A stretch of DNA of 64,000 bases from Cryobacterium psychrotolerans (lineage in GTDB: Bacteria; Actinomycetota; Actinomycetes; Actinomycetales; Microbacteriaceae), in NCBI RefSeq assembly GCF_900101115.1, contig NZ_FNFU01000002.1, forward strand, positions 148,689 to 212,688. The letters run 5' to 3'. A program made the translations under genes and the position numbers. This document shows positions 1-64,000 of this stretch, piece after piece. The notes beneath the pieces are model-generated. The model was not told the origin of the DNA, made no database searches, and saw only the letters and a program-made list of their open reading frames with translations. The first letter of the stretch is position 1, and the number at the start of each line of letters is the position of its first letter.

Positions 1-324
1 GTCCGCGTCGCCACGTACACCGAGGGCCTCGACCTGATCAACAGCAGCCAGTACGGCAACGGCACGGCGATCTTCACCAACGACGGCGGGGCGGCCCGCC
101 GTTTCCAGAACGAGGTGCAGGCCGGGATGGTGGGCATCAACGTGCCGATCCCGGTGCCGGTGGCGTACCACTCCTTCGGTGGCTGGAAGAACTCGCTCTT
201 CGGTGACGCGAAGGCCTATGGCCCTGCCGGGGTCGCTTTTTACACCCGGGAGAAGGCCGTGACCAGCCGCTGGCTCGACCCGAGCCACGGCGGCATCAAC
301 CTGGGCTTCCCCCAGAACGACTAG
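1..324 (+). CDS. mmsA: CoA-acylating methylmalonate-semialdehyde dehydrogenase, C-terminal fragment
   Basis: This is the last 107 codons of a gene entering from the left edge. The reading frame is open from base 1 and stops with TAG at 322-324. The segment has the C-terminal signature of the MmsA/IolA branch of aldehyde dehydrogenases: [10 protein letters not shown], then [15 protein letters not shown] and [12 protein letters not shown], ending with the [11 protein letters not shown] stretch. The full enzyme (about 500 residues) converts malonate or methylmalonate semialdehyde plus CoA and NAD+ to acetyl- or propionyl-CoA, in valine or inositol catabolism. The catalytic cysteine lies outside the window. 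A convergent LysR gene follows. The family is certain; the physiological substrate cannot be told from this part. Confidence 0.85.
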
Positions 325-339
325 CGGATCGCGGCGGTC

Positions 340-400
340 GAGCTTGTCCCCGCAGGTCGAGCTTGTCGGGACCCTGATCTCGACAGGCTCGATCACCGGA
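340..400. repeat. GTCGAGCTTG-type intergenic repeat (family F)
   Basis: Two direct copies of GGTCGAGCTTGTC are followed by the inverted form CTCGACAGGCTCGA between the 3' ends of mmsA and the LysR gene. The inverted copies could fold into a bidirectional terminator. Related words recur at 32407-32495 and 46545-46610. Confidence 0.6.
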
Positions 401-425
401 CGGCTCGACCGCCGGCCAGGACGCG

Positions 426-1343
426 TCAGGACGTGTGCTCGGCCTGCACGCGGGCGGCGCGGGTTCGGAGGGCGTCGATGACGGTCCGCACGGCGAGGCG
501 CTCCGCGCGGTCGGGGCGCATGAGGGCCACGATCTGCCGCTCGGCATCCACGCCGCGCAGTGGTTTGAGCACGAGCCGGCCGGGCTGGCCTCCGCCGGAG
601 GTATAGCGGGGCACGAGGGCGATGCCGAGGCCGGCCATGATGAACGCCTCGACCAGGCGCATGTCGGCGAAGCGTTGGGACACGTGCACGCGCCCACCGC
701 CCTGCTGCTCGATCTCGTGCACGATCCGCTCGAACGGGTAGCCGTCCGGCACGCCGATCCACGTCTCACCGACCACGTCGGCCGCTCCGACGGATGCCCG
801 CGAGGCCAGCCGGTGATTGGTCGGGAGCCCCACGTCCAACGGCTCCGTCATCAGCGGCACCACCGTCAGCCCGCGCCCACCCCAGGGCACCTGGCCGCGC
901 ATGCTGTGCGCGAGCACGATGTCGAAGTCGGAGGTGAGCGCGGGGAAGTCGCTGAGCTCCGGGTCCATGTCGGTGCACTTCACGACGAGCCCGGCGTGCT
1001 CGGCGAGCTGCTGCAGCACACCGGGCAGCAGCATCTGGCCGGCGGTCGGGAAGGTGACCAGGCTCACGTCGCCCGTAACGCGGTTGCGGAACTCATCCCA
1101 CACCGCGGTCGCCCGTTCGAGGGCGACGGCGACATCGGTGGCGCTGCGGGCGAGCGCGCGCCCGGCATCCGTCAACACCAGGCCGCGCCCGCTGCGCTCG
1201 GTGAGGGGGAGGCCGGCCTCGCGTTCGAGCACCTTGAGCTGTTGGGAGACGGCGGACGGGGTGCGGTGCGTTGCTCGGGCGACCGCGGTGACGCTGTGGC
1301 GTTCGGCGAGTTCGCGGAGCAGCTCGAGTCGTTGCACGTCCAT
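426..1343 (-). CDS. LysR-family transcriptional regulator
   Basis: The 305-residue product has a winged helix-turn-helix at the N-terminus (residues 1-60, with the PSAVSQQLKVLEREAG recognition region) followed by a LysR substrate-binding domain ending at about residue 300, the normal family length. It probably senses a small metabolite and regulates its own promoter or a neighbour. The ATG start is supported by a TAGTTT box six bases upstream, the leaderless pattern seen elsewhere here, and that box lies in a TGTAG/CTACA palindrome suited to autoregulation. It converges on mmsA and diverges from a small membrane peptide and pyrE. The target genes are unknown; mmsA is a candidate only by proximity. 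Confidence 0.88.
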   Translation of the reverse strand: MDVQRLELLRELAERHSVTAVARATHRTPSAVSQQLKVLEREAGLPLTERSGRGLVLTDAGRALARSATDVAVALERATAVWDEFRNRVTGDVSLVTFPTAGQMLLPGVLQQLAEHAGLVVKCTDMDPELSDFPALTSDFDIVLAHSMRGQVPWGGRGLTVVPLMTEPLDVGLPTNHRLASRASVGAADVVGETWIGVPDGYPFERIVHEIEQQGGGRVHVSQRFADMRLVEAFIMAGLGIALVPRYTSGGGQPGRLVLKPLRGVDAERQIVALMRPDRAERLAVRTVIDALRTRAARVQAEHTS

Positions 1344-1357
1344 GTAGCAAAACTACA
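1343..1357 (-). promoter_or_regulatory. Palindrome overlapping the LysR -10 box
   Basis: TGTAGCAAAACTACA is an inverted repeat with perfect 5-base arms. It ends at the start codon of the minus-strand LysR gene and contains that gene's probable -10 box (TAGTTT on the minus strand). It fits an autoregulatory LysR site. Confidence 0.5.
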
Positions 1358-1477
1358 GGGTGGGTGGAGAATAATGCGATTGTGCTGAACGGTGGGCCGT
1401 GGTCAGATTGAACTGTCGAACACGAGCAATGGCGCCTCCGTCTGGATCGATGAATCCCCTCTCCTGAAAGGCACCTC

Positions 1478-1600
1478 GTGTTCGTTCTTCTTGCCCTCCT
1501 GTCCATCACCGCCCTCCTCTCCGTTTCCTTCCTCGTCGTCGAGGTCTCGAAGGACGGCTACCGCCGGATGCCGCAGCGCCCGCTCGTTCGCATCTACTAG
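1478..1600 (+). CDS. 40-residue single-pass membrane peptide
   Basis: A short frame starts at GTG 1478, six bases after a GAAAGG ribosome binding site (1466-1471), and stops with TAG at 1598-1600. The product opens with a hydrophobic segment (VFVLLALLSITALLSVSFLV), followed by a charged tail with the DGYRRMP motif. I recall small actinobacterial membrane peptides that combine a lone transmembrane helix with a DGYRR-like cytoplasmic tail, and this fits them. It lies 38 bases before pyrE on the same strand. The function is unknown. Codon use is strongly G/C-ending, as in real genes here, which argues against a chance frame. Confidence 0.55.
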   Translation: MFVLLALLSITALLSVSFLVVEVSKDGYRRMPQRPLVRIY

Positions 1601-1626
1601 CCTCTCCCTTCGGATTGCGGATGGCC

Positions 1627-1632
1627 TAAAGT
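1627..1632 (+). promoter_or_regulatory. -10 box of a probable leaderless pyrE transcript
   Basis: TAAAGT lies six bases before the GTG of pyrE and no Shine-Dalgarno sequence is present. Transcription would start at or next to the start codon. No clear -35 box is visible. Confidence 0.45.
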
Positions 1633-1638
1633 TGGCAC

Positions 1639-2187
1639 GTGACTGATACCCGCCAGAAGCTCATTGACTACATCTCGGCCGACGCCGTCTTCCACGGTGA
1701 CTTCACCCTCACCAGCGGGAAGAAGGCGACGTACTACGTCGACCTCCGCAAGGTGAGCCTTGACCACCGGGTCGCGCCGTTGATCGGCCAGGTCATGCTC
1801 GATCTCATCGCCGACATCCCGGATGTCGCGGCGGTGGGCGGCATGACGATGGGTGCCGACCCCGTGGCCGCGGCCATCCTGCACCAGGGCGCCGCCCGTG
1901 GCAAGGCGTACGACGCGTTCGTCGTTCGCAAGGAGCCCAAGGACCATGGTCGCGGCAGGCAGGTCGAAGGCCCTGACCTCGCCGGGAAGCGCGTCATCGT
2001 GCTCGAGGACACGTCGACCACGGGTGGGTCGCCCCTGGCGGCCATCGAAGCACTGCTGAAGGTCGGCGCCGAGATCGCCGGCGTCGCCGTTGTCGTCGAC
2101 CGGAACACCGGCGCCCGCGAAGTGATCGAAGCGGCCGGCTACCCGTACTACGCGGCCATCGGGCTTGAGGATCTGGGTTTGAGCTAA
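1639..2187 (+). CDS. pyrE: Orotate phosphoribosyltransferase
   Basis: The 182-residue enzyme transfers orotate to PRPP to give orotidine 5'-phosphate in pyrimidine synthesis. The family signatures are present: FTLTSGKKATYYVDLRK near residues 25-41 and the PRPP-binding loop VIVLEDTSTTGGSPLAAIEA at about residues 118-137. The length is normal for the short actinobacterial form. The GTG start has no ribosome binding site but a TAAAGT box six bases upstream, so a leaderless mRNA is likely. Its TAA stop overlaps the ATG of the next gene by one base, so the two are translationally coupled. Confidence 0.93.
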   Translation: MTDTRQKLIDYISADAVFHGDFTLTSGKKATYYVDLRKVSLDHRVAPLIGQVMLDLIADIPDVAAVGGMTMGADPVAAAILHQGAARGKAYDAFVVRKEPKDHGRGRQVEGPDLAGKRVIVLEDTSTTGGSPLAAIEALLKVGAEIAGVAVVVDRNTGAREVIEAAGYPYYAAIGLEDLGLS

Positions 2188-3467
2188 TGCCCCGCGACGA
2201 GGAGGACGGCGAAGTCGGCCTCGAGTGGTTGAATACGCAGCTCGACGGAGACGGAGACGGCGGCCTGGACGACGCTGACGCTGACGCTGACGCTGCTGAC
2301 GCTGCTGACGCTGCTGACGCTGCTGACGCTGCTGACGCTGCTGACGCTGGCGATGGAGCCCTGGGCCAGGGCCCCGCCGCGCCGAAGTCCGCGCGTGAGA
2401 TTTTCGACGCTGCGGCGCCCGCAGCGCCCGCACCCGCGGCCCTGCCGGAACCCGCTGTCCTGCCCGAACCCGCCGGCCCCACCGAGCAGGCCGGCCCCAC
2501 CGAACAGACCGGCCCCACCGAACAGGTCGGCACGCCTGCGCTGCCAAGCGCCGCGGTACAGCCCAACGCGGTACGGCCGAATGCCGTGCAGCCGAACGCC
2601 GGACAGCCGAGCCTCCCCGAGCAGCCGCCGGTCCCCGCGCCCGGCGCCGGTCGCTCGCAGGCCGACCTGGAGCCCGCGCCGTGGTGGACGACGCCCGTGC
2701 AATCTCCCCTTGTGCCCACGGCCGACGAGGCCGCAGCGACCGCCGTGCCGGGACGCCCCGCGACCCCGGTTTCGGCACCGTCCGCCCCGGCGCCGTCCGC
2801 TTCGGCACTGCCCGCCCCGGCACTGCCGCTCGCCGGGACAGGCGCGGCAGCCGTTGCCGCGTCCGCCGGCGTGCCGCGCAAGCCCGCCCGCAAGCCCGCC
2901 GACCGCCGGCGGGTTGTCACGGTCCTGGCCTGGGTGGCCGGCGGCCTGCTCGCGGCCGGCGTGCTCGTCGCCCTGTTCTACTTCGGGCAACGGCTGGTTG
3001 GCGGTCCAGCCCCGATCGCCGCGCCGACCGAGAGCAGCGCGGCATCCGCCGACACCACGCCGACGGCCACTCCGACTCCCACTCCGACCGCGCCGGCCAC
3101 CGGCCCGCAGCCGGTCGGCGTGCATGACTGGGACGCCCTGCGCGGCGGCGAATGCCTGCAGCCGTACACCTCCCCGTGGGAGGAGGAGTTCACGGTCGTG
3201 GATTGCGCGACCCCTCACGCCGCCCAGCTCGTCTACCGCGGCGTGTTCGCCGGCGAGCCGGATGCCGCGTTCCCCGGCGAGGCCGCGCTTGCGGAGCAGA
3301 TCAACGCGCTCTGCAGCGCGCCCGGTGTGATCGACATCACCGCTGTCGGAGCCATCCCCGACCTGCAGGTGCAGGGCAGCTACCCGGTGACCGACGAGCA
3401 GTGGACGAGCGGCCAGCGGGACTACTACTGCTTCCTCAGCCGGGCGTCGGCCGAGCCGCTCGGCTGA
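2187..3467 (+). CDS. Septum-formation-domain membrane protein with Asp-Ala-Ala repeats
   Basis: The product has 426 residues. A long cytoplasmic low-complexity region contains tandem DAA units (about residues 28-55), GPTEQ units (about 96-115) and PNAV/PNAG units (about 125-140). One transmembrane helix follows at about residues 241-263. The exposed C-terminal domain begins VGVHDWDALRGGECL and carries the Cys-containing segments (VVDCATPHAAQ, LCSAPG, YYCFLS) of the actinobacterial septum-formation (Septum_form) family. Members are thought to act at the cell surface during division, but no activity is established. The gene is coupled to pyrE by TAATG. The DAA stretch is encoded by a 9-base tandem repeat and is likely to vary in length between strains. 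Confidence 0.75.
   Translation: MPRDEEDGEVGLEWLNTQLDGDGDGGLDDADADADAADAADAADAADAADAADAGDGALGQGPAAPKSAREIFDAAAPAAPAPAALPEPAVLPEPAGPTEQAGPTEQTGPTEQVGTPALPSAAVQPNAVRPNAVQPNAGQPSLPEQPPVPAPGAGRSQADLEPAPWWTTPVQSPLVPTADEAAATAVPGRPATPVSAPSAPAPSASALPAPALPLAGTGAAAVAASAGVPRKPARKPADRRRVVTVLAWVAGGLLAAGVLVALFYFGQRLVGGPAPIAAPTESSAASADTTPTATPTPTPTAPATGPQPVGVHDWDALRGGECLQPYTSPWEEEFTVVDCATPHAAQLVYRGVFAGEPDAAFPGEAALAEQINALCSAPGVIDITAVGAIPDLQVQGSYPVTDEQWTSGQRDYYCFLSRASAEPLG
2271..2349 (+). repeat. 9-base GCTGCTGAC tandem array inside a coding region
   Basis: GACGCT trinucleotide pairs grade into six or more copies of the 9-base unit GCTGCTGAC, encoding Asp-Ala-Ala repeats. The unit length keeps the frame, so copy-number change would alter only the length of the cytoplasmic tail. 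Confidence 0.85.
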
Positions 3468-3468
3468 C

Positions 3469-3535
3469 CCCCGCGAAACCGCAGTTGTGCGCGCCATTCG
3501 GGCGTTTTAGCGCGCACGACTGCGGTTTCGCGGGG
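3469..3535. terminator. Bidirectional palindrome, family A
   Basis: An imperfect inverted repeat has outer arms CCCCGCGAAACCGCAGT and ACTGCGGTTTCGCGGGG. It lies exactly between the convergent stops of the septum-formation gene and the HAD gene. Related copies are at 5069-5134, 9658-9690 (half), 11561-11627 and 58420-58487. Confidence 0.7.
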
Positions 3536-3545
3536 AGTGAGCGGG

Positions 3546-4346
3546 CTAGATTTCGTCGGACTCTGCCGGCTCGGCGGCGACTAGTTCGTGTACGCCGGCG
3601 AGGATCTCGTCGGGGCGGAACGGGTAGCGGCCGACCTCGGCCTTGTCGCTGATGCCGGTCATCACGAGGATCGTGTGCAGGCCGGCCTCGATGCCGGCGA
3701 TGATGTCGGTGTCCATCCGGTCCCCGATCATGGCCGTGTTCTCGGAGTGCGCGCCGATCTTGTTCATCGCCGAGCGGAACATCATCGGGTTGGGCTTGCC
3801 CACGACGTAGGGCTCCATGCCCGTGGCCTTGGTGATGAGCGCGGCGATCGCTCCGGTCGCCGGCAGCGGGCCGTCCGCGCTCGGCCCGGTCGCATCCGGG
3901 TTGGTCACGATGAAGCGGGCGCCGCCCAGCAGCAGACGGATCGCCTTGGTGATCGCCTCGAACGAGTAGTTCCGGGTCTCGCCGACGACGACGTAGTCCG
4001 GGTTGGTCTCGGTCATGATGAAGCCGGCCTCGTGCAGGGCCGTCGTGATTCCGACCTCGCCGATCACGAACGCGGTGCCGCCGGGGATCTGCGACTTGAG
4101 GAAGTCGGCCGTGGCCAGCGCCGAAGTCCAGATCCGGTCTTCCGGCACGTTCAGGCCGGAGGCACGCAACCGGGCGCTCAGGTCACGCGGGGTGAAGATC
4201 GAGTTATTGGTGAGCACCAGGAACGGGGTGCCGGCGTCGGTCCACTGCTGGAGCAGCGCGGCCGCCCCGGGAAGCGCGGCGCTCTCGTGGACGAGGACGC
4301 CGTCCATGTCGGTGAGCCAGCATTCGATCTCGTCACGACGTGCCAT
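3546..4346 (-). CDS. HAD-IIA (NagD-like) phosphatase
   Basis: This 266-residue cytosolic enzyme has the four HAD motifs: DMDGVL with nucleophile and acid aspartates at about residues 13-18, LTNNS at about 45-49, a lysine in the VGKPNPMMF segment, and the metal-binding GDRMDTD. The C2-type cap between motifs II and III and the length match the NagD/p-nitrophenylphosphatase group, which hydrolyses phosphate from small metabolites such as nucleoside or sugar phosphates. The ATG start follows a GGGAGAGGA ribosome binding site. The gene stands alone between a palindromic terminator and mntR. The substrate cannot be predicted. Confidence 0.85.
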   Translation of the reverse strand: MARRDEIECWLTDMDGVLVHESAALPGAAALLQQWTDAGTPFLVLTNNSIFTPRDLSARLRASGLNVPEDRIWTSALATADFLKSQIPGGTAFVIGEVGITTALHEAGFIMTETNPDYVVVGETRNYSFEAITKAIRLLLGGARFIVTNPDATGPSADGPLPATGAIAALITKATGMEPYVVGKPNPMMFRSAMNKIGAHSENTAMIGDRMDTDIIAGIEAGLHTILVMTGISDKAEVGRYPFRPDEILAGVHELVAAEPAESDEI

Positions 4347-4399
4347 CTAGCGGTCCTCTCCCTGGGGCCCCAGCCTAGCCGGGGCGCGTTACGCGGAGG

Positions 4400-5044
4400 T
4401 TAATCGCTGACCCAGATCGAGCCGGCCGCCTCGAGCGTCAGCGGCCGGGTGCGACCCGACGGCAGACGCACGGTGAGGGCGTCGACGACCACCAGCCGCG
4501 TGCCCGGACCGATTCCGTCGGTCGCGAGATCGCGCAGGATGCCGGGGTCGCGATCGCTGATCCGCAGCACGGTTCCGGCGTGGCCGGGTCGCGCGGCCGC
4601 CAGCAGGATGGCGGGCGCCCGGTCGACGGCGCCGTCGGCGGCGGGGATCGGGTCGCCGTGCGGGTCGCTGGACGGGAAGCCGAGCCGGGCGTTGATGGCC
4701 TCGAGGAGACGGTCGGAGATCGAATGCTCCAGGATCTCCGCCTCGTCGTGCACCTCGTCCCAGTCATAGCCCATCTCGCGCACGAGCCAGGTCTCGATCA
4801 GTCGATGCCGCCGCACCACCGCCGTCGCGCGCAACCGGCCGGCATCCGTCAGCGACAGCGGGCCGTACGGAACATGCGTGAGCAGGCCGATCGCCGCAAG
4901 CTTCTTCACCATTTCGGTGACGGAGGACGGAGCGACTCCCAGCCGCATCGCCAGCCCCGACGGCGTGATCGGGTCGGGCTGCCATTCGGTGTGCGCGTAG
5001 ATGGTCTTGAGGTAGTCCTCGGAGGCCGGGGTGGTGTGTGTCAT
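4400..5044 (-). CDS. mntR: Manganese-responsive DtxR-family repressor
   Basis: The 214-residue protein has a winged helix at residues 8-70, a dimerisation domain at 75-140 and a C-terminal FeoA/SH3-like domain. Metal-site residues favour Mn over Fe: Asp10 sits where iron-type DtxR has Met10, and Glu103 replaces the DtxR Cys102, with His80, Glu106 and His107 conserved. It probably represses mntH, the next gene upstream on the same strand, through the palindrome at 6493-6508. A TAGCCT box lies nine bases before the ATG, so the message may have almost no leader. A family A palindrome separates it from mntH, so the two genes are probably separate transcripts. Confidence 0.87.
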   Translation of the reverse strand: MTHTTPASEDYLKTIYAHTEWQPDPITPSGLAMRLGVAPSSVTEMVKKLAAIGLLTHVPYGPLSLTDAGRLRATAVVRRHRLIETWLVREMGYDWDEVHDEAEILEHSISDRLLEAINARLGFPSSDPHGDPIPAADGAVDRAPAILLAAARPGHAGTVLRISDRDPGILRDLATDGIGPGTRLVVVDALTVRLPSGRTRPLTLEAAGSIWVSD

Positions 5045-5068
5045 GACGCCCTCAGGCTACCGATCGCC

Positions 5069-5134
5069 ACCGCGAAAACGCACTTGTGCTCGTTATGGGC
5101 GCCGAATAACGAGCACAACTGCGGTTTCGCGGGG
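5069..5134. terminator. Palindrome, family A, downstream of mntH
   Basis: Imperfect inverted repeat with GCGAAAACGCA and TGCGGTTTCGC arms and internal GAGCACAA/TTGTGCTC pairing. It lies between the mntH stop and the mntR start and probably ends the mntH transcript. Confidence 0.65.
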
Positions 5135-5177
5135 AGGGGGGACGGGGTCGGGATCATGAAGGGGGACATGGGCGGGC

Positions 5178-6473
5178 TCACGCGCCGGTGAAGAGCAGCA
5201 CGAGCAGCACCACGTTCAGCGCCACGAGCAGCAGGGCGCAGACGGCCCCGGCGACGGTCGTGAACCAGCGGTTGGTATACGTGCCGAGGATGCCGCGCTG
5301 CGCGGTGAGCCAGACCAGCGGGATGAGCGCGAACGGAATGCCGAACGACAGCACGACCTGGCTGAGCACGAGCGCCTGGGTCGGGTCGAAGCCGGCGCCG
5401 AGGATGAGCAGCGCCGGAATGAGTGTGACCACCCGACGGGCGAGCAGCGGCACCCGCACGTGCAGCAGGCCGTGCATGATCTCCGCGCCGGCGTAGGCGC
5501 CCACCGAGGTGGAGGCGAGGCCCGAGGCGAGCAGCCCGACGGCGAAGATCGTGGCGACCGCCGGTCCGAGCGTCGTCGCCAGGGCGGCGTAGGCGCCCTC
5601 GAGGGTGTCGGTTCCCGCGACCCCCTGCAGGGCGGATGCCGCGAGCAGCAGGATCGAGAGGTTCACGGTGCCGGCGATGGCCATGGCGATCGAAACGTCC
5701 CATTTCGTCGCCCAGAGCAGCCGCCTGGTCGCCTTCTCGCCCTGCCACGCGGGGAACCGGTCGCGGGCGAGGGCGGAGTGGGCGTAGATGGCGTGCGGCA
5801 TGATCGTCGCACCGAGGATGGACGCGGCGAGGAGGACCGAGTTCGTGCCCTCGAAGCGCGGCACGAGCCCGGAGACGACCCCGCCGGCATCCGGCGGGGA
5901 GATGAAGACGCCGGCCGTGAAGCCGACGGCGATGATCAGCAGCAGCGCGACGATCACACGCTCGAAGGTGCGCGGCCCGCGGCGGGTCTGCACGGTGAGC
6001 ACGATCATCGAGATGACGCCGGTGATCACGCCGCCGGCGAGCAGCGGGAGGCCGAACAGGAGGTGGAGCGCGACCGCGCCACCGATGATTTCGGCCAGGT
6101 CGGTGGCCATGGCCACGAGCTCGGCCTGCACCCAGTAGAGACGCCGTGCGAGTGGGCGCCGCATCCGCACGCCCAGGATCTCCGGCAGGCTCGTGCCCGT
6201 GACGATGCCGAGCTTGGCCGAGAGGTACTGGATCAGCCACGCCATCACGTTGCCGGCCACGACCACCCAGACGAGCAGGTAGCCGTAGCGGGCGCCGGCG
6301 GTCATGTTGCTGGCGACGTTGCCGGGATCGAGGTAGGCGACGCCGGCGACGAGGGCCGGGCCGAGCAGCCAGAGCAGGCGCGAGGATGCGACGGTCGTGA
6401 TCTCGGGCGACGAGGCGGCTCGCGGGGAATCCGGTCGCACGTCGTCCTGAGTCCCGGCGTCATCTTTAAGCAT
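5178..6473 (-). CDS. mntH: Nramp-family Mn2+/H+ symporter
   Basis: The 431-residue membrane protein has about eleven hydrophobic helices. The two metal-binding helix breaks of Nramp transporters are clear: LDPGNVASNMTAGARYGY near residues 47-64 (Asp and Asn ligands) and MPHAIYAHSAL in helix 6 (Met ligand). It imports manganese, and possibly iron, using the proton gradient. A TATGAT -10 box lies six bases before the ATG, indicating a leaderless transcript, and a 16-base palindrome overlaps the spacer and -35 region. The neighbouring mntR has Mn-type ligands, which supports Mn as substrate. Length and topology are normal. Confidence 0.93.
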   Translation of the reverse strand: MLKDDAGTQDDVRPDSPRAASSPEITTVASSRLLWLLGPALVAGVAYLDPGNVASNMTAGARYGYLLVWVVVAGNVMAWLIQYLSAKLGIVTGTSLPEILGVRMRRPLARRLYWVQAELVAMATDLAEIIGGAVALHLLFGLPLLAGGVITGVISMIVLTVQTRRGPRTFERVIVALLLIIAVGFTAGVFISPPDAGGVVSGLVPRFEGTNSVLLAASILGATIMPHAIYAHSALARDRFPAWQGEKATRRLLWATKWDVSIAMAIAGTVNLSILLLAASALQGVAGTDTLEGAYAALATTLGPAVATIFAVGLLASGLASTSVGAYAGAEIMHGLLHVRVPLLARRVVTLIPALLILGAGFDPTQALVLSQVVLSFGIPFALIPLVWLTAQRGILGTYTNRWFTTVAGAVCALLLVALNVVLLVLLFTGA

Positions 6474-6479
6474 ACCGAA

Positions 6480-6508
6480 ATCATAGGGCAGGTTTAGGGT
6501 ACCCGAAA
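6480..6508 (-). promoter_or_regulatory. mntH promoter with candidate MntR operator
   Basis: On the minus strand a TATGAT -10 box (6485-6480) precedes the mntH ATG by six bases. TTTAGGGTACCCGAAA at 6493-6508 is a palindrome with one mismatched pair, covering the spacer and -35 region. Its arms resemble DtxR-family operator half-sites. Confidence 0.6.
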
Positions 6509-6530
6509 GGCACCCCGGGCGAGGGCGCTG

Positions 6531-7226
6531 CTACTCGCGCAGGTCGTCAGGTATGGATGCGCGGGGCACGGGCGCCGGGCGCCCGCCGCGGGCGCGCATC
6601 GCTTCTCGCCCGCCCTTGTACAACTCGGAGAGGATCGGAACCCCGGACAGCAGCACGATCCCGATGATGAAGAACTCGGAGTACTTCTCGACGAAGGCAA
6701 TCTGCCCCAGCAGGTAGCCGACGAGGGTGAGGCCGACGCCCCAGGCGAAGGCCCCGATCAGGTTGTAGGTGACGAAGGTGCGGTAGCGCATGCGGCCGAC
6801 CCCGGCGGCCACCGGCACGAAGGCGCGAAACACGGGCAGGAAGCGGGCGATGATGACGGCCTTGCCGCCGTGCTTCGCGAAGAAGGCATTGGTGCGTTCC
6901 ACGTTCTTCGGGTTGAAAAACCGGCTGCCCTCGCGCGCGAAAACGGCCGGGCCGGCCTTGCGGCCGAGGTAGTAAGCGAGCTGGTCGCCGGCGAACGCGG
7001 CGACGAAGATGACCGCGCAGGTCACCCAGATCGGGAACGGGACGTCGCCGGTCGCGGTGAGCAGGCCGACGGTGAACAGCAGCGAGTCGCCGGGCAGGAA
7101 CGCCAACACGATGAAACCGGTTTCGATGAACACGACCGCGGCGACACCCAGCAGCACGAAGGATCCGAACCAGCCGATCAGCCATTCGGAGTCCAGAAAG
7201 TCGATCCCGAAGAGAGTGGGCAGCAT
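6531..7226 (-). CDS. DedA/VTT-domain membrane protein
   Basis: This 231-residue polytopic protein has the DedA/SNARE-associated (VTT) fold. The acidic E/FLPGDSLLF motif lies at about residues 35-50 and the basic R-F-x-P motif ARFLPVFRAFVPVAAGVGRM at about 126-145. DedA proteins recycle undecaprenyl phosphate or phospholipids across the membrane and affect envelope integrity. The ATG start has a GGAAGGA ribosome binding site about nine bases upstream. It precedes mntH on the same strand by 57 bases, but mntH appears to have its own promoter. The C-terminus is cytoplasmic and Arg/Pro rich. Which lipid it flips is unknown. Confidence 0.87.
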   Translation of the reverse strand: MLPTLFGIDFLDSEWLIGWFGSFVLLGVAAVVFIETGFIVLAFLPGDSLLFTVGLLTATGDVPFPIWVTCAVIFVAAFAGDQLAYYLGRKAGPAVFAREGSRFFNPKNVERTNAFFAKHGGKAVIIARFLPVFRAFVPVAAGVGRMRYRTFVTYNLIGAFAWGVGLTLVGYLLGQIAFVEKYSEFFIIGIVLLSGVPILSELYKGGREAMRARGGRPAPVPRASIPDDLRE

Positions 7227-7300
7227 GCGAATAGTCCTTCCGGTTGCGGCCGTCCAGACTAACCGCCGGGAGATGTGTGTTCGCGGGATACGGTGGAGCG

Positions 7301-7957
7301 GTGACCGAGCAACAGAATCCGACGCCCGAACTCTCCACCCACGGCGTCGGCCCGTGGCAGGGGGAGTGGCCGCATGAGCCCCAGTACGACGCGGCGCTGC
7401 TCGAGGGAGGCGACACCCGCAATGTGATCGACCGGTACCGCTACTGGCGGATGGACGCGATCGTGGCGGACCTCGACGAGCACCGGCATCCGTTCCACGT
7501 GGCCATCGAGAACTGGCAGCACGACATGAACATCGGCTCGATCGTGCGCAGCGCCAACGCCTTCGCCGCCGACACCGTGCACATCATCGGGCGCAAGCGC
7601 TGGAACAAGCGCGGCGCGATGGTCACCGACCGCTACCAGCACGTGCTGCACCACCCGGATGTCGCGGCCTTCGTCGACTGGGCTGCCGGCGAGACCCTGC
7701 CGATCATCGCCATCGACAACGTGCCCGGGAGCGTCATCATCGAGACCTTCAGCTTCCCCGAACGCTGCGTGCTGCTCTTCGGCCAGGAGGGTCCTGGCCT
7801 CTCCGAGGAGGCCATCGCCGCCGCCGACGCCGTCGTCGAAATCAGCCAGTACGGCTCCACCCGGTCGATCAACGCCTCGGCCGCGGCGGCGGTCACCATG
7901 CACGACTGGATATTGCAGCACCGCTTCGGACGCGCACGCGCTAGCGTGGGGTCATGA
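7301..7957 (+). CDS. SpoU/TrmH-family RNA 2'-O-ribose methyltransferase
   Basis: The 218-residue protein carries the three SPOUT motifs: NIGSIVRSANAF (motif 1), LLFGQEGPGLSEEAI (motif 2) and SINASAAAAVTMHDWI (motif 3). It should methylate a ribose 2'-hydroxyl in tRNA or rRNA using S-adenosylmethionine bound in the C-terminal knot. The GTG at 7301 was chosen because a TACGGT box lies exactly six bases upstream; an upstream in-frame ATG at 7244 would add a poorly conserved extension. The stop overlaps the next start (ATGA), so the following gene is coupled. The RNA target is not predictable. Confidence 0.87.
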   Translation: MTEQQNPTPELSTHGVGPWQGEWPHEPQYDAALLEGGDTRNVIDRYRYWRMDAIVADLDEHRHPFHVAIENWQHDMNIGSIVRSANAFAADTVHIIGRKRWNKRGAMVTDRYQHVLHHPDVAAFVDWAAGETLPIIAIDNVPGSVIIETFSFPERCVLLFGQEGPGLSEEAIAAADAVVEISQYGSTRSINASAAAAVTMHDWILQHRFGRARASVGS

Positions 7958-8328
7958 CTGCGATCACCGACGATCTGCCCGCCCGACTGCTGCACGAGGA
8001 ACACGAGGCGTGGCAAGCCAGGGCTGCCGGCCAGGGTGCCGGCTACTACCGGCGCACGATGACCCGGGATGCGCTGATGATCAGGCCGGGCGAGGTCCTG
8101 AGCCGCGACCAGGCGGCCGCATCCTTCACCGGCGCGTCGGCCCCGGACAGCTACGAGATCCACGACCCGGCCGTCATCCGCCTCGGCGAGCACGCCGGAA
8201 TCGTCGTCTACCGTGCCGTTGTCCGGAGCGGCGACGAGGTCACGGAGTCGATCATGTCGACCACCTACGTCTTCGACGATGCCAACGGCGGATGGTGCGT
8301 GGCCGCCCACCAGCAGACCCCGGTCTAA
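7954..8328 (+). CDS. NTF2-like/DUF4440 protein
   Basis: The 124-residue protein fits the cystatin-like NTF2 fold: an N-terminal helical pair (LLHEEHEAWQARAAGQGAGYY), then strands ending in the TTYVFDDANGGWCVAAHQQTPV edge, typical of DUF4440 and SnoaL-like proteins. Many relatives bind or transform small hydrophobic molecules; some have no enzymatic role. It is translationally coupled to the methyltransferase by a 4-base ATGA overlap. No catalytic residues can be assigned. Confidence 0.65.
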   Translation: MTAITDDLPARLLHEEHEAWQARAAGQGAGYYRRTMTRDALMIRPGEVLSRDQAAASFTGASAPDSYEIHDPAVIRLGEHAGIVVYRAVVRSGDEVTESIMSTTYVFDDANGGWCVAAHQQTPV

Positions 8329-8390
8329 GCGGCGCACGGGTCGCCCCGGGGCGGATTCCGAAGGGTTGTCAGAGCCGGAGCCGAGGTCTA

Positions 8391-8417
8391 CCGTGGTCCC
8401 ACTACTAGGCACCACGG
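8391..8417 (+). promoter_or_regulatory. Inverted repeat in the leader of the baeRF2-like gene
   Basis: CCGTGGT (8391-8397) and ACCACGG (8411-8417) are perfect complementary arms 13 bases apart, directly before the GGAAAGGA ribosome binding site. The first arm overlaps a TACCGT -10-like box. The element could be an operator or a hairpin affecting ribosome access. Confidence 0.4.
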
Positions 8418-8432
8418 AAAGGATCGATGACC

Positions 8433-9563
8433 ATGGCTGATTTCGGGAACGAGGGCCTCTCGGAGCTCTACCGTCGCGCGGGGAACACGTCGACGGTTTA
8501 CGCAGATGTGACGCAGGACACGAGCGATCCGCGCCGCACCGGGACCATCCGGCAGCGCACGGTGCGCGAGGCGCTGATCGATGCCGGCGCCCCCGAAGCC
8601 GATGCGGCGGTCATCGTCGACCTGCTCGAAGAACCGCCGGGCGTCGGCGGTTCGGTCAGTCGCCTCCTCGTCGTGCGGGGCGGCGCCGTCGAGGTCAACG
8701 AACTGCTGCCGGGGGAGCCGCTGGGCGAACTCATCGTGAACTACGGACCGGTGCCGGCGCTGATTCCGTTGCTCATCCAGCGGCCGAGGGACCTCTGCTA
8801 CGTCGTGGCCGAGGTGGGCAGGGACGGCGGCGAGATCCGTCAGTTCCGGCTCAGCCGCAGCCAGCCCGTCGCTCACCGCGCCGTGCAGGGGGACACCGAG
8901 TTCCTGACCAAGACGCAGTCCGAAGACGACTTCCTGGCCAACGGGCGCTACCAGCACCACACCGAGGAGGTCTGGAAGCGCAATGAGGGGCTCGTCGCGG
9001 AGGCCATCGACGAGGTCGTGCGTGACAGCGGGGCCGAGTTGCTCGTGGTGACCGGAGACGTGCGGGCCCGGCAACTCCTGATCGACGCGCTCTCCCCGGC
9101 CAGCCTGAAGATCCTCACCGTGGTTCCCACGAACACGCGCCCGGGCGGGGCCACGACCGACGAACTCGACGCCGACCTGCACCGCCACATCGCCTCGATC
9201 CTTGCCGCCGACGAGTACGACGCGCTCACGCGGCTCGAGACGGGACGCAACGACGGTCTGTCCGAAATCGACCAGGCTGCCGTGACCCGCGGACTCCAGC
9301 AGAGCCAGGTGGACGTGCTCATCATCGCGCCGGGCACCATGGGCGACTCCACGCTGATCGCCCTGGACCGCGGGCCCTGGGTGGCCGCCTCGTCCGAGGA
9401 CGCGCTCGGTGCGGGCGAGCTGGGCGCCGTTCCGGCAGCGGACGCCCTCGTGCGTGCCGCGATCCTGACGGATGCGCGGGTGGTCGTGGCGTCGCCGAGC
9501 GAGCTTCCGGCGGGTGCGAGCGCCTGCGCCATCCTGCGCTGGCCCACCCTGCCCGCGTCCTGA
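8433..9563 (+). CDS. Vms1/baeRF2-family (Rv2629-like) protein
   Basis: The product has about 376 residues and resembles the actinobacterial Rv2629 group, assigned to the bacterial archaeo-eukaryotic release factor family 2, which is distantly related to eRF1 and Vms1. Features are an N-terminal domain (residues 1-130), a central RNase H-like domain with EELLVVTGDVRARQLL, and a C-terminal domain with VDVLIIAPGTMG. No GGQ tripeptide is present, so classical peptide release is unlikely. ATG 8433 lies nine bases after GGAAAGGA; ATG 8427 is only three bases away and is less likely. It is probably single-gene. In mycobacteria the family is linked to dormancy and drug tolerance; the role here is unproven. 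Confidence 0.6.
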   Translation: MADFGNEGLSELYRRAGNTSTVYADVTQDTSDPRRTGTIRQRTVREALIDAGAPEADAAVIVDLLEEPPGVGGSVSRLLVVRGGAVEVNELLPGEPLGELIVNYGPVPALIPLLIQRPRDLCYVVAEVGRDGGEIRQFRLSRSQPVAHRAVQGDTEFLTKTQSEDDFLANGRYQHHTEEVWKRNEGLVAEAIDEVVRDSGAELLVVTGDVRARQLLIDALSPASLKILTVVPTNTRPGGATTDELDADLHRHIASILAADEYDALTRLETGRNDGLSEIDQAAVTRGLQQSQVDVLIIAPGTMGDSTLIALDRGPWVAASSEDALGAGELGAVPAADALVRAAILTDARVVVASPSELPAGASACAILRWPTLPAS

Positions 9564-9576
9564 CGCCGGCTGACCC

Positions 9577-9643
9577 CGCGTGAGGGGTCGCAAATCGACC
9601 TTCGCTGGCCCCGGGAAGGTCGATATGCGACCCCTCACGGGCG
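9577..9643. terminator. Palindrome, family D
   Basis: Near-perfect inverted repeat with arms GTGAGGGGTCGCAAATCGAC and its complement, just downstream of the baeRF2-like gene. A close copy is at 62302-62367. Confidence 0.7.
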
Positions 9644-9657
9644 GGTTAAAATCCCCC

Positions 9658-9690
9658 GATAACGAGCACGACTGCAGTTTCGCGGAGGGG
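9658..9690. repeat. Half-copy of palindrome family A
   Basis: Only the right half (GAGCACGACTGCAGTTTCGCG) of the family A palindrome is present, directly after a family D element. The left arm is missing, so the composite looks like two elements joined. Confidence 0.55.
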
Positions 9691-9706
9691 ACGGAGGGGG
9701 TCTTGG

Positions 9707-9712
9707 TAGCAT
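9707..9712 (+). promoter_or_regulatory. -10 box of a probable leaderless DUF3151 gene
   Basis: TAGCAT lies five bases before the GTG at 9718. It supports that start over the longer frame that runs back through the repeats. Confidence 0.45.
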
Positions 9713-9717
9713 GGGGT

Positions 9718-10260
9718 GTGACCGGCGCCAATCTGCTTGACCAGCCCGAGACCCTCCTTCCCCCGGAACCCGAGGTGATCGCGGCGCTCAGTCGAACCGG
9801 CAGCCGCGGAATCCCCGAGGTCGTCGCGGCGCATCCGACCTCACCCCTGGCCTGGGCCACACTGGCCGACGCCGCCCATGCGGAGGGCCGCACGCTCGAG
9901 TCCTACGCCTACGCCAGGGTCGGCTATCACCGCGGGCTCGACTCGCTGCGCAAGGCCGGATGGCGCGGCCAGGGCCCGATCCCGTGGTCGCACGAACCCA
10001 ACCGCGGCGTGCTGCGCGCGCTCTACGCGCTGCGCCGGGCCGCTGCCGAGATCGGCGAGACCGACGAGGTGGAGCGCCTCACCGCATTCCTGAACGGCGC
10101 GGACCCGAGCGTCATCAACCGGTTCGAGCACGAGCACACCGAGACCCAGGTCATCCGGGTGGTCACGCCCGGCGGGGGGAGACACTCGTCGCCCGCCTCC
10201 CCGCCCGGAACCGACCCGGCCCCGCCCACCGAAGCCTTCGTCATCCGAGGAGACAACTAA
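9718..10260 (+). CDS. DUF3151 protein
   Basis: The 180-residue cytosolic protein begins [20 protein letters not shown] and contains [19 protein letters not shown] and [36 protein letters not shown], the conserved core of actinobacterial DUF3151. The function is unknown. The GTG at 9718 matches the usual family N-terminus and has a TAGCAT box five bases upstream; the frame stays open further upstream, but only through repeat sequence. Its TAA stop overlaps the purA ATG by one base, so purA is translationally coupled to it and may lack its own promoter. The C-terminal tail is Pro/Thr rich. Confidence 0.8.
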
Positions 10261-11546
10261 TGCCAGCCATCGTTCTGATCGGAGCCCAGTGGGGCGACGA
10301 AGGTAAGGGCAAGGCCACCGACCTGCTCGGCAGCCGAGTCGACTACGTCGTCAAGTTCAACGGCGGCAACAACGCAGGGCACACCGTCGTCGTCGGCGAC
10401 GAGAAGTACGCCCTGCACCTGCTGCCGTCCGGCATCCTCTCCCCGGGTGTCACGCCGGTCATCGCCAACGGCGTGGTCGTCGACATCGAGGTGCTCTTCG
10501 AGGAGCTCGACGCGCTCAGCTCCCGCGGAGTGGACGTCTCCAAGCTCAAGGTGAGCGCCAACGCCCACGTCATCACCCAGTACCACCGCACCCTCGACAA
10601 GGTGACGGAGCGCTTCCTCGGCAAGCGCCAGATCGGCACGACCGGCCGCGGAATCGGGCCGACCTACGCCGACAAGATCAACCGGGTCGGCATCCGCGTG
10701 CAGGACCTGTTCGACGAGAACATCCTGCGGCAGAAGGTCGAGGGCGCCCTCGCCCAGAAGAACCACATGCTCGTCAAGGTCTACAACCGCCGGGCGATCA
10801 CGGTCGACGAGGTCGTCGACGACCTGCTCAGCTACGCGGAGCGCCTGCGCCCCATGGTCGAAGACACCGCGCTGCTGCTGCACCAGGCCCTCGACGCCGG
10901 AAAGACGGTGCTCTTCGAGGGCGGCCAGGCCACGATGCTGGATGTCGACCACGGCACGTATCCGTTCGTCACCTCCTCGAACGCCACGTCCGGCGGCGCC
11001 GTGACCGGTTCGGGCGTCGCCCCCAACCGGATCGACCGGATCATCGCCGTGGTGAAGGCGTACACGACCCGCGTGGGCGCGGGCCCGTTCCCGACCGAGC
11101 TCTTCGACGACTCGGGCGAGTTCCTGCGCGCCCAGGGCTTCGAGTTCGGCACGACCACCGGACGCCCGCGGCGCTGCGGCTGGTACGACGCCCCGATCGC
11201 CCGCTACACGGCGCGCATCAACGGCGTCACCGACTTCGTGCTCACCAAGCTCGACGTGCTCACCGGCCTCGCGACCATCCCGGTCTGCGTCGCCTACGAG
11301 GTCGACGGCGTGCGCTTCGACGAGGTGCCGGTGTCGCAGTCCGACTTCCACCACGCGAAGCCCGTCTACGAGGAGTTCCCCGGCTGGACCGAGGACATCA
11401 CGGGCGTGCGCTCGTTCGACGACCTGCCGAAGAACGCCCGGGACTACGTGCTCGCGCTCGAGGCGATGAGCGGCTCGCGCATCTCGGCGATCGGCGTCGG
11501 CCCCGACCGCGAGGCCATCGTCGTTCGCCACGACCTGCTCGGCTGA
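10260..11546 (+). CDS. purA: Adenylosuccinate synthetase
   Basis: The 428-residue enzyme joins IMP and aspartate using GTP, the first committed step to AMP. Signatures are the GDEGKGK loop at residues 12-18, [10 protein letters not shown] with the catalytic His, the IMP-binding [17 protein letters not shown] and the GTP-binding TKLDVL near residue 330. The ATG overlaps the TAA of the DUF3151 gene (TAATG). The length is standard. It is the first of eight purine genes in the window. A family A palindrome follows the stop. Confidence 0.97.
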
Positions 11547-11560
11547 CGCCTCCCTCCCTC

Positions 11561-11627
11561 CCCGCGAAACCGCAATCGTGCGCGTTATGGACGCCCCATG
11601 ACGCGCACGATTGCAGTTTCGCGGGGG
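11561..11627. terminator. Palindrome, family A, after purA
   Basis: Imperfect inverted repeat with CCCGCGAAACCGCAATCGTG and the matching GATTGCAGTTTCGCGGG arm. It begins 15 bases after the purA stop. Confidence 0.68.
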
Positions 11628-11689
11628 GCAGTGTCGGCGGATTACGGACATCACGGGCGACAGCCGATTCGGGCGTCGGCGCGGCGCGA

Positions 11690-11695
11690 TAGGGT
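11690..11695 (+). promoter_or_regulatory. -10 box of a probable leaderless EamA gene
   Basis: TAGGGT lies six bases before GTG 11702, which decides that start over the TTG three bases earlier. Confidence 0.45.
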
Positions 11696-11701
11696 CGGTT
11701 G

Positions 11702-12697
11702 GTGAGCGACTCCCCGGCAGCAGGCAAGACCCTCGTCACCCTCCAATTCCTCGGGATGGGCGTGGTCTGGGGTGCCAGCTTCCTGTTCATGAAGATCGCC
11801 CTCGACGGGGTGAGCTTCGGCCAGGTCGCCTGGTCGCGGCTCGTGCTCGGTGGGCTCACGCTGGGCCTGATCGTGATGATCAGCCGGCCCCGCGTCGCGG
11901 GCGGGCCCGTGCTGCCGCGCGAGCGCATCGTATGGCTGCACTTCACGGTCATCGCGATCACCGGATGCGTCGTCCCGCACCTCCTCTTCGCCTGGGCCGA
12001 GCAGTACGTCTCGTCCAGCCTCGCGAGCATCTACAACGCGGTGACGCCGATCATGACGGCGCTGATGGCCACCCTCGCCTTCCGGGTGGAGAAGCTCGGC
12101 CGCAGCCAGGCGGTCGGCATTCTCGTCGGTATCCTCGGCGTGATCGTGATCATCGGCCCGTGGCAGTACGCGGCCCTCACCGGCGATCTCTGGGGCCAGC
12201 TGGCCTGCCTCGGCGCGGCCGTCTGCTACGGCTTCACCTTCAGCTACACACGCAAACACCTCAGCGGCCGGCCGATCGCGGGAGCGACCTTCGCGTTCCT
12301 GAACATCGGCATCGGCGGCGCGATCATGCTCCTGCTCACGCCCGTGCTCGCATGGACTCCCGTGTCGTTGAACTGGCCGATCGTGCTCAGCCTGCTGACC
12401 CTCGGTGCCCTCGGCACCGGCCTGGCCTACATCTGGAACATCAACGTCCTGCGGGCCTGGGGGCCCACGAACGCGTCGACGGTCACCTATGTGACCCCGG
12501 TCGTCGGCGTGGTCCTCGGCGTCCTCGTGCTGGCCGAAACCTTTTCCTGGCACGAACCGGTCGGCGCGCTGCTGGTGCTGGTCGGCATCCTGCTGGCCCA
12601 GAAACGGATCCGGCTGCGGCTGCGGGACAGCCGGGTCCACGGTCCGTCCGCGCCGCACCTGGAGCCGGCCGAGTTCCCGCCCGCCGCCCGAGGGTAA
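11702..12697 (+). CDS. EamA (DMT superfamily) transporter
   Basis: This membrane protein of about 331 residues has ten hydrophobic segments arranged as two EamA repeats. The first repeat contains GMGVVWGASFLFMKIAL and ASIYNAVTPIMTALMA; the second contains GTGLAYIWNINVLRAWG and STVTYVTPVVGVVLGVLVLAE. DMT exporters move amino acids, metabolites or drugs outward by proton exchange. GTG 11702 was chosen because TAGGGT lies six bases upstream. The C-terminal cytoplasmic tail is basic and Pro rich. A chorismate mutase gene follows after about 40 bases with its own -10 box. The substrate is unknown. Confidence 0.85.
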   Translation: MSDSPAAGKTLVTLQFLGMGVVWGASFLFMKIALDGVSFGQVAWSRLVLGGLTLGLIVMISRPRVAGGPVLPRERIVWLHFTVIAITGCVVPHLLFAWAEQYVSSSLASIYNAVTPIMTALMATLAFRVEKLGRSQAVGILVGILGVIVIIGPWQYAALTGDLWGQLACLGAAVCYGFTFSYTRKHLSGRPIAGATFAFLNIGIGGAIMLLLTPVLAWTPVSLNWPIVLSLLTLGALGTGLAYIWNINVLRAWGPTNASTVTYVTPVVGVVLGVLVLAETFSWHEPVGALLVLVGILLAQKRIRLRLRDSRVHGPSAPHLEPAEFPPAARG

Positions 12698-12739
12698 CGG
12701 GTGGGCCGGGGGACGGGCCGAGTGCATTATCGTCGAAGT

Positions 12740-13102
12740 ATGGCCGCACACGAAGATCTGCCCGAACCCGCCGGGGAGAACGGCAACGACGAGCTGCAGG
12801 GCATCCGCCAGAGCATCGACAACATTGACGCCGCGCTGATCCACCTGCTGGCCGAGCGGTTCAAGTTCACGCAGCAGGTGGGGCGGCTGAAGGCCGCGCA
12901 CGGGTTGCCACCGGCCGACCCGGCCCGCGAACTGCTGCAGATCCAGCGCCTGCGCGGCCTCGCCGAAGACGCCAGGCTCGACCCGGCCTTCGCCGAGAAG
13001 TTCCTCAATTTCATCATCGCTGAGGTCATTCACCACCACGAGCAGATCGCCGGGACCGACTCCTCCGCCGGCGGTTCGGCAGCCTCGACCCCCGCTCCGT
13101 GA
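12740..13102 (+). CDS. AroQ-type chorismate mutase
   Basis: The 120-residue all-helical protein has the chorismate mutase pattern IRQSIDNIDAALIHLLAERFKFTQQVGRLK (Arg and Lys active-site side chains at about residues 19 and 47), then the second and third helices ending EVIHHHEQI. It converts chorismate to prephenate for Phe/Tyr synthesis; such short forms usually work with DAHP synthase. TATCGT lies six bases before ATG 12740, indicating a leaderless message. The GTG of the next gene overlaps its stop (GTGA). The Ser/Ala-rich tail after residue 105 is probably disordered. Confidence 0.85.
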   Translation: MAAHEDLPEPAGENGNDELQGIRQSIDNIDAALIHLLAERFKFTQQVGRLKAAHGLPPADPARELLQIQRLRGLAEDARLDPAFAEKFLNFIIAEVIHHHEQIAGTDSSAGGSAASTPAP

Positions 13103-14034
13103 GCTGGAACCCCCGGACGCTCCCCCCGCTGGCCGGGAAGACGTTCGTCGTCACCGGCGCCAACGCGGGCCTCGGCTATTTCACGAGCGAGCAGCTCGCC
13201 GCCGCCGGCGCGCACGTCGTGCTCGCCTGCCGCAATCCCGACCGGGCGGATGCCGCCCTCGCGGCCCTGCGCGGCCGGGTGCAGGGGGCATCCGTGTCGA
13301 CCATCACCCTCGACGTTGCCGACCTCGAATCGGTGCGCTCGGCGTCGGAATCGCTGCTCCAGTTCCCGCGCATCGACGGCCTCATCCTCAACGCCGGGAT
13401 CGTGCATCCGCCGCGCGACCGGCAGGTCAGCCCTGACGGCAACGAGCTCGTCTTCGCCACCAACTATCTCGGCCACTTCGCGCTCACCGCGCAGGTGCTT
13501 CCGGCGTTGCTGCGCACGCCCGGCAGCCGGGTCGTCTCCCTGGGGTCGATGATCTCCCGCCTGATGGATTCGGCGCTGGACGACCTGCAGCTCGAGACCG
13601 GCTACGACCTCTGGAAGGCCTATGCGCAGTCCAAAATTGCCATGCAGGTGTTCGGCTTCGAACTCGACCGGCGGCTGCGCGAGTCCGGCGTCGGCGGCCC
13701 GGCCGGGGTGCAGTCCATGGTCGCGCACCCCGGCTACTCGATCTCGGGCCTGACCTCCGGCATCCCGGGCGTGAACGAACCGACTCGCCGGAAGCGCGTC
13801 ATCGGCGGCCTGCCGCTCGCGATCGGCGCCCAGGGCAAGCACCAGGGCGCGTGGCCGATCGTGCGCTCCGCGGTCGACCCGGATGCCGTCGGCGGCCAGT
13901 ACTACGGCCCGCGCTGGTTGACCCGCGGCCGCCCGGCCCGGCAGGCACCCACTCGCACCTCCCGCGACGCCGCGATCGCGGCCCGGCTGTGGTCGCGCTC
14001 GGAAGCCCTCCTCGGCGTCCCCTTCCCGGCCTGA
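13099..14034 (+). CDS. Short-chain dehydrogenase/reductase
   Basis: The 311-residue NAD(P)-dependent oxidoreductase has the Rossmann glycine motif TGANAGLG at residues 18-25, the NAG motif in LILNAGIV, the catalytic Ser in SLGSM and Tyr/Lys in YAQSK. The pattern resembles the retinol dehydrogenase/WWOX-like classical SDR branch. The GTG start overlaps the chorismate mutase stop, so translation is coupled. The substrate is not predictable. The C-terminal 40 residues are Arg/Pro rich, longer than the minimal fold. Confidence 0.83.
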   Translation: MSWNPRTLPPLAGKTFVVTGANAGLGYFTSEQLAAAGAHVVLACRNPDRADAALAALRGRVQGASVSTITLDVADLESVRSASESLLQFPRIDGLILNAGIVHPPRDRQVSPDGNELVFATNYLGHFALTAQVLPALLRTPGSRVVSLGSMISRLMDSALDDLQLETGYDLWKAYAQSKIAMQVFGFELDRRLRESGVGGPAGVQSMVAHPGYSISGLTSGIPGVNEPTRRKRVIGGLPLAIGAQGKHQGAWPIVRSAVDPDAVGGQYYGPRWLTRGRPARQAPTRTSRDAAIAARLWSRSEALLGVPFPA

Positions 14035-14086
14035 CCCCGCCCCCACCCAACCCCGTCCGCCCAACCCGATCTCGCCCAACCACATC

Positions 14087-14151
14087 TCGCCGAACTGTGA
14101 GTTTGGCACCTTCGCGCGGCCCGGGAAGGTGCCAAACTCACAGTTCGGCGA
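14087..14151. terminator. Long perfect-arm palindrome, family E
   Basis: Arms CGCCGAACTGTGAGTTTGGC and its exact complement flank a GC-rich core with paired CCTTC/GAAGG. It lies about 50 bases after the SDR stop and is the only full copy of this family in the window. Confidence 0.68.
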
Positions 14152-14167
14152 GCGGGCGGGGCCTCGA

Positions 14168-14173
14168 TAGGGT
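14168..14173 (+). promoter_or_regulatory. -10 box before the DUF6804-like gene
   Basis: TAGGGT lies six bases before ATG 14180. The intervening GAGAGG could alternatively act as a ribosome binding site. Confidence 0.4.
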
Positions 14174-14179
14174 GAGAGG

Positions 14180-14536
14180 ATGCGCGCCGATAAACGTCCC
14201 ATGGGAACACCCGCCGAGCCGACGTTCACGCGCTCCGCGCTCGCGCCCGGGCTGCTCGGCGCGATGGCGCTCCTGGGCGGACTCGCCCTGCTCGATGTCG
14301 ACGGGTTCATCGTCATTCGCTACATCGTCAGTATCCTCGCGCTGATCCTCTGCGTCTTCGTGATCCAGGCGAAGGCGTGGTGGTGGCTGCTCGGGCTCGT
14401 GCCGATCGCCGCGCTCTGGAACCCGATCGTCGTGGTTGAACTGCACGGCCAGGGCTGGGTCTCCGCCCAGTTCATCGCCGCGATCGTGTTCATCGTCTGC
14501 GGCGTGGTGACCCGGGTTCCCGTCCAGAAGGACTGA
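14180..14536 (+). CDS. Four-helix small membrane protein (DUF6804-like)
   Basis: The 118-residue protein has about four hydrophobic helices: LLGAMALLGGLALLDV, FIVIRYIVSILALILCVFVIQ, WWWLLGLVPIAALWNPI and FIAAIVFIVCGVV. The WNPI segment after the third helix and the overall size match DUF6804 proteins, which have no known function. The start is supported by the TAGGGT box six bases upstream. It converges on purL across a family C palindrome. Confidence 0.68.
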   Translation: MRADKRPMGTPAEPTFTRSALAPGLLGAMALLGGLALLDVDGFIVIRYIVSILALILCVFVIQAKAWWWLLGLVPIAALWNPIVVVELHGQGWVSAQFIAAIVFIVCGVVTRVPVQKD

Positions 14537-14544
14537 GTCCCCGG

Positions 14545-14602
14545 CTGAGTCGCGGAGAAAGTACCTTCGTTGTGAAACTCACGGTACTTTGTCCGCAACT
14601 CA
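14545..14602. terminator. Palindrome, family C, between convergent genes
   Basis: AAAGTACCTTCG and CGGTACTTTGTCCGCAACTCA words lie in inverted arrangement between the stops of the DUF6804-like gene and purL. Relatives are at 38609-38665 and 52466-52522. Confidence 0.6.
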
Positions 14603-14636
14603 CCGCCACAAACGGGGCGTTCGAGCAGCCAGACCC

Positions 14637-16943
<2,307 letters not shown>

Positions 16944-16987
16944 GAGTGGCGTTCTCCCAGGGCTAACGGATGTTTGACCCGGCAAGT

Positions 16988-18613
16988 CTACCTGCCGAGC
17001 CTCCGTGTCACTTCGGCGGCCGTGGCCGCCGCTTCCGCGTGCCGCACACGCAGGTCCTTGCGCAGGATCTTCCCGGACGAGGACTTCGGAATCACGTCGA
17101 TGAACTCGACCAGGCGCACCTTCTTGTGCGGCGCAACCCGGTCGGCCACGAACGCGATCACATGGTCTCCGTGCACGGATGCCTCGGCCACGACGACGAC
17201 GAACGCCTTCGGGATTTCCTGGCCATCGGCATCCATCACCCCGATCACGGCGGCGTCGCTGATGTGCGGGTGGGTGAGCAGCAGCGCCTCCAGCTCGGCC
17301 GGGGCGATCTGGTAGCCCTTGTACTTGATCAGCTCCTTGCTGCGGTCGACGATGGTGACCTCGCCGCCCGCGCCGACCGTGGCGATGTCCCCGGTGTGCA
17401 GGAATCCCTCCGCGTCGATGGTGTCGAGGGTGGCGTCGTCGTTGTTCAGGTAGCCGAGCATGACGTTCGGCCCGCGCACGAGCAGCTCGCCCGGCTCGCT
17501 CACCCCGTCGGCGGGCACGGGGATCTCCTCGCCCGTCTCGGTGGAGACGAGCCGGCACTGCATGTTGGGCACCGTCACCCCCACCGAGGCGCGGGAGAGC
17601 TGCGGCGCGTCGATCGGGATCAGGTGCGACACCGGGCTGGCCTCGGTCATCCCGTAGCCCTGCAGCACCCGGCAGCCAAGACGGGTCGACACCGCGGCGG
17701 CCAGCTCGCCGCTCAGCGGCGCGGCGCCGGAGAGCACCGTGTGCACGCTGGTGAGGTCGTACGACTCGACGAGCGGATGCTTCGCGATGGCCACGGCGAT
17801 CGGCGGCGCGATGAACACGTAGCTGCAGCGCTGGTCCTGGATGATCCGCAGGAATTCGGCGAAATCGAACTTCGCCATGGTCACCAACGCGGCGCGCTGC
17901 TTGAACGCCAGGTTGAGCAGCACCGTCATGCCGTAGATGTGGAAGAACGGCAGCAGCGCGAGCACCCGGTCGTCCTGGACGACGCCGATCAGGTCGCGCG
18001 CCTGCTGCACATTGGCCACGAGATTGCGGTGGCTGAGCCGCACGCCCTTCGGCCGGCCCGTCGTGCCGGAGGAATACGGGAGCACGGCAACGTGGGTGGC
18101 CGGGTCGAACGACACGCGCGGGGCATCCGCTCCCTGGGCCAGCAAGTCGGCGAGCGACGGATGCCCCGCCGCGCCGTCGAGCACGATCACCCGCTCGTCG
18201 TCGATGCCGGCGGACCTCGCCGCCGAACGGGCCCCGCCGAGCAGCGGTGACACCGTCAGGAGCAGCTCCGCCCCCGAGTCCTCGAGCTGGCGCTGGATCT
18301 CTTGCGGCGTGTACAGCGAGTTGATGGTCGTGACGGTCCCCCCGGCGCGGAGGATCCCGTGGAACACGCTCGCGAAGGCCGGAATGTTCGGGCAGAGCAG
18401 CCCGACGACCGTGCCGGGCGCGACTCCGCGGGCCGCGAGGGCGCCGGCGATCCGGTTGATCTGGTCAATCAGGGTGCGGTAACTGGTGGCGGCTCCGGTT
18501 GCCCCGTCGACGACGGCGACACGATCGAGGTCGGTGTCTTCGATCTCTCCGAAGAGATAGTCGAAGATGCTGAGGTCGGGGATGTCGACGTCGGGATACG
18601 GGCTCGTGAACAC
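16988..18613 (-). CDS. 4-coumarate-CoA-ligase-like AMP-forming acyl-CoA synthetase
   Basis: The 541-residue enzyme activates a carboxylic acid through an acyl-adenylate. Motifs are [11 protein letters not shown] (P-loop, about residue 182), [25 protein letters not shown], the HTGDIA aspartate, and the C-terminal lysine in [14 protein letters not shown]. It groups by pattern with 4-coumarate/medium-chain acyl-CoA ligases. The GTG start has an AAAGGAGA site seven bases upstream. It lies between a DUF3817 gene and purL on the same strand. It could supply acyl-CoA to the beta-oxidation genes about 1 kb upstream, but it lies outside the coupled operon. Confidence 0.85.
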
Positions 18614-18698
18614 GAATGGTCTCCTTTGACACGGCGCTCGGATTGAGCGTCCGGTCAGGCTACCTCCCCGCCACTGGCGCCTCCTGTGGGCGTCGCCG

Positions 18699-19169
18699 TC
18701 ATGCCCTGCCTCCGGGAGGGCCGATGATCAGCAGGGTCGCCATGATCGTCACGAGGCCGACCACGAAGACCGTGCCGAGCAGAACCGGACGGTTCAGCAT
18801 CCAGCGCAGGAGCACGCTCAGCCAGGTGTGGTCCCGCGGGTCGCTGGTCGCCGTGCTGCGCCAGTCGCCGTCGAGCTTGCGGCGACGCTCCAGCAGACGG
18901 TCGAACGGGATCGTGGCGTACGGGACGATTGCGGTGATGACCGCCGCGACCATCAGCCGCAGGCTCCAGCGCTGGTTGACACCCACGAGCACCGCGGTCA
19001 TGCCGTAGGCGATGAAGACGAGGCCGTGCAGGGTGCCGCCGACCCGCAGGGCCAGGTCGCCCGTTTCGCCGGGCAGCAGCACGTACTTGAGCAGCATGCC
19101 CGTGAGCAGGAGCGTCCAGGTCACCGCCTCGGCGATGGCGATGGTGCGGTAGAACAGGCGCGGAGACAC
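18699..19169 (-). CDS. DUF3817 membrane protein
   Basis: The product has about 156 residues. The conserved opening RLFYRTIAIAEAVTWTLLLTGMLLKYVL, then GGTLHGLVFIAYG and a third helix, is the integral membrane DUF3817 signature found across actinobacteria. A fourth hydrophobic stretch (VLLGTVFVVGLVTIMATLLII) near the C-terminus goes beyond the minimal domain. GTG 19169 gives the usual family N-terminus and has a GGAG site about ten bases upstream; an upstream ATG at 19217 would add 16 residues. The function is unknown. Confidence 0.75.
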   Translation of the reverse strand: MSPRLFYRTIAIAEAVTWTLLLTGMLLKYVLLPGETGDLALRVGGTLHGLVFIAYGMTAVLVGVNQRWSLRLMVAAVITAIVPYATIPFDRLLERRRKLDGDWRSTATSDPRDHTWLSVLLRWMLNRPVLLGTVFVVGLVTIMATLLIIGPPGGRA

Positions 19170-19330
19170 GGGGGCATCACTCCAAATGAGGGGGAGGGTG
19201 AGATCCCATCCTCGCACCGGATGCCGGGCCTGGCATCCGCCGAAAGTTTGAGTCTCGCTCCCGCCGGCCCCGTTTGAGCTTTGAGCCGCAGACGTCCCGG
19301 CGCGGGTGTCGGCCCGTCTTGGCGGCCGGA

Positions 19331-19783
19331 CTATTCGACCAGGAGTGACACCGTCTCGGCCACGCAGGCGGGCCGGCCAGGCGCATCGATCTCTATCCGG
19401 TGGCGAATGACGGCCTGGTGGCCCCGTTCCGACCCGGTCACGGACAGGAGCGTGAGCCGGTCGCGCACCCGGGAGCCCACCGGAACGGGGTTCGGGAACC
19501 TCACCTTGTTGAGCCCGTAGTTCACGACCATCCGCAGTCCGGCGACCTGGTACACCTGCTTCGCCAGAAACGGAATCATGGAGAGCGTCAGGTACCCGTG
19601 AGCCACCGTCAGGCCGAACGGTCCGGCGGCGGCCGCAACGGGATCAACGTGAATCCACTGTTGGTCGCCGGTTGCATCGGCGAAAGCCTGCACCTGGTCT
19701 TGTGTCACGGTGTGCCACTCGCTGACGCCGAGCTCCTCGCCGACGAGCGCGGTGAGCTGGGTGAGGCCGTGAATTTCGCGCAC
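19331..19783 (-). CDS. MaoC-family (R)-enoyl-CoA hydratase
   Basis: The 150-residue hot-dog protein has the hydratase-2 motif FADATGDQQWIHVDPVAAAAGPFGLTVAHGYLTLS, with the catalytic Asp and His at about residues 36 and 41. It hydrates trans-2-enoyl-CoA to the (R)-3-hydroxyacyl-CoA. It is the third gene of a minus-strand unit (dehydrogenase, TctC, hydratase), starting three bases after the TctC stop with a GTG codon. In this setting it should hydrate the enoyl-CoA made by the neighbouring dehydrogenases. Its (R)-stereochemistry fits the FabG/PhaB-like SDR at 26015-26791 better than a classical (S)-specific enzyme. Confidence 0.85.
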   Translation of the reverse strand: MREIHGLTQLTALVGEELGVSEWHTVTQDQVQAFADATGDQQWIHVDPVAAAAGPFGLTVAHGYLTLSMIPFLAKQVYQVAGLRMVVNYGLNKVRFPNPVPVGSRVRDRLTLLSVTGSERGHQAVIRHRIEIDAPGRPACVAETVSLLVE

Positions 19784-19786
19784 GGG

Positions 19787-20770
19787 TCAGCGCTCCAGGA
19801 TCGGTCGGTACAGGGCCTGGATCTCGGCCAGGCTCTCGCCGAGGGCCGCCCCGTCACGGAACTCCTCCGGTACGAGGTTCTCCCCGAGCTGTTCGAGCAC
19901 GGCGGAGTCGGTCATGCAGGCCTCGAGGGCGCTCTCGAGATCCTCAATGATGGGCGTCGGCAGGTCTTTCGGAGCGAACAACCCGAAAACGGATGTCGCA
20001 TTGACGAGGTCGGTGTAGCCGAGCTCGGTCAGCGTCGGCAGCTCTGGGAGCCAGCGCAATCGCTCGGAGGTTGTCGCGGCCAGCGGACGGAACGTTCCCT
20101 CGTCGATGCGTGAATTGACGTCGGGGTGATCGTTGATGAACAACGCGTCGACGTGTCCGCCGAGCAGGCTGGTGGTCATCTCCGCATTTCCGGATGCCGG
20201 CACGGCCACAACGTCGACTCCGTACTCGTTCCTGAGGCGCTGCAGTTCAATCGCGGCCGGGCTGGTCGCTCCGGGCACGCCGACCGTGAGTGTTCCGGGG
20301 TGCTTCTCCGCAGCGGCGAAGAACTCCTTCGCACTCTCGTAGGGGGACTCGTCTCCCACGACGATGAGGGTGGGGTTCTCCGCCATGACGCCGAGCGGGG
20401 TGAAGTCGTCCAGCGAATAGGCCAGCTCGTTGACGAGTGGGGTCATCACGAGCGTGCCCGCCGTTCCGAGGCCGAGGGTGTGGCCGTCGGGCTTTGCGCT
20501 CGCCAGTTCCTGCATTGCCACTGCTCCGCTGCCTCCCGCCTTGTTCTCCACCACGAAGGTCTGGCCGAGGCTGTCGCCGAGGCAGGACGAGAGGGCCCGC
20601 GCCGTGAGGTCGGAGGGGCCGCCGGCCGCGTACGGCATCAGCACCGTGACGGCCTTCGACGGGTAGTTGGCCGTGGTGCCGCCGGCCGCGCCGGCCAGGC
20701 ACCCGGACAGCACGAGCGACAGCCCGACGGCTGCTGCGGGAACCACGAGGTATTTGCGAGTCTCCTTCAT
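19787..20770 (-). CDS. TctC-family solute-binding lipoprotein (orphan copy)
   Basis: The 327-residue lipoprotein has a signal peptide with lipobox LSGC (Cys24). The mature part shows the TctC/Bug fold: YPSKAVTVLMPYAAGGPSD, VVENKAGGSGAVAMQELASAKPDG and the GNAEMTTSLLGGHVDALFINDHPDV segment. It would capture a carboxylate outside the membrane for a tripartite tricarboxylate transporter. No permease lies in its own operon; the nearest TctBA pair is at 29094-31155, beside a paralogue with extended near-identical motifs. It lies between an acyl-CoA dehydrogenase and the MaoC gene. It may deliver a second substrate to the shared permease or act as a sensor. Confidence 0.87.
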   Translation of the reverse strand: MKETRKYLVVPAAAVGLSLVLSGCLAGAAGGTTANYPSKAVTVLMPYAAGGPSDLTARALSSCLGDSLGQTFVVENKAGGSGAVAMQELASAKPDGHTLGLGTAGTLVMTPLVNELAYSLDDFTPLGVMAENPTLIVVGDESPYESAKEFFAAAEKHPGTLTVGVPGATSPAAIELQRLRNEYGVDVVAVPASGNAEMTTSLLGGHVDALFINDHPDVNSRIDEGTFRPLAATTSERLRWLPELPTLTELGYTDLVNATSVFGLFAPKDLPTPIIEDLESALEACMTDSAVLEQLGENLVPEEFRDGAALGESLAEIQALYRPILER

Positions 20771-20783
20771 GATCGCTGCCCGC

Positions 20784-21950
20784 CTACCGGAATGCCGGAA
20801 TGCCGGTGATGTGGCTGCCGAGAATGAGGGTGTGCACCTCGTCGGTGCCCTCGTAGGTGCGCACGGACTCCAGGTTGTTCGCGTGGCGCAGCGGCGAGTA
20901 GTCCAGCGTGATGCCGTTGCCACCGAGGATGGAGCGGGCCTCCCGGCAGACGTCGAGGGCCTCACGCACGTTGTTGAGCTTGCCCAAGGAAATCTGCACC
21001 GGCTCGAGGACGCCGGCGTCCTTCATGCGGCCGGTGTGGATGGCGAGCAGGGTGCCCTTCTGGATCTCAAGCAGCATGTTCACGAGCTTGAGCTGCGTGA
21101 TCTGGTACGCGGCGAGGGGCTTGTCGAACTGAAGGCGGTCAAGGGAATAGGCCAGCGCCACCTCGTAGCTGTCCCTGGCCGCGCCCATCGCGCCCCAGAT
21201 GATGCCGTAGCGGGCCTCATTCAGGCAAGCGAACGGTCCTCTTAGTCCCCGGGCGCCCGGCAGCAGGGCGGCGTCCGGAAGGCGAACATCCTCGAGCAGA
21301 ATGTCGCATTGGATGGAGGCGCGCATCGAGAGCTTCGACTCGATTGGGGTGGCCGTGAAGCCCGGAGCGTCGGTGGGCACTATGAAACCGCGCACGCCGT
21401 CTTCCGTCATCGCCCAGATGATTGCGATGTCGGCAACGGAGGCGAGGCCGATCCACCGCTTGGAGCCGGCGAGTATCCAGCCGCCGTCCCCATCACGGCG
21501 GGCGGTCGTGGCCATGCTCGACGGGTCGGAGCCTGCGGTCGGCTCGGTGAGTCCGAAGCATCCGATCAGCCGGCCGGCCGCCATCTCGGGCAGGAACCGG
21601 GTCTTCTGCTCCTCGGAGCCCCACTTGTGGATGCTGCTCATGGCGAGGGACCCCTGCACGCTCACGAAGGTGCGCAGGCCGGAGTCCCCGGCTTCGAGTT
21701 CCATGGCGGCGAGGCCGTATTCCACGCTTGACCGGCCCGGGCAGCCGTAGCCCGTCAGGTGCATGCCGAGGAGCCCGAGCGCTCCCATTTGCTGCACGAT
21801 GTCGAGCGGAAAGTGCGCCGATTCGTACCAGTCCGAGATGTGCGGCTTGATGCTGTCCTGCACGAAGCGTCGAACCGTGTCACGCAGTTCGAGTTCCGCT
21901 GCGCTCAGCAGCCCATCGAGGTTCAGGACATCCGAGGTGGTCGCGGGCAT
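20784..21950 (-). CDS. Glutaryl-CoA dehydrogenase-like acyl-CoA dehydrogenase
   Basis: The 388-residue FAD enzyme has the complete acyl-CoA dehydrogenase fold: CFGLTEPTAGSDPSS, KRWIG, ARYGIIWGAMGAA, ILGGNG, and catalytic Glu367 in TYEGTDEVHTLILG. It aligns best with glutaryl-CoA dehydrogenase. Arg93 in DSGLRTFVSVQGSL sits where the human enzyme places the arginine that binds the substrate carboxylate, while the following Ser is Thr here. It may oxidise a dicarboxyl-CoA, possibly with decarboxylation. The ATG has an AAAGGAG site eight bases upstream. It opens a unit with TctC and MaoC genes behind a promoter matching those of the divergent operons. Confidence 0.85.
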   Translation of the reverse strand: MPATTSDVLNLDGLLSAAELELRDTVRRFVQDSIKPHISDWYESAHFPLDIVQQMGALGLLGMHLTGYGCPGRSSVEYGLAAMELEAGDSGLRTFVSVQGSLAMSSIHKWGSEEQKTRFLPEMAAGRLIGCFGLTEPTAGSDPSSMATTARRDGDGGWILAGSKRWIGLASVADIAIIWAMTEDGVRGFIVPTDAPGFTATPIESKLSMRASIQCDILLEDVRLPDAALLPGARGLRGPFACLNEARYGIIWGAMGAARDSYEVALAYSLDRLQFDKPLAAYQITQLKLVNMLLEIQKGTLLAIHTGRMKDAGVLEPVQISLGKLNNVREALDVCREARSILGGNGITLDYSPLRHANNLESVRTYEGTDEVHTLILGSHITGIPAFR

Positions 21951-22003
21951 ATGAGTGGCTCCTTTGCCGGGTTGGCGCGCTGGGTGACCAGCTGCACGGT
22001 ATC

Positions 22004-22060
22004 GACTGTGCCAGCAAATCTATTTTCGATCCAATACCAAATCCCTCGGCAATTTGTTCT
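22004..22060 (-). promoter_or_regulatory. Promoter P3 of the island, third copy of the shared architecture
   Basis: On the minus strand TATTGGA (22036-22030) is followed 27 bases later, start to start, by ACAGT (22009-22005), the same spacing as in P1 and P2. A CAAAT/ATTTG inverted repeat (22056-22052 and 22042-22038) lies where P1 has its TATCAAT/ATTGATA repeat. It precedes the dehydrogenase-TctC-MaoC unit. Confidence 0.6.
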
Positions 22061-22987
22061 CTATTCGGTATGAATCGCGGCACCAGGCGCCACCGCGGGT
22101 GTCGGGAGCACTCGTTCCGAGAGCCTCAAAACCTCCCGCAGCGCGGGGCTGTCATTGTCGCTGCGCCACACGAGCTGCAGCAGGATGGGCTCCGTGTCGT
22201 CCTCGAGCGGGAGGAAGATCACGCCGGGATAGTAGACGTTCTCGGCCACGGTGGAGACGGTGAGCGCAATGCCGATCTCGGCGGCGACGAGTGAGACCAG
22301 GGTCCACGTGTCGGGAGCGACCTGCACGATGGAGGGCACGAAGCCGGCCGTGCTTGCCAATCGAAACAGGTGGTCACGCAGGATCGCTCCGGGGTCCTGC
22401 GGGAGAGTCACGAAGGGTTCACCGACGAGATCGGCCATGGAGACCGATTTCCGATCGGCGAGCGGATGACTGGAGTGGATCGCGATAACCAGGTTTTCGT
22501 AGGCGATCACGCGGTGCTCGATTCCCGCCGGGATGAAGTTCCACCGCCCCAGGCCGATCTCCATCTCCTTGTTGATCACCTTGTCGAGGGCCGGGATCGC
22601 GAAGTTGGAGCTGTAGAGCTCGAAGTCGATTCCCGGATGCGTTTCCCGAACGAGTTTGGCGAGCTTGCCCACCATCACGTGCGAGGAAGCCCCGGCGAAG
22701 GCAACCCGCACCCGTCCCGTCTCGCCCTTGCCTGCCGAAGCCACGGCGATCCCGGCCCGCCGTACGCCGTCGAGGATATCCCTGGCCGGCCGCACGAGTG
22801 CCTCTCCGGCCGGCGTGAGCCGCACGGAGCGAGTGCTGCGCGCGAAGAGCAGCGTTCCCAGTTCGCGCTCCAGGTTCTGGATGGCCCGGCTCAGCGGGGG
22901 TTGCGCGATGAAGAGCTTCTCGGCCGCCCGGCCGAAATGCAGTTCCTCGGCCACCGCCAGGAAGGCTCGAATCTGCTGGATTTCCAT
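22061..22987 (-). CDS. LysR-family regulator of the carboxylate island
   Basis: The 308-residue protein has an N-terminal LysR helix-turn-helix ([20 protein letters not shown] through IQNLERELG, residues 1-60) and an effector-binding domain (residues 90-300) of the CatR/CbbR-like type. ATG 22987 matches the family N-terminus. It has a TTGACA-N18-AATAGT promoter (23023 to 22994) six bases upstream, so the transcript is probably leaderless. It is divergent from the CoA-transferase operon and upstream of the acyl-CoA dehydrogenase unit, the classical place for an activator of both. The 57-base architecture shared by P1, P2 and P3 is its probable target. The likely inducer is the acid or its CoA ester. 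Confidence 0.88.
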
Positions 22988-22993
22988 GCCTCC

Positions 22994-23023
22994 ACTATTG
23001 CCAAGGGCGCATGAAAGTGTCAA
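22994..23023 (-). promoter_or_regulatory. LysR gene promoter
   Basis: A consensus TTGACA (23023-23018) is separated by 18 bases from AATAGT (22999-22994), which ends six bases before the LysR ATG. Confidence 0.6.
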
Positions 23024-23047
23024 GCACTTATGCATTATTGCTGCTGA

Positions 23048-23104
23048 GGTATCAATCACTGGCGCAATTGATATTGGACGTGCAGTAATCCCCTTGCGAC
23101 AGTG
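23048..23104 (+). promoter_or_regulatory. Promoter P1 of the CoA-transferase operon
   Basis: GGTATCAAT, TATTGGA and TGCGACAGTG occur at offsets 0, 24 and 47. A perfect TATCAAT/ATTGATA inverted repeat (23050-23056, 23067-23073) is a good LysR-type site. The same three words at the same offsets occur at P2. Confidence 0.68.
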
Positions 23105-23135
23105 GAGACACGACAGACGAAGAGGGAGCCATTCA

Positions 23136-24344
23136 ATGGATGAATCTGGCGCAGCAACGAGGCTGCACAGTATTTTCGGTCGACCGGGCAGCGGGCCGCT
23201 GAGCGGCATCGTCGTGGCGGACTTCAGCCGCGTGCTCGCCGGTCCGTACTGCACCATGCTGCTTGCCGACATGGGCGCCACGGTCATCAAGGTGGAGAGC
23301 CCGCAGGGCGACGACACCCGAGGCTGGATTCCGCCGGTGCGCGACGACGAGGCCACCTTCTATCTCTCGGTCAACCGCAACAAGCACTCGATTGTGCTCG
23401 ACCTGAACGATGCGGCCGACCTCGAGGTGGCGCATGAGCTCTCCGCCAGGGCAGACATCCTGGTGGAGAACTTCAAACCCGGCGGACTCGAACGCTTCCT
23501 CCTCGACTACGACTCGGTCATCGCCCGCAATCCCGAGGTGATCTACGCCTCGATCACCGGTTTCGGTACCGGAGCGGGGGCGGGGCTGCCCGGGTATGAC
23601 CTGCTCGTGCAGGCCGTCTCCGGCATGATGAGCCTCACCGGCGGACAGGACACCGAGCCCTACCGCGCGGGTCTGGCCATGTTCGACGTGATCACCGGAC
23701 TCCACGCGGCCATGGGCATCCTGGGCGCCCTGCACCACAAGGACCTCACCGGGAGTGGCCAGCTGGTGGAACTCAACCTGCTCTCCTCCGCGCTCTCCGG
23801 AATGGTCAACCAGTCGGCCGCCTACGTCACGGGCGGCGTCATCCCCACCCGCATGGGCAACGAGCACCCGAGCCTCTACCCGTATGAGCCGATGCCCACC
23901 GGCGACGGCATGCTCATCATCGCCGCGGGCAACAACCCTCAATTCACCAGGTTGTGCATGGCGCTCGATATCGCCGAGACGGCGACGGATGTCCGCTTCA
24001 GTTCGCCGCAGCAACGCAACGCGAACCGCGGCGCGCTGCGTGAGATTCTCCAGCACGAGCTGGCCCGGCGCTCGGCGGCGGAGTGGTTCGAGTTGCTCTC
24101 CGAACTGGGCCTGCCCTGTGCGCCCATCCAGGACGTGAAGGGTGGCATCGAGCTCGCGGAAAAGCTCGGTCTGGAGCCGGTCGTGCTGGCCGGAACCGGG
24201 GATCGCCGCATTCCCACGGTGCGGCATCCGGTGAAGTTCTCCCAGACCCCGGTGACCTACGACCTTGCGCCGCCGCAGCTCAACGAGAGCTCCGCGCTCG
24301 TGCGTTCCTGGCTTGCCACACGCGAGGAGCAACTCGTTGACTGA
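23136..24344 (+). CDS. Class III (CaiB/BaiF) CoA-transferase
   Basis: The 402-residue enzyme moves CoA between acyl groups. It opens with the family block [35 protein letters not shown] and has the catalytic aspartate at residue 155 in [16 protein letters not shown], followed by the TGxxxxYRAGL... segment. ATG 23136 has a GAGGGAGCC site seven bases upstream; the frame is open earlier, but through the promoter. It begins a five-gene operon (transferase, thioesterase, dehydrogenase, SDR, thiolase). It probably activates the imported acid from succinyl-CoA or another acyl-CoA. In some organisms glutarate is activated by such a transferase beside glutaryl-CoA dehydrogenase. Confidence 0.88.
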
Positions 24345-24756
24345 TCCGTTCCGCGCCGCCGTCGGTGTGCGCTGGAGCGACCAGGACCGGAACGGACACG
24401 TCAACAATGCCCGGGTGGCGACGCTGCTCGAGGAAGCCAGGCTGCAGTGGAGGGCGCACGCTATGGCGGATGTCGACAACGTCGACGCCTCAACGGTCGT
24501 GGCGGCGCTGCAGCTCAGCTTTCGCCGTCCGATCGAATTCGGTCCTCCCGTCGAGATCGACGTGTGGGTCTCCCGGGTGGGGTCCAAGTCCTACACCCTG
24601 CACTATTCGGGGGTTCAGGCGGGCCACCCGGTCCTGGACGCCTCGACGGTGATGGTTCCCGTGCGCCCCACCGACGGCGCCGCACGCGTGCTCGAAGCCG
24701 GGGAGCGCCGCTCCCTCGCACGCTGGTTCATCGCCGAAACAGCGCCGCAGCAGTAG
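24337..24756 (+). CDS. Hot-dog acyl-CoA thioesterase
   Basis: The 139-residue protein has the 4-hydroxybenzoyl-CoA/YbgC-type signature [25 protein letters not shown], where the aspartate and the NGHVNN turn form the active site. It hydrolyses acyl-CoA and may release a dead-end ester or recycle CoA in this pathway. The TTG start overlaps the end of the CoA-transferase by eight bases and has a GAGGAG site seven bases upstream; no better start exists within the conserved region. A dehydrogenase gene follows after 17 bases. Confidence 0.8.
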
Positions 24757-24773
24757 CCACAGAAAGGCATCAC

Positions 24774-25964
24774 ATGACCACCCGAGAGATCAACAGCGAC
24801 TATTACCTGGTCGACGACTTCCTGAGCGACGAGGAACGGGCCATCCGGCTGAAAGTGCGTGCCTTCGCCGACGCCGAAGTGCTTCCCATCATCAACGACT
24901 ACTGGGACCGGGCCGCGTTCCCCTTCGAACTGGTGCCGAAGATCGCCAGGCTCGGCATCGTGGGCGGCACGATCGAGGGGTACGGATGCCCCGGCATGAG
25001 CCGGCTGGGAGCGGGAATGGTGTCCCTCGAAATGTCCCGCGCCGACGGGTCGATCAATACCTTCATCGGCGTGCAGACCGGCCTCACGATGGGTACCATC
25101 AACATGCTCGGCAGCACGGAGCAAAAACAGCGCTGGCTGCCCGGCCTGGCTGCGCTCGACCTAGTGGGTGCGTTCGGGCTCACGGAGCCGGGGCACGGAT
25201 CCGACTCGGTGGCCCTCGAAACGAGCGCCCGCCGCGATGGCGCGCACTACGTGCTCAACGGAGCCAAACGCTGGATCGGCAATGCCAGCTTTGCCGACGT
25301 CGTCGTCATCTGGGCCCGCGACGAGTCCGACGGGCACGTGAAGGCGTTCGTGATGGAGAAGAACGCAGACGGGTCGTTCCCGGATGGCTACGAAGCGACC
25401 GTCATCACGGGCAAAATCGGCAAGCGGGCGATTCTGCAGCCGGAAATCACGATCACCAACCTTCGCATTCCCGCCGAGAACAAGCTGGTCGAAGGCAATT
25501 CCTTCAAGGACGCCGTTCGAGTGCTCAATTCCACCCGGGGCGGGGCCTCCTGGGAGGCCCTCGGGCACGGCATCGCCGCCTACGAGGCCGCCGTGACGTA
25601 TGCCCGTGACCGGGTGCAGTTCGGCAAGCCCATCGCGAGCTACCAACTCGTGCAGAACAAGCTCGCCAACATGCTTGCCGAACTCACCGCGATGCACCTG
25701 ATCTGCTTTCGCCTGGCCGCCCTGTCCGACCAGGGCAAGATGACCGGCGCCATGGCTTCCGTCGCCAAAATGCACACCGCCCAGAAGGGGCGCTGGATCT
25801 GCCAGGAGGCCCGCGACATCCTCGGCGGCAATGGGTTGCTGCTGGAGAACCACGTGGCCAGGCACCTCACCGACATGGAGGTCGTGCACACCTACGAGGG
25901 CACGGACTCCATCCAATCGCTGCTGATCGGCCGCGACATCACCGGAATTTCCGCGTTCGCGTGA
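24774..25964 (+). CDS. Acyl-CoA dehydrogenase of the GCDH clade lacking the carboxylate-binding arginine
   Basis: The 396-residue FAD enzyme has AFGLTEPGHGSDS, KRWIGNASFADVVVIWAR, ILGGNG and catalytic Glu375 in TYEGTDSIQSLLIG. It belongs to the same clade as the minus-strand dehydrogenase, but Asn95 (DGSINTFIGVQTGL) replaces the arginine that binds a distal carboxylate in glutaryl-CoA dehydrogenase. It should therefore prefer a monocarboxyl or differently shaped substrate, as in plant ACX4-like short-chain enzymes. The ATG follows an AGAAAGG site. It is the third gene of the CoA-transferase operon. Confidence 0.87.
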   Translation: MTTREINSDYYLVDDFLSDEERAIRLKVRAFADAEVLPIINDYWDRAAFPFELVPKIARLGIVGGTIEGYGCPGMSRLGAGMVSLEMSRADGSINTFIGVQTGLTMGTINMLGSTEQKQRWLPGLAALDLVGAFGLTEPGHGSDSVALETSARRDGAHYVLNGAKRWIGNASFADVVVIWARDESDGHVKAFVMEKNADGSFPDGYEATVITGKIGKRAILQPEITITNLRIPAENKLVEGNSFKDAVRVLNSTRGGASWEALGHGIAAYEAAVTYARDRVQFGKPIASYQLVQNKLANMLAELTAMHLICFRLAALSDQGKMTGAMASVAKMHTAQKGRWICQEARDILGGNGLLLENHVARHLTDMEVVHTYEGTDSIQSLLIGRDITGISAFA

Positions 25965-26014
25965 GCCCGCGGCCCGCGACCACACAACCAGAACGAATGA
26001 TCAAGGGAGATTCA

Positions 26015-26791
26015 ATGAACAGGCTGAGCAACAGGGTCGCCGTGATCACCGGCGGAGCCCAGGGCATCGGTGCGGCCACGGCCTTGCGCCTGGCGGCAGA
26101 AGGCGCGCAGGTGGCCATCCTCGACCTCAACGGGGACCGCGCGGCGGCCACGGCCGAGGAGATCTCCTCGACTGACGCGGTCGTCGCGGCCGGCGGGTCT
26201 GCCCGCGGCCTCGTCTGCGACGTCACCGACGAGCTCAGGGTTTCCGAGGCGTTCGACGAGGTGTTCGCAACGGCTGGCCGCCTCGACATCCTCGTGAACA
26301 ACGCCGGGATCACGCGCGACAACCTCTTCTTCAAAATGGGGCGTGCCGACTGGGACTCTGTGCTCGTGACCAACCTCACGAGCGCGTTCCTGTGCGCCCA
26401 GGCGGCCCAGAGATTCATGGTGCCGGCGCGGTACGGCAAGATCGTGAGCCTGAGCAGCCGCTCGGCCCTCGGCAACAGGGGGCAGGCGAACTATGCGGCG
26501 GCCAAGGCGGCGATCCAGGGTCTGACTGCCACCCTCGCGCTCGAGCTCGGCCCGTTCAACATCACCGTGAATGCCGTGGCACCCGGCTATATCGCCACGG
26601 CCATGACGGCGGCCACGGCCGAGCGGGTGGGAAGCACCACGGAGGACCACCAGCAGGTGGTCGCCGACCGCACCCCGCTCGGCCGGGTGGGCGCTGCAGA
26701 GGAGGTCGCCGCCGCGATCGCCTTCTTCGCGAGCGACGATTCCTCCTACGTCTCCGGCCAGACCCTCTACATCAACGGCGGTGCGCGCTGA
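26015..26791 (+). CDS. FabG/PhaB-like 3-hydroxyacyl-CoA dehydrogenase (SDR)
   Basis: The 258-residue NAD(P)H enzyme has TGGAQGIG at residues 12-19, NNAGITRDNLFFKM, catalytic Ser in SLSSRSALG, Tyr and Lys in YAAAK, and PGYIATAM. The NNAGITRD block is typical of (R)-specific 3-oxoacyl reductases. In this operon it should oxidise (R)-3-hydroxyacyl-CoA made by the MaoC hydratase to the 3-oxoacyl-CoA used by the next enzyme. ATG 26015 is five bases after GGGAGA. Its TGA overlaps the thiolase ATG by one base, so the two are coupled. Confidence 0.88.
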   Translation: MNRLSNRVAVITGGAQGIGAATALRLAAEGAQVAILDLNGDRAAATAEEISSTDAVVAAGGSARGLVCDVTDELRVSEAFDEVFATAGRLDILVNNAGITRDNLFFKMGRADWDSVLVTNLTSAFLCAQAAQRFMVPARYGKIVSLSSRSALGNRGQANYAAAKAAIQGLTATLALELGPFNITVNAVAPGYIATAMTAATAERVGSTTEDHQQVVADRTPLGRVGAAEEVAAAIAFFASDDSSYVSGQTLYINGGAR

Positions 26792-27969
26792 TGGCCGAGG
26801 CGTTTCTCGTGGGCGGGGTGCGCACCCCCGTGGGTCGTTATGGCGGAGCCCTGTCGGGCATCCGACCCGATGACCTGGCGGCGCTGGTTCTCGGCGAGCT
26901 CGTGCAGCGCACCGGCATCGATCCGGCCGCCATTGACGAGGTGATCCTCGGCAACGCCAACCAGTCCGGCGAAGACAGCCGCAATGTGGCGCGCCTCGCG
27001 AGCCTGCTGGCCGGCTTTCCCGACGAGATCCCCGGGCTCACGGTCAACCGTCTGTGTGCCTCCGGCCTGAGCGCCATCATCCTGGCCTCCCAGATGATCA
27101 AGAGCGGCGCCGCCGACATCGTCGTGGCCGGCGGCGTGGAATCCATGTCCAGGGCTCCCTGGGTGCTCGCTAAACCCGAGAAGGCATTCGGGCGCCCGGG
27201 CGAGATCGCCGACACGAGCATCGGAGCACGTTTCATCAACCCCAGATTTCCGTCCACCAGCACCCTGTCGATGCCCGAGACGGCCGAGGAACTCGCGGGG
27301 GTCGACAAGATCTCGCGCGACGACGCGGATGCCTTTTCCCTGGGCTCGCATGAGCGTTCTCTCGCTGCCATCGACGGCGGCCGCTTCGCGGCCGAAATCG
27401 TTGCGGTGGCCACGAAAGGGGGTCTCGTGGAGCACGACGAGGGTCCGAGGCGCGAAACCACCCTCGAGGCGCTGGCGGGCCTGCGCTCGGTCGTGAGGCC
27501 CGGCGGGATCGTCACGGCGGGCAACTCCAGCACGCTCAACGACGGCGCCTCCGCCGTAATCGTGGCCAGCGGCCGGGCCATCGAACGACTGGGCCTGCAG
27601 CCACGGGCACGCATCGTCGACGGGGCGTCGGCCGGGGTGCCCCCGCGGATCATGGGCATCGGCCCCGTACCGGCCACCCGCAAGGTGCTCGGCCGCGCGG
27701 GGTGGTCGGTTGGGGACGTGGGGGCGATCGAGCTGAACGAGGCGTTTGCGGTGCAGGCGCTTGCCTGCATCCGCCGCCTCGGGCTCGACCCGCAGATCGT
27801 GAACAGGGACGGCGGGGCAATCGCTCTCGGGCATCCGCTCGGCTCATCGGGCTCGCGCATCGCCATCACCCTGATGGGCCGCATGGAGCGCGAGGGTGCC
27901 CGCCGGGGCCTGGCAACGATGTGCGTGGGGCTCGGCCAGGGCACGGCGATGCTGCTCGAACGGGTCTGA
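26791..27969 (+). CDS. Acetyl-CoA acyltransferase (thiolase)
   Basis: The 392-residue enzyme cleaves 3-oxoacyl-CoA with CoA to acetyl-CoA and a shortened acyl-CoA. Catalytic Cys89 lies in VNRLCASGLSA, the second motif is NEAFAVQALA, His in GHPLGSSGSR, and the second Cys in MCVGLGQGTAM. The sequence style resembles acetyl-CoA acetyltransferase and 3-oxoadipyl-CoA thiolase; I cannot separate the two. It is translationally coupled to the SDR (TGATG) and closes the catabolic operon. The following 126-base gap holds promoter P2 of the transporter. Confidence 0.9.
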   Translation: MAEAFLVGGVRTPVGRYGGALSGIRPDDLAALVLGELVQRTGIDPAAIDEVILGNANQSGEDSRNVARLASLLAGFPDEIPGLTVNRLCASGLSAIILASQMIKSGAADIVVAGGVESMSRAPWVLAKPEKAFGRPGEIADTSIGARFINPRFPSTSTLSMPETAEELAGVDKISRDDADAFSLGSHERSLAAIDGGRFAAEIVAVATKGGLVEHDEGPRRETTLEALAGLRSVVRPGGIVTAGNSSTLNDGASAVIVASGRAIERLGLQPRARIVDGASAGVPPRIMGIGPVPATRKVLGRAGWSVGDVGAIELNEAFAVQALACIRRLGLDPQIVNRDGGAIALGHPLGSSGSRIAITLMGRMEREGARRGLATMCVGLGQGTAMLLERV

Positions 27970-27995
27970 GCCGCCCGCCGCTTTCATGTGGCTGG

Positions 27996-28052
27996 GGTAT
28001 CAATACGCCCGCGAAATAGTATTGGAGATGTAATTAAGTTTCTGCGACAGTG
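27996..28052 (+). promoter_or_regulatory. Promoter P2 of the TctCBA transporter
   Basis: GGTATCAAT, TATTGGA and TGCGACAGTG occur at offsets 0, 24 and 47, exactly as in P1. By my count 34 of 57 positions match without a gap. It also has its own CAATAC/GTATTG inverted repeat. It precedes TctC by about 44 bases. Confidence 0.68.
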
Positions 28053-28095
28053 AAATGGGCTGGTGAGAATCACCCCACCATGAGGCGCAAAACAG

Positions 28096-29097
28096 ATGAC
28101 AATGAGGTCAGCTTTGAAGAAGAACACCGTTGTATTCCTGCCCGCACTCGCCGGACTGGCCATGATGGGCCTCGTCGGCTGCAGTGCCGCCGGCTCCCAG
28201 GCTGCAGAAGCCGACTACCCGTCGAAACCGGTCACCTTCGTGGTGCCGTTCGCCGCCGGCGGTCCCTCCACCGTGACGGCCCTGGCCTTCGCCTCCTGCC
28301 TCGAGAAGGGTCTCGGGCAGCCCTTCGTGATCGAGAACCAGCCCGGGGCCAGCGGGGGCCTGGCCATGCAGGAGGTGTCGAGTGCCAAACCGGACGGCTA
28401 CACCCTGACCCTGGGCACGAACGGTCCGCTCGTCATGAACCCCATGATCAACAAGCTCAACTACGGCATCGAAGACTTCACCTCGGTCGGCGTGATGGCG
28501 CAGATGCCCACCGTGCTCGTGGTCGGTGAGGATTCCCCCTACGAGAGCGCCGACGAGTTCTTCGCCGCGGCCGAAAAGCACCCGGGCAAGCTCAGCGTCG
28601 CCATCCCCGGGGCAACGACCTCCGCGGCCATCGAGTTGAAGCGACTGAGCGACGAATATGACATCGAGGTCACCGCCGTTCCCGCCGTCGGCAACGCCGA
28701 GATGACAACGAGCCTGCTCGGCGGTCACGTCGACGCGCTCTTCATCACCGACCACCAGGACGTGCAGTCGCGTATCGATGAGGGGTCGTTCGTACCGCTC
28801 GCCGTGAGCAGCCCGGAACGGGCGGGCTGGTACCCCGATGTGCCGACCCTGGCCGAACAGGGATTCCCTGAGCTCGTCAATGCCGTGTCGGTCTTCGGCG
28901 TTGTCGGACCGAAGGGCCTGCCCGACGCTGTCGTATCCACCCTCGAGGCCGAACTCCAGACCTGTTCGGCCGACCCGGCCGTGATCAAACAGGTGGGCGA
29001 GATGTTCATACCGGAGCAGTTCAGCGGCGCCGGGGCCCTCGACGAGATCTTCGCCGACATGCAGGACCTCTACGAACCCATCCTCGGACAAAAATGA
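28096..29097 (+). CDS. tctC: TctC-family solute-binding lipoprotein
   Basis: The 333-residue lipoprotein has a signal peptide ending in the lipobox LVGC and a TctC/Bug-type mature domain: YPSKPVTFVVPFAAGGPS, VIENQPGASGGLAMQEVSSAKPDG and GNAEMTTSLLGGHVDALFITDHQDV. It delivers a carboxylate to the TctAB permease. ATG 28096 is used; ATG 28102 is an alternative, and a GAGG site lies about ten bases upstream of the first. Its stop overlaps tctB (ATGA). It is a close paralogue of the lipoprotein at 19787-20770. Confidence 0.88.
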   Translation: MTMRSALKKNTVVFLPALAGLAMMGLVGCSAAGSQAAEADYPSKPVTFVVPFAAGGPSTVTALAFASCLEKGLGQPFVIENQPGASGGLAMQEVSSAKPDGYTLTLGTNGPLVMNPMINKLNYGIEDFTSVGVMAQMPTVLVVGEDSPYESADEFFAAAEKHPGKLSVAIPGATTSAAIELKRLSDEYDIEVTAVPAVGNAEMTTSLLGGHVDALFITDHQDVQSRIDEGSFVPLAVSSPERAGWYPDVPTLAEQGFPELVNAVSVFGVVGPKGLPDAVVSTLEAELQTCSADPAVIKQVGEMFIPEQFSGAGALDEIFADMQDLYEPILGQK

Positions 29098-29621
29098 GTG
29101 CCATCAAGCTCGAGGCACCCCAGGGTACTGAGGCCGATCCGGCCGCAACGCCCGGCCGCCATGCGGGCCGCTACCGCCTCGTCCCGCTCGTGTTGCTTGC
29201 GACGGGGATCGCTGCCGTGATCGGATCCTGGCGCCTCACGCTCGGCGAACTCAACAGCCCCGGCCCCGGGCTCTGGCCGTTCGTGGTTTCCGTCGCGGCC
29301 ACGATCGCGGCGGGCATCCTCGCGATCGTTCCCGACACGGAAGCCTACGAGAAATGGACCAGGCGCACGACCATGCTCGCAGGGGGCGTGCTGAGCCTCG
29401 TCGTCTTCATCCTGCTGTTTGAGGCGATCGGCTTCGTCGTTCCCTCCGTCCTCCTGCTCCTGCTCTGGTTGCGAGCGTTCGGCGAGGAGTCCTGGCGCCT
29501 TGCCCTCGTACTTGCCGTCGGCGGCACCGCCGTCTTCTACGTGGGCTTCGCCGTTCTGCTCGGTGTCCCCTTTCCCGACGACATCGTCGTGGGCACCATC
29601 ACCCGACTGATCGGAATGTGA
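29094..29621 (+). CDS. tctB: TctB-family small permease subunit
   Basis: The 175-residue protein has four hydrophobic helices (about residues 24-41, 62-81, 95-128 as a pair, 138-160), the topology of the small subunit of tripartite tricarboxylate transporters. The conserved NSPGPGLWPFVVSVAATI region follows helix 1. It pairs with TctA in the membrane. The ATG overlaps the tctC stop by four bases and tctA starts one base after its own stop, so the three subunits are coupled. Confidence 0.85.
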   Translation: MSAIKLEAPQGTEADPAATPGRHAGRYRLVPLVLLATGIAAVIGSWRLTLGELNSPGPGLWPFVVSVAATIAAGILAIVPDTEAYEKWTRRTTMLAGGVLSLVVFILLFEAIGFVVPSVLLLLLWLRAFGEESWRLALVLAVGGTAVFYVGFAVLLGVPFPDDIVVGTITRLIGM

Positions 29622-29622
29622 C

Positions 29623-31155
29623 ATGGACGTCTTGAACAATCTGGGCCTCGGCTTCTCCGTTGCCTTCGACCCCATGAACCTCCTGTTCGTCTTCGTGGGC
29701 GTGGTCATCGGCACAGCCATCGGCGTGCTGCCGGGTCTCGGCCCGACGGCCACGATCGCTCTCCTGCTGCCGATCACCTACACGATGGATGCCACGAGTG
29801 CCGTGATCATGCTCGCGGGCATCTACTACGGCTCCATGTATGGCGGCACGATCACCTCGGTTCTGCTGCGCATCCCGGGGGAGGCGGCATCCGTCGTCAC
29901 GACCTTTGACGGCTACCAGATGACCAAGCAGGGCCGGGCCGGGCCCGCACTCGGAATCAGCGCGATCGGCAGCTTCATCGGCGGTACCGTGGCCATCATC
30001 GGCCTCACCTTCCTGGCCCCCGTGCTGGCGAAGGTCGCCGTGGCCGTGGGGCCGGCCTCCTACGTGGCCATCATGGTGCTGGGGCTCTTCCTCGTCACGT
30101 CCCTGGGCACGGGGTCCACCATGAAGAGCCTGTGCATGGCCGCGATCGGCCTGCTGCTCTCGACCGTGGGCCAGGACCCGATCACGGGAACGGCACGCTT
30201 CACCTTCGGCATCCCGTCGCTGCTCGGCGGGCTGGACTTTGTGGCGATCGCCATGGGACTGTTCGGCGTCGGCCAGCTGCTGCACAGCCTCGAGCGCACC
30301 GAGAAAGCGCAGGCGATCACGACGAAGATCAGGAATATCTGGCCATCGCGCAAGGACTTTCGCGACTCCTCCGGCGCCATCGCCCGCGGCTCACTGCTCG
30401 GCTTCGTGATCGGGGTTCTGCCCGGTGGCGGCGGCGTCATTTCCTCCCTCGCCTCCTATGCGCTCGAGAAACGGCGCGCGAAAGACCCGTCGAGGTTCGG
30501 GAAGGGAGCGATTGAGGGGGTTGCGGGTCCGGAGACGGCGAACAACGCCTCGTCGACATCCGCTTTCATACCGCTCCTGATCCTCGGCATTCCCTCGAAC
30601 GTTGTGCTCGCGATGCTTTACGGGGCGTTGTTGCTGCAGGGGATCACACCCGGCCCCTCGCTGATCGAGGACCGCCCGGACATCTTCTGGGGCGTCATCG
30701 CGTCGATGTATGTCGGCAACGTGATGCTGTTGATTCTCAACATCCCACTGATCGGCATTTTCATTCAAATGCTGCGCGTTCGAACGGGCATCCTCGCGAC
30801 CTTCGCCCTCATGGTGGTCATGGTGGGCGTGTACTCGATCAACAACAATCCCTTCGACATGTGGGTGGTGTTGATCTTCGGCGTCTTCGGCTGGATCATG
30901 ATCAAGACCGGTTTCGACGCGGGACCACTCGTCCTCGCCTTCATCCTCGGGCCGATTCTCGAGCGGTCGTTTCGTCAGTCGATGCTCATCTCCGGCGGAA
31001 GCTTCGACATCTTCATTACCGATCCGATCTCGGCGACCATCTTTGGGATCCTCGCGGTGTTCCTCGCGTACTCGTTCATCAACAACAGGCGTCGCGCCCG
31101 GGAGGCCACGGCTCCTGCCGCCGTCCCCGTGGACACCCGGGTGGAGGCGAAGTAG
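29623..31155 (+). CDS. tctA: TctA-family large permease subunit
   Basis: The 510-residue membrane protein has about twelve helices and two family glycine-rich motifs: GTAIGVLPGLGPTATIALLLPIT near residue 26 and the second GFVIGVLPGGGGVISSLASYALEK near 260, plus the YYGSMYGGTITSVLLRIPGEA segment. It forms the translocation path of a sodium- or proton-driven carboxylate importer fed by TctC proteins. Length and motifs are normal. It closes the transporter operon; a GATGGC tandem array lies about 50 bases downstream. Confidence 0.92.
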   Translation: MDVLNNLGLGFSVAFDPMNLLFVFVGVVIGTAIGVLPGLGPTATIALLLPITYTMDATSAVIMLAGIYYGSMYGGTITSVLLRIPGEAASVVTTFDGYQMTKQGRAGPALGISAIGSFIGGTVAIIGLTFLAPVLAKVAVAVGPASYVAIMVLGLFLVTSLGTGSTMKSLCMAAIGLLLSTVGQDPITGTARFTFGIPSLLGGLDFVAIAMGLFGVGQLLHSLERTEKAQAITTKIRNIWPSRKDFRDSSGAIARGSLLGFVIGVLPGGGGVISSLASYALEKRRAKDPSRFGKGAIEGVAGPETANNASSTSAFIPLLILGIPSNVVLAMLYGALLLQGITPGPSLIEDRPDIFWGVIASMYVGNVMLLILNIPLIGIFIQMLRVRTGILATFALMVVMVGVYSINNNPFDMWVVLIFGVFGWIMIKTGFDAGPLVLAFILGPILERSFRQSMLISGGSFDIFITDPISATIFGILAVFLAYSFINNRRRAREATAPAAVPVDTRVEAK

Positions 31156-31207
31156 CGCCCCGGCAGGCACGCCGCGCGTGCAGCGATTGGACGTGCGAAG
31201 CTCAGGC

Positions 31208-31231
31208 GATGGCGATGGCGATGGCGATGGC
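31208..31231. repeat. Four tandem GATGGC hexamers
   Basis: A perfect (GATGGC)4 array lies between tctA and the aldo/keto reductase gene. It is noncoding and close upstream of the reductase, so copy changes could alter promoter spacing. Confidence 0.75.
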
Positions 31232-31283
31232 GGGCCGTCGTCATCTGGCTGCGGCGGCGGCTCGGGTCTGCCAGCATTGAGGC

Positions 31284-32309
31284 ATGACCTATGCGCCCTC
31301 TGACAGCAGATACGAGTCCATGCCGTACCGGCGATCCGGTCGGAGCGGCCTCCAGCTCCCCGCGATTTCCCTCGGCCTGTGGCAGAACTTCGGCCATGAC
31401 AGGCCGATCGACACGCAGCGCGCGATCCTGCGCCGCGCCTTCGACCTCGGAATCACGCACTTCGACCTGGCCAACAACTACGGCCCGCCCTACGGCAGCG
31501 CCGAGACGAACTTCGGCCGGATCTTCCGTGAGGACTTCACCGCCCACCGCGACGAGCTGATCATCTCCACCAAGGCCGGCTACGACATGTGGCCGGGGCC
31601 GTACGGCAACTTCGGCTCACGCAAGTACCTGCTGTCCAGCCTCGACCAGTCCCTGGACCGGATGGGCCTCGACTACGTCGACATCTTCTACTCGCACCGC
31701 GCCGACCCCGACACTCCGCTGGAAGAGACCATGGGCGCGCTGCACACCGCGGTCACCAGCGGCCGGGCGCTCTACGCCGGCATCTCGTCTTACTCGCCGG
31801 AGCGCACCCGGCAGGCGGCCGCGATCCTGGCCGACCTCGGCACCCCGCTGCTCATCCACCAGCCGTCGTATTCGATGTTCAACCGGTGGATCGAAGGCGA
31901 GCTGCTCGATACCCTCGCCGACCTGGGCGCCGGCTGCATCGCGTTCTCGCCGCTGGCGCAGGGCCTGCTGACCGACCGGTACCTGACCGGGGTGCCCCAG
32001 GGCTCCCGCGCGGCTTCGGCGGGTTCGATGAGCGACAGCATGATCAACGAGGAGACGCTCGGCCACATCCGCGCGCTCACCGAGATCGCGGCGGGCCGCG
32101 GGCAGTCGCTCGCGCAGCTCGCCCTGGCCTGGGCCCTGCGCGGAGGCGCAGTCACCTCCGCGCTGGTCGGCGCGTCATCCGTGGCGCAGCTGGAGACCAA
32201 CGTCGCGGCCCTCGCGAACCTGGCCTTCGACGCCGACGAGCTCGCCGCCATCGACGAGCACGCCGTCGACCTGGCCATCAACCTCTGGGCCGAGTCGGGC
32301 GCCGTCTAG
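31284..32309 (+). CDS. Aldo/keto reductase (YghZ/Gpr-like)
   Basis: The 341-residue TIM-barrel NADPH reductase has the aldo/keto tetrad in FDLANNYGPPYGSAE (Asp, Tyr), ISTKAGYDM (Lys) and YSHRADPDTP (His). The KAGYDMWPGPYG insertion and length match the YghZ (L-glyceraldehyde-3-phosphate reductase/methylglyoxal) branch. It probably detoxifies small aldehydes. It stands alone, following the transporter operon after 128 bases and converging on purQ. Confidence 0.87.
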   Translation: MTYAPSDSRYESMPYRRSGRSGLQLPAISLGLWQNFGHDRPIDTQRAILRRAFDLGITHFDLANNYGPPYGSAETNFGRIFREDFTAHRDELIISTKAGYDMWPGPYGNFGSRKYLLSSLDQSLDRMGLDYVDIFYSHRADPDTPLEETMGALHTAVTSGRALYAGISSYSPERTRQAAAILADLGTPLLIHQPSYSMFNRWIEGELLDTLADLGAGCIAFSPLAQGLLTDRYLTGVPQGSRAASAGSMSDSMINEETLGHIRALTEIAAGRGQSLAQLALAWALRGGAVTSALVGASSVAQLETNVAALANLAFDADELAAIDEHAVDLAINLWAESGAV

Positions 32310-32325
32310 CGCCCGCGGCGCGTTC

Positions 32326-32382
32326 CGCCGAGAGTCGCCGTTCCTGCCGAGAGTCGCCGTTAGACCGGCGATTCTCGGCGCA
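32326..32382. terminator. Palindrome, family B
   Basis: Direct GCCGAGAGTCGCCGTT words followed by the inverted GGCGATTCTCGGCG arm lie between the convergent aldo/keto reductase and purQ genes. Relatives are at 46423-46498 and 56805-56899. Confidence 0.62.
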
Positions 32383-32406
32383 ATCGGCGAACTTCGACGC
32401 CTCGGG

Positions 32407-32495
32407 GCCGTGCGCGTCGAGTTTGACGGATGCGGTCGAGCTTGCCTGGTCTGCCGGCCAAAGCCGACCGGAACAGGCAAGCTCGGCGAACCAGG
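32407..32495. repeat. GTCGAG-type repeat, family F
   Basis: GCGTCGAGTTTGACGG and GCGGTCGAGCTTGCCTG words are followed by the inverted CAGGCAAGCTCGGCGAAC form, adjoining a family B element. A very similar composite is at 46545-46610. Confidence 0.6.
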
Positions 32496-32499
32496 CCCG

Positions 32500-33198
32500 C
32501 TAGCGCGAGACCAGCGCCCGTTCGATCGCGGAGGCGAAGAACGTGAGCCCGTCGACGCCGGAACGCATTGCGTCGGCGGTGTCGGGGCCGAAGCCGGGCT
32601 CGACGGCGTGCTCGGGGTGCGGCATCAGGCCCACGACGTTCCCGCGGGCGTTCGACACGCCGGCGATGTCGTTCAGCGAGCCGTTCGGGTTGACCTCGAG
32701 GTAGCGCGCGACGACGCGACCTTCGCCCTCGAGGCGGGCGATCGCGTCGGCCGAGGCCGTGAAGCCGCCCTCGCCGTTCTTGAGCGGGATGGTGATCTCC
32801 TGGCCGGCCTCGAAGCTGCCGGTCCAGTCGGTGGCGTTGTTCTCGATGCGCAGCTTCTGGTCCCGGCAGATGAACCGGCCGTGGTCGTTGCGGATCAGCC
32901 CGCCCTCGAGCAGGTGCGCCTCGGCGAGCATCTGGAAGCCGTTGCAGATGCCGAGCACCGGCATCCCCTTGTTCGCGGCGTCGATGACCTCGGCCATGAT
33001 CGGCGAGAGGCTCGCGATCGCGCCGGCGCGCAGGTAGTCGCCGTAGCTGAATCCGCCCGGCAGGACGAGCGCGTCGACGCCGTGCAGGTCGTGCTCGCCG
33101 TGCCAGAGGGCGACCGGCTCGGCGCCGGCGAGCCGGATCGCGCGCTGGGCGTCCCGGTCGTCGAGCGAGCCCGGGAAGGTGACGACGCCGATGCGCAT
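32500..33198 (-). CDS. purQ: FGAM synthase glutaminase subunit
   Basis: The 232-residue class I glutamine amidotransferase releases ammonia for PurL. The nucleophile Cys lies in [11 protein letters not shown] and the His/Glu pair in [10 protein letters not shown]; the opening [17 protein letters not shown] is diagnostic. The ATG overlaps the purS stop by one base. The partner purL is on the same strand but 15.5 kb downstream, behind the catabolic island. Confidence 0.96.
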
Positions 33199-33467
33199 CA
33201 GTGCGTCTCTCCGGCGGGCGCCTCCAGCACGTGGATGCCGACGACGTCCTCGATCACCGAGTTGGAGAGCACGCTGTCGGCGAGTTCCTGCACCTCGGCG
33301 AGCACGGCGTCATCAACATGACCGGCGACGGTGATCTCGAACCGCTTGCCGACGCGCACGCCGGAGAAACGGGTCTTACCAAGCCGACCGAGGGCGCCGG
33401 CGACGGCTTTTCCCTGGGGGTCAAGCAGCTCGGCCTTGGGCATAACTTCTACGACGATGGTTGGCAT
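33198..33467 (-). CDS. purS: FGAM synthase accessory subunit
   Basis: The 89-residue protein has the PurS fold: [27 protein letters not shown], a central [12 protein letters not shown] strand and [22 protein letters not shown] at the end. It bridges PurQ and PurL. ATG 33467 gives the conserved N-terminus [11 protein letters not shown]. It is coupled to purQ and slightly longer than the usual 80-84 residues because of a short C-terminal tail (EAPAGETH). Confidence 0.94.
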
Positions 33468-33543
33468 GGGGCTCACTCCGGAGGCGTCGGGGGGCGGACT
33501 CCCCAATTCTACAGGCCGTCCCCGGCCGGCCTGTCCCGGCCGG

Positions 33544-34860
33544 TCACGCTTCTGCGGTGAGCCCGCTCTGGCCGAGCAGGATGCCCCGCAGCACGTCCCG
33601 AATCGCCGCGACGCCCTCGTAGGTTTCGACGAAGCTCGTACTCAGCGGCGACAGGCCGATCCGCAGGCCGTCGGGCGCGCGGAAGTCGGGGATCACGTCG
33701 TGCTCCCAGAGCGTCTTCGTGACCTGGCGCATCGCCGGGTGGTTCACGGTGAGGTGCCCCCCGCGGTGGGTATGCTCGCGCGGCGACGCCACGGTCACGC
33801 CCAGCGGCACCAGCCAGGCGTCGACGAGGGTCAGGGCGAATTCGGTCAGGGCCACGGATTTCGCCCGTAGCTGCTCCATCCCGGCTTCCTCGATCATCGC
33901 GATGGTGTCCTGCATCGCGAGCATGCCGACGACGGCCGGCGTGCCGCTCATGAAACGGCGGATGCCGGTGGCCGGCACGTACCCCGGGCCCATCGTGAAG
34001 ACATCCTTCGTGCCCATCCAGCCCTGGATCGGCTGGGTGAGCACGTCCTGCAGGTCGCTGCGCACGTAGCCGAACGCGGGAGCGCCCGGACCGCCGCTGA
34101 GGTACTTGTAGGAGCAGCCGACGGCCAGGTCGACGTCGCACAGGTCGAGCTCGACCGGGACGGACCCGACGGAGTGGCTGAGGTCCCAGAGCACCAGGGC
34201 TCCCTCGGCATGGGCGACCTGCGTGATCTCGCGCATGTCGGCGAGGAAGCCGGAGCGGTAGGCGACATGGCTGAGCAGCACAAGCGAGGTCTGCGGGCCG
34301 ACGGCGCGGCGCACCTGCTCGACGGTGACGCCGCCGGCCGGGTCGGGGCGCAGCCAGCGGAGGGTGAGTCCGCGCTCGGCGGCGATGCCCTCGAGCACGT
34401 AGCGGTCGGTGGGGAAGTTGTCGCTGTCGAGCACGATCTCGGTGCGGCCGGGGCGCGAGTCCACGGCGGCACGGGCGAGCTTGTAGAGCAGTACCGTGGT
34501 GGAATCGCCGATGAAGACCTGCCCGCCAGCGGCGCCGAGCGCGGCGCGGCCGAGGTCGTCGCCGATGGTGAGCGGCAGCTCCATCCACTCCTCGTCCCAG
34601 CCTCGGATCAGGCGGGTGGCCCAGGCGCCGGTCAGGAACTCGGTGATCCGCTCCACGCCGGCCAGTGTGGGCCGGCCGAGCGAGTTGCCGTCCAGGTAGG
34701 CCACGGGGTCAGGCTGCGGCCCGTCCGGGTCGGAGCCGGCCTCGGTGCCGACGAACCTGGCCCGGTAGTGCGCGAGCCCGTCGATGCGGTCCATCCGCCG
34801 GGCGAACGCGATGTGGGCGTCCAGGCCGCCGCCGACGACGGGGGTGGTGCTGGGGGTCAT
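33544..34860 (-). CDS. kynU: Kynureninase
   Basis: The 438-residue PLP enzyme cleaves kynurenine to anthranilate and alanine. Signatures are YLDGNSLGRPTLAGVERI, the substrate/PLP contacts in FIGDSTTVLLYKLARA, DLSHSVGSVPV, and the PLP lysine at residue 252 in GCSYKYLSGGPGAPAFGYV. The ATG overlaps the stop of the upstream amidohydrolase (ATGA). Together with kynA and that hydrolase it completes a tryptophan-to-anthranilate route. The fate of anthranilate is not encoded in this window. Confidence 0.94.
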   Translation of the reverse strand: MTPSTTPVVGGGLDAHIAFARRMDRIDGLAHYRARFVGTEAGSDPDGPQPDPVAYLDGNSLGRPTLAGVERITEFLTGAWATRLIRGWDEEWMELPLTIGDDLGRAALGAAGGQVFIGDSTTVLLYKLARAAVDSRPGRTEIVLDSDNFPTDRYVLEGIAAERGLTLRWLRPDPAGGVTVEQVRRAVGPQTSLVLLSHVAYRSGFLADMREITQVAHAEGALVLWDLSHSVGSVPVELDLCDVDLAVGCSYKYLSGGPGAPAFGYVRSDLQDVLTQPIQGWMGTKDVFTMGPGYVPATGIRRFMSGTPAVVGMLAMQDTIAMIEEAGMEQLRAKSVALTEFALTLVDAWLVPLGVTVASPREHTHRGGHLTVNHPAMRQVTKTLWEHDVIPDFRAPDGLRIGLSPLSTSFVETYEGVAAIRDVLRGILLGQSGLTAEA

Positions 34861-35765
34861 ACGTATTCCTCGAGCTCGGAGCGGCTGAGCGCGCGTGCGG
34901 TGCACACCCATTCGGCGAATCCGGCCGGATCGGTCGGGCGCTCGCCGGGTATAACGCTAACGGTGCCGTGCGCGTTCGCGCTCGCCGAGCCGGCGGCGGG
35001 GAAGGCGGAGGTGAGGGCACCGAGCACCTCGTCCGGCGACATCCCGATGCGAAGCAGCGCGTCGATTTCGCGGCGGTTGAGCCCGAGCGGCAGCGGTCCG
35101 TTGCCGAGGTCGGTGCCGTAGAGCACCCGTCCGCCATGCGCGTGGAAGCGGCGCAGGTTGTCGGAGGCGCGGGCGAAGTCGTCGGTGGGCTCGCCCCAGC
35201 CGTGGATGTCCAGGGTGCTGATCCAGGTCATCTGCCCGGCCATCGCGTCGACGAGTTCGTCCACGAGGCGCTCGCTGAACGGGGTGTGCGCCAGTACGTC
35301 GACGCCGGCGATGAAGGCGCGCACGGCCTGGCCGACCCCCTCTGCGTGGGCGACGACCGGCGTGGAGCGCTCGTGGGCCCGGGCGATGATCGCCGCGAGC
35401 ACGTCGGTGCCGAGCACGGGGCCGGCCACCGAGTTGAGGGTGACCTTGATCACGGATGCCCCTCCCGCCAGCTGGCGGTCGACGGCCGCGGCGGCATCCT
35501 CCGCCGTCGCCACCTCGCAGACGCTGCCGGCCGGAGCCCAGGACTGGGCGCCCGGGTAGCCGCCGGGAGCGGCGAGGAACTGGCCGGCGTGGGCGACTGC
35601 GAGCGGCGAAGAGCCGGTCCCGCTCGCCGCGGTGCCGCCGGGCTCCGGCGTCCAGCCGCCCAGGTCGACGACCCGGGCGATCCCGCCGGCGGCGAGGGCG
35701 GAGGGGTCGATCAGTGCCAGGTGCACGTGGGCGTCGAGGAACCAGGGGAGCACGGTGCCGCTCAC
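34857..35765 (-). CDS. Amidohydrolase-superfamily protein in the kynurenine operon
   Basis: The 302-residue TIM-barrel hydrolase has the metal-binding pattern of the amidohydrolase superfamily: DAHVHL (His13, His15), SVIKVTL (Lys), VVAHAEG and VLAHTPF (His residues) and YGTDLGN (Asp). GTG 35765 overlaps the kynA stop (GTGA) and its own stop overlaps the kynU start, so it sits inside the pathway. The step between TDO and kynureninase is N-formylkynurenine hydrolysis, and no KynB or alpha/beta-hydrolase formamidase is present, so this enzyme is a candidate replacement formamidase. That role is inferred from position only. Confidence 0.75.
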
Positions 35766-36616
35766 GTTCCGACCTCCGTGCGCACGGCGAAGAGCTCCGG
35801 GAAGAAGGTCAGTTCCAGCGCCTTCCGCAGGAAGGCCGCGCCGCTCGATCCGCCGGTTCCCGACTTCATGCCGATGATGCGCTGCACGGTCTTGAGGTGG
35901 CGGAAGCGCCAGAGCTGGAAGTTGTCCTCGAGGTCGACGAGTTCCTCGCACGCCTCGTAGGCGGCCCAGTGCTCCGTGGCGTTCTCGTAGATGCGGCGGA
36001 AGACCTGCACGAGTTCCGGGTGCAGCTCCCAGGCCTCGGTGACATCGCGCTCGAGCACGGCGGCCGGGATGTCGTGGCCGGCGCGGTGCAGGTAGCGGAG
36101 GAACTCGTCGTAGATGCTCGGGGCGTCAAGCACCTCGCTGAGCAGGGCGTGCGCATCCGGGTCGCTGTCGAAGACGCTGAGCATGCGGCGGTTCTTGTTG
36201 CCGAGCGCGAACTCGACCGCGCGGTACTGGTAGGACTGGAAGCCGGAGGAGTTGCCGAGGAACCCGCGGAACTGGGCGTATTCGGTCGGGGTGAGCGTGG
36301 CCAGAACCGACCACTGCTCGGTCAGCGTGCGCTGGATGTGCTTGACCCGGGCGATCGCCTTGAGCGCAGGGGCGAGCTGGTCGGTGCGGAGGAACTCGGT
36401 CGCCGCCCGGAGCTCGTGCAGCACGAGCTTAAGCCACAGCTCGGTCGTCTGGTGCTGGATGATGAAGAGGAGCTCGTCGTGGTGCTCGGGAGTGCTGACG
36501 GGCTTCTGCGCGCTGAGCAGCGTGTCGAGGGCGAGGTAGGAGCCGTAGCTCATCTTGTCCCGGAAATCGGTCACGATCTCCGGATCGAACTCGCGGGTAT
36601 TGTGCTCAACCGGCAT
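35762..36616 (-). CDS. kynA: Tryptophan 2,3-dioxygenase
   Basis: The 284-residue haem enzyme opens tryptophan to N-formylkynurenine. It has distal His55 in [14 protein letters not shown] and the axial haem ligand His240 in [28 protein letters not shown] 36616 follows a strong GGAAAGGG site; the frame is open further upstream but unconserved. It is the first gene of a three-gene, fully overlapping operon and is divergent from a TetR gene across 164 bases. Length and motifs are normal. Confidence 0.96.
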
Positions 36617-36767
36617 GGGGATTTCCCTTTCCGAACCGGGCGAGCTTGTGGCCACGATGCCAGGTTCCATTGTCTGAATTCTCAGTGTTACGAGCTTCCC
36701 ATGCAACTCAGCGCCCGCGAGACGCCTGGGCGGAGGATTCCCTCCGTGAATTGGGTCCCAGTGGTCC

Positions 36768-36773
36768 TAGACT
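36768..36773 (+). promoter_or_regulatory. -10 box of a probable leaderless TetR gene
   Basis: TAGACT lies seven bases before ATG 36781. No ribosome binding site precedes the start. Confidence 0.45.
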
Positions 36774-36780
36774 CGGGGCC

Positions 36781-37500
36781 ATGACTTCTTCCTCACGCGG
36801 CCCGCAGGAGGGGACCCTGCCGAGGCGCCGCGACGCCAGGCAAAACCGGGACCGGCTGATCACCGAGGCGCGGGCGATGATCGCCCAGAACGGCGTCGAC
36901 GCGTCCCTCGAGGAGATCGCCCGCCGCTCCGACGTCGGCGTGGCCACGCTGTACCGTAACTTCCCGACCAGGGACGACCTCGTGCGCGCCCTCTACGACA
37001 TCGCCCTCGCCCAGCTGGAGACCGTCCGCGAGGAAGTCGTTGCCGCGCCGAGCGCGTGGGACGGCGTCGTCGTCTATGCGGAGCGCGTCGCCGAGTGGCT
37101 CGTCGCCGACCCCTCGCTGCCGCACATCCTCAAGCGGATGGCCGCGGTCGACCCGTCCGCGCAGCCCGCCGCCGAATTCGGCAAGTTCATCGCGTCGCTC
37201 GTCGCCCAGGCCAAGCGCGACGGGGAGCTTCGCGCCGACGTCGAGACCGTCGACCTGGCCCTGCTCGTGACGCTGGTCGGCTCACTCGGCTCGCTCGGCG
37301 ACGGCTATGCCGGCCAGTGGCGGCGCCAGCTCGGGATCGTGCTCGACGGCCTGCGCGAACCCGCCCGTGACCGCCCGAAGCTGCCGGGCAGGCCGCTGAG
37401 CCCGAACGAATTCCAGGCGACCGTGCACGGCCTGTCGCGCCGGGCCAGGCGGGTCGCATCCCGCCGCTCCGGCTCGGCGAAAGGAAACGGGGCCCGATGA
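36781..37500 (+). CDS. TetR-family regulator
   Basis: The 239-residue protein has an N-terminal helix-turn-helix (about residues 21-66: RDRLITEARAMIAQNGVDASLEEIARRSDVGVATLYRNFPTRDDLV, here named by its flanks only) and a helical ligand domain with a TetR_C-type WLVADPSLPHILKRMAA segment. The Arg/Ser-rich tail after residue 215 is unusual. It is divergent from the kyn operon, which it may control, and its stop overlaps the ATG of a LacI regulator (ATGA). Two regulators of different families in one transcript is uncommon. Confidence 0.85.
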   Translation: MTSSSRGPQEGTLPRRRDARQNRDRLITEARAMIAQNGVDASLEEIARRSDVGVATLYRNFPTRDDLVRALYDIALAQLETVREEVVAAPSAWDGVVVYAERVAEWLVADPSLPHILKRMAAVDPSAQPAAEFGKFIASLVAQAKRDGELRADVETVDLALLVTLVGSLGSLGDGYAGQWRRQLGIVLDGLREPARDRPKLPGRPLSPNEFQATVHGLSRRARRVASRRSGSAKGNGAR

Positions 37501-38588
37501 AGCCGCCCACCGTCTACGACGTCGCCGCGCATGCGGGCGTGTCGATTGCGACGGTCTCCCGGGTGCTTCGTCGTCCCGATGATGTACGCGCATCCACACG
37601 CGAGCACGTCCTGGCCACGGTGCGGGAGCTCGGCTACGTGCCGAGCGCCAGCGCCCGAAGCCTCGCGGCCCGGCGCACGGGAGTGCTCGGCCTGTACTTC
37701 CCCGGGTTCGACGCGATGGAGGAGCTGGACGAGGCCGAGTTCAACCAGTCGGAGCCGGTGAACGTCATCGTCGACATGCCCGACTCGGGTGAGGTGCGCC
37801 CGCCCAACCTGTACTTCGACGAGGTGCTGCGGGGGAGTGAGCTCGAGGCCTGGCGCCGCGGCTTCGCGCTCCTGGTGGGCGTCGGCCGCGGGACGAACCC
37901 GGAGGAGATGGTCAGCGACATCGCCGGCCGCGTCGACGGGATGGCGGTGCTCGCCCGAAGCGTCCCCGACGCGCTGCTCGACCATATCTCCCGGAGGATA
38001 CCCATCGTGCTCGTCGCCGGCCCCCGCCGCGGCGACAACTTCGACCATGTGAGCGTCAGCAACGTCGAAGGCATGCGCACCCTGACCGAACACCTGATCG
38101 ACCGGCACGGCGTGCGGGCTCCCGTCTTCATCGGCGGCCCGGTCGATTCCCCGGATGACGCGGAGCGGTACGAGGGATTCGTCCAGGCCCTGGCCGCCCG
38201 GGACATCGACCCCGCCGCCCTCCCGATGCTGCGCGGAGACTTCTCGCGGATGCAGGCGCGCTCCATCGCCGAAGGTCTGGTGGCGGCTGGCGAGTTGCCC
38301 CGCGCCGTGGTGTGCTCCAACGACCAGATGGCCCTCGGTGTGCTCGACGTGCTGCGACGGCGCGGCATCCGCGTGCCGGAGGATGTCATCGTGACCGGTT
38401 TCGACGGGATCGAGGCCGGCCGGCAGTCGACGCCTCGGCTGACCACCGTGCACCAGCCGATGGTCGACCTCGGCCGGGCAGCGGTCCGGGCGATGCTCAG
38501 CCGGCTCGACAAGCGCGACCAGCCGCCCATCTCGCTGCGCCTGCCCGTGCAGGTGCTGCTGAGGGAAAGCTCCGAGGGGTCCGCCTAG
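37497..38588 (+). CDS. LacI-family regulator of the beta-glucoside operon
   Basis: The 363-residue repressor has the LacI helix-turn-helix TVYDVAAHAGVSIATVSRVL at residues 4-23, the hinge helix SASARSLAARR, and a periplasmic-binding-protein-like sensor domain ending ISLRLPVQVLLRES. The GTG/ATG overlap couples it to the TetR gene. The nearest sugar operon begins 246 bases downstream, and a 14-base LacI-type palindrome overlaps its -10 box. Its inducer is therefore probably a beta-glucoside or cellodextrin. Confidence 0.9.
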   Translation: MKPPTVYDVAAHAGVSIATVSRVLRRPDDVRASTREHVLATVRELGYVPSASARSLAARRTGVLGLYFPGFDAMEELDEAEFNQSEPVNVIVDMPDSGEVRPPNLYFDEVLRGSELEAWRRGFALLVGVGRGTNPEEMVSDIAGRVDGMAVLARSVPDALLDHISRRIPIVLVAGPRRGDNFDHVSVSNVEGMRTLTEHLIDRHGVRAPVFIGGPVDSPDDAERYEGFVQALAARDIDPAALPMLRGDFSRMQARSIAEGLVAAGELPRAVVCSNDQMALGVLDVLRRRGIRVPEDVIVTGFDGIEAGRQSTPRLTTVHQPMVDLGRAAVRAMLSRLDKRDQPPISLRLPVQVLLRESSEGSA

Positions 38589-38608
38589 CCTGGCAGGCGC
38601 CTTCGCGT

Positions 38609-38665
38609 TGAGATGCGGACAAAGTACCCTCATGGCCCCAACGAAGGTACTTTGTCCGCAACTCA
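38609..38665. terminator. Palindrome, family C, after the LacI gene
   Basis: TGCGGACAAAGTACC and GGTACTTTGTCCGCA arms form a perfect 15-base inverted repeat with a short core. It separates the regulator transcript from the sugar operon. Confidence 0.72.
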
Positions 38666-38714
38666 GCGGGAGCGGGCTCCTGGCGAGGGGATGGTTCCTC
38701 GCGCGAGAAATGAC

Positions 38715-38743
38715 TTGACTCGCTGAATGTATGCGCTTACACT
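38715..38743 (+). promoter_or_regulatory. Promoter of the beta-glucoside operon with overlapping LacI operator
   Basis: TTGACT (38715-38720) and TACACT (38738-38743) are 17 bases apart, a good sigma-70-type promoter. TGTATGCGCTTACA (38728-38741) is a LacI-type palindrome with one mismatched pair, lying across the spacer and -10 box, so bound repressor would block polymerase. Confidence 0.75.
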
Positions 38744-38834
38744 CAATGTCACTCGCTTTGCGCGCTCCTGTTCCCGGCAGGACGTCGGCCGCAGCAGCCC
38801 CAGTCAACGACGACACGAAGGAAGTTCCACTGCA

Positions 38835-40496
38835 ATGAAGCATCTGAGAGGGCGCATCACCCGCACGGCCCTGGCCGTAATCGGGGTGACTGCAGTGCTG
38901 GCAACCAGCGCCTGCAGTATCGACGTCAAGAACAAGGCAAACAACGACGCTCCGGCGAGTGACGGCTCCCTGCTCGTCGCCGCCGACAACGGCTCCCCCA
39001 CGTTCGAGAAGAACTTCAACCCGTTCTCCCCGAGCAAGCGCGTGGCCACCACCTACATGTACGAGCCGCTCCAGGTCATCAACACCCTCGACGGCAAGGC
39101 GACGCCGTTCCTGGCCACGGGCAACACCCTGCCCGACGCGCAGACCGTCGTCTACGACATCCGCACCGGCGTGAAGTGGTCAGACGGCACAGCGTTCACC
39201 GCCGCCGACGTGGCCTTCACGTTCAACCTGATCAAGGCCACCCCGGCCCTGGACGTGCAGGGCGCCTGGCAGCACATCAAGAGCCTCGAGGTCAAGGACG
39301 ACACGGTCGTCTTCCACCTCAAGGCGGAGGATGTCCCGGCCGTCGCCATCATCAACCAGCAGCTCATCGTTCCGGAGCACATCTGGAAGGACGTCAAGGA
39401 CCCGCTGACCTTCACCAACGAGGAGCCCGTCGCCAGCGGCCCCTACGTGCTCGACAAGTTCAGCCCGAACGAGTACACGCTGAAGAAGAACAAGGACTAC
39501 TGGCAGGCCGACAAGGTCGCCGTCGACAAGCTCGTGCTGCCCGCGGCCAACAGCCAGCTCGACGTCGTCAACAACGGCTACGACTGGGCCTACGCGTTCA
39601 TGACCGACGTCGAAGGCACCTGGGTCAACGCCGACAAGCAGCACAACAGCTACTGGTTCCCCCCGGGCGGCACGATCGCCCTGCTCCCGAACCTGACCAA
39701 GGCGCCCTTCAACGACCTCGACTTCCGTGAGGGACTGAGCTTCGCGCTCGACCGCGACAAGATCGCCGTGGATGCCGAGCAGGGTTACGTGGAGGCGGCC
39801 GGCCAGTCCGGTCTGCTGCTGCCCAACCAGGAGGAATGGCTGAGCGAGGACCTGCCGAACAGCGGGGCCATCGGCCAGGACACCGAGAAGGCGCTTGCCG
39901 CCTTCGAGAAGGCGGGCTACACGAAGAAGGGCGACAAGCTCGTCGACAAGGCCGGCAAGCAGCTCAAGATCACGATCACGACCGCCAACGGGTACACCGA
40001 CTGGCTGCAGGGACTGCAGACGGTCCAGGCGCAGCTCGGCAAGCTCGGGATCGACGTCAAGCTCAGCCAGCCGCAGCCGGCCGCATACTACAAGGCCCTC
40101 AACAACGGTGACTTCGACATCGCGATCACCGGCTTCGGTGGCACCGGCAGCGTCTTCGAGGACTTCAACCGCCTGCTGAACAGCGAGTTCGCGACCCCGG
40201 TCGGAACCTCGACCACCGCGAACTTCCAGCGCTTCACTGACCCGAAGGTCGACGCCCTGCTGGCCGACCTCAAGGCAGCCACCGGCGAGGAAGAGCAGAA
40301 GCAGATCGCCGCGGAGCTCCAGGGCGTCGTGTACGAGCAGCTCCCCGTGATCAGCATGTTCTATGGCGGACTCTGGGGTCTCTACAGCGACAAGAACTTC
40401 ACCGGCTGGCCCACCGAGGACAACGCATACGCGCCGCCGAACACGTGGAACTCGACGCCGTTGCTCATCCTGACCAACCTGAAAAAGGCTTCCTAG
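38835..40496 (+). CDS. Family 5 (DppA/OppA-type) solute-binding lipoprotein for beta-glucosides
   Basis: The 553-residue lipoprotein has a signal peptide with lipobox TSAC (Cys27) and an SBP_bac_5 fold: the MYEPLQVINTLDGKATPFLA block near residue 75, VVYDIRTGVKWSDGTAFTAADVAFTFNLIK and ASGPYVLDKFSPNEYTLKKN. Although the family is named for peptides, members bind cellobiose and other oligosaccharides (CbtA type). The LacI regulator and GH1 enzyme in the same locus favour a sugar. ATG 38835 follows GAAGGAAG by nine bases. A GC-rich hairpin after the stop may raise its level over the permeases. Confidence 0.85.
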   Translation: MKHLRGRITRTALAVIGVTAVLATSACSIDVKNKANNDAPASDGSLLVAADNGSPTFEKNFNPFSPSKRVATTYMYEPLQVINTLDGKATPFLATGNTLPDAQTVVYDIRTGVKWSDGTAFTAADVAFTFNLIKATPALDVQGAWQHIKSLEVKDDTVVFHLKAEDVPAVAIINQQLIVPEHIWKDVKDPLTFTNEEPVASGPYVLDKFSPNEYTLKKNKDYWQADKVAVDKLVLPAANSQLDVVNNGYDWAYAFMTDVEGTWVNADKQHNSYWFPPGGTIALLPNLTKAPFNDLDFREGLSFALDRDKIAVDAEQGYVEAAGQSGLLLPNQEEWLSEDLPNSGAIGQDTEKALAAFEKAGYTKKGDKLVDKAGKQLKITITTANGYTDWLQGLQTVQAQLGKLGIDVKLSQPQPAAYYKALNNGDFDIAITGFGGTGSVFEDFNRLLNSEFATPVGTSTTANFQRFTDPKVDALLADLKAATGEEEQKQIAAELQGVVYEQLPVISMFYGGLWGLYSDKNFTGWPTEDNAYAPPNTWNSTPLLILTNLKKAS

Positions 40497-40511
40497 CCCT
40501 TTCGGCCTGAC

Positions 40512-40546
40512 GCGCGGGCGGGGCGGTTGCCCTGTCCCGCCCGCGC
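40512..40546 (+). terminator. Intra-operon hairpin after the binding-protein gene
   Basis: GCGCGGGCGGG and CCCGCCCGCGC form an 11-base perfect stem with a 13-base loop, 15 bases after the binding-protein stop. No U-run follows. It probably attenuates read-through or stabilises the upstream message. Confidence 0.65.
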
Positions 40547-40612
40547 TGCCGGCCTCCCGTTTCCTCGATTCACCGGCCTCACCGCCAGACTCCAGAACGA
40601 AAGGAGATCGCC

Positions 40613-41593
40613 GTGCGCTTTGTGCTCAACAAGGTCGGGCTGCTCGCGCTCACGCTGTGGGCAGCGATCACGCTGAACTTCCTGCTCCCCAGGCTCATGC
40701 CCGGGTCGCCCGCCGACGCCGCGCTCGCCAAGCTCGCGCAGAACGGCCCGGTCAGCCCCGCCACCAAGGCCGCCGTCGAGGCCCAGCTGGGCGTGCCGAC
40801 CGGCAGCATGTGGGAGCAGTACCTGAGTTACCTGGGCAGTGTCGCCCGCTTCGACTTCGGCGTCTCCTATACCTTCTTCCCGCAGAGCGTCGCCGGACTC
40901 GTCACCGCCGCCCTGCCGTGGACCATCATCCTGGTCGGGCTCGTCACGATCATCGCCTTCATCTTCGGCACGCTGCTGGGCGTGCTCGCCGCCTGGAAGC
41001 GGGGCACCTGGCTCGACACGCTGCCCACCGTCGGCGGCACCTTCGCCAGCGCCTTCCCGTACTTCTGGACCGCACTGCTGCTGGTCTTCTTCCTCGGCTA
41101 CGTCGGCGGGTGGTTCCCCACCTCCGGCGCTTTCAGCCGATCGGCGACGCCCGAGTTCTCGCTCGCCTTCGTGGGCGACGCGCTGTACCACGCGATCCTG
41201 CCGGCCACGACGATCCTGATCACCTCCCTCGGCGGCTGGATCCTCGGGATGCGCAGCACCATGATCAACACGCTCGGCGAGGACTATGTCACCTTCGCCG
41301 AGGCGAACGGCCTGCGCCCGCGCACCGTCGCGCTGCGCTACGCGGCCCGGAACGCCATTCTGCCGAACCTCACGTCCTTCGGGCTCGCGCTCGGCGCCGT
41401 CGTCGGCGGTTCGCTGCTCGTCGAGCGGGTCTTCGCCTACCCGGGCGTCGGTTACCTGCTCTACACGGCGGTGACCAACCAGGACTACCCACTCATGCAG
41501 GCTCTGTTCCTGATCATCACGATCAGCGTGCTGCTGGCCAACTTCATTGTCGACATCCTGTACGGCATCCTGGACCCGAGGACACGGCGATGA
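40613..41593 (+). CDS. ABC permease (DppB type)
   Basis: The 326-residue permease has six helices and the BPD_transp_1 EAA loop EDYVTFAEANGLRPRTVALRYAARNAILP (named by its ends) before the last helices. The N-terminal LNKVGLLALTLWAAITLNFLLPRLMPGSP is typical of DppB. It forms the channel with the next gene. GTG 40613 has an AAAGGAG site. Its stop overlaps the next ATG (ATGA). Confidence 0.9.
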   Translation: MRFVLNKVGLLALTLWAAITLNFLLPRLMPGSPADAALAKLAQNGPVSPATKAAVEAQLGVPTGSMWEQYLSYLGSVARFDFGVSYTFFPQSVAGLVTAALPWTIILVGLVTIIAFIFGTLLGVLAAWKRGTWLDTLPTVGGTFASAFPYFWTALLLVFFLGYVGGWFPTSGAFSRSATPEFSLAFVGDALYHAILPATTILITSLGGWILGMRSTMINTLGEDYVTFAEANGLRPRTVALRYAARNAILPNLTSFGLALGAVVGGSLLVERVFAYPGVGYLLYTAVTNQDYPLMQALFLIITISVLLANFIVDILYGILDPRTRR

Positions 41594-42522
41594 CATCCAC
41601 GAACACGTCCACCGCGCTGGCGAACCGGGGCGTCCCGGCCGAGATCGACGGTCCGGCCAATCCGCTTCGCGTCGTCTGGCGGGCCATCGCGACGATCTGG
41701 AGCGTCCCCAAGGCGCGCATCGGCGTCGTGCTCCTCGGCGCTTTCATCGCCCTGGCCGTCTTCGCCCCGCTGATCGCGCCGTACAGCGCCACCGACAACA
41801 GCTTCGGCCGCAGCGAAGACATGAGCGCGGCCCACTGGCTGGGCACGACCGCCGCCGGGCAGGATGTCCTGTCCCAGATCATCTGGGGCGCGCGGGTCTC
41901 CGTCTTCGTCGGTTTCGCCGCCGGGATCTTCGCCACGCTCATCGCCGTGCTGGTCGGCCTGAGCTGGGGCTACATCCGCACGGTCGCCGGAGACGTGATC
42001 AACTTCGTGGTCAACCTCTTCCTCGTGATCCCGGCGCTGCCGCTGATGATCGTGATCGCCGCGTACCTGCAGAACGGCGGCATCGGGATGATCATCCTCG
42101 TTGTCGTGATCACCGGCTGGGCGTCCGGCGCCCGGGTGCTCCGGTCGCAGACGCAGTCGCTGCGCTCGCGGGACTTCGTCACCGCCGCCGTGTTCAGCGG
42201 CGAGAGCCCCGGCCGGGTCGTGTTCCGGGAGATCCTGCCGAACATGACCTCGCTGATCGTGACGAACTTCTTCGCCGCGGCGACCGCCGCGATCCTCGCC
42301 GAGGCCGGGCTGGAGTTCCTCGGCCTCGGCGACACGACCATCGTCAGCTGGGGCACCATGCTCTTCTGGGCGCAGAACAGCAACGCCCTGCTGACCGGCC
42401 AGTGGATCGTGCTCTTCGCCCCCGGCCTCTGCATCTCCCTGCTCGCCACCTCGCTGAGCCTGATCAACTTCGGCGTCGACGGGCTGAGCAATCCGCGCCT
42501 CCGGGAAGGAGCCTCACGATGA
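41590..42522 (+). CDS. ABC permease (DppC type)
   Basis: The 310-residue permease has the DppC N-terminal helix (GVVLLGAFIALAVFAPLIAPY), the HWLGTTAAGQDVLSQIIWGARVS segment and an EAA-type loop RSRDFVTAAVFSGESPGRVVFREILPN (named by its ends). It dimerises with the DppB-type subunit. ATG 41590 overlaps the previous stop, and its own stop overlaps the ATPase gene start, so the operon is continuously coupled. Confidence 0.9.
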   Translation: MTSTNTSTALANRGVPAEIDGPANPLRVVWRAIATIWSVPKARIGVVLLGAFIALAVFAPLIAPYSATDNSFGRSEDMSAAHWLGTTAAGQDVLSQIIWGARVSVFVGFAAGIFATLIAVLVGLSWGYIRTVAGDVINFVVNLFLVIPALPLMIVIAAYLQNGGIGMIILVVVITGWASGARVLRSQTQSLRSRDFVTAAVFSGESPGRVVFREILPNMTSLIVTNFFAAATAAILAEAGLEFLGLGDTTIVSWGTMLFWAQNSNALLTGQWIVLFAPGLCISLLATSLSLINFGVDGLSNPRLREGASR

Positions 42523-44261
42523 GCCTCATGAGCGTTCGTGACCTGTCCGTCGTCTACGCGTCGAAGGGCGCCGAACGCGTCTACGCGGTCAAGGACGTCT
42601 CCTTCGACCTGCAGCCGGGCGAGTTCGTCGGCCTCGTCGGCGAGTCCGGTTCCGGCAAGTCCACCCTCGGCTTCGCGCTGACCCGGCTGTCCAAGCCGCC
42701 GGCGATGATCGGCGGCGGCAGCATCCTCTTCGACGGCGTCGACATCGCCGAGATGGACCCCAAAGCCGTGCGCGTGCAGCGCCAGGGCGGCTTCGCCATG
42801 GTGCTGCAGTCCGGGATGAACGCGCTGAACCCCGTGCGCAGCATCCGGAACCACTTCTTCGACATCTTCGAGGCGCACGGCCACGTTGCCAAACGCGACC
42901 GCGAGGCCCGTGCGCAGGAGCTCGCCGGCAAGGTGGAGCTGCCGGGCAGCGTGCTCGACCGGTTCCCGGGGGAGCTCTCCGGCGGGATGCGGCAGCGCGT
43001 CTCGATCGCGCTGGCGCTCTCGCTCGAACCGCGGCTGATGGTGTTCGATGAGCCGACCACGGCCCTCGACGTGCTCGTGCAGCACGCCGTGATGGACACC
43101 ATTCGCGAGCTGCAGAAGTCCATGGGCTTCACCGCCGTGCTGATCAGCCACGACCTCGGCATCGTGCTCGAGGTCACCGAGCGGGTCATGGTCATGCACG
43201 AGGGCCAGATCGTCGAGGATGCGTCCTCGGCGGACATCCTGAACGCTCCGCAGCACGAGTACACCCGAATGCTGCTCAGCCACTACGGCGACCCGCGCGC
43301 GGAGGTCGTCGAGGTGCCGGGGCTCGCGTCGCGCGGCTCGCTCCGCGCCTCGGTGGTCGAGCCGGTCGAGCCGGTCGAGCCGGTCGAGACCATCGAGCTT
43401 GCCCCGACTCCTGCACCAACCCACGCGCCCGCGCGCACCCGGGAGGGCCGCGCCGCGCACCAGGCGATCGTCGTGTCCGGCGTCTCCAAGCTGTACCCGC
43501 GGCCGAGCCGCGCCGACCAGCCGGTGCTGGCCGTCGACGACGTGTCGTTCACCCTCGAACCGGGAGCGTCGATGGCGCTCGTCGGAGCGAGCGGCAGCGG
43601 CAAGAGCACGATCGCGAAGATGATCACCGGGATCGAGCATCCGACCTCTGGCACCATCACCTTCGGCGACCTCCAGATCGACAAGGTCAAGCGCCGGGGG
43701 CTCAAGAGCCTGCACCGCGAGGTGCAGATGGTGTTCCAGGACCCGTACGCGGCGCTGAACCCGCTGCACACCGTCGAGTACACGCTCACCCGACCGGTCG
43801 TGAACTACTCGGGGCTGCGCGGCCGCGACGCCAGGCGCCGCGTGCTCGAACTGCTCGAAACCGTCGGCCTGACCCCGGTCGAACAGTTCGCGGCCCGTTT
43901 GCCGCACCAGCTCTCCGGCGGCCAGCGCCAGCGCGTCGTGATCGCCAGGGCGCTCGCCAGCGACCCGCAGGTGATCATCGCCGACGAGCCCGTGTCGATG
44001 CTCGACGTGTCCTTGCGCGCCGGACTGCTCGCCCTGCTCGAGGGCCTGCGCGAAACCTGGGGCGTGAGCATGCTCTACATCACCCACGACCTGCTGAGCG
44101 CGCGGCTGGTCACCGACCAGATCATGGTGCTCAACAAGGGCGCGGTCGTCGAATCCGGCAATACGGCATCCGTGCTGCAGAACCCCCAGCACGACTACAC
44201 GGTCCGGTTGCTCGACGCGATCCCCAACCCCGGCCGGAGAACCCCAGGCGGCTCGGCATGA
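42519..44261 (+). CDS. Fused double ABC ATPase (DppD-DppF type)
   Basis: The 580-residue protein contains two complete ATPase domains. The first has Walker A GESGSGKST (residues 41-49), signature LSGGMRQRVSIA and FDEPTTALD; the second has GASGSGKST (about 355-363), signature LSGGQRQRVVIA and ADEPVSMLD. Both show the oligopeptide/dipeptide-type C-terminal HEYTRMLL or HDYTVRLL element. A linker of about 35 residues with VEP repeats and Pro/Ala tracts joins them. One polypeptide thus replaces the usual DppD and DppF pair. It overlaps both neighbouring genes by four bases. Confidence 0.92.
   Translation: MSLMSVRDLSVVYASKGAERVYAVKDVSFDLQPGEFVGLVGESGSGKSTLGFALTRLSKPPAMIGGGSILFDGVDIAEMDPKAVRVQRQGGFAMVLQSGMNALNPVRSIRNHFFDIFEAHGHVAKRDREARAQELAGKVELPGSVLDRFPGELSGGMRQRVSIALALSLEPRLMVFDEPTTALDVLVQHAVMDTIRELQKSMGFTAVLISHDLGIVLEVTERVMVMHEGQIVEDASSADILNAPQHEYTRMLLSHYGDPRAEVVEVPGLASRGSLRASVVEPVEPVEPVETIELAPTPAPTHAPARTREGRAAHQAIVVSGVSKLYPRPSRADQPVLAVDDVSFTLEPGASMALVGASGSGKSTIAKMITGIEHPTSGTITFGDLQIDKVKRRGLKSLHREVQMVFQDPYAALNPLHTVEYTLTRPVVNYSGLRGRDARRRVLELLETVGLTPVEQFAARLPHQLSGGQRQRVVIARALASDPQVIIADEPVSMLDVSLRAGLLALLEGLRETWGVSMLYITHDLLSARLVTDQIMVLNKGAVVESGNTASVLQNPQHDYTVRLLDAIPNPGRRTPGGSA
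43356..43391 (+). repeat. 9-base GTCGAGCCG tandem repeat in the ATPase linker
   Basis: Three GTCGAGCCG units and a fourth variant encode the VEP repeats of the linker. The unit resembles the GGTCGAGC words of the intergenic family F elements. Confidence 0.7.
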
Positions 44262-45178
44262 CGCCCGAGTACGCCCCGACCGACCCCTTCGGGCGGATGC
44301 CCGTGCCGAGCGGTGTGGAGGTCGTGGCGCTGTCCCTTCCGGTCGGGCTCCTGACCGCGCTGCACGCGCGGCCGGTCGGCGCCCCTCGGGGCGTGGTGCT
44401 CTTCGTGCCCGGCTTCACCGGGTCGAAGGAGGACTTCCTCGATTTCCTGCCGCTCGTCGCGGCCGAGGGCTGGGAGGCCTGGGCGTACAGCCAGCGCGGG
44501 CAGGCGGACTCCGTCGCCCCGGTCGGCGTCGACGAGTACAGCCTGGACGCGTACGCCGGTGACCTGCTCGCCGTCGCGCGTCAGGTGGGCCAGGGCCGGC
44601 CGGTGCACCTCGTCGGGCACAGCTTCGGCGGAATCGTGGCGCGCGCCGCCGCGATCGCCTCGCCGGCACTCTTCGCCGACATCACGCTGCTCTGCTCCGG
44701 CCCGCACGGCTGGCCGCGACGCAACGCGAAGAACGCGGCCCTGGTGCGGGCGAAAGGATCGGCCGCCTGGTGGGACCGGGACAACCCGCTCCTCGTCGGC
44801 CGGCCCGACGAGGAGCTCACCGCCGACCAGGCGTTCAGGCGGCTGCGCCTGGCGCGCACCAGCGACGAGAACCTCCTCGGCGCCATCCGCATTCTCGCCG
44901 ACGAGACCGACACGACCGTCGACCTGGCGGCAACCGCGCTCCCGGTGCTGGTCGCCCACGGCGTCGACGACGCCGCCTGGCCGCAGGACTGGCAACGCGC
45001 CATGGCCGCCCGGCTGGACGCGCCCTACCTGGTCATCCCCGGAGCCGCACACTCGCCGCAGCGCGAGAACCCCGGCGCGACCGCCGCCGTGCTCCACGAC
45101 TTCTGGGGGCGCCCGGCGCCCGCAGCGCCCGACCCCACCGACAGCAGGGCACGCCCGGAACCCGGGCAGCCCAGATGA
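44258..45178 (+). CDS. Alpha/beta hydrolase
   Basis: The 306-residue hydrolase has the nucleophile elbow GHSFGG (Ser at about residue 128), an acid in VAHGVDDAAWP and the catalytic His in PGAAHSPQRE. The oxyanion segment is FVPGFTGSKED. It is coupled at both ends within the beta-glucoside operon. It may remove an acyl or ester group from imported plant glycosides, or act on the released aglycone. No signal peptide is seen, so it acts in the cytosol. Confidence 0.83.
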   Translation: MTPEYAPTDPFGRMPVPSGVEVVALSLPVGLLTALHARPVGAPRGVVLFVPGFTGSKEDFLDFLPLVAAEGWEAWAYSQRGQADSVAPVGVDEYSLDAYAGDLLAVARQVGQGRPVHLVGHSFGGIVARAAAIASPALFADITLLCSGPHGWPRRNAKNAALVRAKGSAAWWDRDNPLLVGRPDEELTADQAFRRLRLARTSDENLLGAIRILADETDTTVDLAATALPVLVAHGVDDAAWPQDWQRAMAARLDAPYLVIPGAAHSPQRENPGATAAVLHDFWGRPAPAAPDPTDSRARPEPGQPR

Positions 45179-45189
45179 CAAGGAGCACC

Positions 45190-46404
45190 ATGCAGAACTT
45201 TCCCGACGGATTCCTCTGGGGCGCCGCGACCGCCGCGCACCAGGTCGAGGGCAACAACGTCAACAACGACTGGTGGGTCAAGGAGCACGCCGCCGGCACG
45301 CAGATCGTCGAGCCCAGCGGCGACGCGATGGACAGCTACCACCGCTACCGCGAGGACATGAAGCTGCTCGCGGATGCCGGCCTGAACTCCTACCGCTTCA
45401 GCATCGAGTGGAGCCGGATCGAGCCGGCGCCCGGCGAAGTCTCCCGCGCCGAGATCGACCACTACCGGCGCATGGTCGACACCGCCCACGAGTTCGGCCT
45501 GAACCCCGTCGTGACCCTGATGCACTTCACCGTGCCGCAGTGGATGTTCGCGCGCGGCTTCTGGCGCAACCCCGACGCGCCCGACCTGTTCGCCCGCTTC
45601 ACCGAGGCCGCGCTGCCGATCGTCGCCGAGGGCGTCGACTACGTCTGCACGATCAACGAGCCGAACATCGCGGCCATGCTCGCCGGCGGGGAGACCGCCG
45701 CGAACCTGGTCGCGTTCGGCCTGCCGCGGCCCGACCTGCAGGTGGCGGATGCCCTGCTCGAGTCGCACAAACGCTCGCGCGAGGTGCTGTCCTCGGTCAG
45801 CGGGCTCAAGTCCGGCTGGACCGTCGCCACCCAGGCCTTCCACTCCACGGGCGAGCCCGGCGCGGACGAGAAGCTGCGCGAATACGCCTACCCGAGCGAC
45901 GACTGGTACCTCGAGAACGCCCGCGGCGACGACTTCATCGGCGTGCAGGCGTACACGCGCACGTTCATCGGCCCGGACGGCCCCATCCCGGTTCGGGGCG
46001 ACGTCGAGACCACGCTGACCGGCTGGGAGTTCTTCCCGCCGGCGCTCGAACTCGGCGTGCGCGCTGCCTGGGAGCTGAGCGGGCACGTGCCGGTCATGGT
46101 CACCGAGAACGGCATCGCCACGGCCGACGACACCCGCCGGATCGCCTACGCCGACGGCGCCCTGCGCGGGCTGAAGGCGGCCATGGACGACGGCATCGAC
46201 GTGCTCGGCTACCTGCACTGGAGCGCCCTGGACAACTACGAGTGGGCGAGCGGATTCCGCCCGACGTTCGGGCTCATCGCGGTCGACCGGGAGACGTTCG
46301 TGCGCACCCCCAAGCCGAGCCTCGCCTGGCTCGGCGAGGTCGCGAAGGCCAACGCGCTGCCCGACGTGCCCGTTGAGGCGCCGGTCGCGGTCCCCGCCGC
46401 CTAG
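45190..46404 (+). CDS. GH1 beta-glucosidase
   Basis: The 404-residue glycoside hydrolase opens FPDGFLWGAATAAHQVEG, has acid/base Glu157 in CTINEPN and nucleophile Glu306 in VMVTENGIAT, and the aglycone-site LHWSALDNYEW. It hydrolyses terminal beta-glucosides taken up by the upstream ABC importer, in the cytosol. ATG 45190 follows an AAGGAG site by four bases; ATG 45175, which overlaps the preceding stop, is an alternative giving five more residues. At 404 residues it is somewhat shorter than the common 440-480, owing to short loops before the nucleophile. Confidence 0.92.
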   Translation: MQNFPDGFLWGAATAAHQVEGNNVNNDWWVKEHAAGTQIVEPSGDAMDSYHRYREDMKLLADAGLNSYRFSIEWSRIEPAPGEVSRAEIDHYRRMVDTAHEFGLNPVVTLMHFTVPQWMFARGFWRNPDAPDLFARFTEAALPIVAEGVDYVCTINEPNIAAMLAGGETAANLVAFGLPRPDLQVADALLESHKRSREVLSSVSGLKSGWTVATQAFHSTGEPGADEKLREYAYPSDDWYLENARGDDFIGVQAYTRTFIGPDGPIPVRGDVETTLTGWEFFPPALELGVRAAWELSGHVPVMVTENGIATADDTRRIAYADGALRGLKAAMDDGIDVLGYLHWSALDNYEWASGFRPTFGLIAVDRETFVRTPKPSLAWLGEVAKANALPDVPVEAPVAVPAA

Positions 46405-46422
46405 CCGCGCCCCGCCCCGCGT

Positions 46423-46498
46423 TCGCCCAAAGTCGCCGTTTACGCCGAGTGTCGCTGTTCTACCGGGTCACCTCGGCGTAAACGGCGACTCTCGGCGG
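46423..46498. terminator. Palindrome, family B, after the GH1 gene
   Basis: Direct AGTCGCCGTT and TGTCGCTGTT words followed by the inverted GTAAACGGCGACTCTCGGCG arm lie between convergent genes. Confidence 0.62.
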
Positions 46499-46544
46499 CC
46501 TGGGAACGACGCGACGCCGCGGCATCGGTGCGCCGACCTTGCCA

Positions 46545-46610
46545 CTTGCGGTCGAGTTTGCCTGGTGTGCCGATCAAACTCGACCGGAACGGGCCAACTC
46601 GGCGCGGGGC
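46545..46610. repeat. GTCGAG-type repeat, family F
   Basis: CTTGCGGTCGAGTTTGCCTG and CAAACTCGACCGGAACGG words form inverted halves. Same family order (B then F) as at 32326-32495. Confidence 0.6.
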
Positions 46611-46619
46611 GACTCGCGC

Positions 46620-47492
46620 CTACGCCGTGCGGACGGTGATCTGGTTCGCCCAGGGGTCGTCGAAGCTGAGGGTCTGACCGTCGTGGCGGGTCTGCACGCG
46701 GAAGTGGGACATCCGTTCGCCGAGCGCGCCGAGGTCGTCGCCGGTGGGCACGATGATGTCGACCTCGCCGAGGCCGAGCGCCAGGCGCCGCTTGCCCGAG
46801 CCCGCGCTGTTCCAGGTGTTCATCGCCATGTGGTGGTGGTAGCCGCCGGCCGACACGAACAGCGCGGACGGGCCCAACGTGGCGGTGGCCTCGAAGCCGA
46901 GCTTGTCCACGTAGAACGCCCGGGCGCTTCCGACATCGCCGACGGACAGGTGCACGTGCCCGACGATGGCGTTGCCGAACGACGGGTGGGCCTGTCCCTC
47001 CTCGGTGAGGTGCTCCGAGATGAACGCGTTCGGGTCGAGGTGGAGGGTGTCCATCTCGACCTGTCCGTGGGTCCAGCTCCAGGCGGACCGGTCGCGGTCC
47101 CAGTAGAGCTCGATGCCGTTGCCCTCGGGGTCGGTGAAGTAGAAGGCCTGGCTGACCAGGTGGTCCGCGCTGCCGGTGAAGCTGCCCGGATGCCTCGTGC
47201 CGACCGAGTAGACCGCCGCGGCGAGCTGCGCCTGGGTGTCGAACAGGATGGCCGTGTGGAACAGTCCGGCCGAGCGAGGCTCCGGCGCGGCCAGCTCGGG
47301 TGCGTGCTGCAGGATCACGATCGGCGTGGTCCCACGGCCGAGCACGGCGACCGGGCCGTCGTGGCTCTGCAGCTCGAGGGTGACGGCGTCGCGGTAGTAG
47401 GCGATCATCGCGTCGAGGTTGCCGACGCGCAGGGTCACCGCGCCCATCCCTGTGTCGGCGGCCAGCAGGTCGTTTGCAGATCGAGTAGTCAC
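46620..47492 (-). CDS. Two-domain VOC dioxygenase (CatE-like)
   Basis: The 290-residue protein has two vicinal-oxygen-chelate modules. Metal ligands are suggested by GLFHTAILF in the first, GHVHLSVGDV and a Glu in GNGIELYWD. The HHHMAMNTWNSAG segment is typical of the catechol 2,3-dioxygenase-like CatE group of bacilli and actinobacteria. It may open an aromatic ring or act on another substrate; the substrate is not clear. The frame starts with ATG at 47492. It converges on the GH1 gene. Confidence 0.8.
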   Translation of the reverse strand: MTTRSANDLLAADTGMGAVTLRVGNLDAMIAYYRDAVTLELQSHDGPVAVLGRGTTPIVILQHAPELAAPEPRSAGLFHTAILFDTQAQLAAAVYSVGTRHPGSFTGSADHLVSQAFYFTDPEGNGIELYWDRDRSAWSWTHGQVEMDTLHLDPNAFISEHLTEEGQAHPSFGNAIVGHVHLSVGDVGSARAFYVDKLGFEATATLGPSALFVSAGGYHHHMAMNTWNSAGSGKRRLALGLGEVDIIVPTGDDLGALGERMSHFRVQTRHDGQTLSFDDPWANQITVRTA

Positions 47493-47571
47493 GACACCAG
47501 TAACGGATGCCGCCCCCGCCGTATTCCGCGGGCCTGCCCTATTCCCCGCCCCGCCCCGCCCGGTACTCGGG

Positions 47572-47949
47572 CTAGTCCTGGTGGAGCTGGATCAGGTTGC
47601 CGCATCCGTCGTCGAAGACCGCCGTGGTGCCGGCCGGATCCGTCGTCGGCTCGGCGGTGAAACGCACGCCGAGGGCGCGCAGCCGCTCGTGTTCGGCCCG
47701 CACGTCGGGGGTGCCGAAGACGATCGCCGGCAGCCCGAGGGCGTGCACACCCTGCTGGTACGCCTTCGCGACCGGGTTGTCGCTCGGCTCGAGGAGCAGG
47801 CCGACCCCGTCAGGGTCGTCGGGCGACTTCACCACGTACAGCAGGTAGTCGGGCATCACGACCAGCTCCTCGAAGCCGAGGGTGCGCGTGTAGAACTCGA
47901 AGGCCGCCGCCGGGTCGTCGACATGGATGCTGCACATCTTGATTCGCAT
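47572..47949 (-). CDS. Single-domain VOC/glyoxalase-like protein
   Basis: The 125-residue protein has one VOC module: MRIKMCSIHVDDPAAAFEFYTRTLGF at the start and the AVFDDGCGNLIQLHQD ending. It resembles bleomycin-resistance or glyoxalase-like proteins that bind small molecules as dimers. ATG 47949 fits the family N-terminus. It lies 79 bases upstream of the two-domain VOC gene on the same strand. No substrate can be assigned. Confidence 0.78.
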   Translation of the reverse strand: MRIKMCSIHVDDPAAAFEFYTRTLGFEELVVMPDYLLYVVKSPDDPDGVGLLLEPSDNPVAKAYQQGVHALGLPAIVFGTPDVRAEHERLRALGVRFTAEPTTDPAGTTAVFDDGCGNLIQLHQD

Positions 47950-48042
47950 GAGCAGCAGGCTACCCGGCCCCCCGCCCGGAGCGCATCCGAGCATCCGCGC
48001 CGCCGGGGTCCGGCACCCAGCGGAAACGGCGAGGGGCCGGCG

Positions 48043-48966
48043 CTACGCCCCGGTCAGCCGCTCCAGCAGCTCCCGGTAGCGGGAAGCGGTCTGCTCCACG
48101 ATCTCGGCCGGCAGCAGCGGCGGCTCTCCGGACTGGTCCCAGTGTGCGGCGAGCCAGTCGCGCACGATCTGCTTGTCGAAGCTGGCCATGCGCTCGGCCG
48201 GCGTCCGGCCGGAGCGCCACGCCGCGGCATCCCAGTAGCGGCTCGAGTCGCTCGTGAGCACCTCGTCGGCGAGCCGGGTCAGCCCGGTCTCCCGGTCGGC
48301 GCCGAACTCGAACTTCGTGTCGGCGAGGATCAGGCCGGCATCCTCCGCGATCGCGGATGCCCGGCCGAAGATCTCGAGCGAGAGGGCGCGCAGCTCGGCC
48401 GCGGCATCCGCCCCGACCAGCTCGACCGTGCGCTCGAAGGAGATATTCTCGTCGTGCGCGCCCAGCGGAGCCTTCCAGGCCGGCGTGTAGATGGGCTCCG
48501 GCAGGCGGTCGCCGTCGTGCAGGCCGGCCGGCAGCGGGATGCCGCACACCGTCTGCGAGGCCTGGTATTCCTTCCAGCCGGAGCCGGTGAGGTAGCCGCG
48601 CACGACGCATTCGACCGGATACATGTCGAGGGTCTTGCAGAGCATGGCGCGGCCGGCGACGGCGGCCGGGATCAGGCTCCCGGACAGGGTGTGCTCGGGC
48701 AGCAGGTGGTTCGGTACCCCCGTCAGCCGGTCGAACCACCAGAGGCTGAGGGTCGTGAGCAGCTCGCCCTTGCCCGGGATGCCCGGCTCGAGCACGTGGT
48801 CGAACGCGCTCACCCGGTCGCTGGCCACGACGAGCACGCGTTCGGCGGCCGCGAGGTCCGGCGCTCCGTCCGGAACGTAGAGGTCGCGTACCTTGCCCGA
48901 GTAGGCGTGCCGCCAGCCCGGAAGGTCGAGGGCGGCGGATGCGGTCGGCTGGCTGGATGCGGTCAC
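48043..48966 (-). CDS. purC: SAICAR synthetase
   Basis: The 307-residue enzyme couples CAIR and aspartate using ATP in purine synthesis. Signatures are YSGKVRDLYVP, VVASDRVSAFDHVLEPGIPGKGELLT, CKTLDMYPVECVVRGYLTGSGWKEY and LADTKFEFG. The GTG at 48966 gives the usual N-terminus and is preceded by GAGAG; a TTG at 48984 with a TAGCGT box eight bases upstream is a possible leaderless alternative. It is the long form of about 300 residues common in actinobacteria and yeast-like lineages. Confidence 0.95.
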   Translation of the reverse strand: MTASSQPTASAALDLPGWRHAYSGKVRDLYVPDGAPDLAAAERVLVVASDRVSAFDHVLEPGIPGKGELLTTLSLWWFDRLTGVPNHLLPEHTLSGSLIPAAVAGRAMLCKTLDMYPVECVVRGYLTGSGWKEYQASQTVCGIPLPAGLHDGDRLPEPIYTPAWKAPLGAHDENISFERTVELVGADAAAELRALSLEIFGRASAIAEDAGLILADTKFEFGADRETGLTRLADEVLTSDSSRYWDAAAWRSGRTPAERMASFDKQIVRDWLAAHWDQSGEPPLLPAEIVEQTASRYRELLERLTGA

Positions 48967-49053
48967 GGCTCCATTCTCTCGCAACTGCGCGTACGCTACT
49001 GAAGTTGGTCAGCGAGACCTCGATCCCACTCTCTCCAGCAAGGACCCGAGCAC

Positions 49054-50562
49054 ATGGAAAACGTCACGAAACCGTGGCCGGCGCTCTGGGCGCTCGTCAT
49101 CGGATTCTTCATGATCCTCGTCGACAGCACCATCGTGTCCGTCGCCACCCCGGCGATCATGACCGGGCTGGACGCGGACATCAACGCGGTGATCTGGGTG
49201 ACGAGCGCCTACCTGCTCGCTTACGCGGTGCCGCTGCTGATCACCGGCCGGCTCGGCGACCGGTTCGGCCCGAAGAACATGTACCTGGGCGGCCTCGTGA
49301 TCTTCACCGCGGCATCCGTCTGGTGCGGCCTCTCCGGGGACATCACCATGCTCATCGTGGCCCGCGTGGTGCAGGGGCTCGGCGCGGCGCTGATGACGCC
49401 GCAGACCATGGCCGTGATCACGCGCATCTTCCCGCCGGATCGCCGCGGCCAGGCCATGGGCCTGTGGGGCGCCGTCGCCGGCGTCGCCACGCTCGCCGGG
49501 CCGATCCTCGGCGGCGTGCTCGTCGACGCGGCCGGCTGGGAGTGGATCTTCTTCATCAACGCTCCTGTCGGCGTGGTCGCGTTCATCCTGGCCTGGCGGC
49601 TCGTGCCGACCCTCACCACCCACCAGCACCGCTTCGACCTGCTCGGCGTCGTGCTCAGCGCCGTCGGCATGTTCCTCATCGTCTTCGGAATCCAGGAGGG
49701 CCCGCGCTACGACTGGGGCCTCATCTCCGGCCCGTTCACCGTGCTCGGACTCATCTTCGCGGGCATCTTCGTGCTGGCCGGCTTCGTGATCTGGCAGGCG
49801 GTGCAGAAGGGCGAACCGCTGCTTCCGCTCGGCCTGTTCGCCGAACGCAACTTCTCGCTCTCCAACCTCGCCATCACCACGGTGGGCTTCGCCTTCACCG
49901 GGATGGCGATCCCGCTGATGATCTACGCGCAGACGGTGCGCGGGCTCACCCCCACCCAGTCGGCCCTGCTCTTCGTTCCGATGGCCGTGATCACCGGCGC
50001 ACTCGCCCCTGTCGTCGGCAAGCTCGTTGACCGGATGAACCCCAAGTACATTGCGCTCGTCGGCCTGGTCTTCCTGTCCGGCTCGCTGTTCTGGCTCGGT
50101 TCGATCCTGACCGAGGATGTCCCGATCTGGCACCTCGTCCTGCCGCTGTCCCTGCTCGGGTTCGCGAGCGCGGGCATTTGGGCGCCGCTGGCGACCACCG
50201 CGACGCGCAACCTGCCGCCCCGGGACGCGGGTGCCGGATCCGGCGTCTACAACACGACCCGCCAGGTGGGCGCCGTGCTCGGCAGCGCCGGCATCGCGGC
50301 CATCATGCAGGCGCGCCTCTCGGCCGAGCTGCCCGCGGGTGCTGGCGCGGCGGCGCAGGGCGGCACGGCCGGAGCCGGAGGCCTCCCGGAGGCGCTGCAG
50401 GCCGGGTTCAGCGCGGCCATGGGCCAGGCGTTGTTCCTGCCGGCGGCCGTGGCCCTGCTCGGCGCGCTCGCCGTGGCCTTCTTCGCCCGGCCGAAGGCGC
50501 CGACCTGGGGGCCGCGGGCCGCCGCGGCCGCGCCCGCTGCCGCCGACGTTCAAGCGGAATAG
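49054..50562 (+). CDS. MFS exporter, DHA2 (EmrB/QacA) family
   Basis: The 502-residue transporter has fourteen predicted helices. DHA2 signatures are FFMILVDSTIVSVATPAI in helix 1, the motif A loop GRLGDRFGPKNMYL, and motif C AGVATLAGPILGGVLVD in helix 5. It probably expels drugs or metabolites using the proton gradient. ATG 49054 has a CAAGGA site about eleven bases upstream. It is divergent from purC and converges on purD. The substrate is unknown. Confidence 0.9.
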   Translation: MENVTKPWPALWALVIGFFMILVDSTIVSVATPAIMTGLDADINAVIWVTSAYLLAYAVPLLITGRLGDRFGPKNMYLGGLVIFTAASVWCGLSGDITMLIVARVVQGLGAALMTPQTMAVITRIFPPDRRGQAMGLWGAVAGVATLAGPILGGVLVDAAGWEWIFFINAPVGVVAFILAWRLVPTLTTHQHRFDLLGVVLSAVGMFLIVFGIQEGPRYDWGLISGPFTVLGLIFAGIFVLAGFVIWQAVQKGEPLLPLGLFAERNFSLSNLAITTVGFAFTGMAIPLMIYAQTVRGLTPTQSALLFVPMAVITGALAPVVGKLVDRMNPKYIALVGLVFLSGSLFWLGSILTEDVPIWHLVLPLSLLGFASAGIWAPLATTATRNLPPRDAGAGSGVYNTTRQVGAVLGSAGIAAIMQARLSAELPAGAGAAAQGGTAGAGGLPEALQAGFSAAMGQALFLPAAVALLGALAVAFFARPKAPTWGPRAAAAAPAAADVQAE

Positions 50563-50580
50563 GTGCCGAATCGGACACCT
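50561..50580. terminator. Short hairpin between the MFS gene and purD
   Basis: AGGTG and CACCT arms with internal CCGA/TCGG pairing lie directly at the MFS stop codon. It is the only convergent junction in the window without one of the repeat-family palindromes. Confidence 0.4.
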
Positions 50581-50650
50581 GTCGCCGGTGTGCCGGCCAC
50601 GGCCGTCCGGTAGGGCAACAGCCAGCCCAGGGCGCGGGTAGCCCCGCCGC

Positions 50651-51919
50651 TCAGCCCGCGACGCGGGCGGCGATGTCGGTGCGGAACTGCGAGCCGGCCA
50701 GCGTGATCTCGCCCAGCGCCTGGTAGGCGCGCGCGCGCGCCTCGGCGAAGCCCGAGCCGGTGGCGACGACGCTGAGCACCCGGCCGCCGGTGGCGACGAA
50801 CGAGTCGCCGCGGGCGGCGGTGGCGGCGTGCGCGATCGTGACCCCCGGCACGGCGGATGCGGCATCCAGCCCCGAAATCACGCGCCCGGTGACCGGCGCC
50901 TCCGGATAGTTCTCGCTGGCGAGCACCACGGTCACGCAGGCCTCGTCAGAGAACTCCGGTCGGGCCAGCCCGCCGAGCGATCCGGTCGCCGCCGCCAGCA
51001 GCAGGCCGGACAGCGGGGTGAGCAGGCGCGGCAGCACGACCTGGGTCTCGGGGTCGCCGAAGCGGGCGTTGAATTCGATCACCCGGATGCCGGCATCCGT
51101 CAGAATGAGCCCGCAGTAGAGCAGCCCGATGAACGGGGTGTCCTCGTGGGCGAGGCGGCGCACCGTGGGTAACGCGATGGTGTCGATGACCTCGTCGACG
51201 AAGGCCTGCTCGCTGCCGAATTCGGCGTCGAGCCAGGGCAGCGGCGAGTAGGCGCCCATGCCGCCGGTGTTCGGGCCGGCGTCGTTGTCGCCGAGCCGCT
51301 TGTAGTCCTGGGCGGGGGAGAGCGGCAGCACGGTGTGGCCGTCGCTGAGCAGGAACAGCGAGACCTCCGCTCCGTCGAGGAACTCCTCGATCAGCACGCT
51401 GCCGTGCTGCAGCCACTGCGTGGCGTGGGCGACGGCGGCGGGGCGCTCGCTCGTGACCAGCACGCCCTTGCCGGCGGCGAGGCCGTCGGCCTTGACGACG
51501 TACGGCGCCCCGAACTCGTCGAGGGCGGCCCTGGCCTCGGCGAGTGTTCCGGCGCGCACGGCGCGACCGGTCGGCACGCCGGCCTCCTCCATGATGTGCT
51601 TGGCGAACGTTTTACTGCCCTCGAGGGCGGCGGCGGCCTTACCGGGACCGAAGACCGGGATGCCGCGGGTGCGGAGCGCGTCGGCGACGCCGGCAACGAG
51701 GGGCGCCTCCGGGCCGATCACCACGAGGTCGATGTTGTTTTCGATCGCGTAGTTGGTGACCGAGGATGCGTCGGTCGCATCGAGCGGCACGACTGGGACG
51801 TCCGCGGCGATGCCGGCGTTGCCCGGCGCGGCCACGACGTGGTGGCGCGGCTCCTCGCGGAGCAGCGCGGTGATGATGGCGTGCTCGCGGGCACCGGAAC
51901 CGAGGACCAGAATTCTCAC
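50651..51919 (-). CDS. purD: Phosphoribosylamine-glycine ligase
   Basis: The 422-residue ATP-grasp enzyme forms GAR from phosphoribosylamine and glycine. It opens MRILVLGSGAREHAI and has VIGPEAPLVAGVADAL, APYVVKADGLAAGKGV, the LSPAQDYKRLGDNDAGPNTGGMGAYSP signature and EFNARFGDPETQ. The GTG start is preceded six bases upstream by TAGCCT, so the message is probably leaderless. It converges on the MFS gene. Confidence 0.96.
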   Translation of the reverse strand: MRILVLGSGAREHAIITALLREEPRHHVVAAPGNAGIAADVPVVPLDATDASSVTNYAIENNIDLVVIGPEAPLVAGVADALRTRGIPVFGPGKAAAALEGSKTFAKHIMEEAGVPTGRAVRAGTLAEARAALDEFGAPYVVKADGLAAGKGVLVTSERPAAVAHATQWLQHGSVLIEEFLDGAEVSLFLLSDGHTVLPLSPAQDYKRLGDNDAGPNTGGMGAYSPLPWLDAEFGSEQAFVDEVIDTIALPTVRRLAHEDTPFIGLLYCGLILTDAGIRVIEFNARFGDPETQVVLPRLLTPLSGLLLAAATGSLGGLARPEFSDEACVTVVLASENYPEAPVTGRVISGLDAASAVPGVTIAHAATAARGDSFVATGGRVLSVVATGSGFAEARARAYQALGEITLAGSQFRTDIAARVAG

Positions 51920-51925
51920 GCGTTC

Positions 51926-51931
51926 AGGCTA
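51926..51931 (-). promoter_or_regulatory. -10 box of a probable leaderless purD gene
   Basis: TAGCCT on the minus strand ends six bases before the purD GTG. No ribosome binding site is visible. Confidence 0.45.
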
Positions 51932-52060
51932 GCCGATCCGGCCGCGCGCGTCCCCTCCCGCGTCACGGCCCGACGCGGCCGGCCGGGTGCCGGTCGGGTG
52001 CCGGTCGGCCGTGATCGGCGCGCTGTCCGACTTCCCGGCCGGACCGGGCAGACTGGACCC

Positions 52061-52420
52061 ATGGCCAGGGCGAGGATCGACGATGCGGCGGGCACGGCCG
52101 CCGTGCGGGAGTGCGGGGCGGATGCCGGGGGCGCGAGCCGGGACATCCGTGCGCTGGCGGTTCGCTACACGCTGCAGCTGCTCGCAGAGAAGGCGAGCGG
52201 CAACACCGTGGAGGTGCGGGTGCCGCCGTTCGGCGCCGTGCAGTGCGTTGCCGGCCCGCGTCACACCAGGGGCACGCCGCCGAACGTCGTCGAAACGGAT
52301 GTCGCAACCTGGCTCGCCCTCGCCACCGGGTCGCTCGGCTGGTCCGACGGGGTGGCGACAGGGCGCATCCACGCGTCCGGCCAGCGGGCGGATCTCGCCG
52401 GCGAGCTGCCCCTGCTCTGA
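52061..52420 (+). CDS. Bacterial SCP-ortholog (SCP_3-like) protein
   Basis: The 119-residue protein has the core RDIRALAVRYTLQLLAEKASGNTVEVRVPPFGAVQC and ends with VETDVATWLALATGSLGWSDGVATGRIHASGQRADLAGELPLL, the pattern of the actinobacterial sterol-carrier-like family. It may bind a lipid or hydrophobic metabolite. Such genes often lie beside purine genes such as purD or purF, as here. A CAGACT box lies six bases before the ATG, near the leaderless pattern. The function is unknown. Confidence 0.7.
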   Translation: MARARIDDAAGTAAVRECGADAGGASRDIRALAVRYTLQLLAEKASGNTVEVRVPPFGAVQCVAGPRHTRGTPPNVVETDVATWLALATGSLGWSDGVATGRIHASGQRADLAGELPLL

Positions 52421-52465
52421 CGCCGCCGGGAGGAGCTCACACGCCAGTCATGCTCGGCCCGACGT

Positions 52466-52522
52466 TGACTTGCGGACAAACACCCTTCCCCGGGCCAACG
52501 AAGGTACTTTCTCCGCATCTCA
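52466..52522. terminator. Palindrome, family C
   Basis: A more degenerate copy with TTGCGGACAAA and AAGGTACTTTCTCCGCA words in inverted arrangement between the convergent SCP-like and ribokinase genes. Confidence 0.58.
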
Positions 52523-52552
52523 GCCGGGGAAATCCCCAGGATGCGCGCGGGC

Positions 52553-53575
52553 TCAGCCCAGGATCGCGGCGACCTCTGCCTCGGTCGGCATCGAGCTGGT
52601 TGCTCCATGCCGGGTGACCGACACTGACGAGGCGACGGTCGCCCAGCGCACCGCCTCGACCATCGCGGCCTCGCTCGGAGCCGACCCGGCGGCTGTAGCC
52701 GCACCCGAGGCAGCCGCACCCGAGGCCGCCGGCCCCGCACCTGCACCCGCACCTGCACCCGCACCTGCACCCGCACCTGCCCCCGCGGCCGCCCCCGCAG
52801 TCGAAACCGCCAGCCGCGCCACGAGCGCACCGACGAAGGTGTCCCCGGCCGCCGTCGTATCGACCGCGCGCACCGGGCGGGCCGGGGCCAGCCCCAGCAC
52901 GGCGCCGTCATACGCGACGACGGATCCCTCGGCGCCGAGCGTGACGATCGCCCAGGTCTTGCCGGCGCTGAGCAGCTCCGCCGCGCGAACCGGGTCCGGC
53001 TCGCCGGTGAGCTCGGCGGCCTCGATCCGGTTGGGCACGACGAGGTCGACCGAGGCGAGGAATCCGCTGGGCAGCGGAACGACCGGCGCGGGCGTGAGCA
53101 CCGTGAAGACGCCCGCGGCCCTGGCTGCAGCGATGGCTTCCACGAGCACCGGCACCGGCAGCTCGCACTGCATCACGAGGAACGCCGACGCTTCGATGGT
53201 CGCCCGCTGCTGGGCGGTCAGGGCCGTCACCGTGCTGTTCGCGCCCGACACCACGACGATCGAATTCTCCCCCGAATCGACCACGGAGATGTGCGCGGTG
53301 CCGGTCGGCGCGGGCGACGAGGCGAGCCCGTCGGCCCGGATGCCTTCGGCCGCGAGCAGCGCACGAAGCTCGGTCCCGTAGGCGTCGGCTCCCACGGCGC
53401 CGAGGAAGTCGACCGAGCCGCCGAGCCGGGCGGCGGCGACGGCCTGGTTGAGGCCCTTGCCGCCCGGCACGGTGGTGAAGCCCGATCCGAAGATCGTCTC
53501 GCCCGGCCGGGGGAGCCGCTCCTGATGCACGACGAGGTCCATGTTCGCGCTGCCGAGTACCGCAATTCTGTTCAC
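52553..53575 (-). CDS. rbsK: Ribokinase (PfkB family) with a Gly-Ala insertion
   Basis: The enzyme of about 340 residues phosphorylates ribose at O5. Motifs are LGSANMDLVVHQERLPRPGETI, the PfkB signature 1 GGKGLNQAVAAARLG and signature 2 DTTAAGDTFVGALVARLA, with catalytic Asp at about residue 245. A Gly-Ala/Ser-rich stretch of about 40 residues (roughly 258-300) is inserted between two C-terminal helices. It is encoded by a 12-base repeat and is absent from ordinary ribokinases of about 310 residues. GTG 53575 is the start that gives the family N-terminus; the frame continues upstream without homology. No ribose transporter is nearby. Confidence 0.88.
   Translation of the reverse strand: MNRIAVLGSANMDLVVHQERLPRPGETIFGSGFTTVPGGKGLNQAVAAARLGGSVDFLGAVGADAYGTELRALLAAEGIRADGLASSPAPTGTAHISVVDSGENSIVVVSGANSTVTALTAQQRATIEASAFLVMQCELPVPVLVEAIAAARAAGVFTVLTPAPVVPLPSGFLASVDLVVPNRIEAAELTGEPDPVRAAELLSAGKTWAIVTLGAEGSVVAYDGAVLGLAPARPVRAVDTTAAGDTFVGALVARLAVSTAGAAAGAGAGAGAGAGAGAGAGPAASGAAASGAATAAGSAPSEAAMVEAVRWATVASSVSVTRHGATSSMPTEAEVAAILG
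52735..52780. repeat. 12-base CACCTGCACCCG tandem repeat inside rbsK
   Basis: Nearly four copies of a 12-base unit encode alternating Gly and Ala on the minus strand. A related CCTGCACCC/CCCGCACCTG tract recurs just upstream of the rbsK start (53600-53655). Confidence 0.75.
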
Positions 53576-53692
53576 CGGGACAGTCTGCCAGTGCCCGCCC
53601 CTGACGGCGCCTGCACCCTGCCAGTGCCCGCACCTGCCGGCGCCCGCACCTGCGCCGGAGTACAGAGGCGAGGGACGTGCGAGAATGAACAG

Positions 53693-54010
53693 GTGACTTC
53701 CCCCGGGCCGACCGACTCCGACGCGGCAACCACCGTGACGGTGCACCGTTCGCCGCGCTACTTCAGCTTCATGATCGTCGGCGCCGCGCTCGGGGCGATC
53801 CTCGCCCTCGTGTTCACCGTCACCTTCCCGGAGAATGAGGACTTCGACCGATCCCAGGTCTTCGGCTTCCTGCTCCTCGCGGGCGTTGCGCTCGGCGTTG
53901 CGCTCGGCAGCCTGGTCGCGCTCATCCTTGACCGACTGCTCCGGCGAACGACCGCACAGGCCGTCTCGGATAGACTGAGCACCACCGAAAATACCGAAAA
54001 AACCGAGTAA
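53693..54010 (+). CDS. Two-helix membrane protein upstream of purF
   Basis: The 105-residue protein has two hydrophobic helices (FSFMIVGAALGAILALVFTV and VFGFLLLAGVALGVALGSLVALIL) joined by an acidic loop NEDFDRSQ, then a basic RLLRR anchor and a polar TTENTEKTE tail. I recall similar small proteins upstream of purF in relatives, without a known function. GTG 53693 is chosen because a GAGAAT box lies six bases upstream and it leaves the ribokinase start clear. It is divergent from rbsK and 24 bases upstream of purF. Confidence 0.65.
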   Translation: MTSPGPTDSDAATTVTVHRSPRYFSFMIVGAALGAILALVFTVTFPENEDFDRSQVFGFLLLAGVALGVALGSLVALILDRLLRRTTAQAVSDRLSTTENTEKTE

Positions 54011-54034
54011 CACACTCAAGTAAGGGGCTGCGGC

Positions 54035-55624
54035 TTGGCCGGTGGCGACGGACTATTAGGTCACGATCTTCTTCCTGGTGAGAAGGGCCCGCAGGATGCC
54101 TGCGGCGTCTTCGGCGTCTGGGCTCCCGGCGAAGAGGTGGCCAAGCTCAGTTACTTCGGCCTCTACGCGCTGCAGCACCGCGGCCAGGAATCGGCCGGCA
54201 TCGCGACCAGCGACGGCAAGAAGATCCTCGTTTACAAGGACATGGGCCTCGTCGCCCAGGTCTTCAACGAGGCATCCCTCAGCACCCTCCTCGGCCACAT
54301 CGCGGTCGGGCACACCCGCTACTCGACCACCGGGGCATCCAGCTGGCAGAACGCCCAGCCGACCCTGGGCCGCACGGCCGCCGGCACCATCGCGCTCGGC
54401 CACAACGGCAACCTGACGAACACGGCCGAACTCCTCCAGCTCGTGCACGAGCGCTACCCGCAGACGGATGGCGAACTGGCCCGCGGCAATACGACCGACA
54501 CCGCCGTCGTCACCGCGCTGCTCACCGGCGACCTCGACCACACCCTCGAGTCCACGGCGCTCGAGGTTCTGCCGCACCTGCGCGGCGCGTACTGCCTCGT
54601 CTTCATGGACGAGACCACTCTCTACGCCGCCCGCGACCCGCAGGGCGTGCGCCCGCTGGTGCTCGGCCGCCTCGAGCGAGGGTGGGTCGTCGCGTCCGAG
54701 ACCGCCGCCCTCGACATCGTCGGGGCCACCTTCGTGCGCGAGGTCGAACCCGGTGAGCTGATCACCATCGACGAGAACGGGCTGCGTTCCCAGCGCTTCG
54801 CCGAGTCGAAGCCCGCCGGCTGCGTATTCGAGTACGTCTACCTGGCCAGGCCCGACACGACCATCGCCGGTCGCGGAGTGCACGAGGCCCGGGTCGAAAT
54901 GGGGCGCCGCCTGGCCGCCGAGCACCCGGTCGAAGCCGACCTCGTCATCCCGACCCCGGAATCCGGAACCCCGGCCGCGATCGGTTACGCGCAGGCGTCC
55001 GGCATCCCCTTCGGCCAGGGGCTGGTGAAGAACGCCTACGTGGGCCGCACCTTTATCCAGCCGTCGCAGACTATCCGCCAGCGCGGCATCAAGCTCAAGC
55101 TCAATCCGCTCAAAGAGGTCATCAAGGGCAAGCGACTGATCGTCGTCGACGACTCGATCGTGCGCGGCAACACGCAGCGCGCCCTCGTGGCCATGCTCCG
55201 CGAGGCCGGCGCCGCCGAGGTGCACGTGCGCATCTCCAGCCCGCCCATCACCTGGCCCTGCTTCTACGGAATCGACTTCGCCTCCCGGGCGGAGCTGATC
55301 GCGACCGGACTCGGCGTCGACGAGGTGCGCCAGGTCATCGGCGCGGATTCGCTCGGTTACCTCTCCGAGGAGGGCATGATCGCCTCCACCGAGCAGCCGC
55401 GCGAGCGCCTGTGCACCGCCTGCTTCACGGGCAAGTACCCGATCCCGCTGCCCGACTCCGCGCTCCTCGGCAAGAATCTGCTCGAGCGCCCCGTCGCATC
55501 CAACGGATGCGACCCGGGGCCGGACGCGGAGTTCGAAGCAGTGCTCGACCCGGCCACCCTGCGCGAGGGTGCGCTGGCCCGGCAAGGGCAAATCCCGTTC
55601 GGCGACCCAGGAAGACAGGAATGA
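54035..55624 (+). CDS. purF: Amidophosphoribosyltransferase
   Basis: The 529-residue enzyme makes phosphoribosylamine from PRPP and glutamine, the first step of purine synthesis. Cys23 in GPQDACGVFGVW is the glutaminase nucleophile and is normally exposed by removal of the preceding propeptide. The PRPP loop is RLIVVDDSIVRGNTQRALV, and the KNAYVGRTFIQPSQTIRQRGIKLKLNPL block (named by its ends) is typical. TTG 54035 has an AAGGGG site about eight bases upstream. Cysteines in the C-terminal half (WPCFYGIDF, LCTACFTGKYP) suggest the Fe-S containing type. It overlaps purM by four bases. Confidence 0.96.
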   Translation: MAGGDGLLGHDLLPGEKGPQDACGVFGVWAPGEEVAKLSYFGLYALQHRGQESAGIATSDGKKILVYKDMGLVAQVFNEASLSTLLGHIAVGHTRYSTTGASSWQNAQPTLGRTAAGTIALGHNGNLTNTAELLQLVHERYPQTDGELARGNTTDTAVVTALLTGDLDHTLESTALEVLPHLRGAYCLVFMDETTLYAARDPQGVRPLVLGRLERGWVVASETAALDIVGATFVREVEPGELITIDENGLRSQRFAESKPAGCVFEYVYLARPDTTIAGRGVHEARVEMGRRLAAEHPVEADLVIPTPESGTPAAIGYAQASGIPFGQGLVKNAYVGRTFIQPSQTIRQRGIKLKLNPLKEVIKGKRLIVVDDSIVRGNTQRALVAMLREAGAAEVHVRISSPPITWPCFYGIDFASRAELIATGLGVDEVRQVIGADSLGYLSEEGMIASTEQPRERLCTACFTGKYPIPLPDSALLGKNLLERPVASNGCDPGPDAEFEAVLDPATLREGALARQGQIPFGDPGRQE

Positions 55625-56724
55625 GCAACGCTTCTTACGCGGCAGCCGGAGTGGACACCGCTGCCGGCGACCTGGCCGTCTCACTGATGAAGGCCGCCGT
55701 CTCCCGCACGCACGGCCCCGAGGTGATGGGCGGCTTCGGCGGCTTCGCCGGACTCTATGACGTGTCGTTCCTGACCGACTACCGCCGACCGCTGCTGGCG
55801 ACCTCGACCGACGGCGTCGGCACCAAGGTGGCCATCGCCCAGGCGATCGACAAGCACGACACCATCGGCCAGGACCTCGTCGGCATGGTCGTCGATGACA
55901 TCGTCGTCGTCGGCGCGCGCCCGCTGTTCATGACCGACTACATCGCCTGCGGCAAGGTCGTCCCTGAGCGGATCGCGTCCATCGTCGCGGGCATAGCCCG
56001 GGCCTGCACCGAGACCGGCACGGCCCTCGTCGGCGGCGAGACCGCGGAGCATCCCGGACTGCTCGGTCCGGATGACTACGACGTCGCCGGCGCAGCGACG
56101 GGCGTGGTCGAGGCCGACCAGGTGCTCGGCGCCGAGAACGTGCGTCACGGCGACATCGTCGTCGCGATGGCATCCTCGGGCCTGCACTCCAACGGCTACT
56201 CCCTCGTCCGCCACATCCTGTCCCAGCGCGGCATCGGCTACACCGACACGTCGGATGACCTCGGCGGCGTCGTCGGCGAGGTCCTGCTCGAGCCGACGCG
56301 CCTGTACACCGGCCCGCTGCTCGGCGTGCTGGCCGACCCCGACCTGGCCGGAGCCGTGCACTCGCTCAGCCATGTCACGGGCGGCGGCATCGCCGCGAAC
56401 CTCGCGCGCGTGCTCCCCGTCGGGTCCTGGGTCGAGGTCGACCGCGCCACCTGGTCGCCTTCAGCCGTGTTCCGGGTGCTCAGCGACATGGCCGGGGCGT
56501 CCCTGGAAAGCTCGGAGGGCACCTGGAACCTCGGCGTGGGCATGTTCGCGGTCGTGGCCGCGGATTCCGCCTCCTCTGTGATTGCACGCCTCGCGGCCGA
56601 CGGCATCCCGTCCTGGGTCGCCGGCCGGGTGTCGACCGCGCCGCGAGACTTCGCCGGTTTCGAGCAGGGCGCCAAGGGCGTCAACGGCGGCGCGGTGCGC
56701 CTCGTCGGGTCGTTCGCCCACTAG
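55621..56724 (+). CDS. purM: Phosphoribosylformylglycinamidine cyclo-ligase (AIR synthase)
   Basis: The 367-residue enzyme closes FGAM to AIR with ATP. Signatures are the N-terminal YAAAGVDTAAGD, TDGVGTKVAIAQ, QDLVGMVVDDIVVVGARPLFMTDYIACGK, LVGGETAEHPG and ASSGLHSNGYSLVRHIL. The ATG overlaps the purF stop (ATGA), so the two are coupled. Length is normal. A family B repeat cluster and a convergent DUF3073 gene follow. Confidence 0.97.
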   Translation: MSNASYAAAGVDTAAGDLAVSLMKAAVSRTHGPEVMGGFGGFAGLYDVSFLTDYRRPLLATSTDGVGTKVAIAQAIDKHDTIGQDLVGMVVDDIVVVGARPLFMTDYIACGKVVPERIASIVAGIARACTETGTALVGGETAEHPGLLGPDDYDVAGAATGVVEADQVLGAENVRHGDIVVAMASSGLHSNGYSLVRHILSQRGIGYTDTSDDLGGVVGEVLLEPTRLYTGPLLGVLADPDLAGAVHSLSHVTGGGIAANLARVLPVGSWVEVDRATWSPSAVFRVLSDMAGASLESSEGTWNLGVGMFAVVAADSASSVIARLAADGIPSWVAGRVSTAPRDFAGFEQGAKGVNGGAVRLVGSFAH

Positions 56725-56804
56725 ATCCGTGCGCCCGCGGCCAGCGTGCCCGCTCGGCCGCATCCCGTCCGCATCCCGCTTGGCTCTCACCCCGCGCACC
56801 CCTG

Positions 56805-56899
56805 TCGCCGAGAGTCGCAGGAAGCGCCGAGAGTCGCAGAAAGCGCCGAGAGTCGCCGTTCCAACGGCGACACTCGGCGTAAACGGCGACACTCGGCGC
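56805..56899. terminator. Expanded family B palindrome with three direct units
   Basis: Three GCCGAGAGTCGC direct words are followed by two inverted GGCGACACTCGGCG words. It is the longest copy of this family, between the convergent purM and DUF3073 genes. Confidence 0.65.
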
Positions 56900-56942
56900 A
56901 TCCGGCGGCTGAGTCGCCGCGCGTCATGCCGGTAACTGCCGC

Positions 56943-57176
56943 CTAGGCGCGCTTCTGCTCGTCTTCGGTCGCGTAGGTGTCCACGTACTCGTCGTCGGTA
57001 TCCGGCTTGGGCGCGTCGTACTCAGGCCACTTGGCCAGGTCCTCATCGAGGCGCGGATCAGTGACCGGATGCCCCGTGAGCTCGCGTTCGAGCGCGTTGT
57101 AGTTGGTGTCCGGGCTGAAATACTTCAGCTCGCGGGCAACCTTGGTGTGCTTTGCTTTTTGACGGCCGCGCCCCAT
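56943..57176 (-). CDS. DUF3073 protein
   Basis: The 77-residue protein begins MGRGRQKAKHTKVARELKYFSPDTNYNALERELTG, the hallmark of actinobacterial DUF3073, with a basic N-terminus and an acidic C-terminus (PEYDAPKPDTDDEYVDTYATED). No function is known; it is highly conserved and often highly expressed. The ATG lies downstream of a long leader with an 8-base-stem hairpin at 57201-57224. A TAAACT box near 57260 may be the -10. Confidence 0.88.
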   Translation of the reverse strand: MGRGRQKAKHTKVARELKYFSPDTNYNALERELTGHPVTDPRLDEDLAKWPEYDAPKPDTDDEYVDTYATEDEQKRA

Positions 57177-57200
57177 GCGTGACCCCCTAACGATGCCAGG

Positions 57201-57224
57201 CCGAGTGAGGAATGAGTCACTCGG
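57201..57224 (-). promoter_or_regulatory. Hairpin in the DUF3073 leader
   Basis: CCGAGTGA and TCACTCGG are perfect 8-base arms around an 8-base loop, 25 bases upstream of the DUF3073 ATG. It may be a translational or transcriptional control element. Confidence 0.45.
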
Positions 57225-57326
57225 GAGTTGCCGAACGGAATGGTGAAATCTAGGCGCTAGTTTAGCATGATGGGCGCAAGCGCTCGCCGACGCCGTTCAC
57301 AGGCGCGGATGCTGGAATGAGGTGTG

Positions 57327-58412
57327 ATGGCGAGCCAGTTGACCGTGCCCGTCGTCATCATCGGCGCGGGGCAGGCCGGACTGTCCGTCGCCCACTACTT
57401 GCGCAAATTCCATCTCGTCGCCGGAACGGACTTTGTCGTCCTCGATCGGGGCCCGGATGCCGGCGGAGCCTGGCAGCATCGCTGGCCGGCCCTCCGCCTC
57501 GGCACCGCCCACCGGGTCAACGACCTGCCCGGCATGAGCGCGCTCGGGATCAGTTTCGACACCGCGGACCGGTCGCGGCCCGCGCGCGAGGTCGTCGCGG
57601 AGTACTACCACCGCTACGAGGCGCACTTCGATCTTCGGGTGGTGCGGCCGGTGAGCGTCACCTCCGTGGCCAACCGGGGGGCGGACCTCGTCGTCTCCAC
57701 CCGGTCCGCGGCATACGGCGACCAGGAGATCAGCGCCCATGTCCTCGTCAATGCCAGCGGAACCTGGGGGGCTCCTTTCCTGCCGCACTACCCCGGGGCG
57801 GAGTCCTTCGCCGGGCAGCAGGTGCACACCGCGACCTTCACCTCCGCCGAGGATTTCGCCGGCCGGAAGGTCGTCGTGGTCGGCGGCGGCACCTCGGCCA
57901 TCGGTTTCCTGCTCGAGCTGGAGGGTGTCGCCGCGGAGCTGACCTGGGCGGCGCGCCGACCCATCGACTGGGTGCACACCGGGGAGCTCGACCTCGAGGG
58001 AGCCTCGGCAGCGGTCGCCGCCCAGGACGAGGCGGCCCGCTCGGGCCGCGCCCTGCCCAGCATCGTCAGCGGTACCGGCGTCCCGGTCAGCCGGCGCATC
58101 GCGGCCGGAATCGAGCGCGGCCTGCTCGTTGCCGAGCCCATGTTCCAGGCGATCGAACCGCACGGCGTGCGCTGGGCGGACGGCCGGTTCACCGAGGCAG
58201 ACGCCATCGTCTGGGCCACCGGGTTCCGCCCCGAGCTCCGCCATCTGGCACCGCTCCGGCTACGGGAGAAGGCCGGCGGCGTGACGGTGGGCGCCGGGGC
58301 ATCCTGGACCGACCCGCGCATATTCTTCGCCGGCTATGGACCGCAGGCGAGCACGATCGGTGCGGCCAGGGCGGGTCGCGTGATCGCCCGCCAGGTCATG
58401 GCCCTGCTCTGA
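57327..58412 (+). CDS. FAD-dependent NAD(P)-linked oxidoreductase (CzcO-like)
   Basis: The 361-residue flavoprotein has two Rossmann motifs, VVIIGAGQAGLSVAHYL (FAD) near residue 10 and VVVVGGGTSAIGFLLEL (NADPH) near 185, plus the ATGFRPELRHL segment. It resembles flavin monooxygenase and CzcO-type oxidoreductases. It may hydroxylate or oxidise a small molecule. ATG 57327 lies after a GAGG site; a GTG three bases earlier is an alternative. It converges on the FluC pair across a family A palindrome. Confidence 0.82.
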   Translation: MASQLTVPVVIIGAGQAGLSVAHYLRKFHLVAGTDFVVLDRGPDAGGAWQHRWPALRLGTAHRVNDLPGMSALGISFDTADRSRPAREVVAEYYHRYEAHFDLRVVRPVSVTSVANRGADLVVSTRSAAYGDQEISAHVLVNASGTWGAPFLPHYPGAESFAGQQVHTATFTSAEDFAGRKVVVVGGGTSAIGFLLELEGVAAELTWAARRPIDWVHTGELDLEGASAAVAAQDEAARSGRALPSIVSGTGVPVSRRIAAGIERGLLVAEPMFQAIEPHGVRWADGRFTEADAIVWATGFRPELRHLAPLRLREKAGGVTVGAGASWTDPRIFFAGYGPQASTIGAARAGRVIARQVMALL

Positions 58413-58419
58413 CCTCAGC

Positions 58420-58487
58420 CCCCGCGAAACCGCAGTTGTGCGCGCTAAAACGCACGAATAACGCGCACAACTGCGGTTTCGCGGGGG
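58420..58487. terminator. Palindrome, family A
   Basis: Imperfect inverted repeat CCCGCGAAACCGCAGTTGTG / CACAACTGCGGTTTCGCGGG between the convergent flavoprotein and FluC genes. This is the best-conserved copy. Confidence 0.72.
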
Positions 58488-58503
58488 AGGTGCGGGGGGA
58501 AAC

Positions 58504-58872
58504 CTAGCGGGCGAGGAGGTAGGCGACGGCGCAGGCGACGACGCCGAGCAGCAGGGTGACGCCGACGTTGACCAGGCCGGCCCGCCAGCGTCCGTTGTCG
58601 ACGAGCTCGAGGGTTTCGACGCTCCAGGTGCTGAAGGTGGTGAGGCCGCCGCATACCCCGGTCAGGATGATCAGTCGGAGGTCCTCGGAGATGGCCGCCC
58701 GCTCGGCGAGCCCGAGCGCCGCGCCGCCGATCATCGCGCCCGTCACGTTCACGAGCAGCACGCCGCCGGGGATGTGACCGGGCCGCACCGGCAGCGCCCG
58801 GGACACGAGGTAACGGATGACCGCTGCCCCGCCCCCGCAGGCCAGCACGCTCAGGGCGACCCAGCCGCTCAC
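58504..58872 (-). CDS. crcB: Fluoride channel FluC subunit 1
   Basis: The 122-residue four-helix protein has the FluC pattern GGGAAVIRYLVS, LLVNVTGAMIGGAALG with the pore Asn, and GVCGGLTTFSTWSVE with the TTFS motif. It exports fluoride as a dual-topology or heterodimeric channel. The GTG overlaps the stop of its partner (GTGA), so the two are made together, which suggests a heterodimer with fixed opposite topologies, as in other actinobacteria. No fluoride riboswitch is seen. Confidence 0.9.
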   Translation of the reverse strand: MSGWVALSVLACGGGAAVIRYLVSRALPVRPGHIPGGVLLVNVTGAMIGGAALGLAERAAISEDLRLIILTGVCGGLTTFSTWSVETLELVDNGRWRAGLVNVGVTLLLGVVACAVAYLLAR

Positions 58873-59288
58873 AGCGTGCTCCCGTCGTCGGGTATCTCGA
58901 CCGGGATCGGCCGGTGGGCGAGCCGGCTGCCCGCCCAGAGGCCGAACGCCGCGGCGCCGAAGCCGAGGGCGAGGGTGGCCAGGAGGTAGAGGCCCGCGAG
59001 TCCCCACAGCCCGGCGGAGGACTGCTCCACAAGCGACACCGTCACGGCCGAGAACGTCGTGAACGATCCCAGCAGGCCGGGACCGAGCGCGACCTTCAAC
59101 CAGCGGGGAATGCCCGGGCGCGTCCACAGCCCGCCGACCAGCCAGCCGAGCATGAGCGCCCCGAGCACGTTGACGCCGAGCGTGCCGGCCGGGAAGCCGG
59201 CATCCGCATGCGGGAAAACGAGGTCGGTGGCCAGGCGCAGGCCGGTGCCGAGCACGCCGCCGAGGAAAGCTGCCAGCGCGAGCGGCAT
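58869..59288 (-). CDS. crcB: Fluoride channel FluC subunit 2
   Basis: The 139-residue partner has GGVLGTGLRLATD, LGVNVLGALMLGWLVG with the pore Asn and GLLGSFTTFSAVTVS with the TTFS motif. It lies five bases after the K+ transporter stop and overlaps the other FluC gene by four bases. Its tail is longer and more polar (HRPIPVEIPDDGSTL). It is probably co-transcribed with the transporter. Confidence 0.9.
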   Translation of the reverse strand: MPLALAAFLGGVLGTGLRLATDLVFPHADAGFPAGTLGVNVLGALMLGWLVGGLWTRPGIPRWLKVALGPGLLGSFTTFSAVTVSLVEQSSAGLWGLAGLYLLATLALGFGAAAFGLWAGSRLAHRPIPVEIPDDGSTL

Positions 59289-59293
59289 CTGGT

Positions 59294-61432
59294 TTACTTG
59301 CGCTTCCGACGGCGCGACGCCGACGGCCGGGACTGCGGCGGGGTCGAGCCGACGACCGGGGGCTTCGCCGTCGCGGCAGCCCGATTCGCCGCTTCCACCG
59401 CGGCCGGTGTCAGCGGCTTGCGCGGCACCGGGCGCGGACGCACCGGCTCGCCGCGACGGTCCTGGCCGGGGATCGGCCGGGATCGGCGCCCGTAGATGAG
59501 TTCAGAGGAGTCCAGCAGCCACGGCACGAGTGCGATGGTCACGCCGTGCACGAGCATGAGTTTCTGGCGCAGGCGCCTGGCCTTGTGGTTGTGCAGCAGG
59601 TTCTCCCACCAGTGCCCGACGATGTAAATCGGCGTGTACACCGTGACGACCTCGGAGCCGTGCTCCTCGCGGCGATCCTTGATGTAGCTGATCAGCGGCC
59701 AGCTGATGTCGCGATACGGCGAGGAGACGATGCGCAGCGGCACCTGGATGTTCTGCTTCACCCAGTCTCGCTTGAGCTGTTTGGTCTCCTGGTCGTCGAT
59801 CGAGATGTGCACGGCCTCGAGACTCTCGTGCCGCGCGGCGATGGCGTAGTCGAGGGCCTTGAGCACGGGCTTCTGCATCTTGCCCACGAGCACGATCGCG
59901 TGGTCGCCCTTGGATCCGAAGGTGGTCACCGGGTCGACTTCGATCTCCTTGGCGACATCCCGGTAGTAGCGGTTGACGCCGAGCATGAGCACGAAGAGCA
60001 CCGGCATCAGCAGGAACACGAGCCAGGCGCCGTGCGTGAACTTCGTCACGGTCACGACAATGAGCACGACCCCGGTGAGCAGCGCGCCGAACGCGTTGAT
60101 CGACATGCTCCGGATGATCTCTCCGCGGTTCGGCGGATTCTTGCGGAGCAGGGCGATCCAGTGCTTGACCATGCCGGTCTGGCCCAGGGTGAAGGAGACG
60201 AAGACGCCGATGATGTAGAGCTGGATCAGCAGCGTCAGGTTCGCCCGGTAGACGATGATGATGATGATGGCCGCCAGGGCCAGGATCAGCACGCCGTTGG
60301 AGTAGATCAGGCGGTCGCCGCGGGTGCTCAGCGACTTCGGCGCGTACGAGTCCTTCGCCAGCACCGATCCGAGCAGCGGGAAACCGTTGAAGGCGGTGTT
60401 GGCCGCCAGCAGCAGGATGGCCGCGGTTGTGGCCTGCAACACGAAGAACATGATCGAGTTGTTGCCGAAGGTGGCGGCGGCGATCTGGGCGATCAGGCTG
60501 CGCTGCGGATTCGTCGCGCACTCGTCCCAGCCGATCAGGTCGCAGGGGTTCTCCGCGTAATGCACCTGCGCAATCAGCGCGAGGGTGGTGAGCCCGATGA
60601 ACAGCACGATGGCGATGCCGCCCATCAGGGCGAGCGTCGACTGCGCGTTCTTGACCTTCGGGTGCTTGAATGCCGGCACCCCGTTGGCGATTGCCTCGAC
60701 GCCGGTGAGCGCGCTGCATCCGCTGGCGAAGGAGCGCAGCAGCAACAGGATGAACGCGGTCTGGGCCAGGTTCTCGCCCTCTACGTCGAATCCGGCCGAT
60801 TCGGCCACCGGGGCATCGCCGAGCATCGTCCTGGTGAGGCCGACGACGACCATGACGACGACGCTGGCGATGAAGAGGTAGGTCGGGAGGGCGAAGGCCT
60901 TGCTCGACTCCCGCACCCCGCGCAGGTTGACCGCGGCGAGCAGGATCACGAACACGACGGCCATCTCGACCCGGAACGGATTGAGTTCGGGGATCGCGGA
61001 GATGATGTTGTCCACGCCGCTGGCGACCGAGACGACGACCGTCATCACGTAGTCGACGAGCAGGGCGGATGCGACGACGAGGCCGGCCTTCTCGCCGAGG
61101 TTCTTGTGCGCGACCTCGTAGTCACCGCCGCCGGAGGGGTAGGCCTTGATCAGCTGCCGGTAGGACGCGACGACGGTGATCAGGAGCAGCACGACGACGC
61201 CGGCGACCCACGGCGCGAAGCTCAGGAAGGCGAGCCCGCCGAGGGTGAGGATCATCAAAAGTTCCTGCGGGGCGTACGCGACGCTCGACAGCGGGTCGCT
61301 CGCAAAGATCGGCAGGGCGAGGTGCTTGGGGAGCAGTTGGCCCTCGAGGTGCTCGCTCGGCAGCGGATCGCCGATGATCCACCGTTTCGGTGAACGCGTT
61401 TCCGGTATTTTGGGGGTTCCCTCTGGTGCCAC
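59294..61432 (-). CDS. APC-superfamily potassium transporter (KimA-like)
   Basis: The 712-residue protein has about twelve helices with APC signatures: PIFASDPLSSVAYAPQELLM at helix 1 and SFASGCSALTGVEAIANGVPAF (named by its ends) at helix 6. Its long cytosolic domain (KGDHAIVLVGKMQKPVLKALDYAIAARHESLEAVHIS and onwards) matches the KimA/YdaO K+ importer group, which c-di-AMP controls. The last 50 residues are basic and Pro rich. GTG 61432 is the chosen start: a TTGACA-N16-TAGTGT promoter lies within the first codons of the longer frame, so a leaderless message is likely. Confidence 0.83.
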   Translation of the reverse strand: MAPEGTPKIPETRSPKRWIIGDPLPSEHLEGQLLPKHLALPIFASDPLSSVAYAPQELLMILTLGGLAFLSFAPWVAGVVVLLLITVVASYRQLIKAYPSGGGDYEVAHKNLGEKAGLVVASALLVDYVMTVVVSVASGVDNIISAIPELNPFRVEMAVVFVILLAAVNLRGVRESSKAFALPTYLFIASVVVMVVVGLTRTMLGDAPVAESAGFDVEGENLAQTAFILLLLRSFASGCSALTGVEAIANGVPAFKHPKVKNAQSTLALMGGIAIVLFIGLTTLALIAQVHYAENPCDLIGWDECATNPQRSLIAQIAAATFGNNSIMFFVLQATTAAILLLAANTAFNGFPLLGSVLAKDSYAPKSLSTRGDRLIYSNGVLILALAAIIIIIVYRANLTLLIQLYIIGVFVSFTLGQTGMVKHWIALLRKNPPNRGEIIRSMSINAFGALLTGVVLIVVTVTKFTHGAWLVFLLMPVLFVLMLGVNRYYRDVAKEIEVDPVTTFGSKGDHAIVLVGKMQKPVLKALDYAIAARHESLEAVHISIDDQETKQLKRDWVKQNIQVPLRIVSSPYRDISWPLISYIKDRREEHGSEVVTVYTPIYIVGHWWENLLHNHKARRLRQKLMLVHGVTIALVPWLLDSSELIYGRRSRPIPGQDRRGEPVRPRPVPRKPLTPAAVEAANRAAATAKPPVVGSTPPQSRPSASRRRKRK

Positions 61433-61440
61433 GAGGGACG

Positions 61441-61468
61441 ACACTACTCTGTTGCACCCCCCTGTCAA
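61441..61468 (-). promoter_or_regulatory. Promoter of the KimA-like gene
   Basis: On the minus strand TTGACA (61468-61463) and TAGTGT (61446-61441) are 16 bases apart. GTG 61432 follows the -10 box by eight bases, so the upstream TTG that would place the promoter inside the coding region is rejected as the start. Confidence 0.6.
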
Positions 61469-61514
61469 ATGCTGCAGGACCGGCGCGCCACAGCGGGGAG
61501 TCGCACGCGATCCG

Positions 61515-61958
61515 TTACGGAGTCCCGGCGGCGTCGATCACTCGCCACAGGGAGACCCGCAGGGCCTCGAGTTCGTCCATGGTCATCCCGAGCCTGTCGA
61601 TCACGCGCGGGGGGATCGTCTCGGCCTCACTGCGGAGGTCCGCACCGGCCTCGGTCAGCGCGACCTCGAGCAGGCGTTCGTCGACCACGCTGCGGTTTCG
61701 GGTGACCAGGCCGGCCGCCTCCAGCCGCTTGAGAAGTGGTGAAAGCGTTGCCGGATCGAGACGAAGCTCGGCGCCGAGGTCTTTCACCGACCGGGGGCTC
61801 CGCTCCCAGAGCGCCAGCAGCGCCAGGTACTGCGGATGCGTCAGGCCATAGGGCTCGAGGATCGGCCGGTACACCGAGATCACGCTGCGGGAGGCGATCG
61901 CGAGGGCGAAACAGACCTGGTTTTCGAGGCGGAGCAGGTTCGACTCATCCGTGGCCAT
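61515..61958 (-). CDS. ohrR: OhrR-type MarR-family peroxide sensor
   Basis: The product has 147 residues. LENQVCFALAIASRSVISVYRPIL contains Cys16 in the position of the reactive cysteine of OhrR, followed by the MarR winged helix (YLALLALWERSPRSVKDLGAEL, LSPLLKRLEAAGLVTRNRS). It should sense organic hydroperoxides and repress. ATG 61958 has a GGAGA site six bases upstream. It is divergent from a zinc-ribbon gene across a 14-base palindrome. No ohr peroxidase gene is present in the window. Confidence 0.85.
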   Translation of the reverse strand: MATDESNLLRLENQVCFALAIASRSVISVYRPILEPYGLTHPQYLALLALWERSPRSVKDLGAELRLDPATLSPLLKRLEAAGLVTRNRSVVDERLLEVALTEAGADLRSEAETIPPRVIDRLGMTMDELEALRVSLWRVIDAAGTP

Positions 61959-61997
61959 CGACGTCTCCAATCGCGGGCGGCGTTCACCGTCCCATTG

Positions 61998-62011
61998 GTT
62001 AGTAGACTAAC
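61998..62011. promoter_or_regulatory. Palindromic operator over two facing -10 boxes
   Basis: GTTAGTAGACTAAC has perfect 6-base arms. It contains TAGACT for the rightward gene and, on the other strand, TAGTCT for ohrR. One repressor dimer would block both promoters. Confidence 0.6.
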
Positions 62012-62015
62012 GGTT

Positions 62016-62270
62016 ATGGCACTAAGCAAACCTGCACGAGAGCGTGGAAGCCTGACCGCCTGGCTCAACCGGACCCTGCTGCCCTGGATCGGGCCGCCGC
62101 CGCTCGGGCCGTACACCGACGTGCCGGATGCCGAGGTGCGGGCCGAGAAGGCGCGGTCCGTCTGCCCGATCTGCGGTGAACTCATGTCTCTGCACGAGGT
62201 GGACCGCTCCGGCGAGCGAACGATGATCTACCACCCGACGCCCGGCGTGGCCCCCGACGTAACCCCCTGA
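62016..62270 (+). CDS. Small zinc-ribbon-like protein
   Basis: The 84-residue protein has a basic, Trp-containing N-terminal half (LTAWLNRTLLPWIGPPPLGPY) and a C-terminal CPICGELMSLHEVDR, where one CxxC pair and a His could hold zinc. It looks like a short protein I recall from Microbacteriaceae, without a known function. TAGACT lies seven bases before the ATG inside the OhrR palindrome, so it is likely both leaderless and under OhrR control. Confidence 0.65.
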   Translation: MALSKPARERGSLTAWLNRTLLPWIGPPPLGPYTDVPDAEVRAEKARSVCPICGELMSLHEVDRSGERTMIYHPTPGVAPDVTP

Positions 62271-62301
62271 GGCCCCCCTGACCTCACCCCCTCTGACCTT
62301 C

Positions 62302-62367
62302 CCCCTGAGGGGTCGCAAATCGACCTTCAGCGGGCAAACGAAGGTCGATATGCGACCCCTCACGGGG
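62302..62367. terminator. Palindrome, family D
   Basis: Arms CCTGAGGGGTCGCAAATCGAC and its near-perfect complement, between the convergent zinc-ribbon and PadR genes. A close copy is at 9577-9643. Confidence 0.72.
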
Positions 62368-62368
62368 C

Positions 62369-62983
62369 TTACCGGGTGAGCGAGGCGAGGATGTCGGCGC
62401 GCACCTCGGCGAGGCGCCGGCGGAGTTCCGGAACGGCTTCCGCCGGCACGCGCCCGCGGGAGGCCTGAGTGCGCAGGTCCGCGCGCAACTTCTGACGGAA
62501 CTCATTCAGCACCATGTCGGCCTCGTGCAGCGCCAGGTTCGACTCGGTGTGCTGGTTCGAGGTGGCGCCGTGCCCGGCCTGGCCGGCCGACTCGTCCCTG
62601 GCCTGCCGGGCGGCCGAGGCGAGGTCGGCCCGCAGGCTCTTCATCGCCGCGTTGACGCCCATCCGCACCTCGTCCGCAAGGCGTCGGACCGAATCCGTCA
62701 CGTCGCTCTCGATCGCGTCGAGCTCACCGGCGCGAGCGGCGAGCTCGGTGCGGCCGGCATCCGTGATCACGTAGACCGTCTTCCGTCCGTCGGTCGACTT
62801 GGTGACGAGCCCATCCTCCTCGAGCTTGGACAGCCGCGGGTAGATCGTGCCGGCGCTCGGGCTGTAGGTGCCGCCGAACCGCTCGCTGAGCGCCTGGATC
62901 AGCTCATAGCCGTGTCGCGGCTGCTCGGCCAAAAGGCTGAGCAGGTACAGGCGGAGGCTGCCGTGCGCGAAGACGGGGGTCAT
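62369..62983 (-). CDS. PadR-family regulator
   Basis: The 204-residue protein has the PadR winged helix HGSLRLYLLSLLAEQPRHGYELIQAL with SPSAGTIYPRLSKLEEDGLVTK, then a long helical C-terminal half (from about residue 90) of the type that dimerises. Its ATG overlaps the stop of the DUF4097 gene (ATGA), so it is co-transcribed with it and probably regulates the shared promoter at the twin CGATATATCG boxes. The signal it senses is unknown; such pairs may respond to envelope stress. Confidence 0.85.
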   Translation of the reverse strand: MTPVFAHGSLRLYLLSLLAEQPRHGYELIQALSERFGGTYSPSAGTIYPRLSKLEEDGLVTKSTDGRKTVYVITDAGRTELAARAGELDAIESDVTDSVRRLADEVRMGVNAAMKSLRADLASAARQARDESAGQAGHGATSNQHTESNLALHEADMVLNEFRQKLRADLRTQASRGRVPAEAVPELRRRLAEVRADILASLTR

Positions 62984-63837
62984 GCCCGGGCCTGCCCGGA
63001 GGCATCCGTCGACCCCTCGCCGGCGGGAGACTGGCTCCCATTGGCACGGCGCACGACCGAGATATTGCCGGAGACGGAGTTCGCCCGGAGCTCCAGCCAG
63101 GCGCCGTCGAGCGCGCCGCTGCTGGCCTCGTATCCCTTGCCGAGCGTGCCCTTGATGGTCTGGTCGTCGAGTTGCAGGGTGCCCGACACCGTGTTGAGGC
63201 GGTAGCGGGTGGCCACGTCGGCGCCGAGGCGCACGGTGAGGTTGCCGCTGACGGTGTTGGTGTTGATCTCGTCCGGCGTGCCTTCGATGTCGAGGAAGAC
63301 GTCGCTGCTGACCCCGTCAAGGGAGAAGCGGCGGATGCTCCCGCTCGCGGTGATCTCGCCCGAGACCGTGTGCGCCGTGATGTTGCCCGCATGACCCTGA
63401 ACCGACATCTCGCCGTTCACGCCGTTGAGTTCCAGGTCGCCGACCACATCATCCACGACGATGTCGCCGGAGACGGTGCTCAGCCGGGCGCCGTTGCGGA
63501 GCCCGGAGACGAGTGCGCTGGCCGAGATGACACCGAATTTCAAGGCCACGTCGCGCGGCACCATGATGCTGACGTCCGCCCTGGCCGTGCCGCGGAACGA
63601 CGCGAACACGTCGATGAAGTTGTCCCAGCGCAACTGCGGGTGGTCGATCTCGAGGGTGTCGCCGTCCATCGAGATCTTGAGGTCCTTGCCGGTCACGCTG
63701 TGCACCTCGACGCGGGCGCCCTGCTCGTCGTGTCCGATCACGTCAACCTTGCCGGCGATCATGCCGACCTTGAGATTCCGCACCAGTTCGACGTCGATGA
63801 CCTTGGTCTGCCCGGGGGTGACTAACCACTTTTCCAC
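62980..63837 (-). CDS. DUF4097 beta-helix protein
   Basis: The 285-residue protein is made of many short repeats of the T-V-S-G-(D/E)-I type (STVSGDIVV, HTVSGEITA, NTVSGNLTV, NTVSGTLQL, NSVSGNISV), forming the DUF4097 beta-strand repeat fold. Members are adhesin-like or scaffold proteins. It has no signal peptide, so its place in the cell is unclear. The GTG at 63837 follows an ideal AAGGAG site by six bases; the frame extends further but lacks a good start. It is the first gene of a unit with PadR. Confidence 0.83.
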   Translation of the reverse strand: MEKWLVTPGQTKVIDVELVRNLKVGMIAGKVDVIGHDEQGARVEVHSVTGKDLKISMDGDTLEIDHPQLRWDNFIDVFASFRGTARADVSIMVPRDVALKFGVISASALVSGLRNGARLSTVSGDIVVDDVVGDLELNGVNGEMSVQGHAGNITAHTVSGEITASGSIRRFSLDGVSSDVFLDIEGTPDEINTNTVSGNLTVRLGADVATRYRLNTVSGTLQLDDQTIKGTLGKGYEASSGALDGAWLELRANSVSGNISVVRRANGSQSPAGEGSTDASGQARA

Positions 63838-63868
63838 TTCTGCTCCTTCATTCTTACAAAACATCTGC

Positions 63869-63906
63869 ACGCGATATATCGCGTCTCATCTGAACACGAT
63901 ATATCG
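63869..63906 (-). promoter_or_regulatory. Twin CGATATATCG operators upstream of DUF4097-padR
   Basis: ACGCGATATATCGCGT (63869-63884) is a perfect palindrome. A second CGATATATCG core at 63897-63906 lies 25 bases away, centre to centre. Both precede the DUF4097 start and would bind the PadR dimer. Confidence 0.6.
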
Positions 63907-64000
63907 CGTGTTGGTGTTGCGCAAGGGGTGCGCCGGGCCGCGGCGCGAGGGGTGCGGTTCCTGCGCCTGTCCTCCACAGGTCGGGCGGGCCGGAAGTTAT

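Follow-up and report, generated by a model that had tools for sequence, protein, structure and literature searches.

An amidohydrolase-superfamily protein encoded between TDO and kynureninase as candidate kynurenine formamidase of Cryobacterium and other Microbacteriaceae

Two non-orthologous kynurenine formamidases are described in earlier papers (PMC4217691; PMC4243253), in one of which KynB is given as metal-dependent, a property that the protein treated below would share (PMC4243253). For the mycemycin clusters, a further report proposes that the 'amidohydrolase' MymD/MyeD cleaves the amide of N-formylkynurenine between tryptophan 2,3-dioxygenase (TDO) and kynureninase (KynU), and it states that deletion of myeD abolished mycemycins A and B (PMC5867642). 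For one antibiotic cluster, the idea of an amidohydrolase for the formamidase step is already in print (PMC5867642). The open-licence literature yielded no paper that gives the kynurenine formamidase reaction to the family described here (AMH), and no evidence was found in that literature for a distinct short family that would generally catalyze this catabolic step throughout a bacterial family. The window analyzed here, a stretch of 64,000 nucleotides from Cryobacterium psychrotolerans (genome size 3,247,111 bases), contains an AMH gene.

The kyn operon and the AMH protein

On the minus strand of the window, kynA, the AMH gene and kynU are arranged head to tail in this order. The first gene, kynA (35762..36616), encodes a TDO of 284 aa that passes the TDO equivalog model TIGR03036 (406.2 bits, cut-off 390.7) and has the TDO 2nw7 as its best solved chain. 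AMH (34857..35765), the proposed kynurenine formamidase, comprises 302 aa; its reading frame begins with a GTG at 35765, upstream of which ggagg is found, and its stop codon ends at 34857. The product of kynU (33544..34860) is a kynureninase of 438 aa, whose start is located at 34860, the ATG at 34911 being merely the first in-frame ATG. It remains below the cut-off of the kynureninase model TIGR01814 (219.8 versus 246.4 bits), passes the Pfam model KYNU_C (89.5 versus 27 bits) and is most similar to the solved kynureninase chain 1qz9 (E 7.1e-82). The overlaps of four bases that the first-pass annotation had reported at both junctions proved to be exact, with GTGA (35765-35762) between kynA and AMH and ATGA (34860-34857) between AMH and kynU. 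The three genes are translationally coupled and presumably co-regulated. A TetR-family gene (36781..37500, plus strand; TetR_N 40.8 bits) diverges from kynA and is the probable regulator of the operon; the intergenic stretch (36617..36780) would be expected to carry both promoters. TetR genes with 51-96% identity lie beside TDO in seven of 33 other loci (L002, L003, L004, L007, L008, L009 and L034), most of the remaining loci having short flanks.

All metal-ligand motifs of amidohydrolases had been noted in AMH before, and the six ligands H13, H15, K107, H140, H160 and D219 (HxH, Lys, His, His, Asp) are indeed intact. They showed no substitution in an alignment of 60 rows (46 from a kyn context and 14 others), in which gaps occurred solely in L004 (H13/H15), where the extracted piece was cut short and the missing part is present in the fuller locus sequence, and in L017 (D219, in-frame stop). 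Since AMH scored 19 bits with Pfam Amidohydro_1 (PF01979), which is below the gathering score of 25, the assignment is carried by the motifs, the profile search and the predicted fold. Amidohydro_1 was matched by seven of 20 AMH relatives at E 1e-5. AMH passes no NCBIfam cut-off, and the sole NCBIfam model found with 20 AMH proteins at E 1e-5 was a dipeptidase model, far under whose cut-off the window protein lies; with the Xaa-Pro dipeptidase model NF051886 it scored 40.5 bits against a cut-off of 500. Neither the KynB model TIGR03035 nor an alpha/beta hydrolase model of Pfam matched AMH, which has the amidohydrolase motifs and fold instead. The AlphaFold2 model (pLDDT 90.5, pTM 0.90) could be superposed on the chains 3be7, 3mtw, 2qs8 and 8ihq over 282-287 residues with Z 26.6-27.8 and an rmsd of 2.9-3.0 A (3be7: Z 27.8, 287 residues, 3.0 A). 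A profile of 20 relatives detected chains of ochratoxin amidohydrolase, arginine carboxypeptidase and Xaa-Pro dipeptidase and chains named imidazolonepropionase in the PDB. AMH can be placed in the amidohydrolase superfamily, with a predicted barrel fold like that of solved members. Among AMH proteins of named organisms, the one from Cryobacterium tagatosivorans is the closest (94%). Proteins of Cryobacterium and Glaciibacter start mostly just before the HxH motif, and many relatives possess a longer N-terminal stretch. Residue 111 is N in 43 of the 46 kyn-context rows, E in 9 of 9 rows of a sister group and H in the four g35 rows; as a substrate signature it was dropped, since three kyn-context rows of family f34 also have H.

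AMH is very likely the kynurenine formamidase of the kynA-AMH-kynU pathway. TDO would convert tryptophan to N-formylkynurenine, the putative substrate from which AMH, acting as a metal-dependent TIM-barrel amidohydrolase, would free formate to yield kynurenine. KynU would then split kynurenine into anthranilate and alanine. The nucleophile of AMH may come from water activated by a metal at the six ligands, of which K107 is probably carboxylated.

Linkage of AMH to TDO and KynU

One set of 249 Microbacteriaceae genomes was searched for AMH and TDO. Strong AMH matches were present in 73 genomes, TDO in 86 and both in 61. An AMH match was regarded as strong at E 1.8e-38 or better, a threshold set post hoc by which 14 of 87 genomes with any match were dropped. 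Likewise post hoc, a visual division of the 86 TDO genomes gave 70 with one main type, including G170 and G106 with partial or split matches, and 16 with a divergent TDO (258 bits or less). Wherever TDO and AMH lay on one contig (59 of 59 genomes), AMH directly followed TDO on the same strand, and this constancy indicates that the operon arrangement is not due to chance; the remaining two of the 61 genomes have the genes on separate contigs. The distance between the matched parts was 6-522 bases, the value of 522 stemming from a split TDO match. KynU is the next gene of the set after AMH in 55 of these 61 genomes (the own locus, 26 of 28 AMH-TDO loci, G146 and 27 of 31 other loci), and no KynU match was found near TDO-AMH in six (G170, G064, G041, G051, G121 and G189). 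AMH and KynU without TDO occur in eight further genomes belonging to two genera (L036-L039, L044-L047). The partial sets, TDO-AMH on the one hand and AMH-KynU on the other, are symmetrical, as expected of a middle enzyme.

Some details were noted at individual loci. Among the sequences retrieved, those of L147, L148, L150, L152, L162 and L172 have a TDO-AMH pair and no KynU match. Arabinofuranosidase-like genes lie near AMH-KynU in L036, L037 and L045, and frames of 511 aa are present in the AMH-KynU loci L038, L044 and L047. IDO, which might supply the substrate where TDO is lacking, was matched in none of the 12 AMH genomes concerned, a weak negative since the IDO control likewise matched nowhere. 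Four g35 genomes (L040-L043) harbor AMH although neither TDO nor KynU was matched in the 13 kb inspected, which counts against a formamidase role; genes for a FecCD-type permease and an ABC ATPase are near the AMH relative in L043.

Gene order and co-occurrence would equally fit a pathway in which KynU acts first, converting N-formylkynurenine to N-formylanthranilate, from which AMH then frees anthranilate, and kynureninases may act weakly on N-formylkynurenine. Such an order is nevertheless very unlikely, as TDO-AMH pairs without a nearby KynU match exist (six of 61 genomes; L079, L080) and as the family that exchanges with AMH (see below) has a kynurenine formamidase among its solved relatives, implying the usual order.

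The linkage of AMH to TDO and KynU was also traced outside the Microbacteriaceae. A class-wide set of 394 genomes, in which eight of the 15 AMH-bearing Microbacteriaceae were already contained in the 249, gave AMH matches of at least 270 bits in 19 genomes (15 Microbacteriaceae and four of family f34); because at most five first-look candidates per genome were scored, absences in this set are soft. By coordinates, AMH adjoins TDO in 18 of the 19 genomes and KynU in the remaining one, the four f34 genomes showing TDO-AMH three times and AMH-KynU once. In the tree, the AMH group includes the f34 proteins, which stand apart from the sister group, and this suggests a transfer of the kyn operon. 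Among 72,556 plasmid records there was one AMH match at E 1e-5, located between TDO and KynU in Embleya, while phage records gave no AMH match. For the sister amidohydrolase group (157-184 bits; nine genomes of f18, f21 and f36, L068-L076), with E at position 111, the sequences retrieved, some of them truncated by contig ends, contained neither a TDO nor a KynU match. This group was not counted as formamidase; its genomes also have a TDO match. Eight further TDO loci (L115-L122) were inspected by a motif pattern for a mycemycin-like TDO-amidohydrolase neighborhood and none was accepted. The single pattern match, in L121, lies some 5 kb away from TDO on the other strand and has no proper DxHxH motif.

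The co-occurrence stems mainly from one family, with no correction for kinship, which would suit a hitch-hiker, kept by descent in Microbacteriaceae and playing no role in tryptophan breakdown. This explanation is extremely improbable, considering that Embleya and other families show the gene order as well, that dN/dS values of AMH versus three relatives are 0.13, 0.22 and 0.30 and that kyn loci lacking AMH contain an AFMID-type gene.

Known formamidase types in kyn loci and genomes

Twenty-five Microbacteriaceae genomes possess TDO without AMH, nine with the main-type and 16 with the divergent TDO. An alpha/beta hydrolase is encoded within 5 kb of TDO in six of the nine main-type genomes (L049, L050, L052, L053, L055 and L056), in several of them as the next gene to TDO. 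Seven aligned AFMID-type hydrolases have HGG.W and GHSAGG in common. In L055, a flavin-reductase-like gene (L055:7061-7564) separates kynU from the alpha/beta hydrolase gene. When an AFMID type was called present at 77 bits or more, a limit set post hoc, and at most ten candidates per genome were scored, matches were obtained in eight of the nine main-type TDO genomes without AMH and in none of the 61 with AMH, whose best score among these candidates was 66 bits. The exclusion of AMH and AFMID type gave a Fisher p of 9.5e-10 (n=70), uncorrected for kinship and with 23 genera facing six. AMH is linked in the genomes to TDO and kynureninase and is exchanged with a known formamidase type.

The AFMID-type profile is partly circular, as five of the six kyn-linked hydrolases, together with two of family f26, went into it; these five scored 321-390 bits and the sixth, outside the profile, 134 bits. 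Independent of the profile among the eight genomes are G066 (134 bits), G138 (118 bits, unlinked) and G009 (85 and 77 bits in two frames, unlinked). Among solved chains, the profile matches the kynurenine formamidase 4e11 (E 2.8e-13) and, far better, the carboxylesterase 9x6a. AFMID types are encoded between TDO and KynU in L118 and beside TDO-KynU in L097, L098 and L102, and none was matched in any of 34 kyn loci re-examined. G150, which has AMH and no TDO, contains an AFMID-type match of 173 bits, a result that speaks against the exchange. G084 (main-type TDO) has neither AMH nor an AFMID type, and a cyclase-family protein of this genome scored 78 bits with the KynB model. The first-pass annotation had stated that the alpha/beta type is absent. 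This holds for the operon but not genome-wide, because generic alpha/beta hydrolases (PF20434 up to 117 bits) are encoded elsewhere in the Cryobacterium genome. The best of them reached 54.9 bits with the AFMID-type profile, which was also the best value when all candidates of five genomes of the genus were scored.

The 16 divergent-TDO genomes (0.7-1.7 Mb for L057-L067) gave matches to neither AMH nor the alpha/beta type. KynU is located beside the divergent TDO in the 11 loci fetched (L057-L067), and the KynB model, applied to two of these genomes, gave no match in G010 and 96.5 bits in G131. Possibly, the divergent-TDO loci represent another case of a missing formamidase. Twenty hand-picked TDO loci of other families without AMH had the alpha/beta type within 5 kb in three cases (L097, L098, L102) and neither formamidase type within 5 kb on each side in 17. 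Known formamidases are by no means always linked to TDO.

KynB had been described as absent, and a search of the Cryobacterium genome bears this out. The sole PF04199 match lies on another contig, scores 29.6 bits with the KynB model (cut-off 223) and has isatin hydrolase as its best solved chain (240 bits); a KynB elsewhere in the genome was rejected, since this isatin-hydrolase-like protein is the only PF04199 match. Its gene (L001:1285-2121) is located near a PaaX-like regulator gene. KynB above the curated cut-off of TIGR03035 was found in none of 80 Microbacteriaceae genomes (61 with AMH and TDO, nine with TDO without AMH, eight with AMH-KynU and two with divergent TDO) and in none of a further 40 actinobacterial genomes. 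Since the built-in control did not pass the cut-off in any case, a TDO-adjacent cyclase on a Niveispirillum plasmid was chosen as positive control; it scored 265.7 bits versus 223, demonstrating that the model detects such a KynB. No KynB-model match at all was obtained in 21 of the 61 TDO-AMH genomes, and the other 40 contain intermediate cyclase-family proteins with up to 111.5 bits, which remain a caveat on the absence of KynB. Of these proteins, the top-scoring one has closer solved relatives in the hydrolases 1r61 and 8hmo than in KynB. In G146, a cyclase-family protein is encoded 3 kb from TDO.

It is conceivable that the substrate of AMH is a different compound connected with the pathway, such as an oxidized or N-acylated kynurenine or a kynurenyl peptide, and that the formamidase is an unlinked cyclase or alpha/beta hydrolase. 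The cyclase-family matches in 40 of the 61 genomes, the generic alpha/beta hydrolases of Cryobacterium and the many TDO loci with no formamidase gene nearby are compatible with this possibility, and so are the eight genomes with AMH-KynU and no TDO and the dipeptidases and carboxypeptidases among the nearest solved relatives. It also agrees with G141 (L165, G141:C12), a genome of the same genus counted among the 61, in which AMH was matched only over residues 3-134, with kynU 30 bases on; its AMH is apparently truncated beside intact TDO and KynU. Also unfavorable to the formamidase reading are in-frame stops in AMH of G139, G041 and G551. On the other hand, another substrate would explain neither the presence of the AFMID type where AMH is missing and its absence where AMH is present, nor the 21 of 61 genomes without a KynB-model match, and this possibility is judged unlikely.

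AMH and the described formamidases and amidohydrolases

The first-pass annotation had put forward AMH as a candidate non-orthologous formamidase. Comparative genomics supports this proposal by the slot between TDO and KynU and by the AFMID type where AMH is missing. A formamidase function is favored because of the four-base overlaps, the co-occurrence of TDO, AMH and KynU, the replacement by the AFMID type and the absence of KynB, and also because of the gene order in f34 and Embleya and the nearest solved relatives, which hydrolyze amides or peptides. Confidence is slightly lowered by the truncated AMH of G141 and the partly circular AFMID-type profile. It is likely that AMH represents a third, independently evolved formamidase class, belonging to the amidohydrolase superfamily, which is usual in TDO-bearing Microbacteriaceae, has spread with the operon to other actinobacteria and, in two genera, serves with KynU alone on N-formylkynurenine made elsewhere. 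If true, a third formamidase would close a gap in the annotation of a large family of actinobacteria and provide a compact case of one function performed by three folds, two of which are exchanged in the same operon.

AMH would be the third protein family for this reaction, beside the cyclase-family KynB and the alpha/beta hydrolase AFMID, with which it exchanges in kyn loci. The ochratoxin hydrolase ADH3 (8ihq), the Xaa-Pro dipeptidase 2qs8 and the arginine carboxypeptidases 3be7 and 3mtw, which we take to be the COG1228 group, resemble AMH in predicted fold and sequence profile and, judged by their record titles, cleave amide or peptide bonds. However, their identity to AMH is just 18-22%, they carry an N-terminal stretch before HxH that is missing in Cryobacterium AMH, and AMH, unlike them, is found in a context of tryptophan catabolism. 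KynB (PF04199/TIGR03035; 4cob, 4cog, 4co9, 4cz1) shares with AMH the proposed reaction and the linkage to kynA but belongs to another protein family. The same proposed reaction is attributed to the AFMID-type alpha/beta hydrolase (solved as 4e11), which is present in the kyn loci of relatives devoid of AMH and differs from it by the serine-hydrolase motifs HGG.W and GHSAGG and by an unrelated fold. MymD/MyeD is proposed to perform the same step but has 513 aa and belongs to secondary metabolism in a Streptomyces cluster (PMC5867642).
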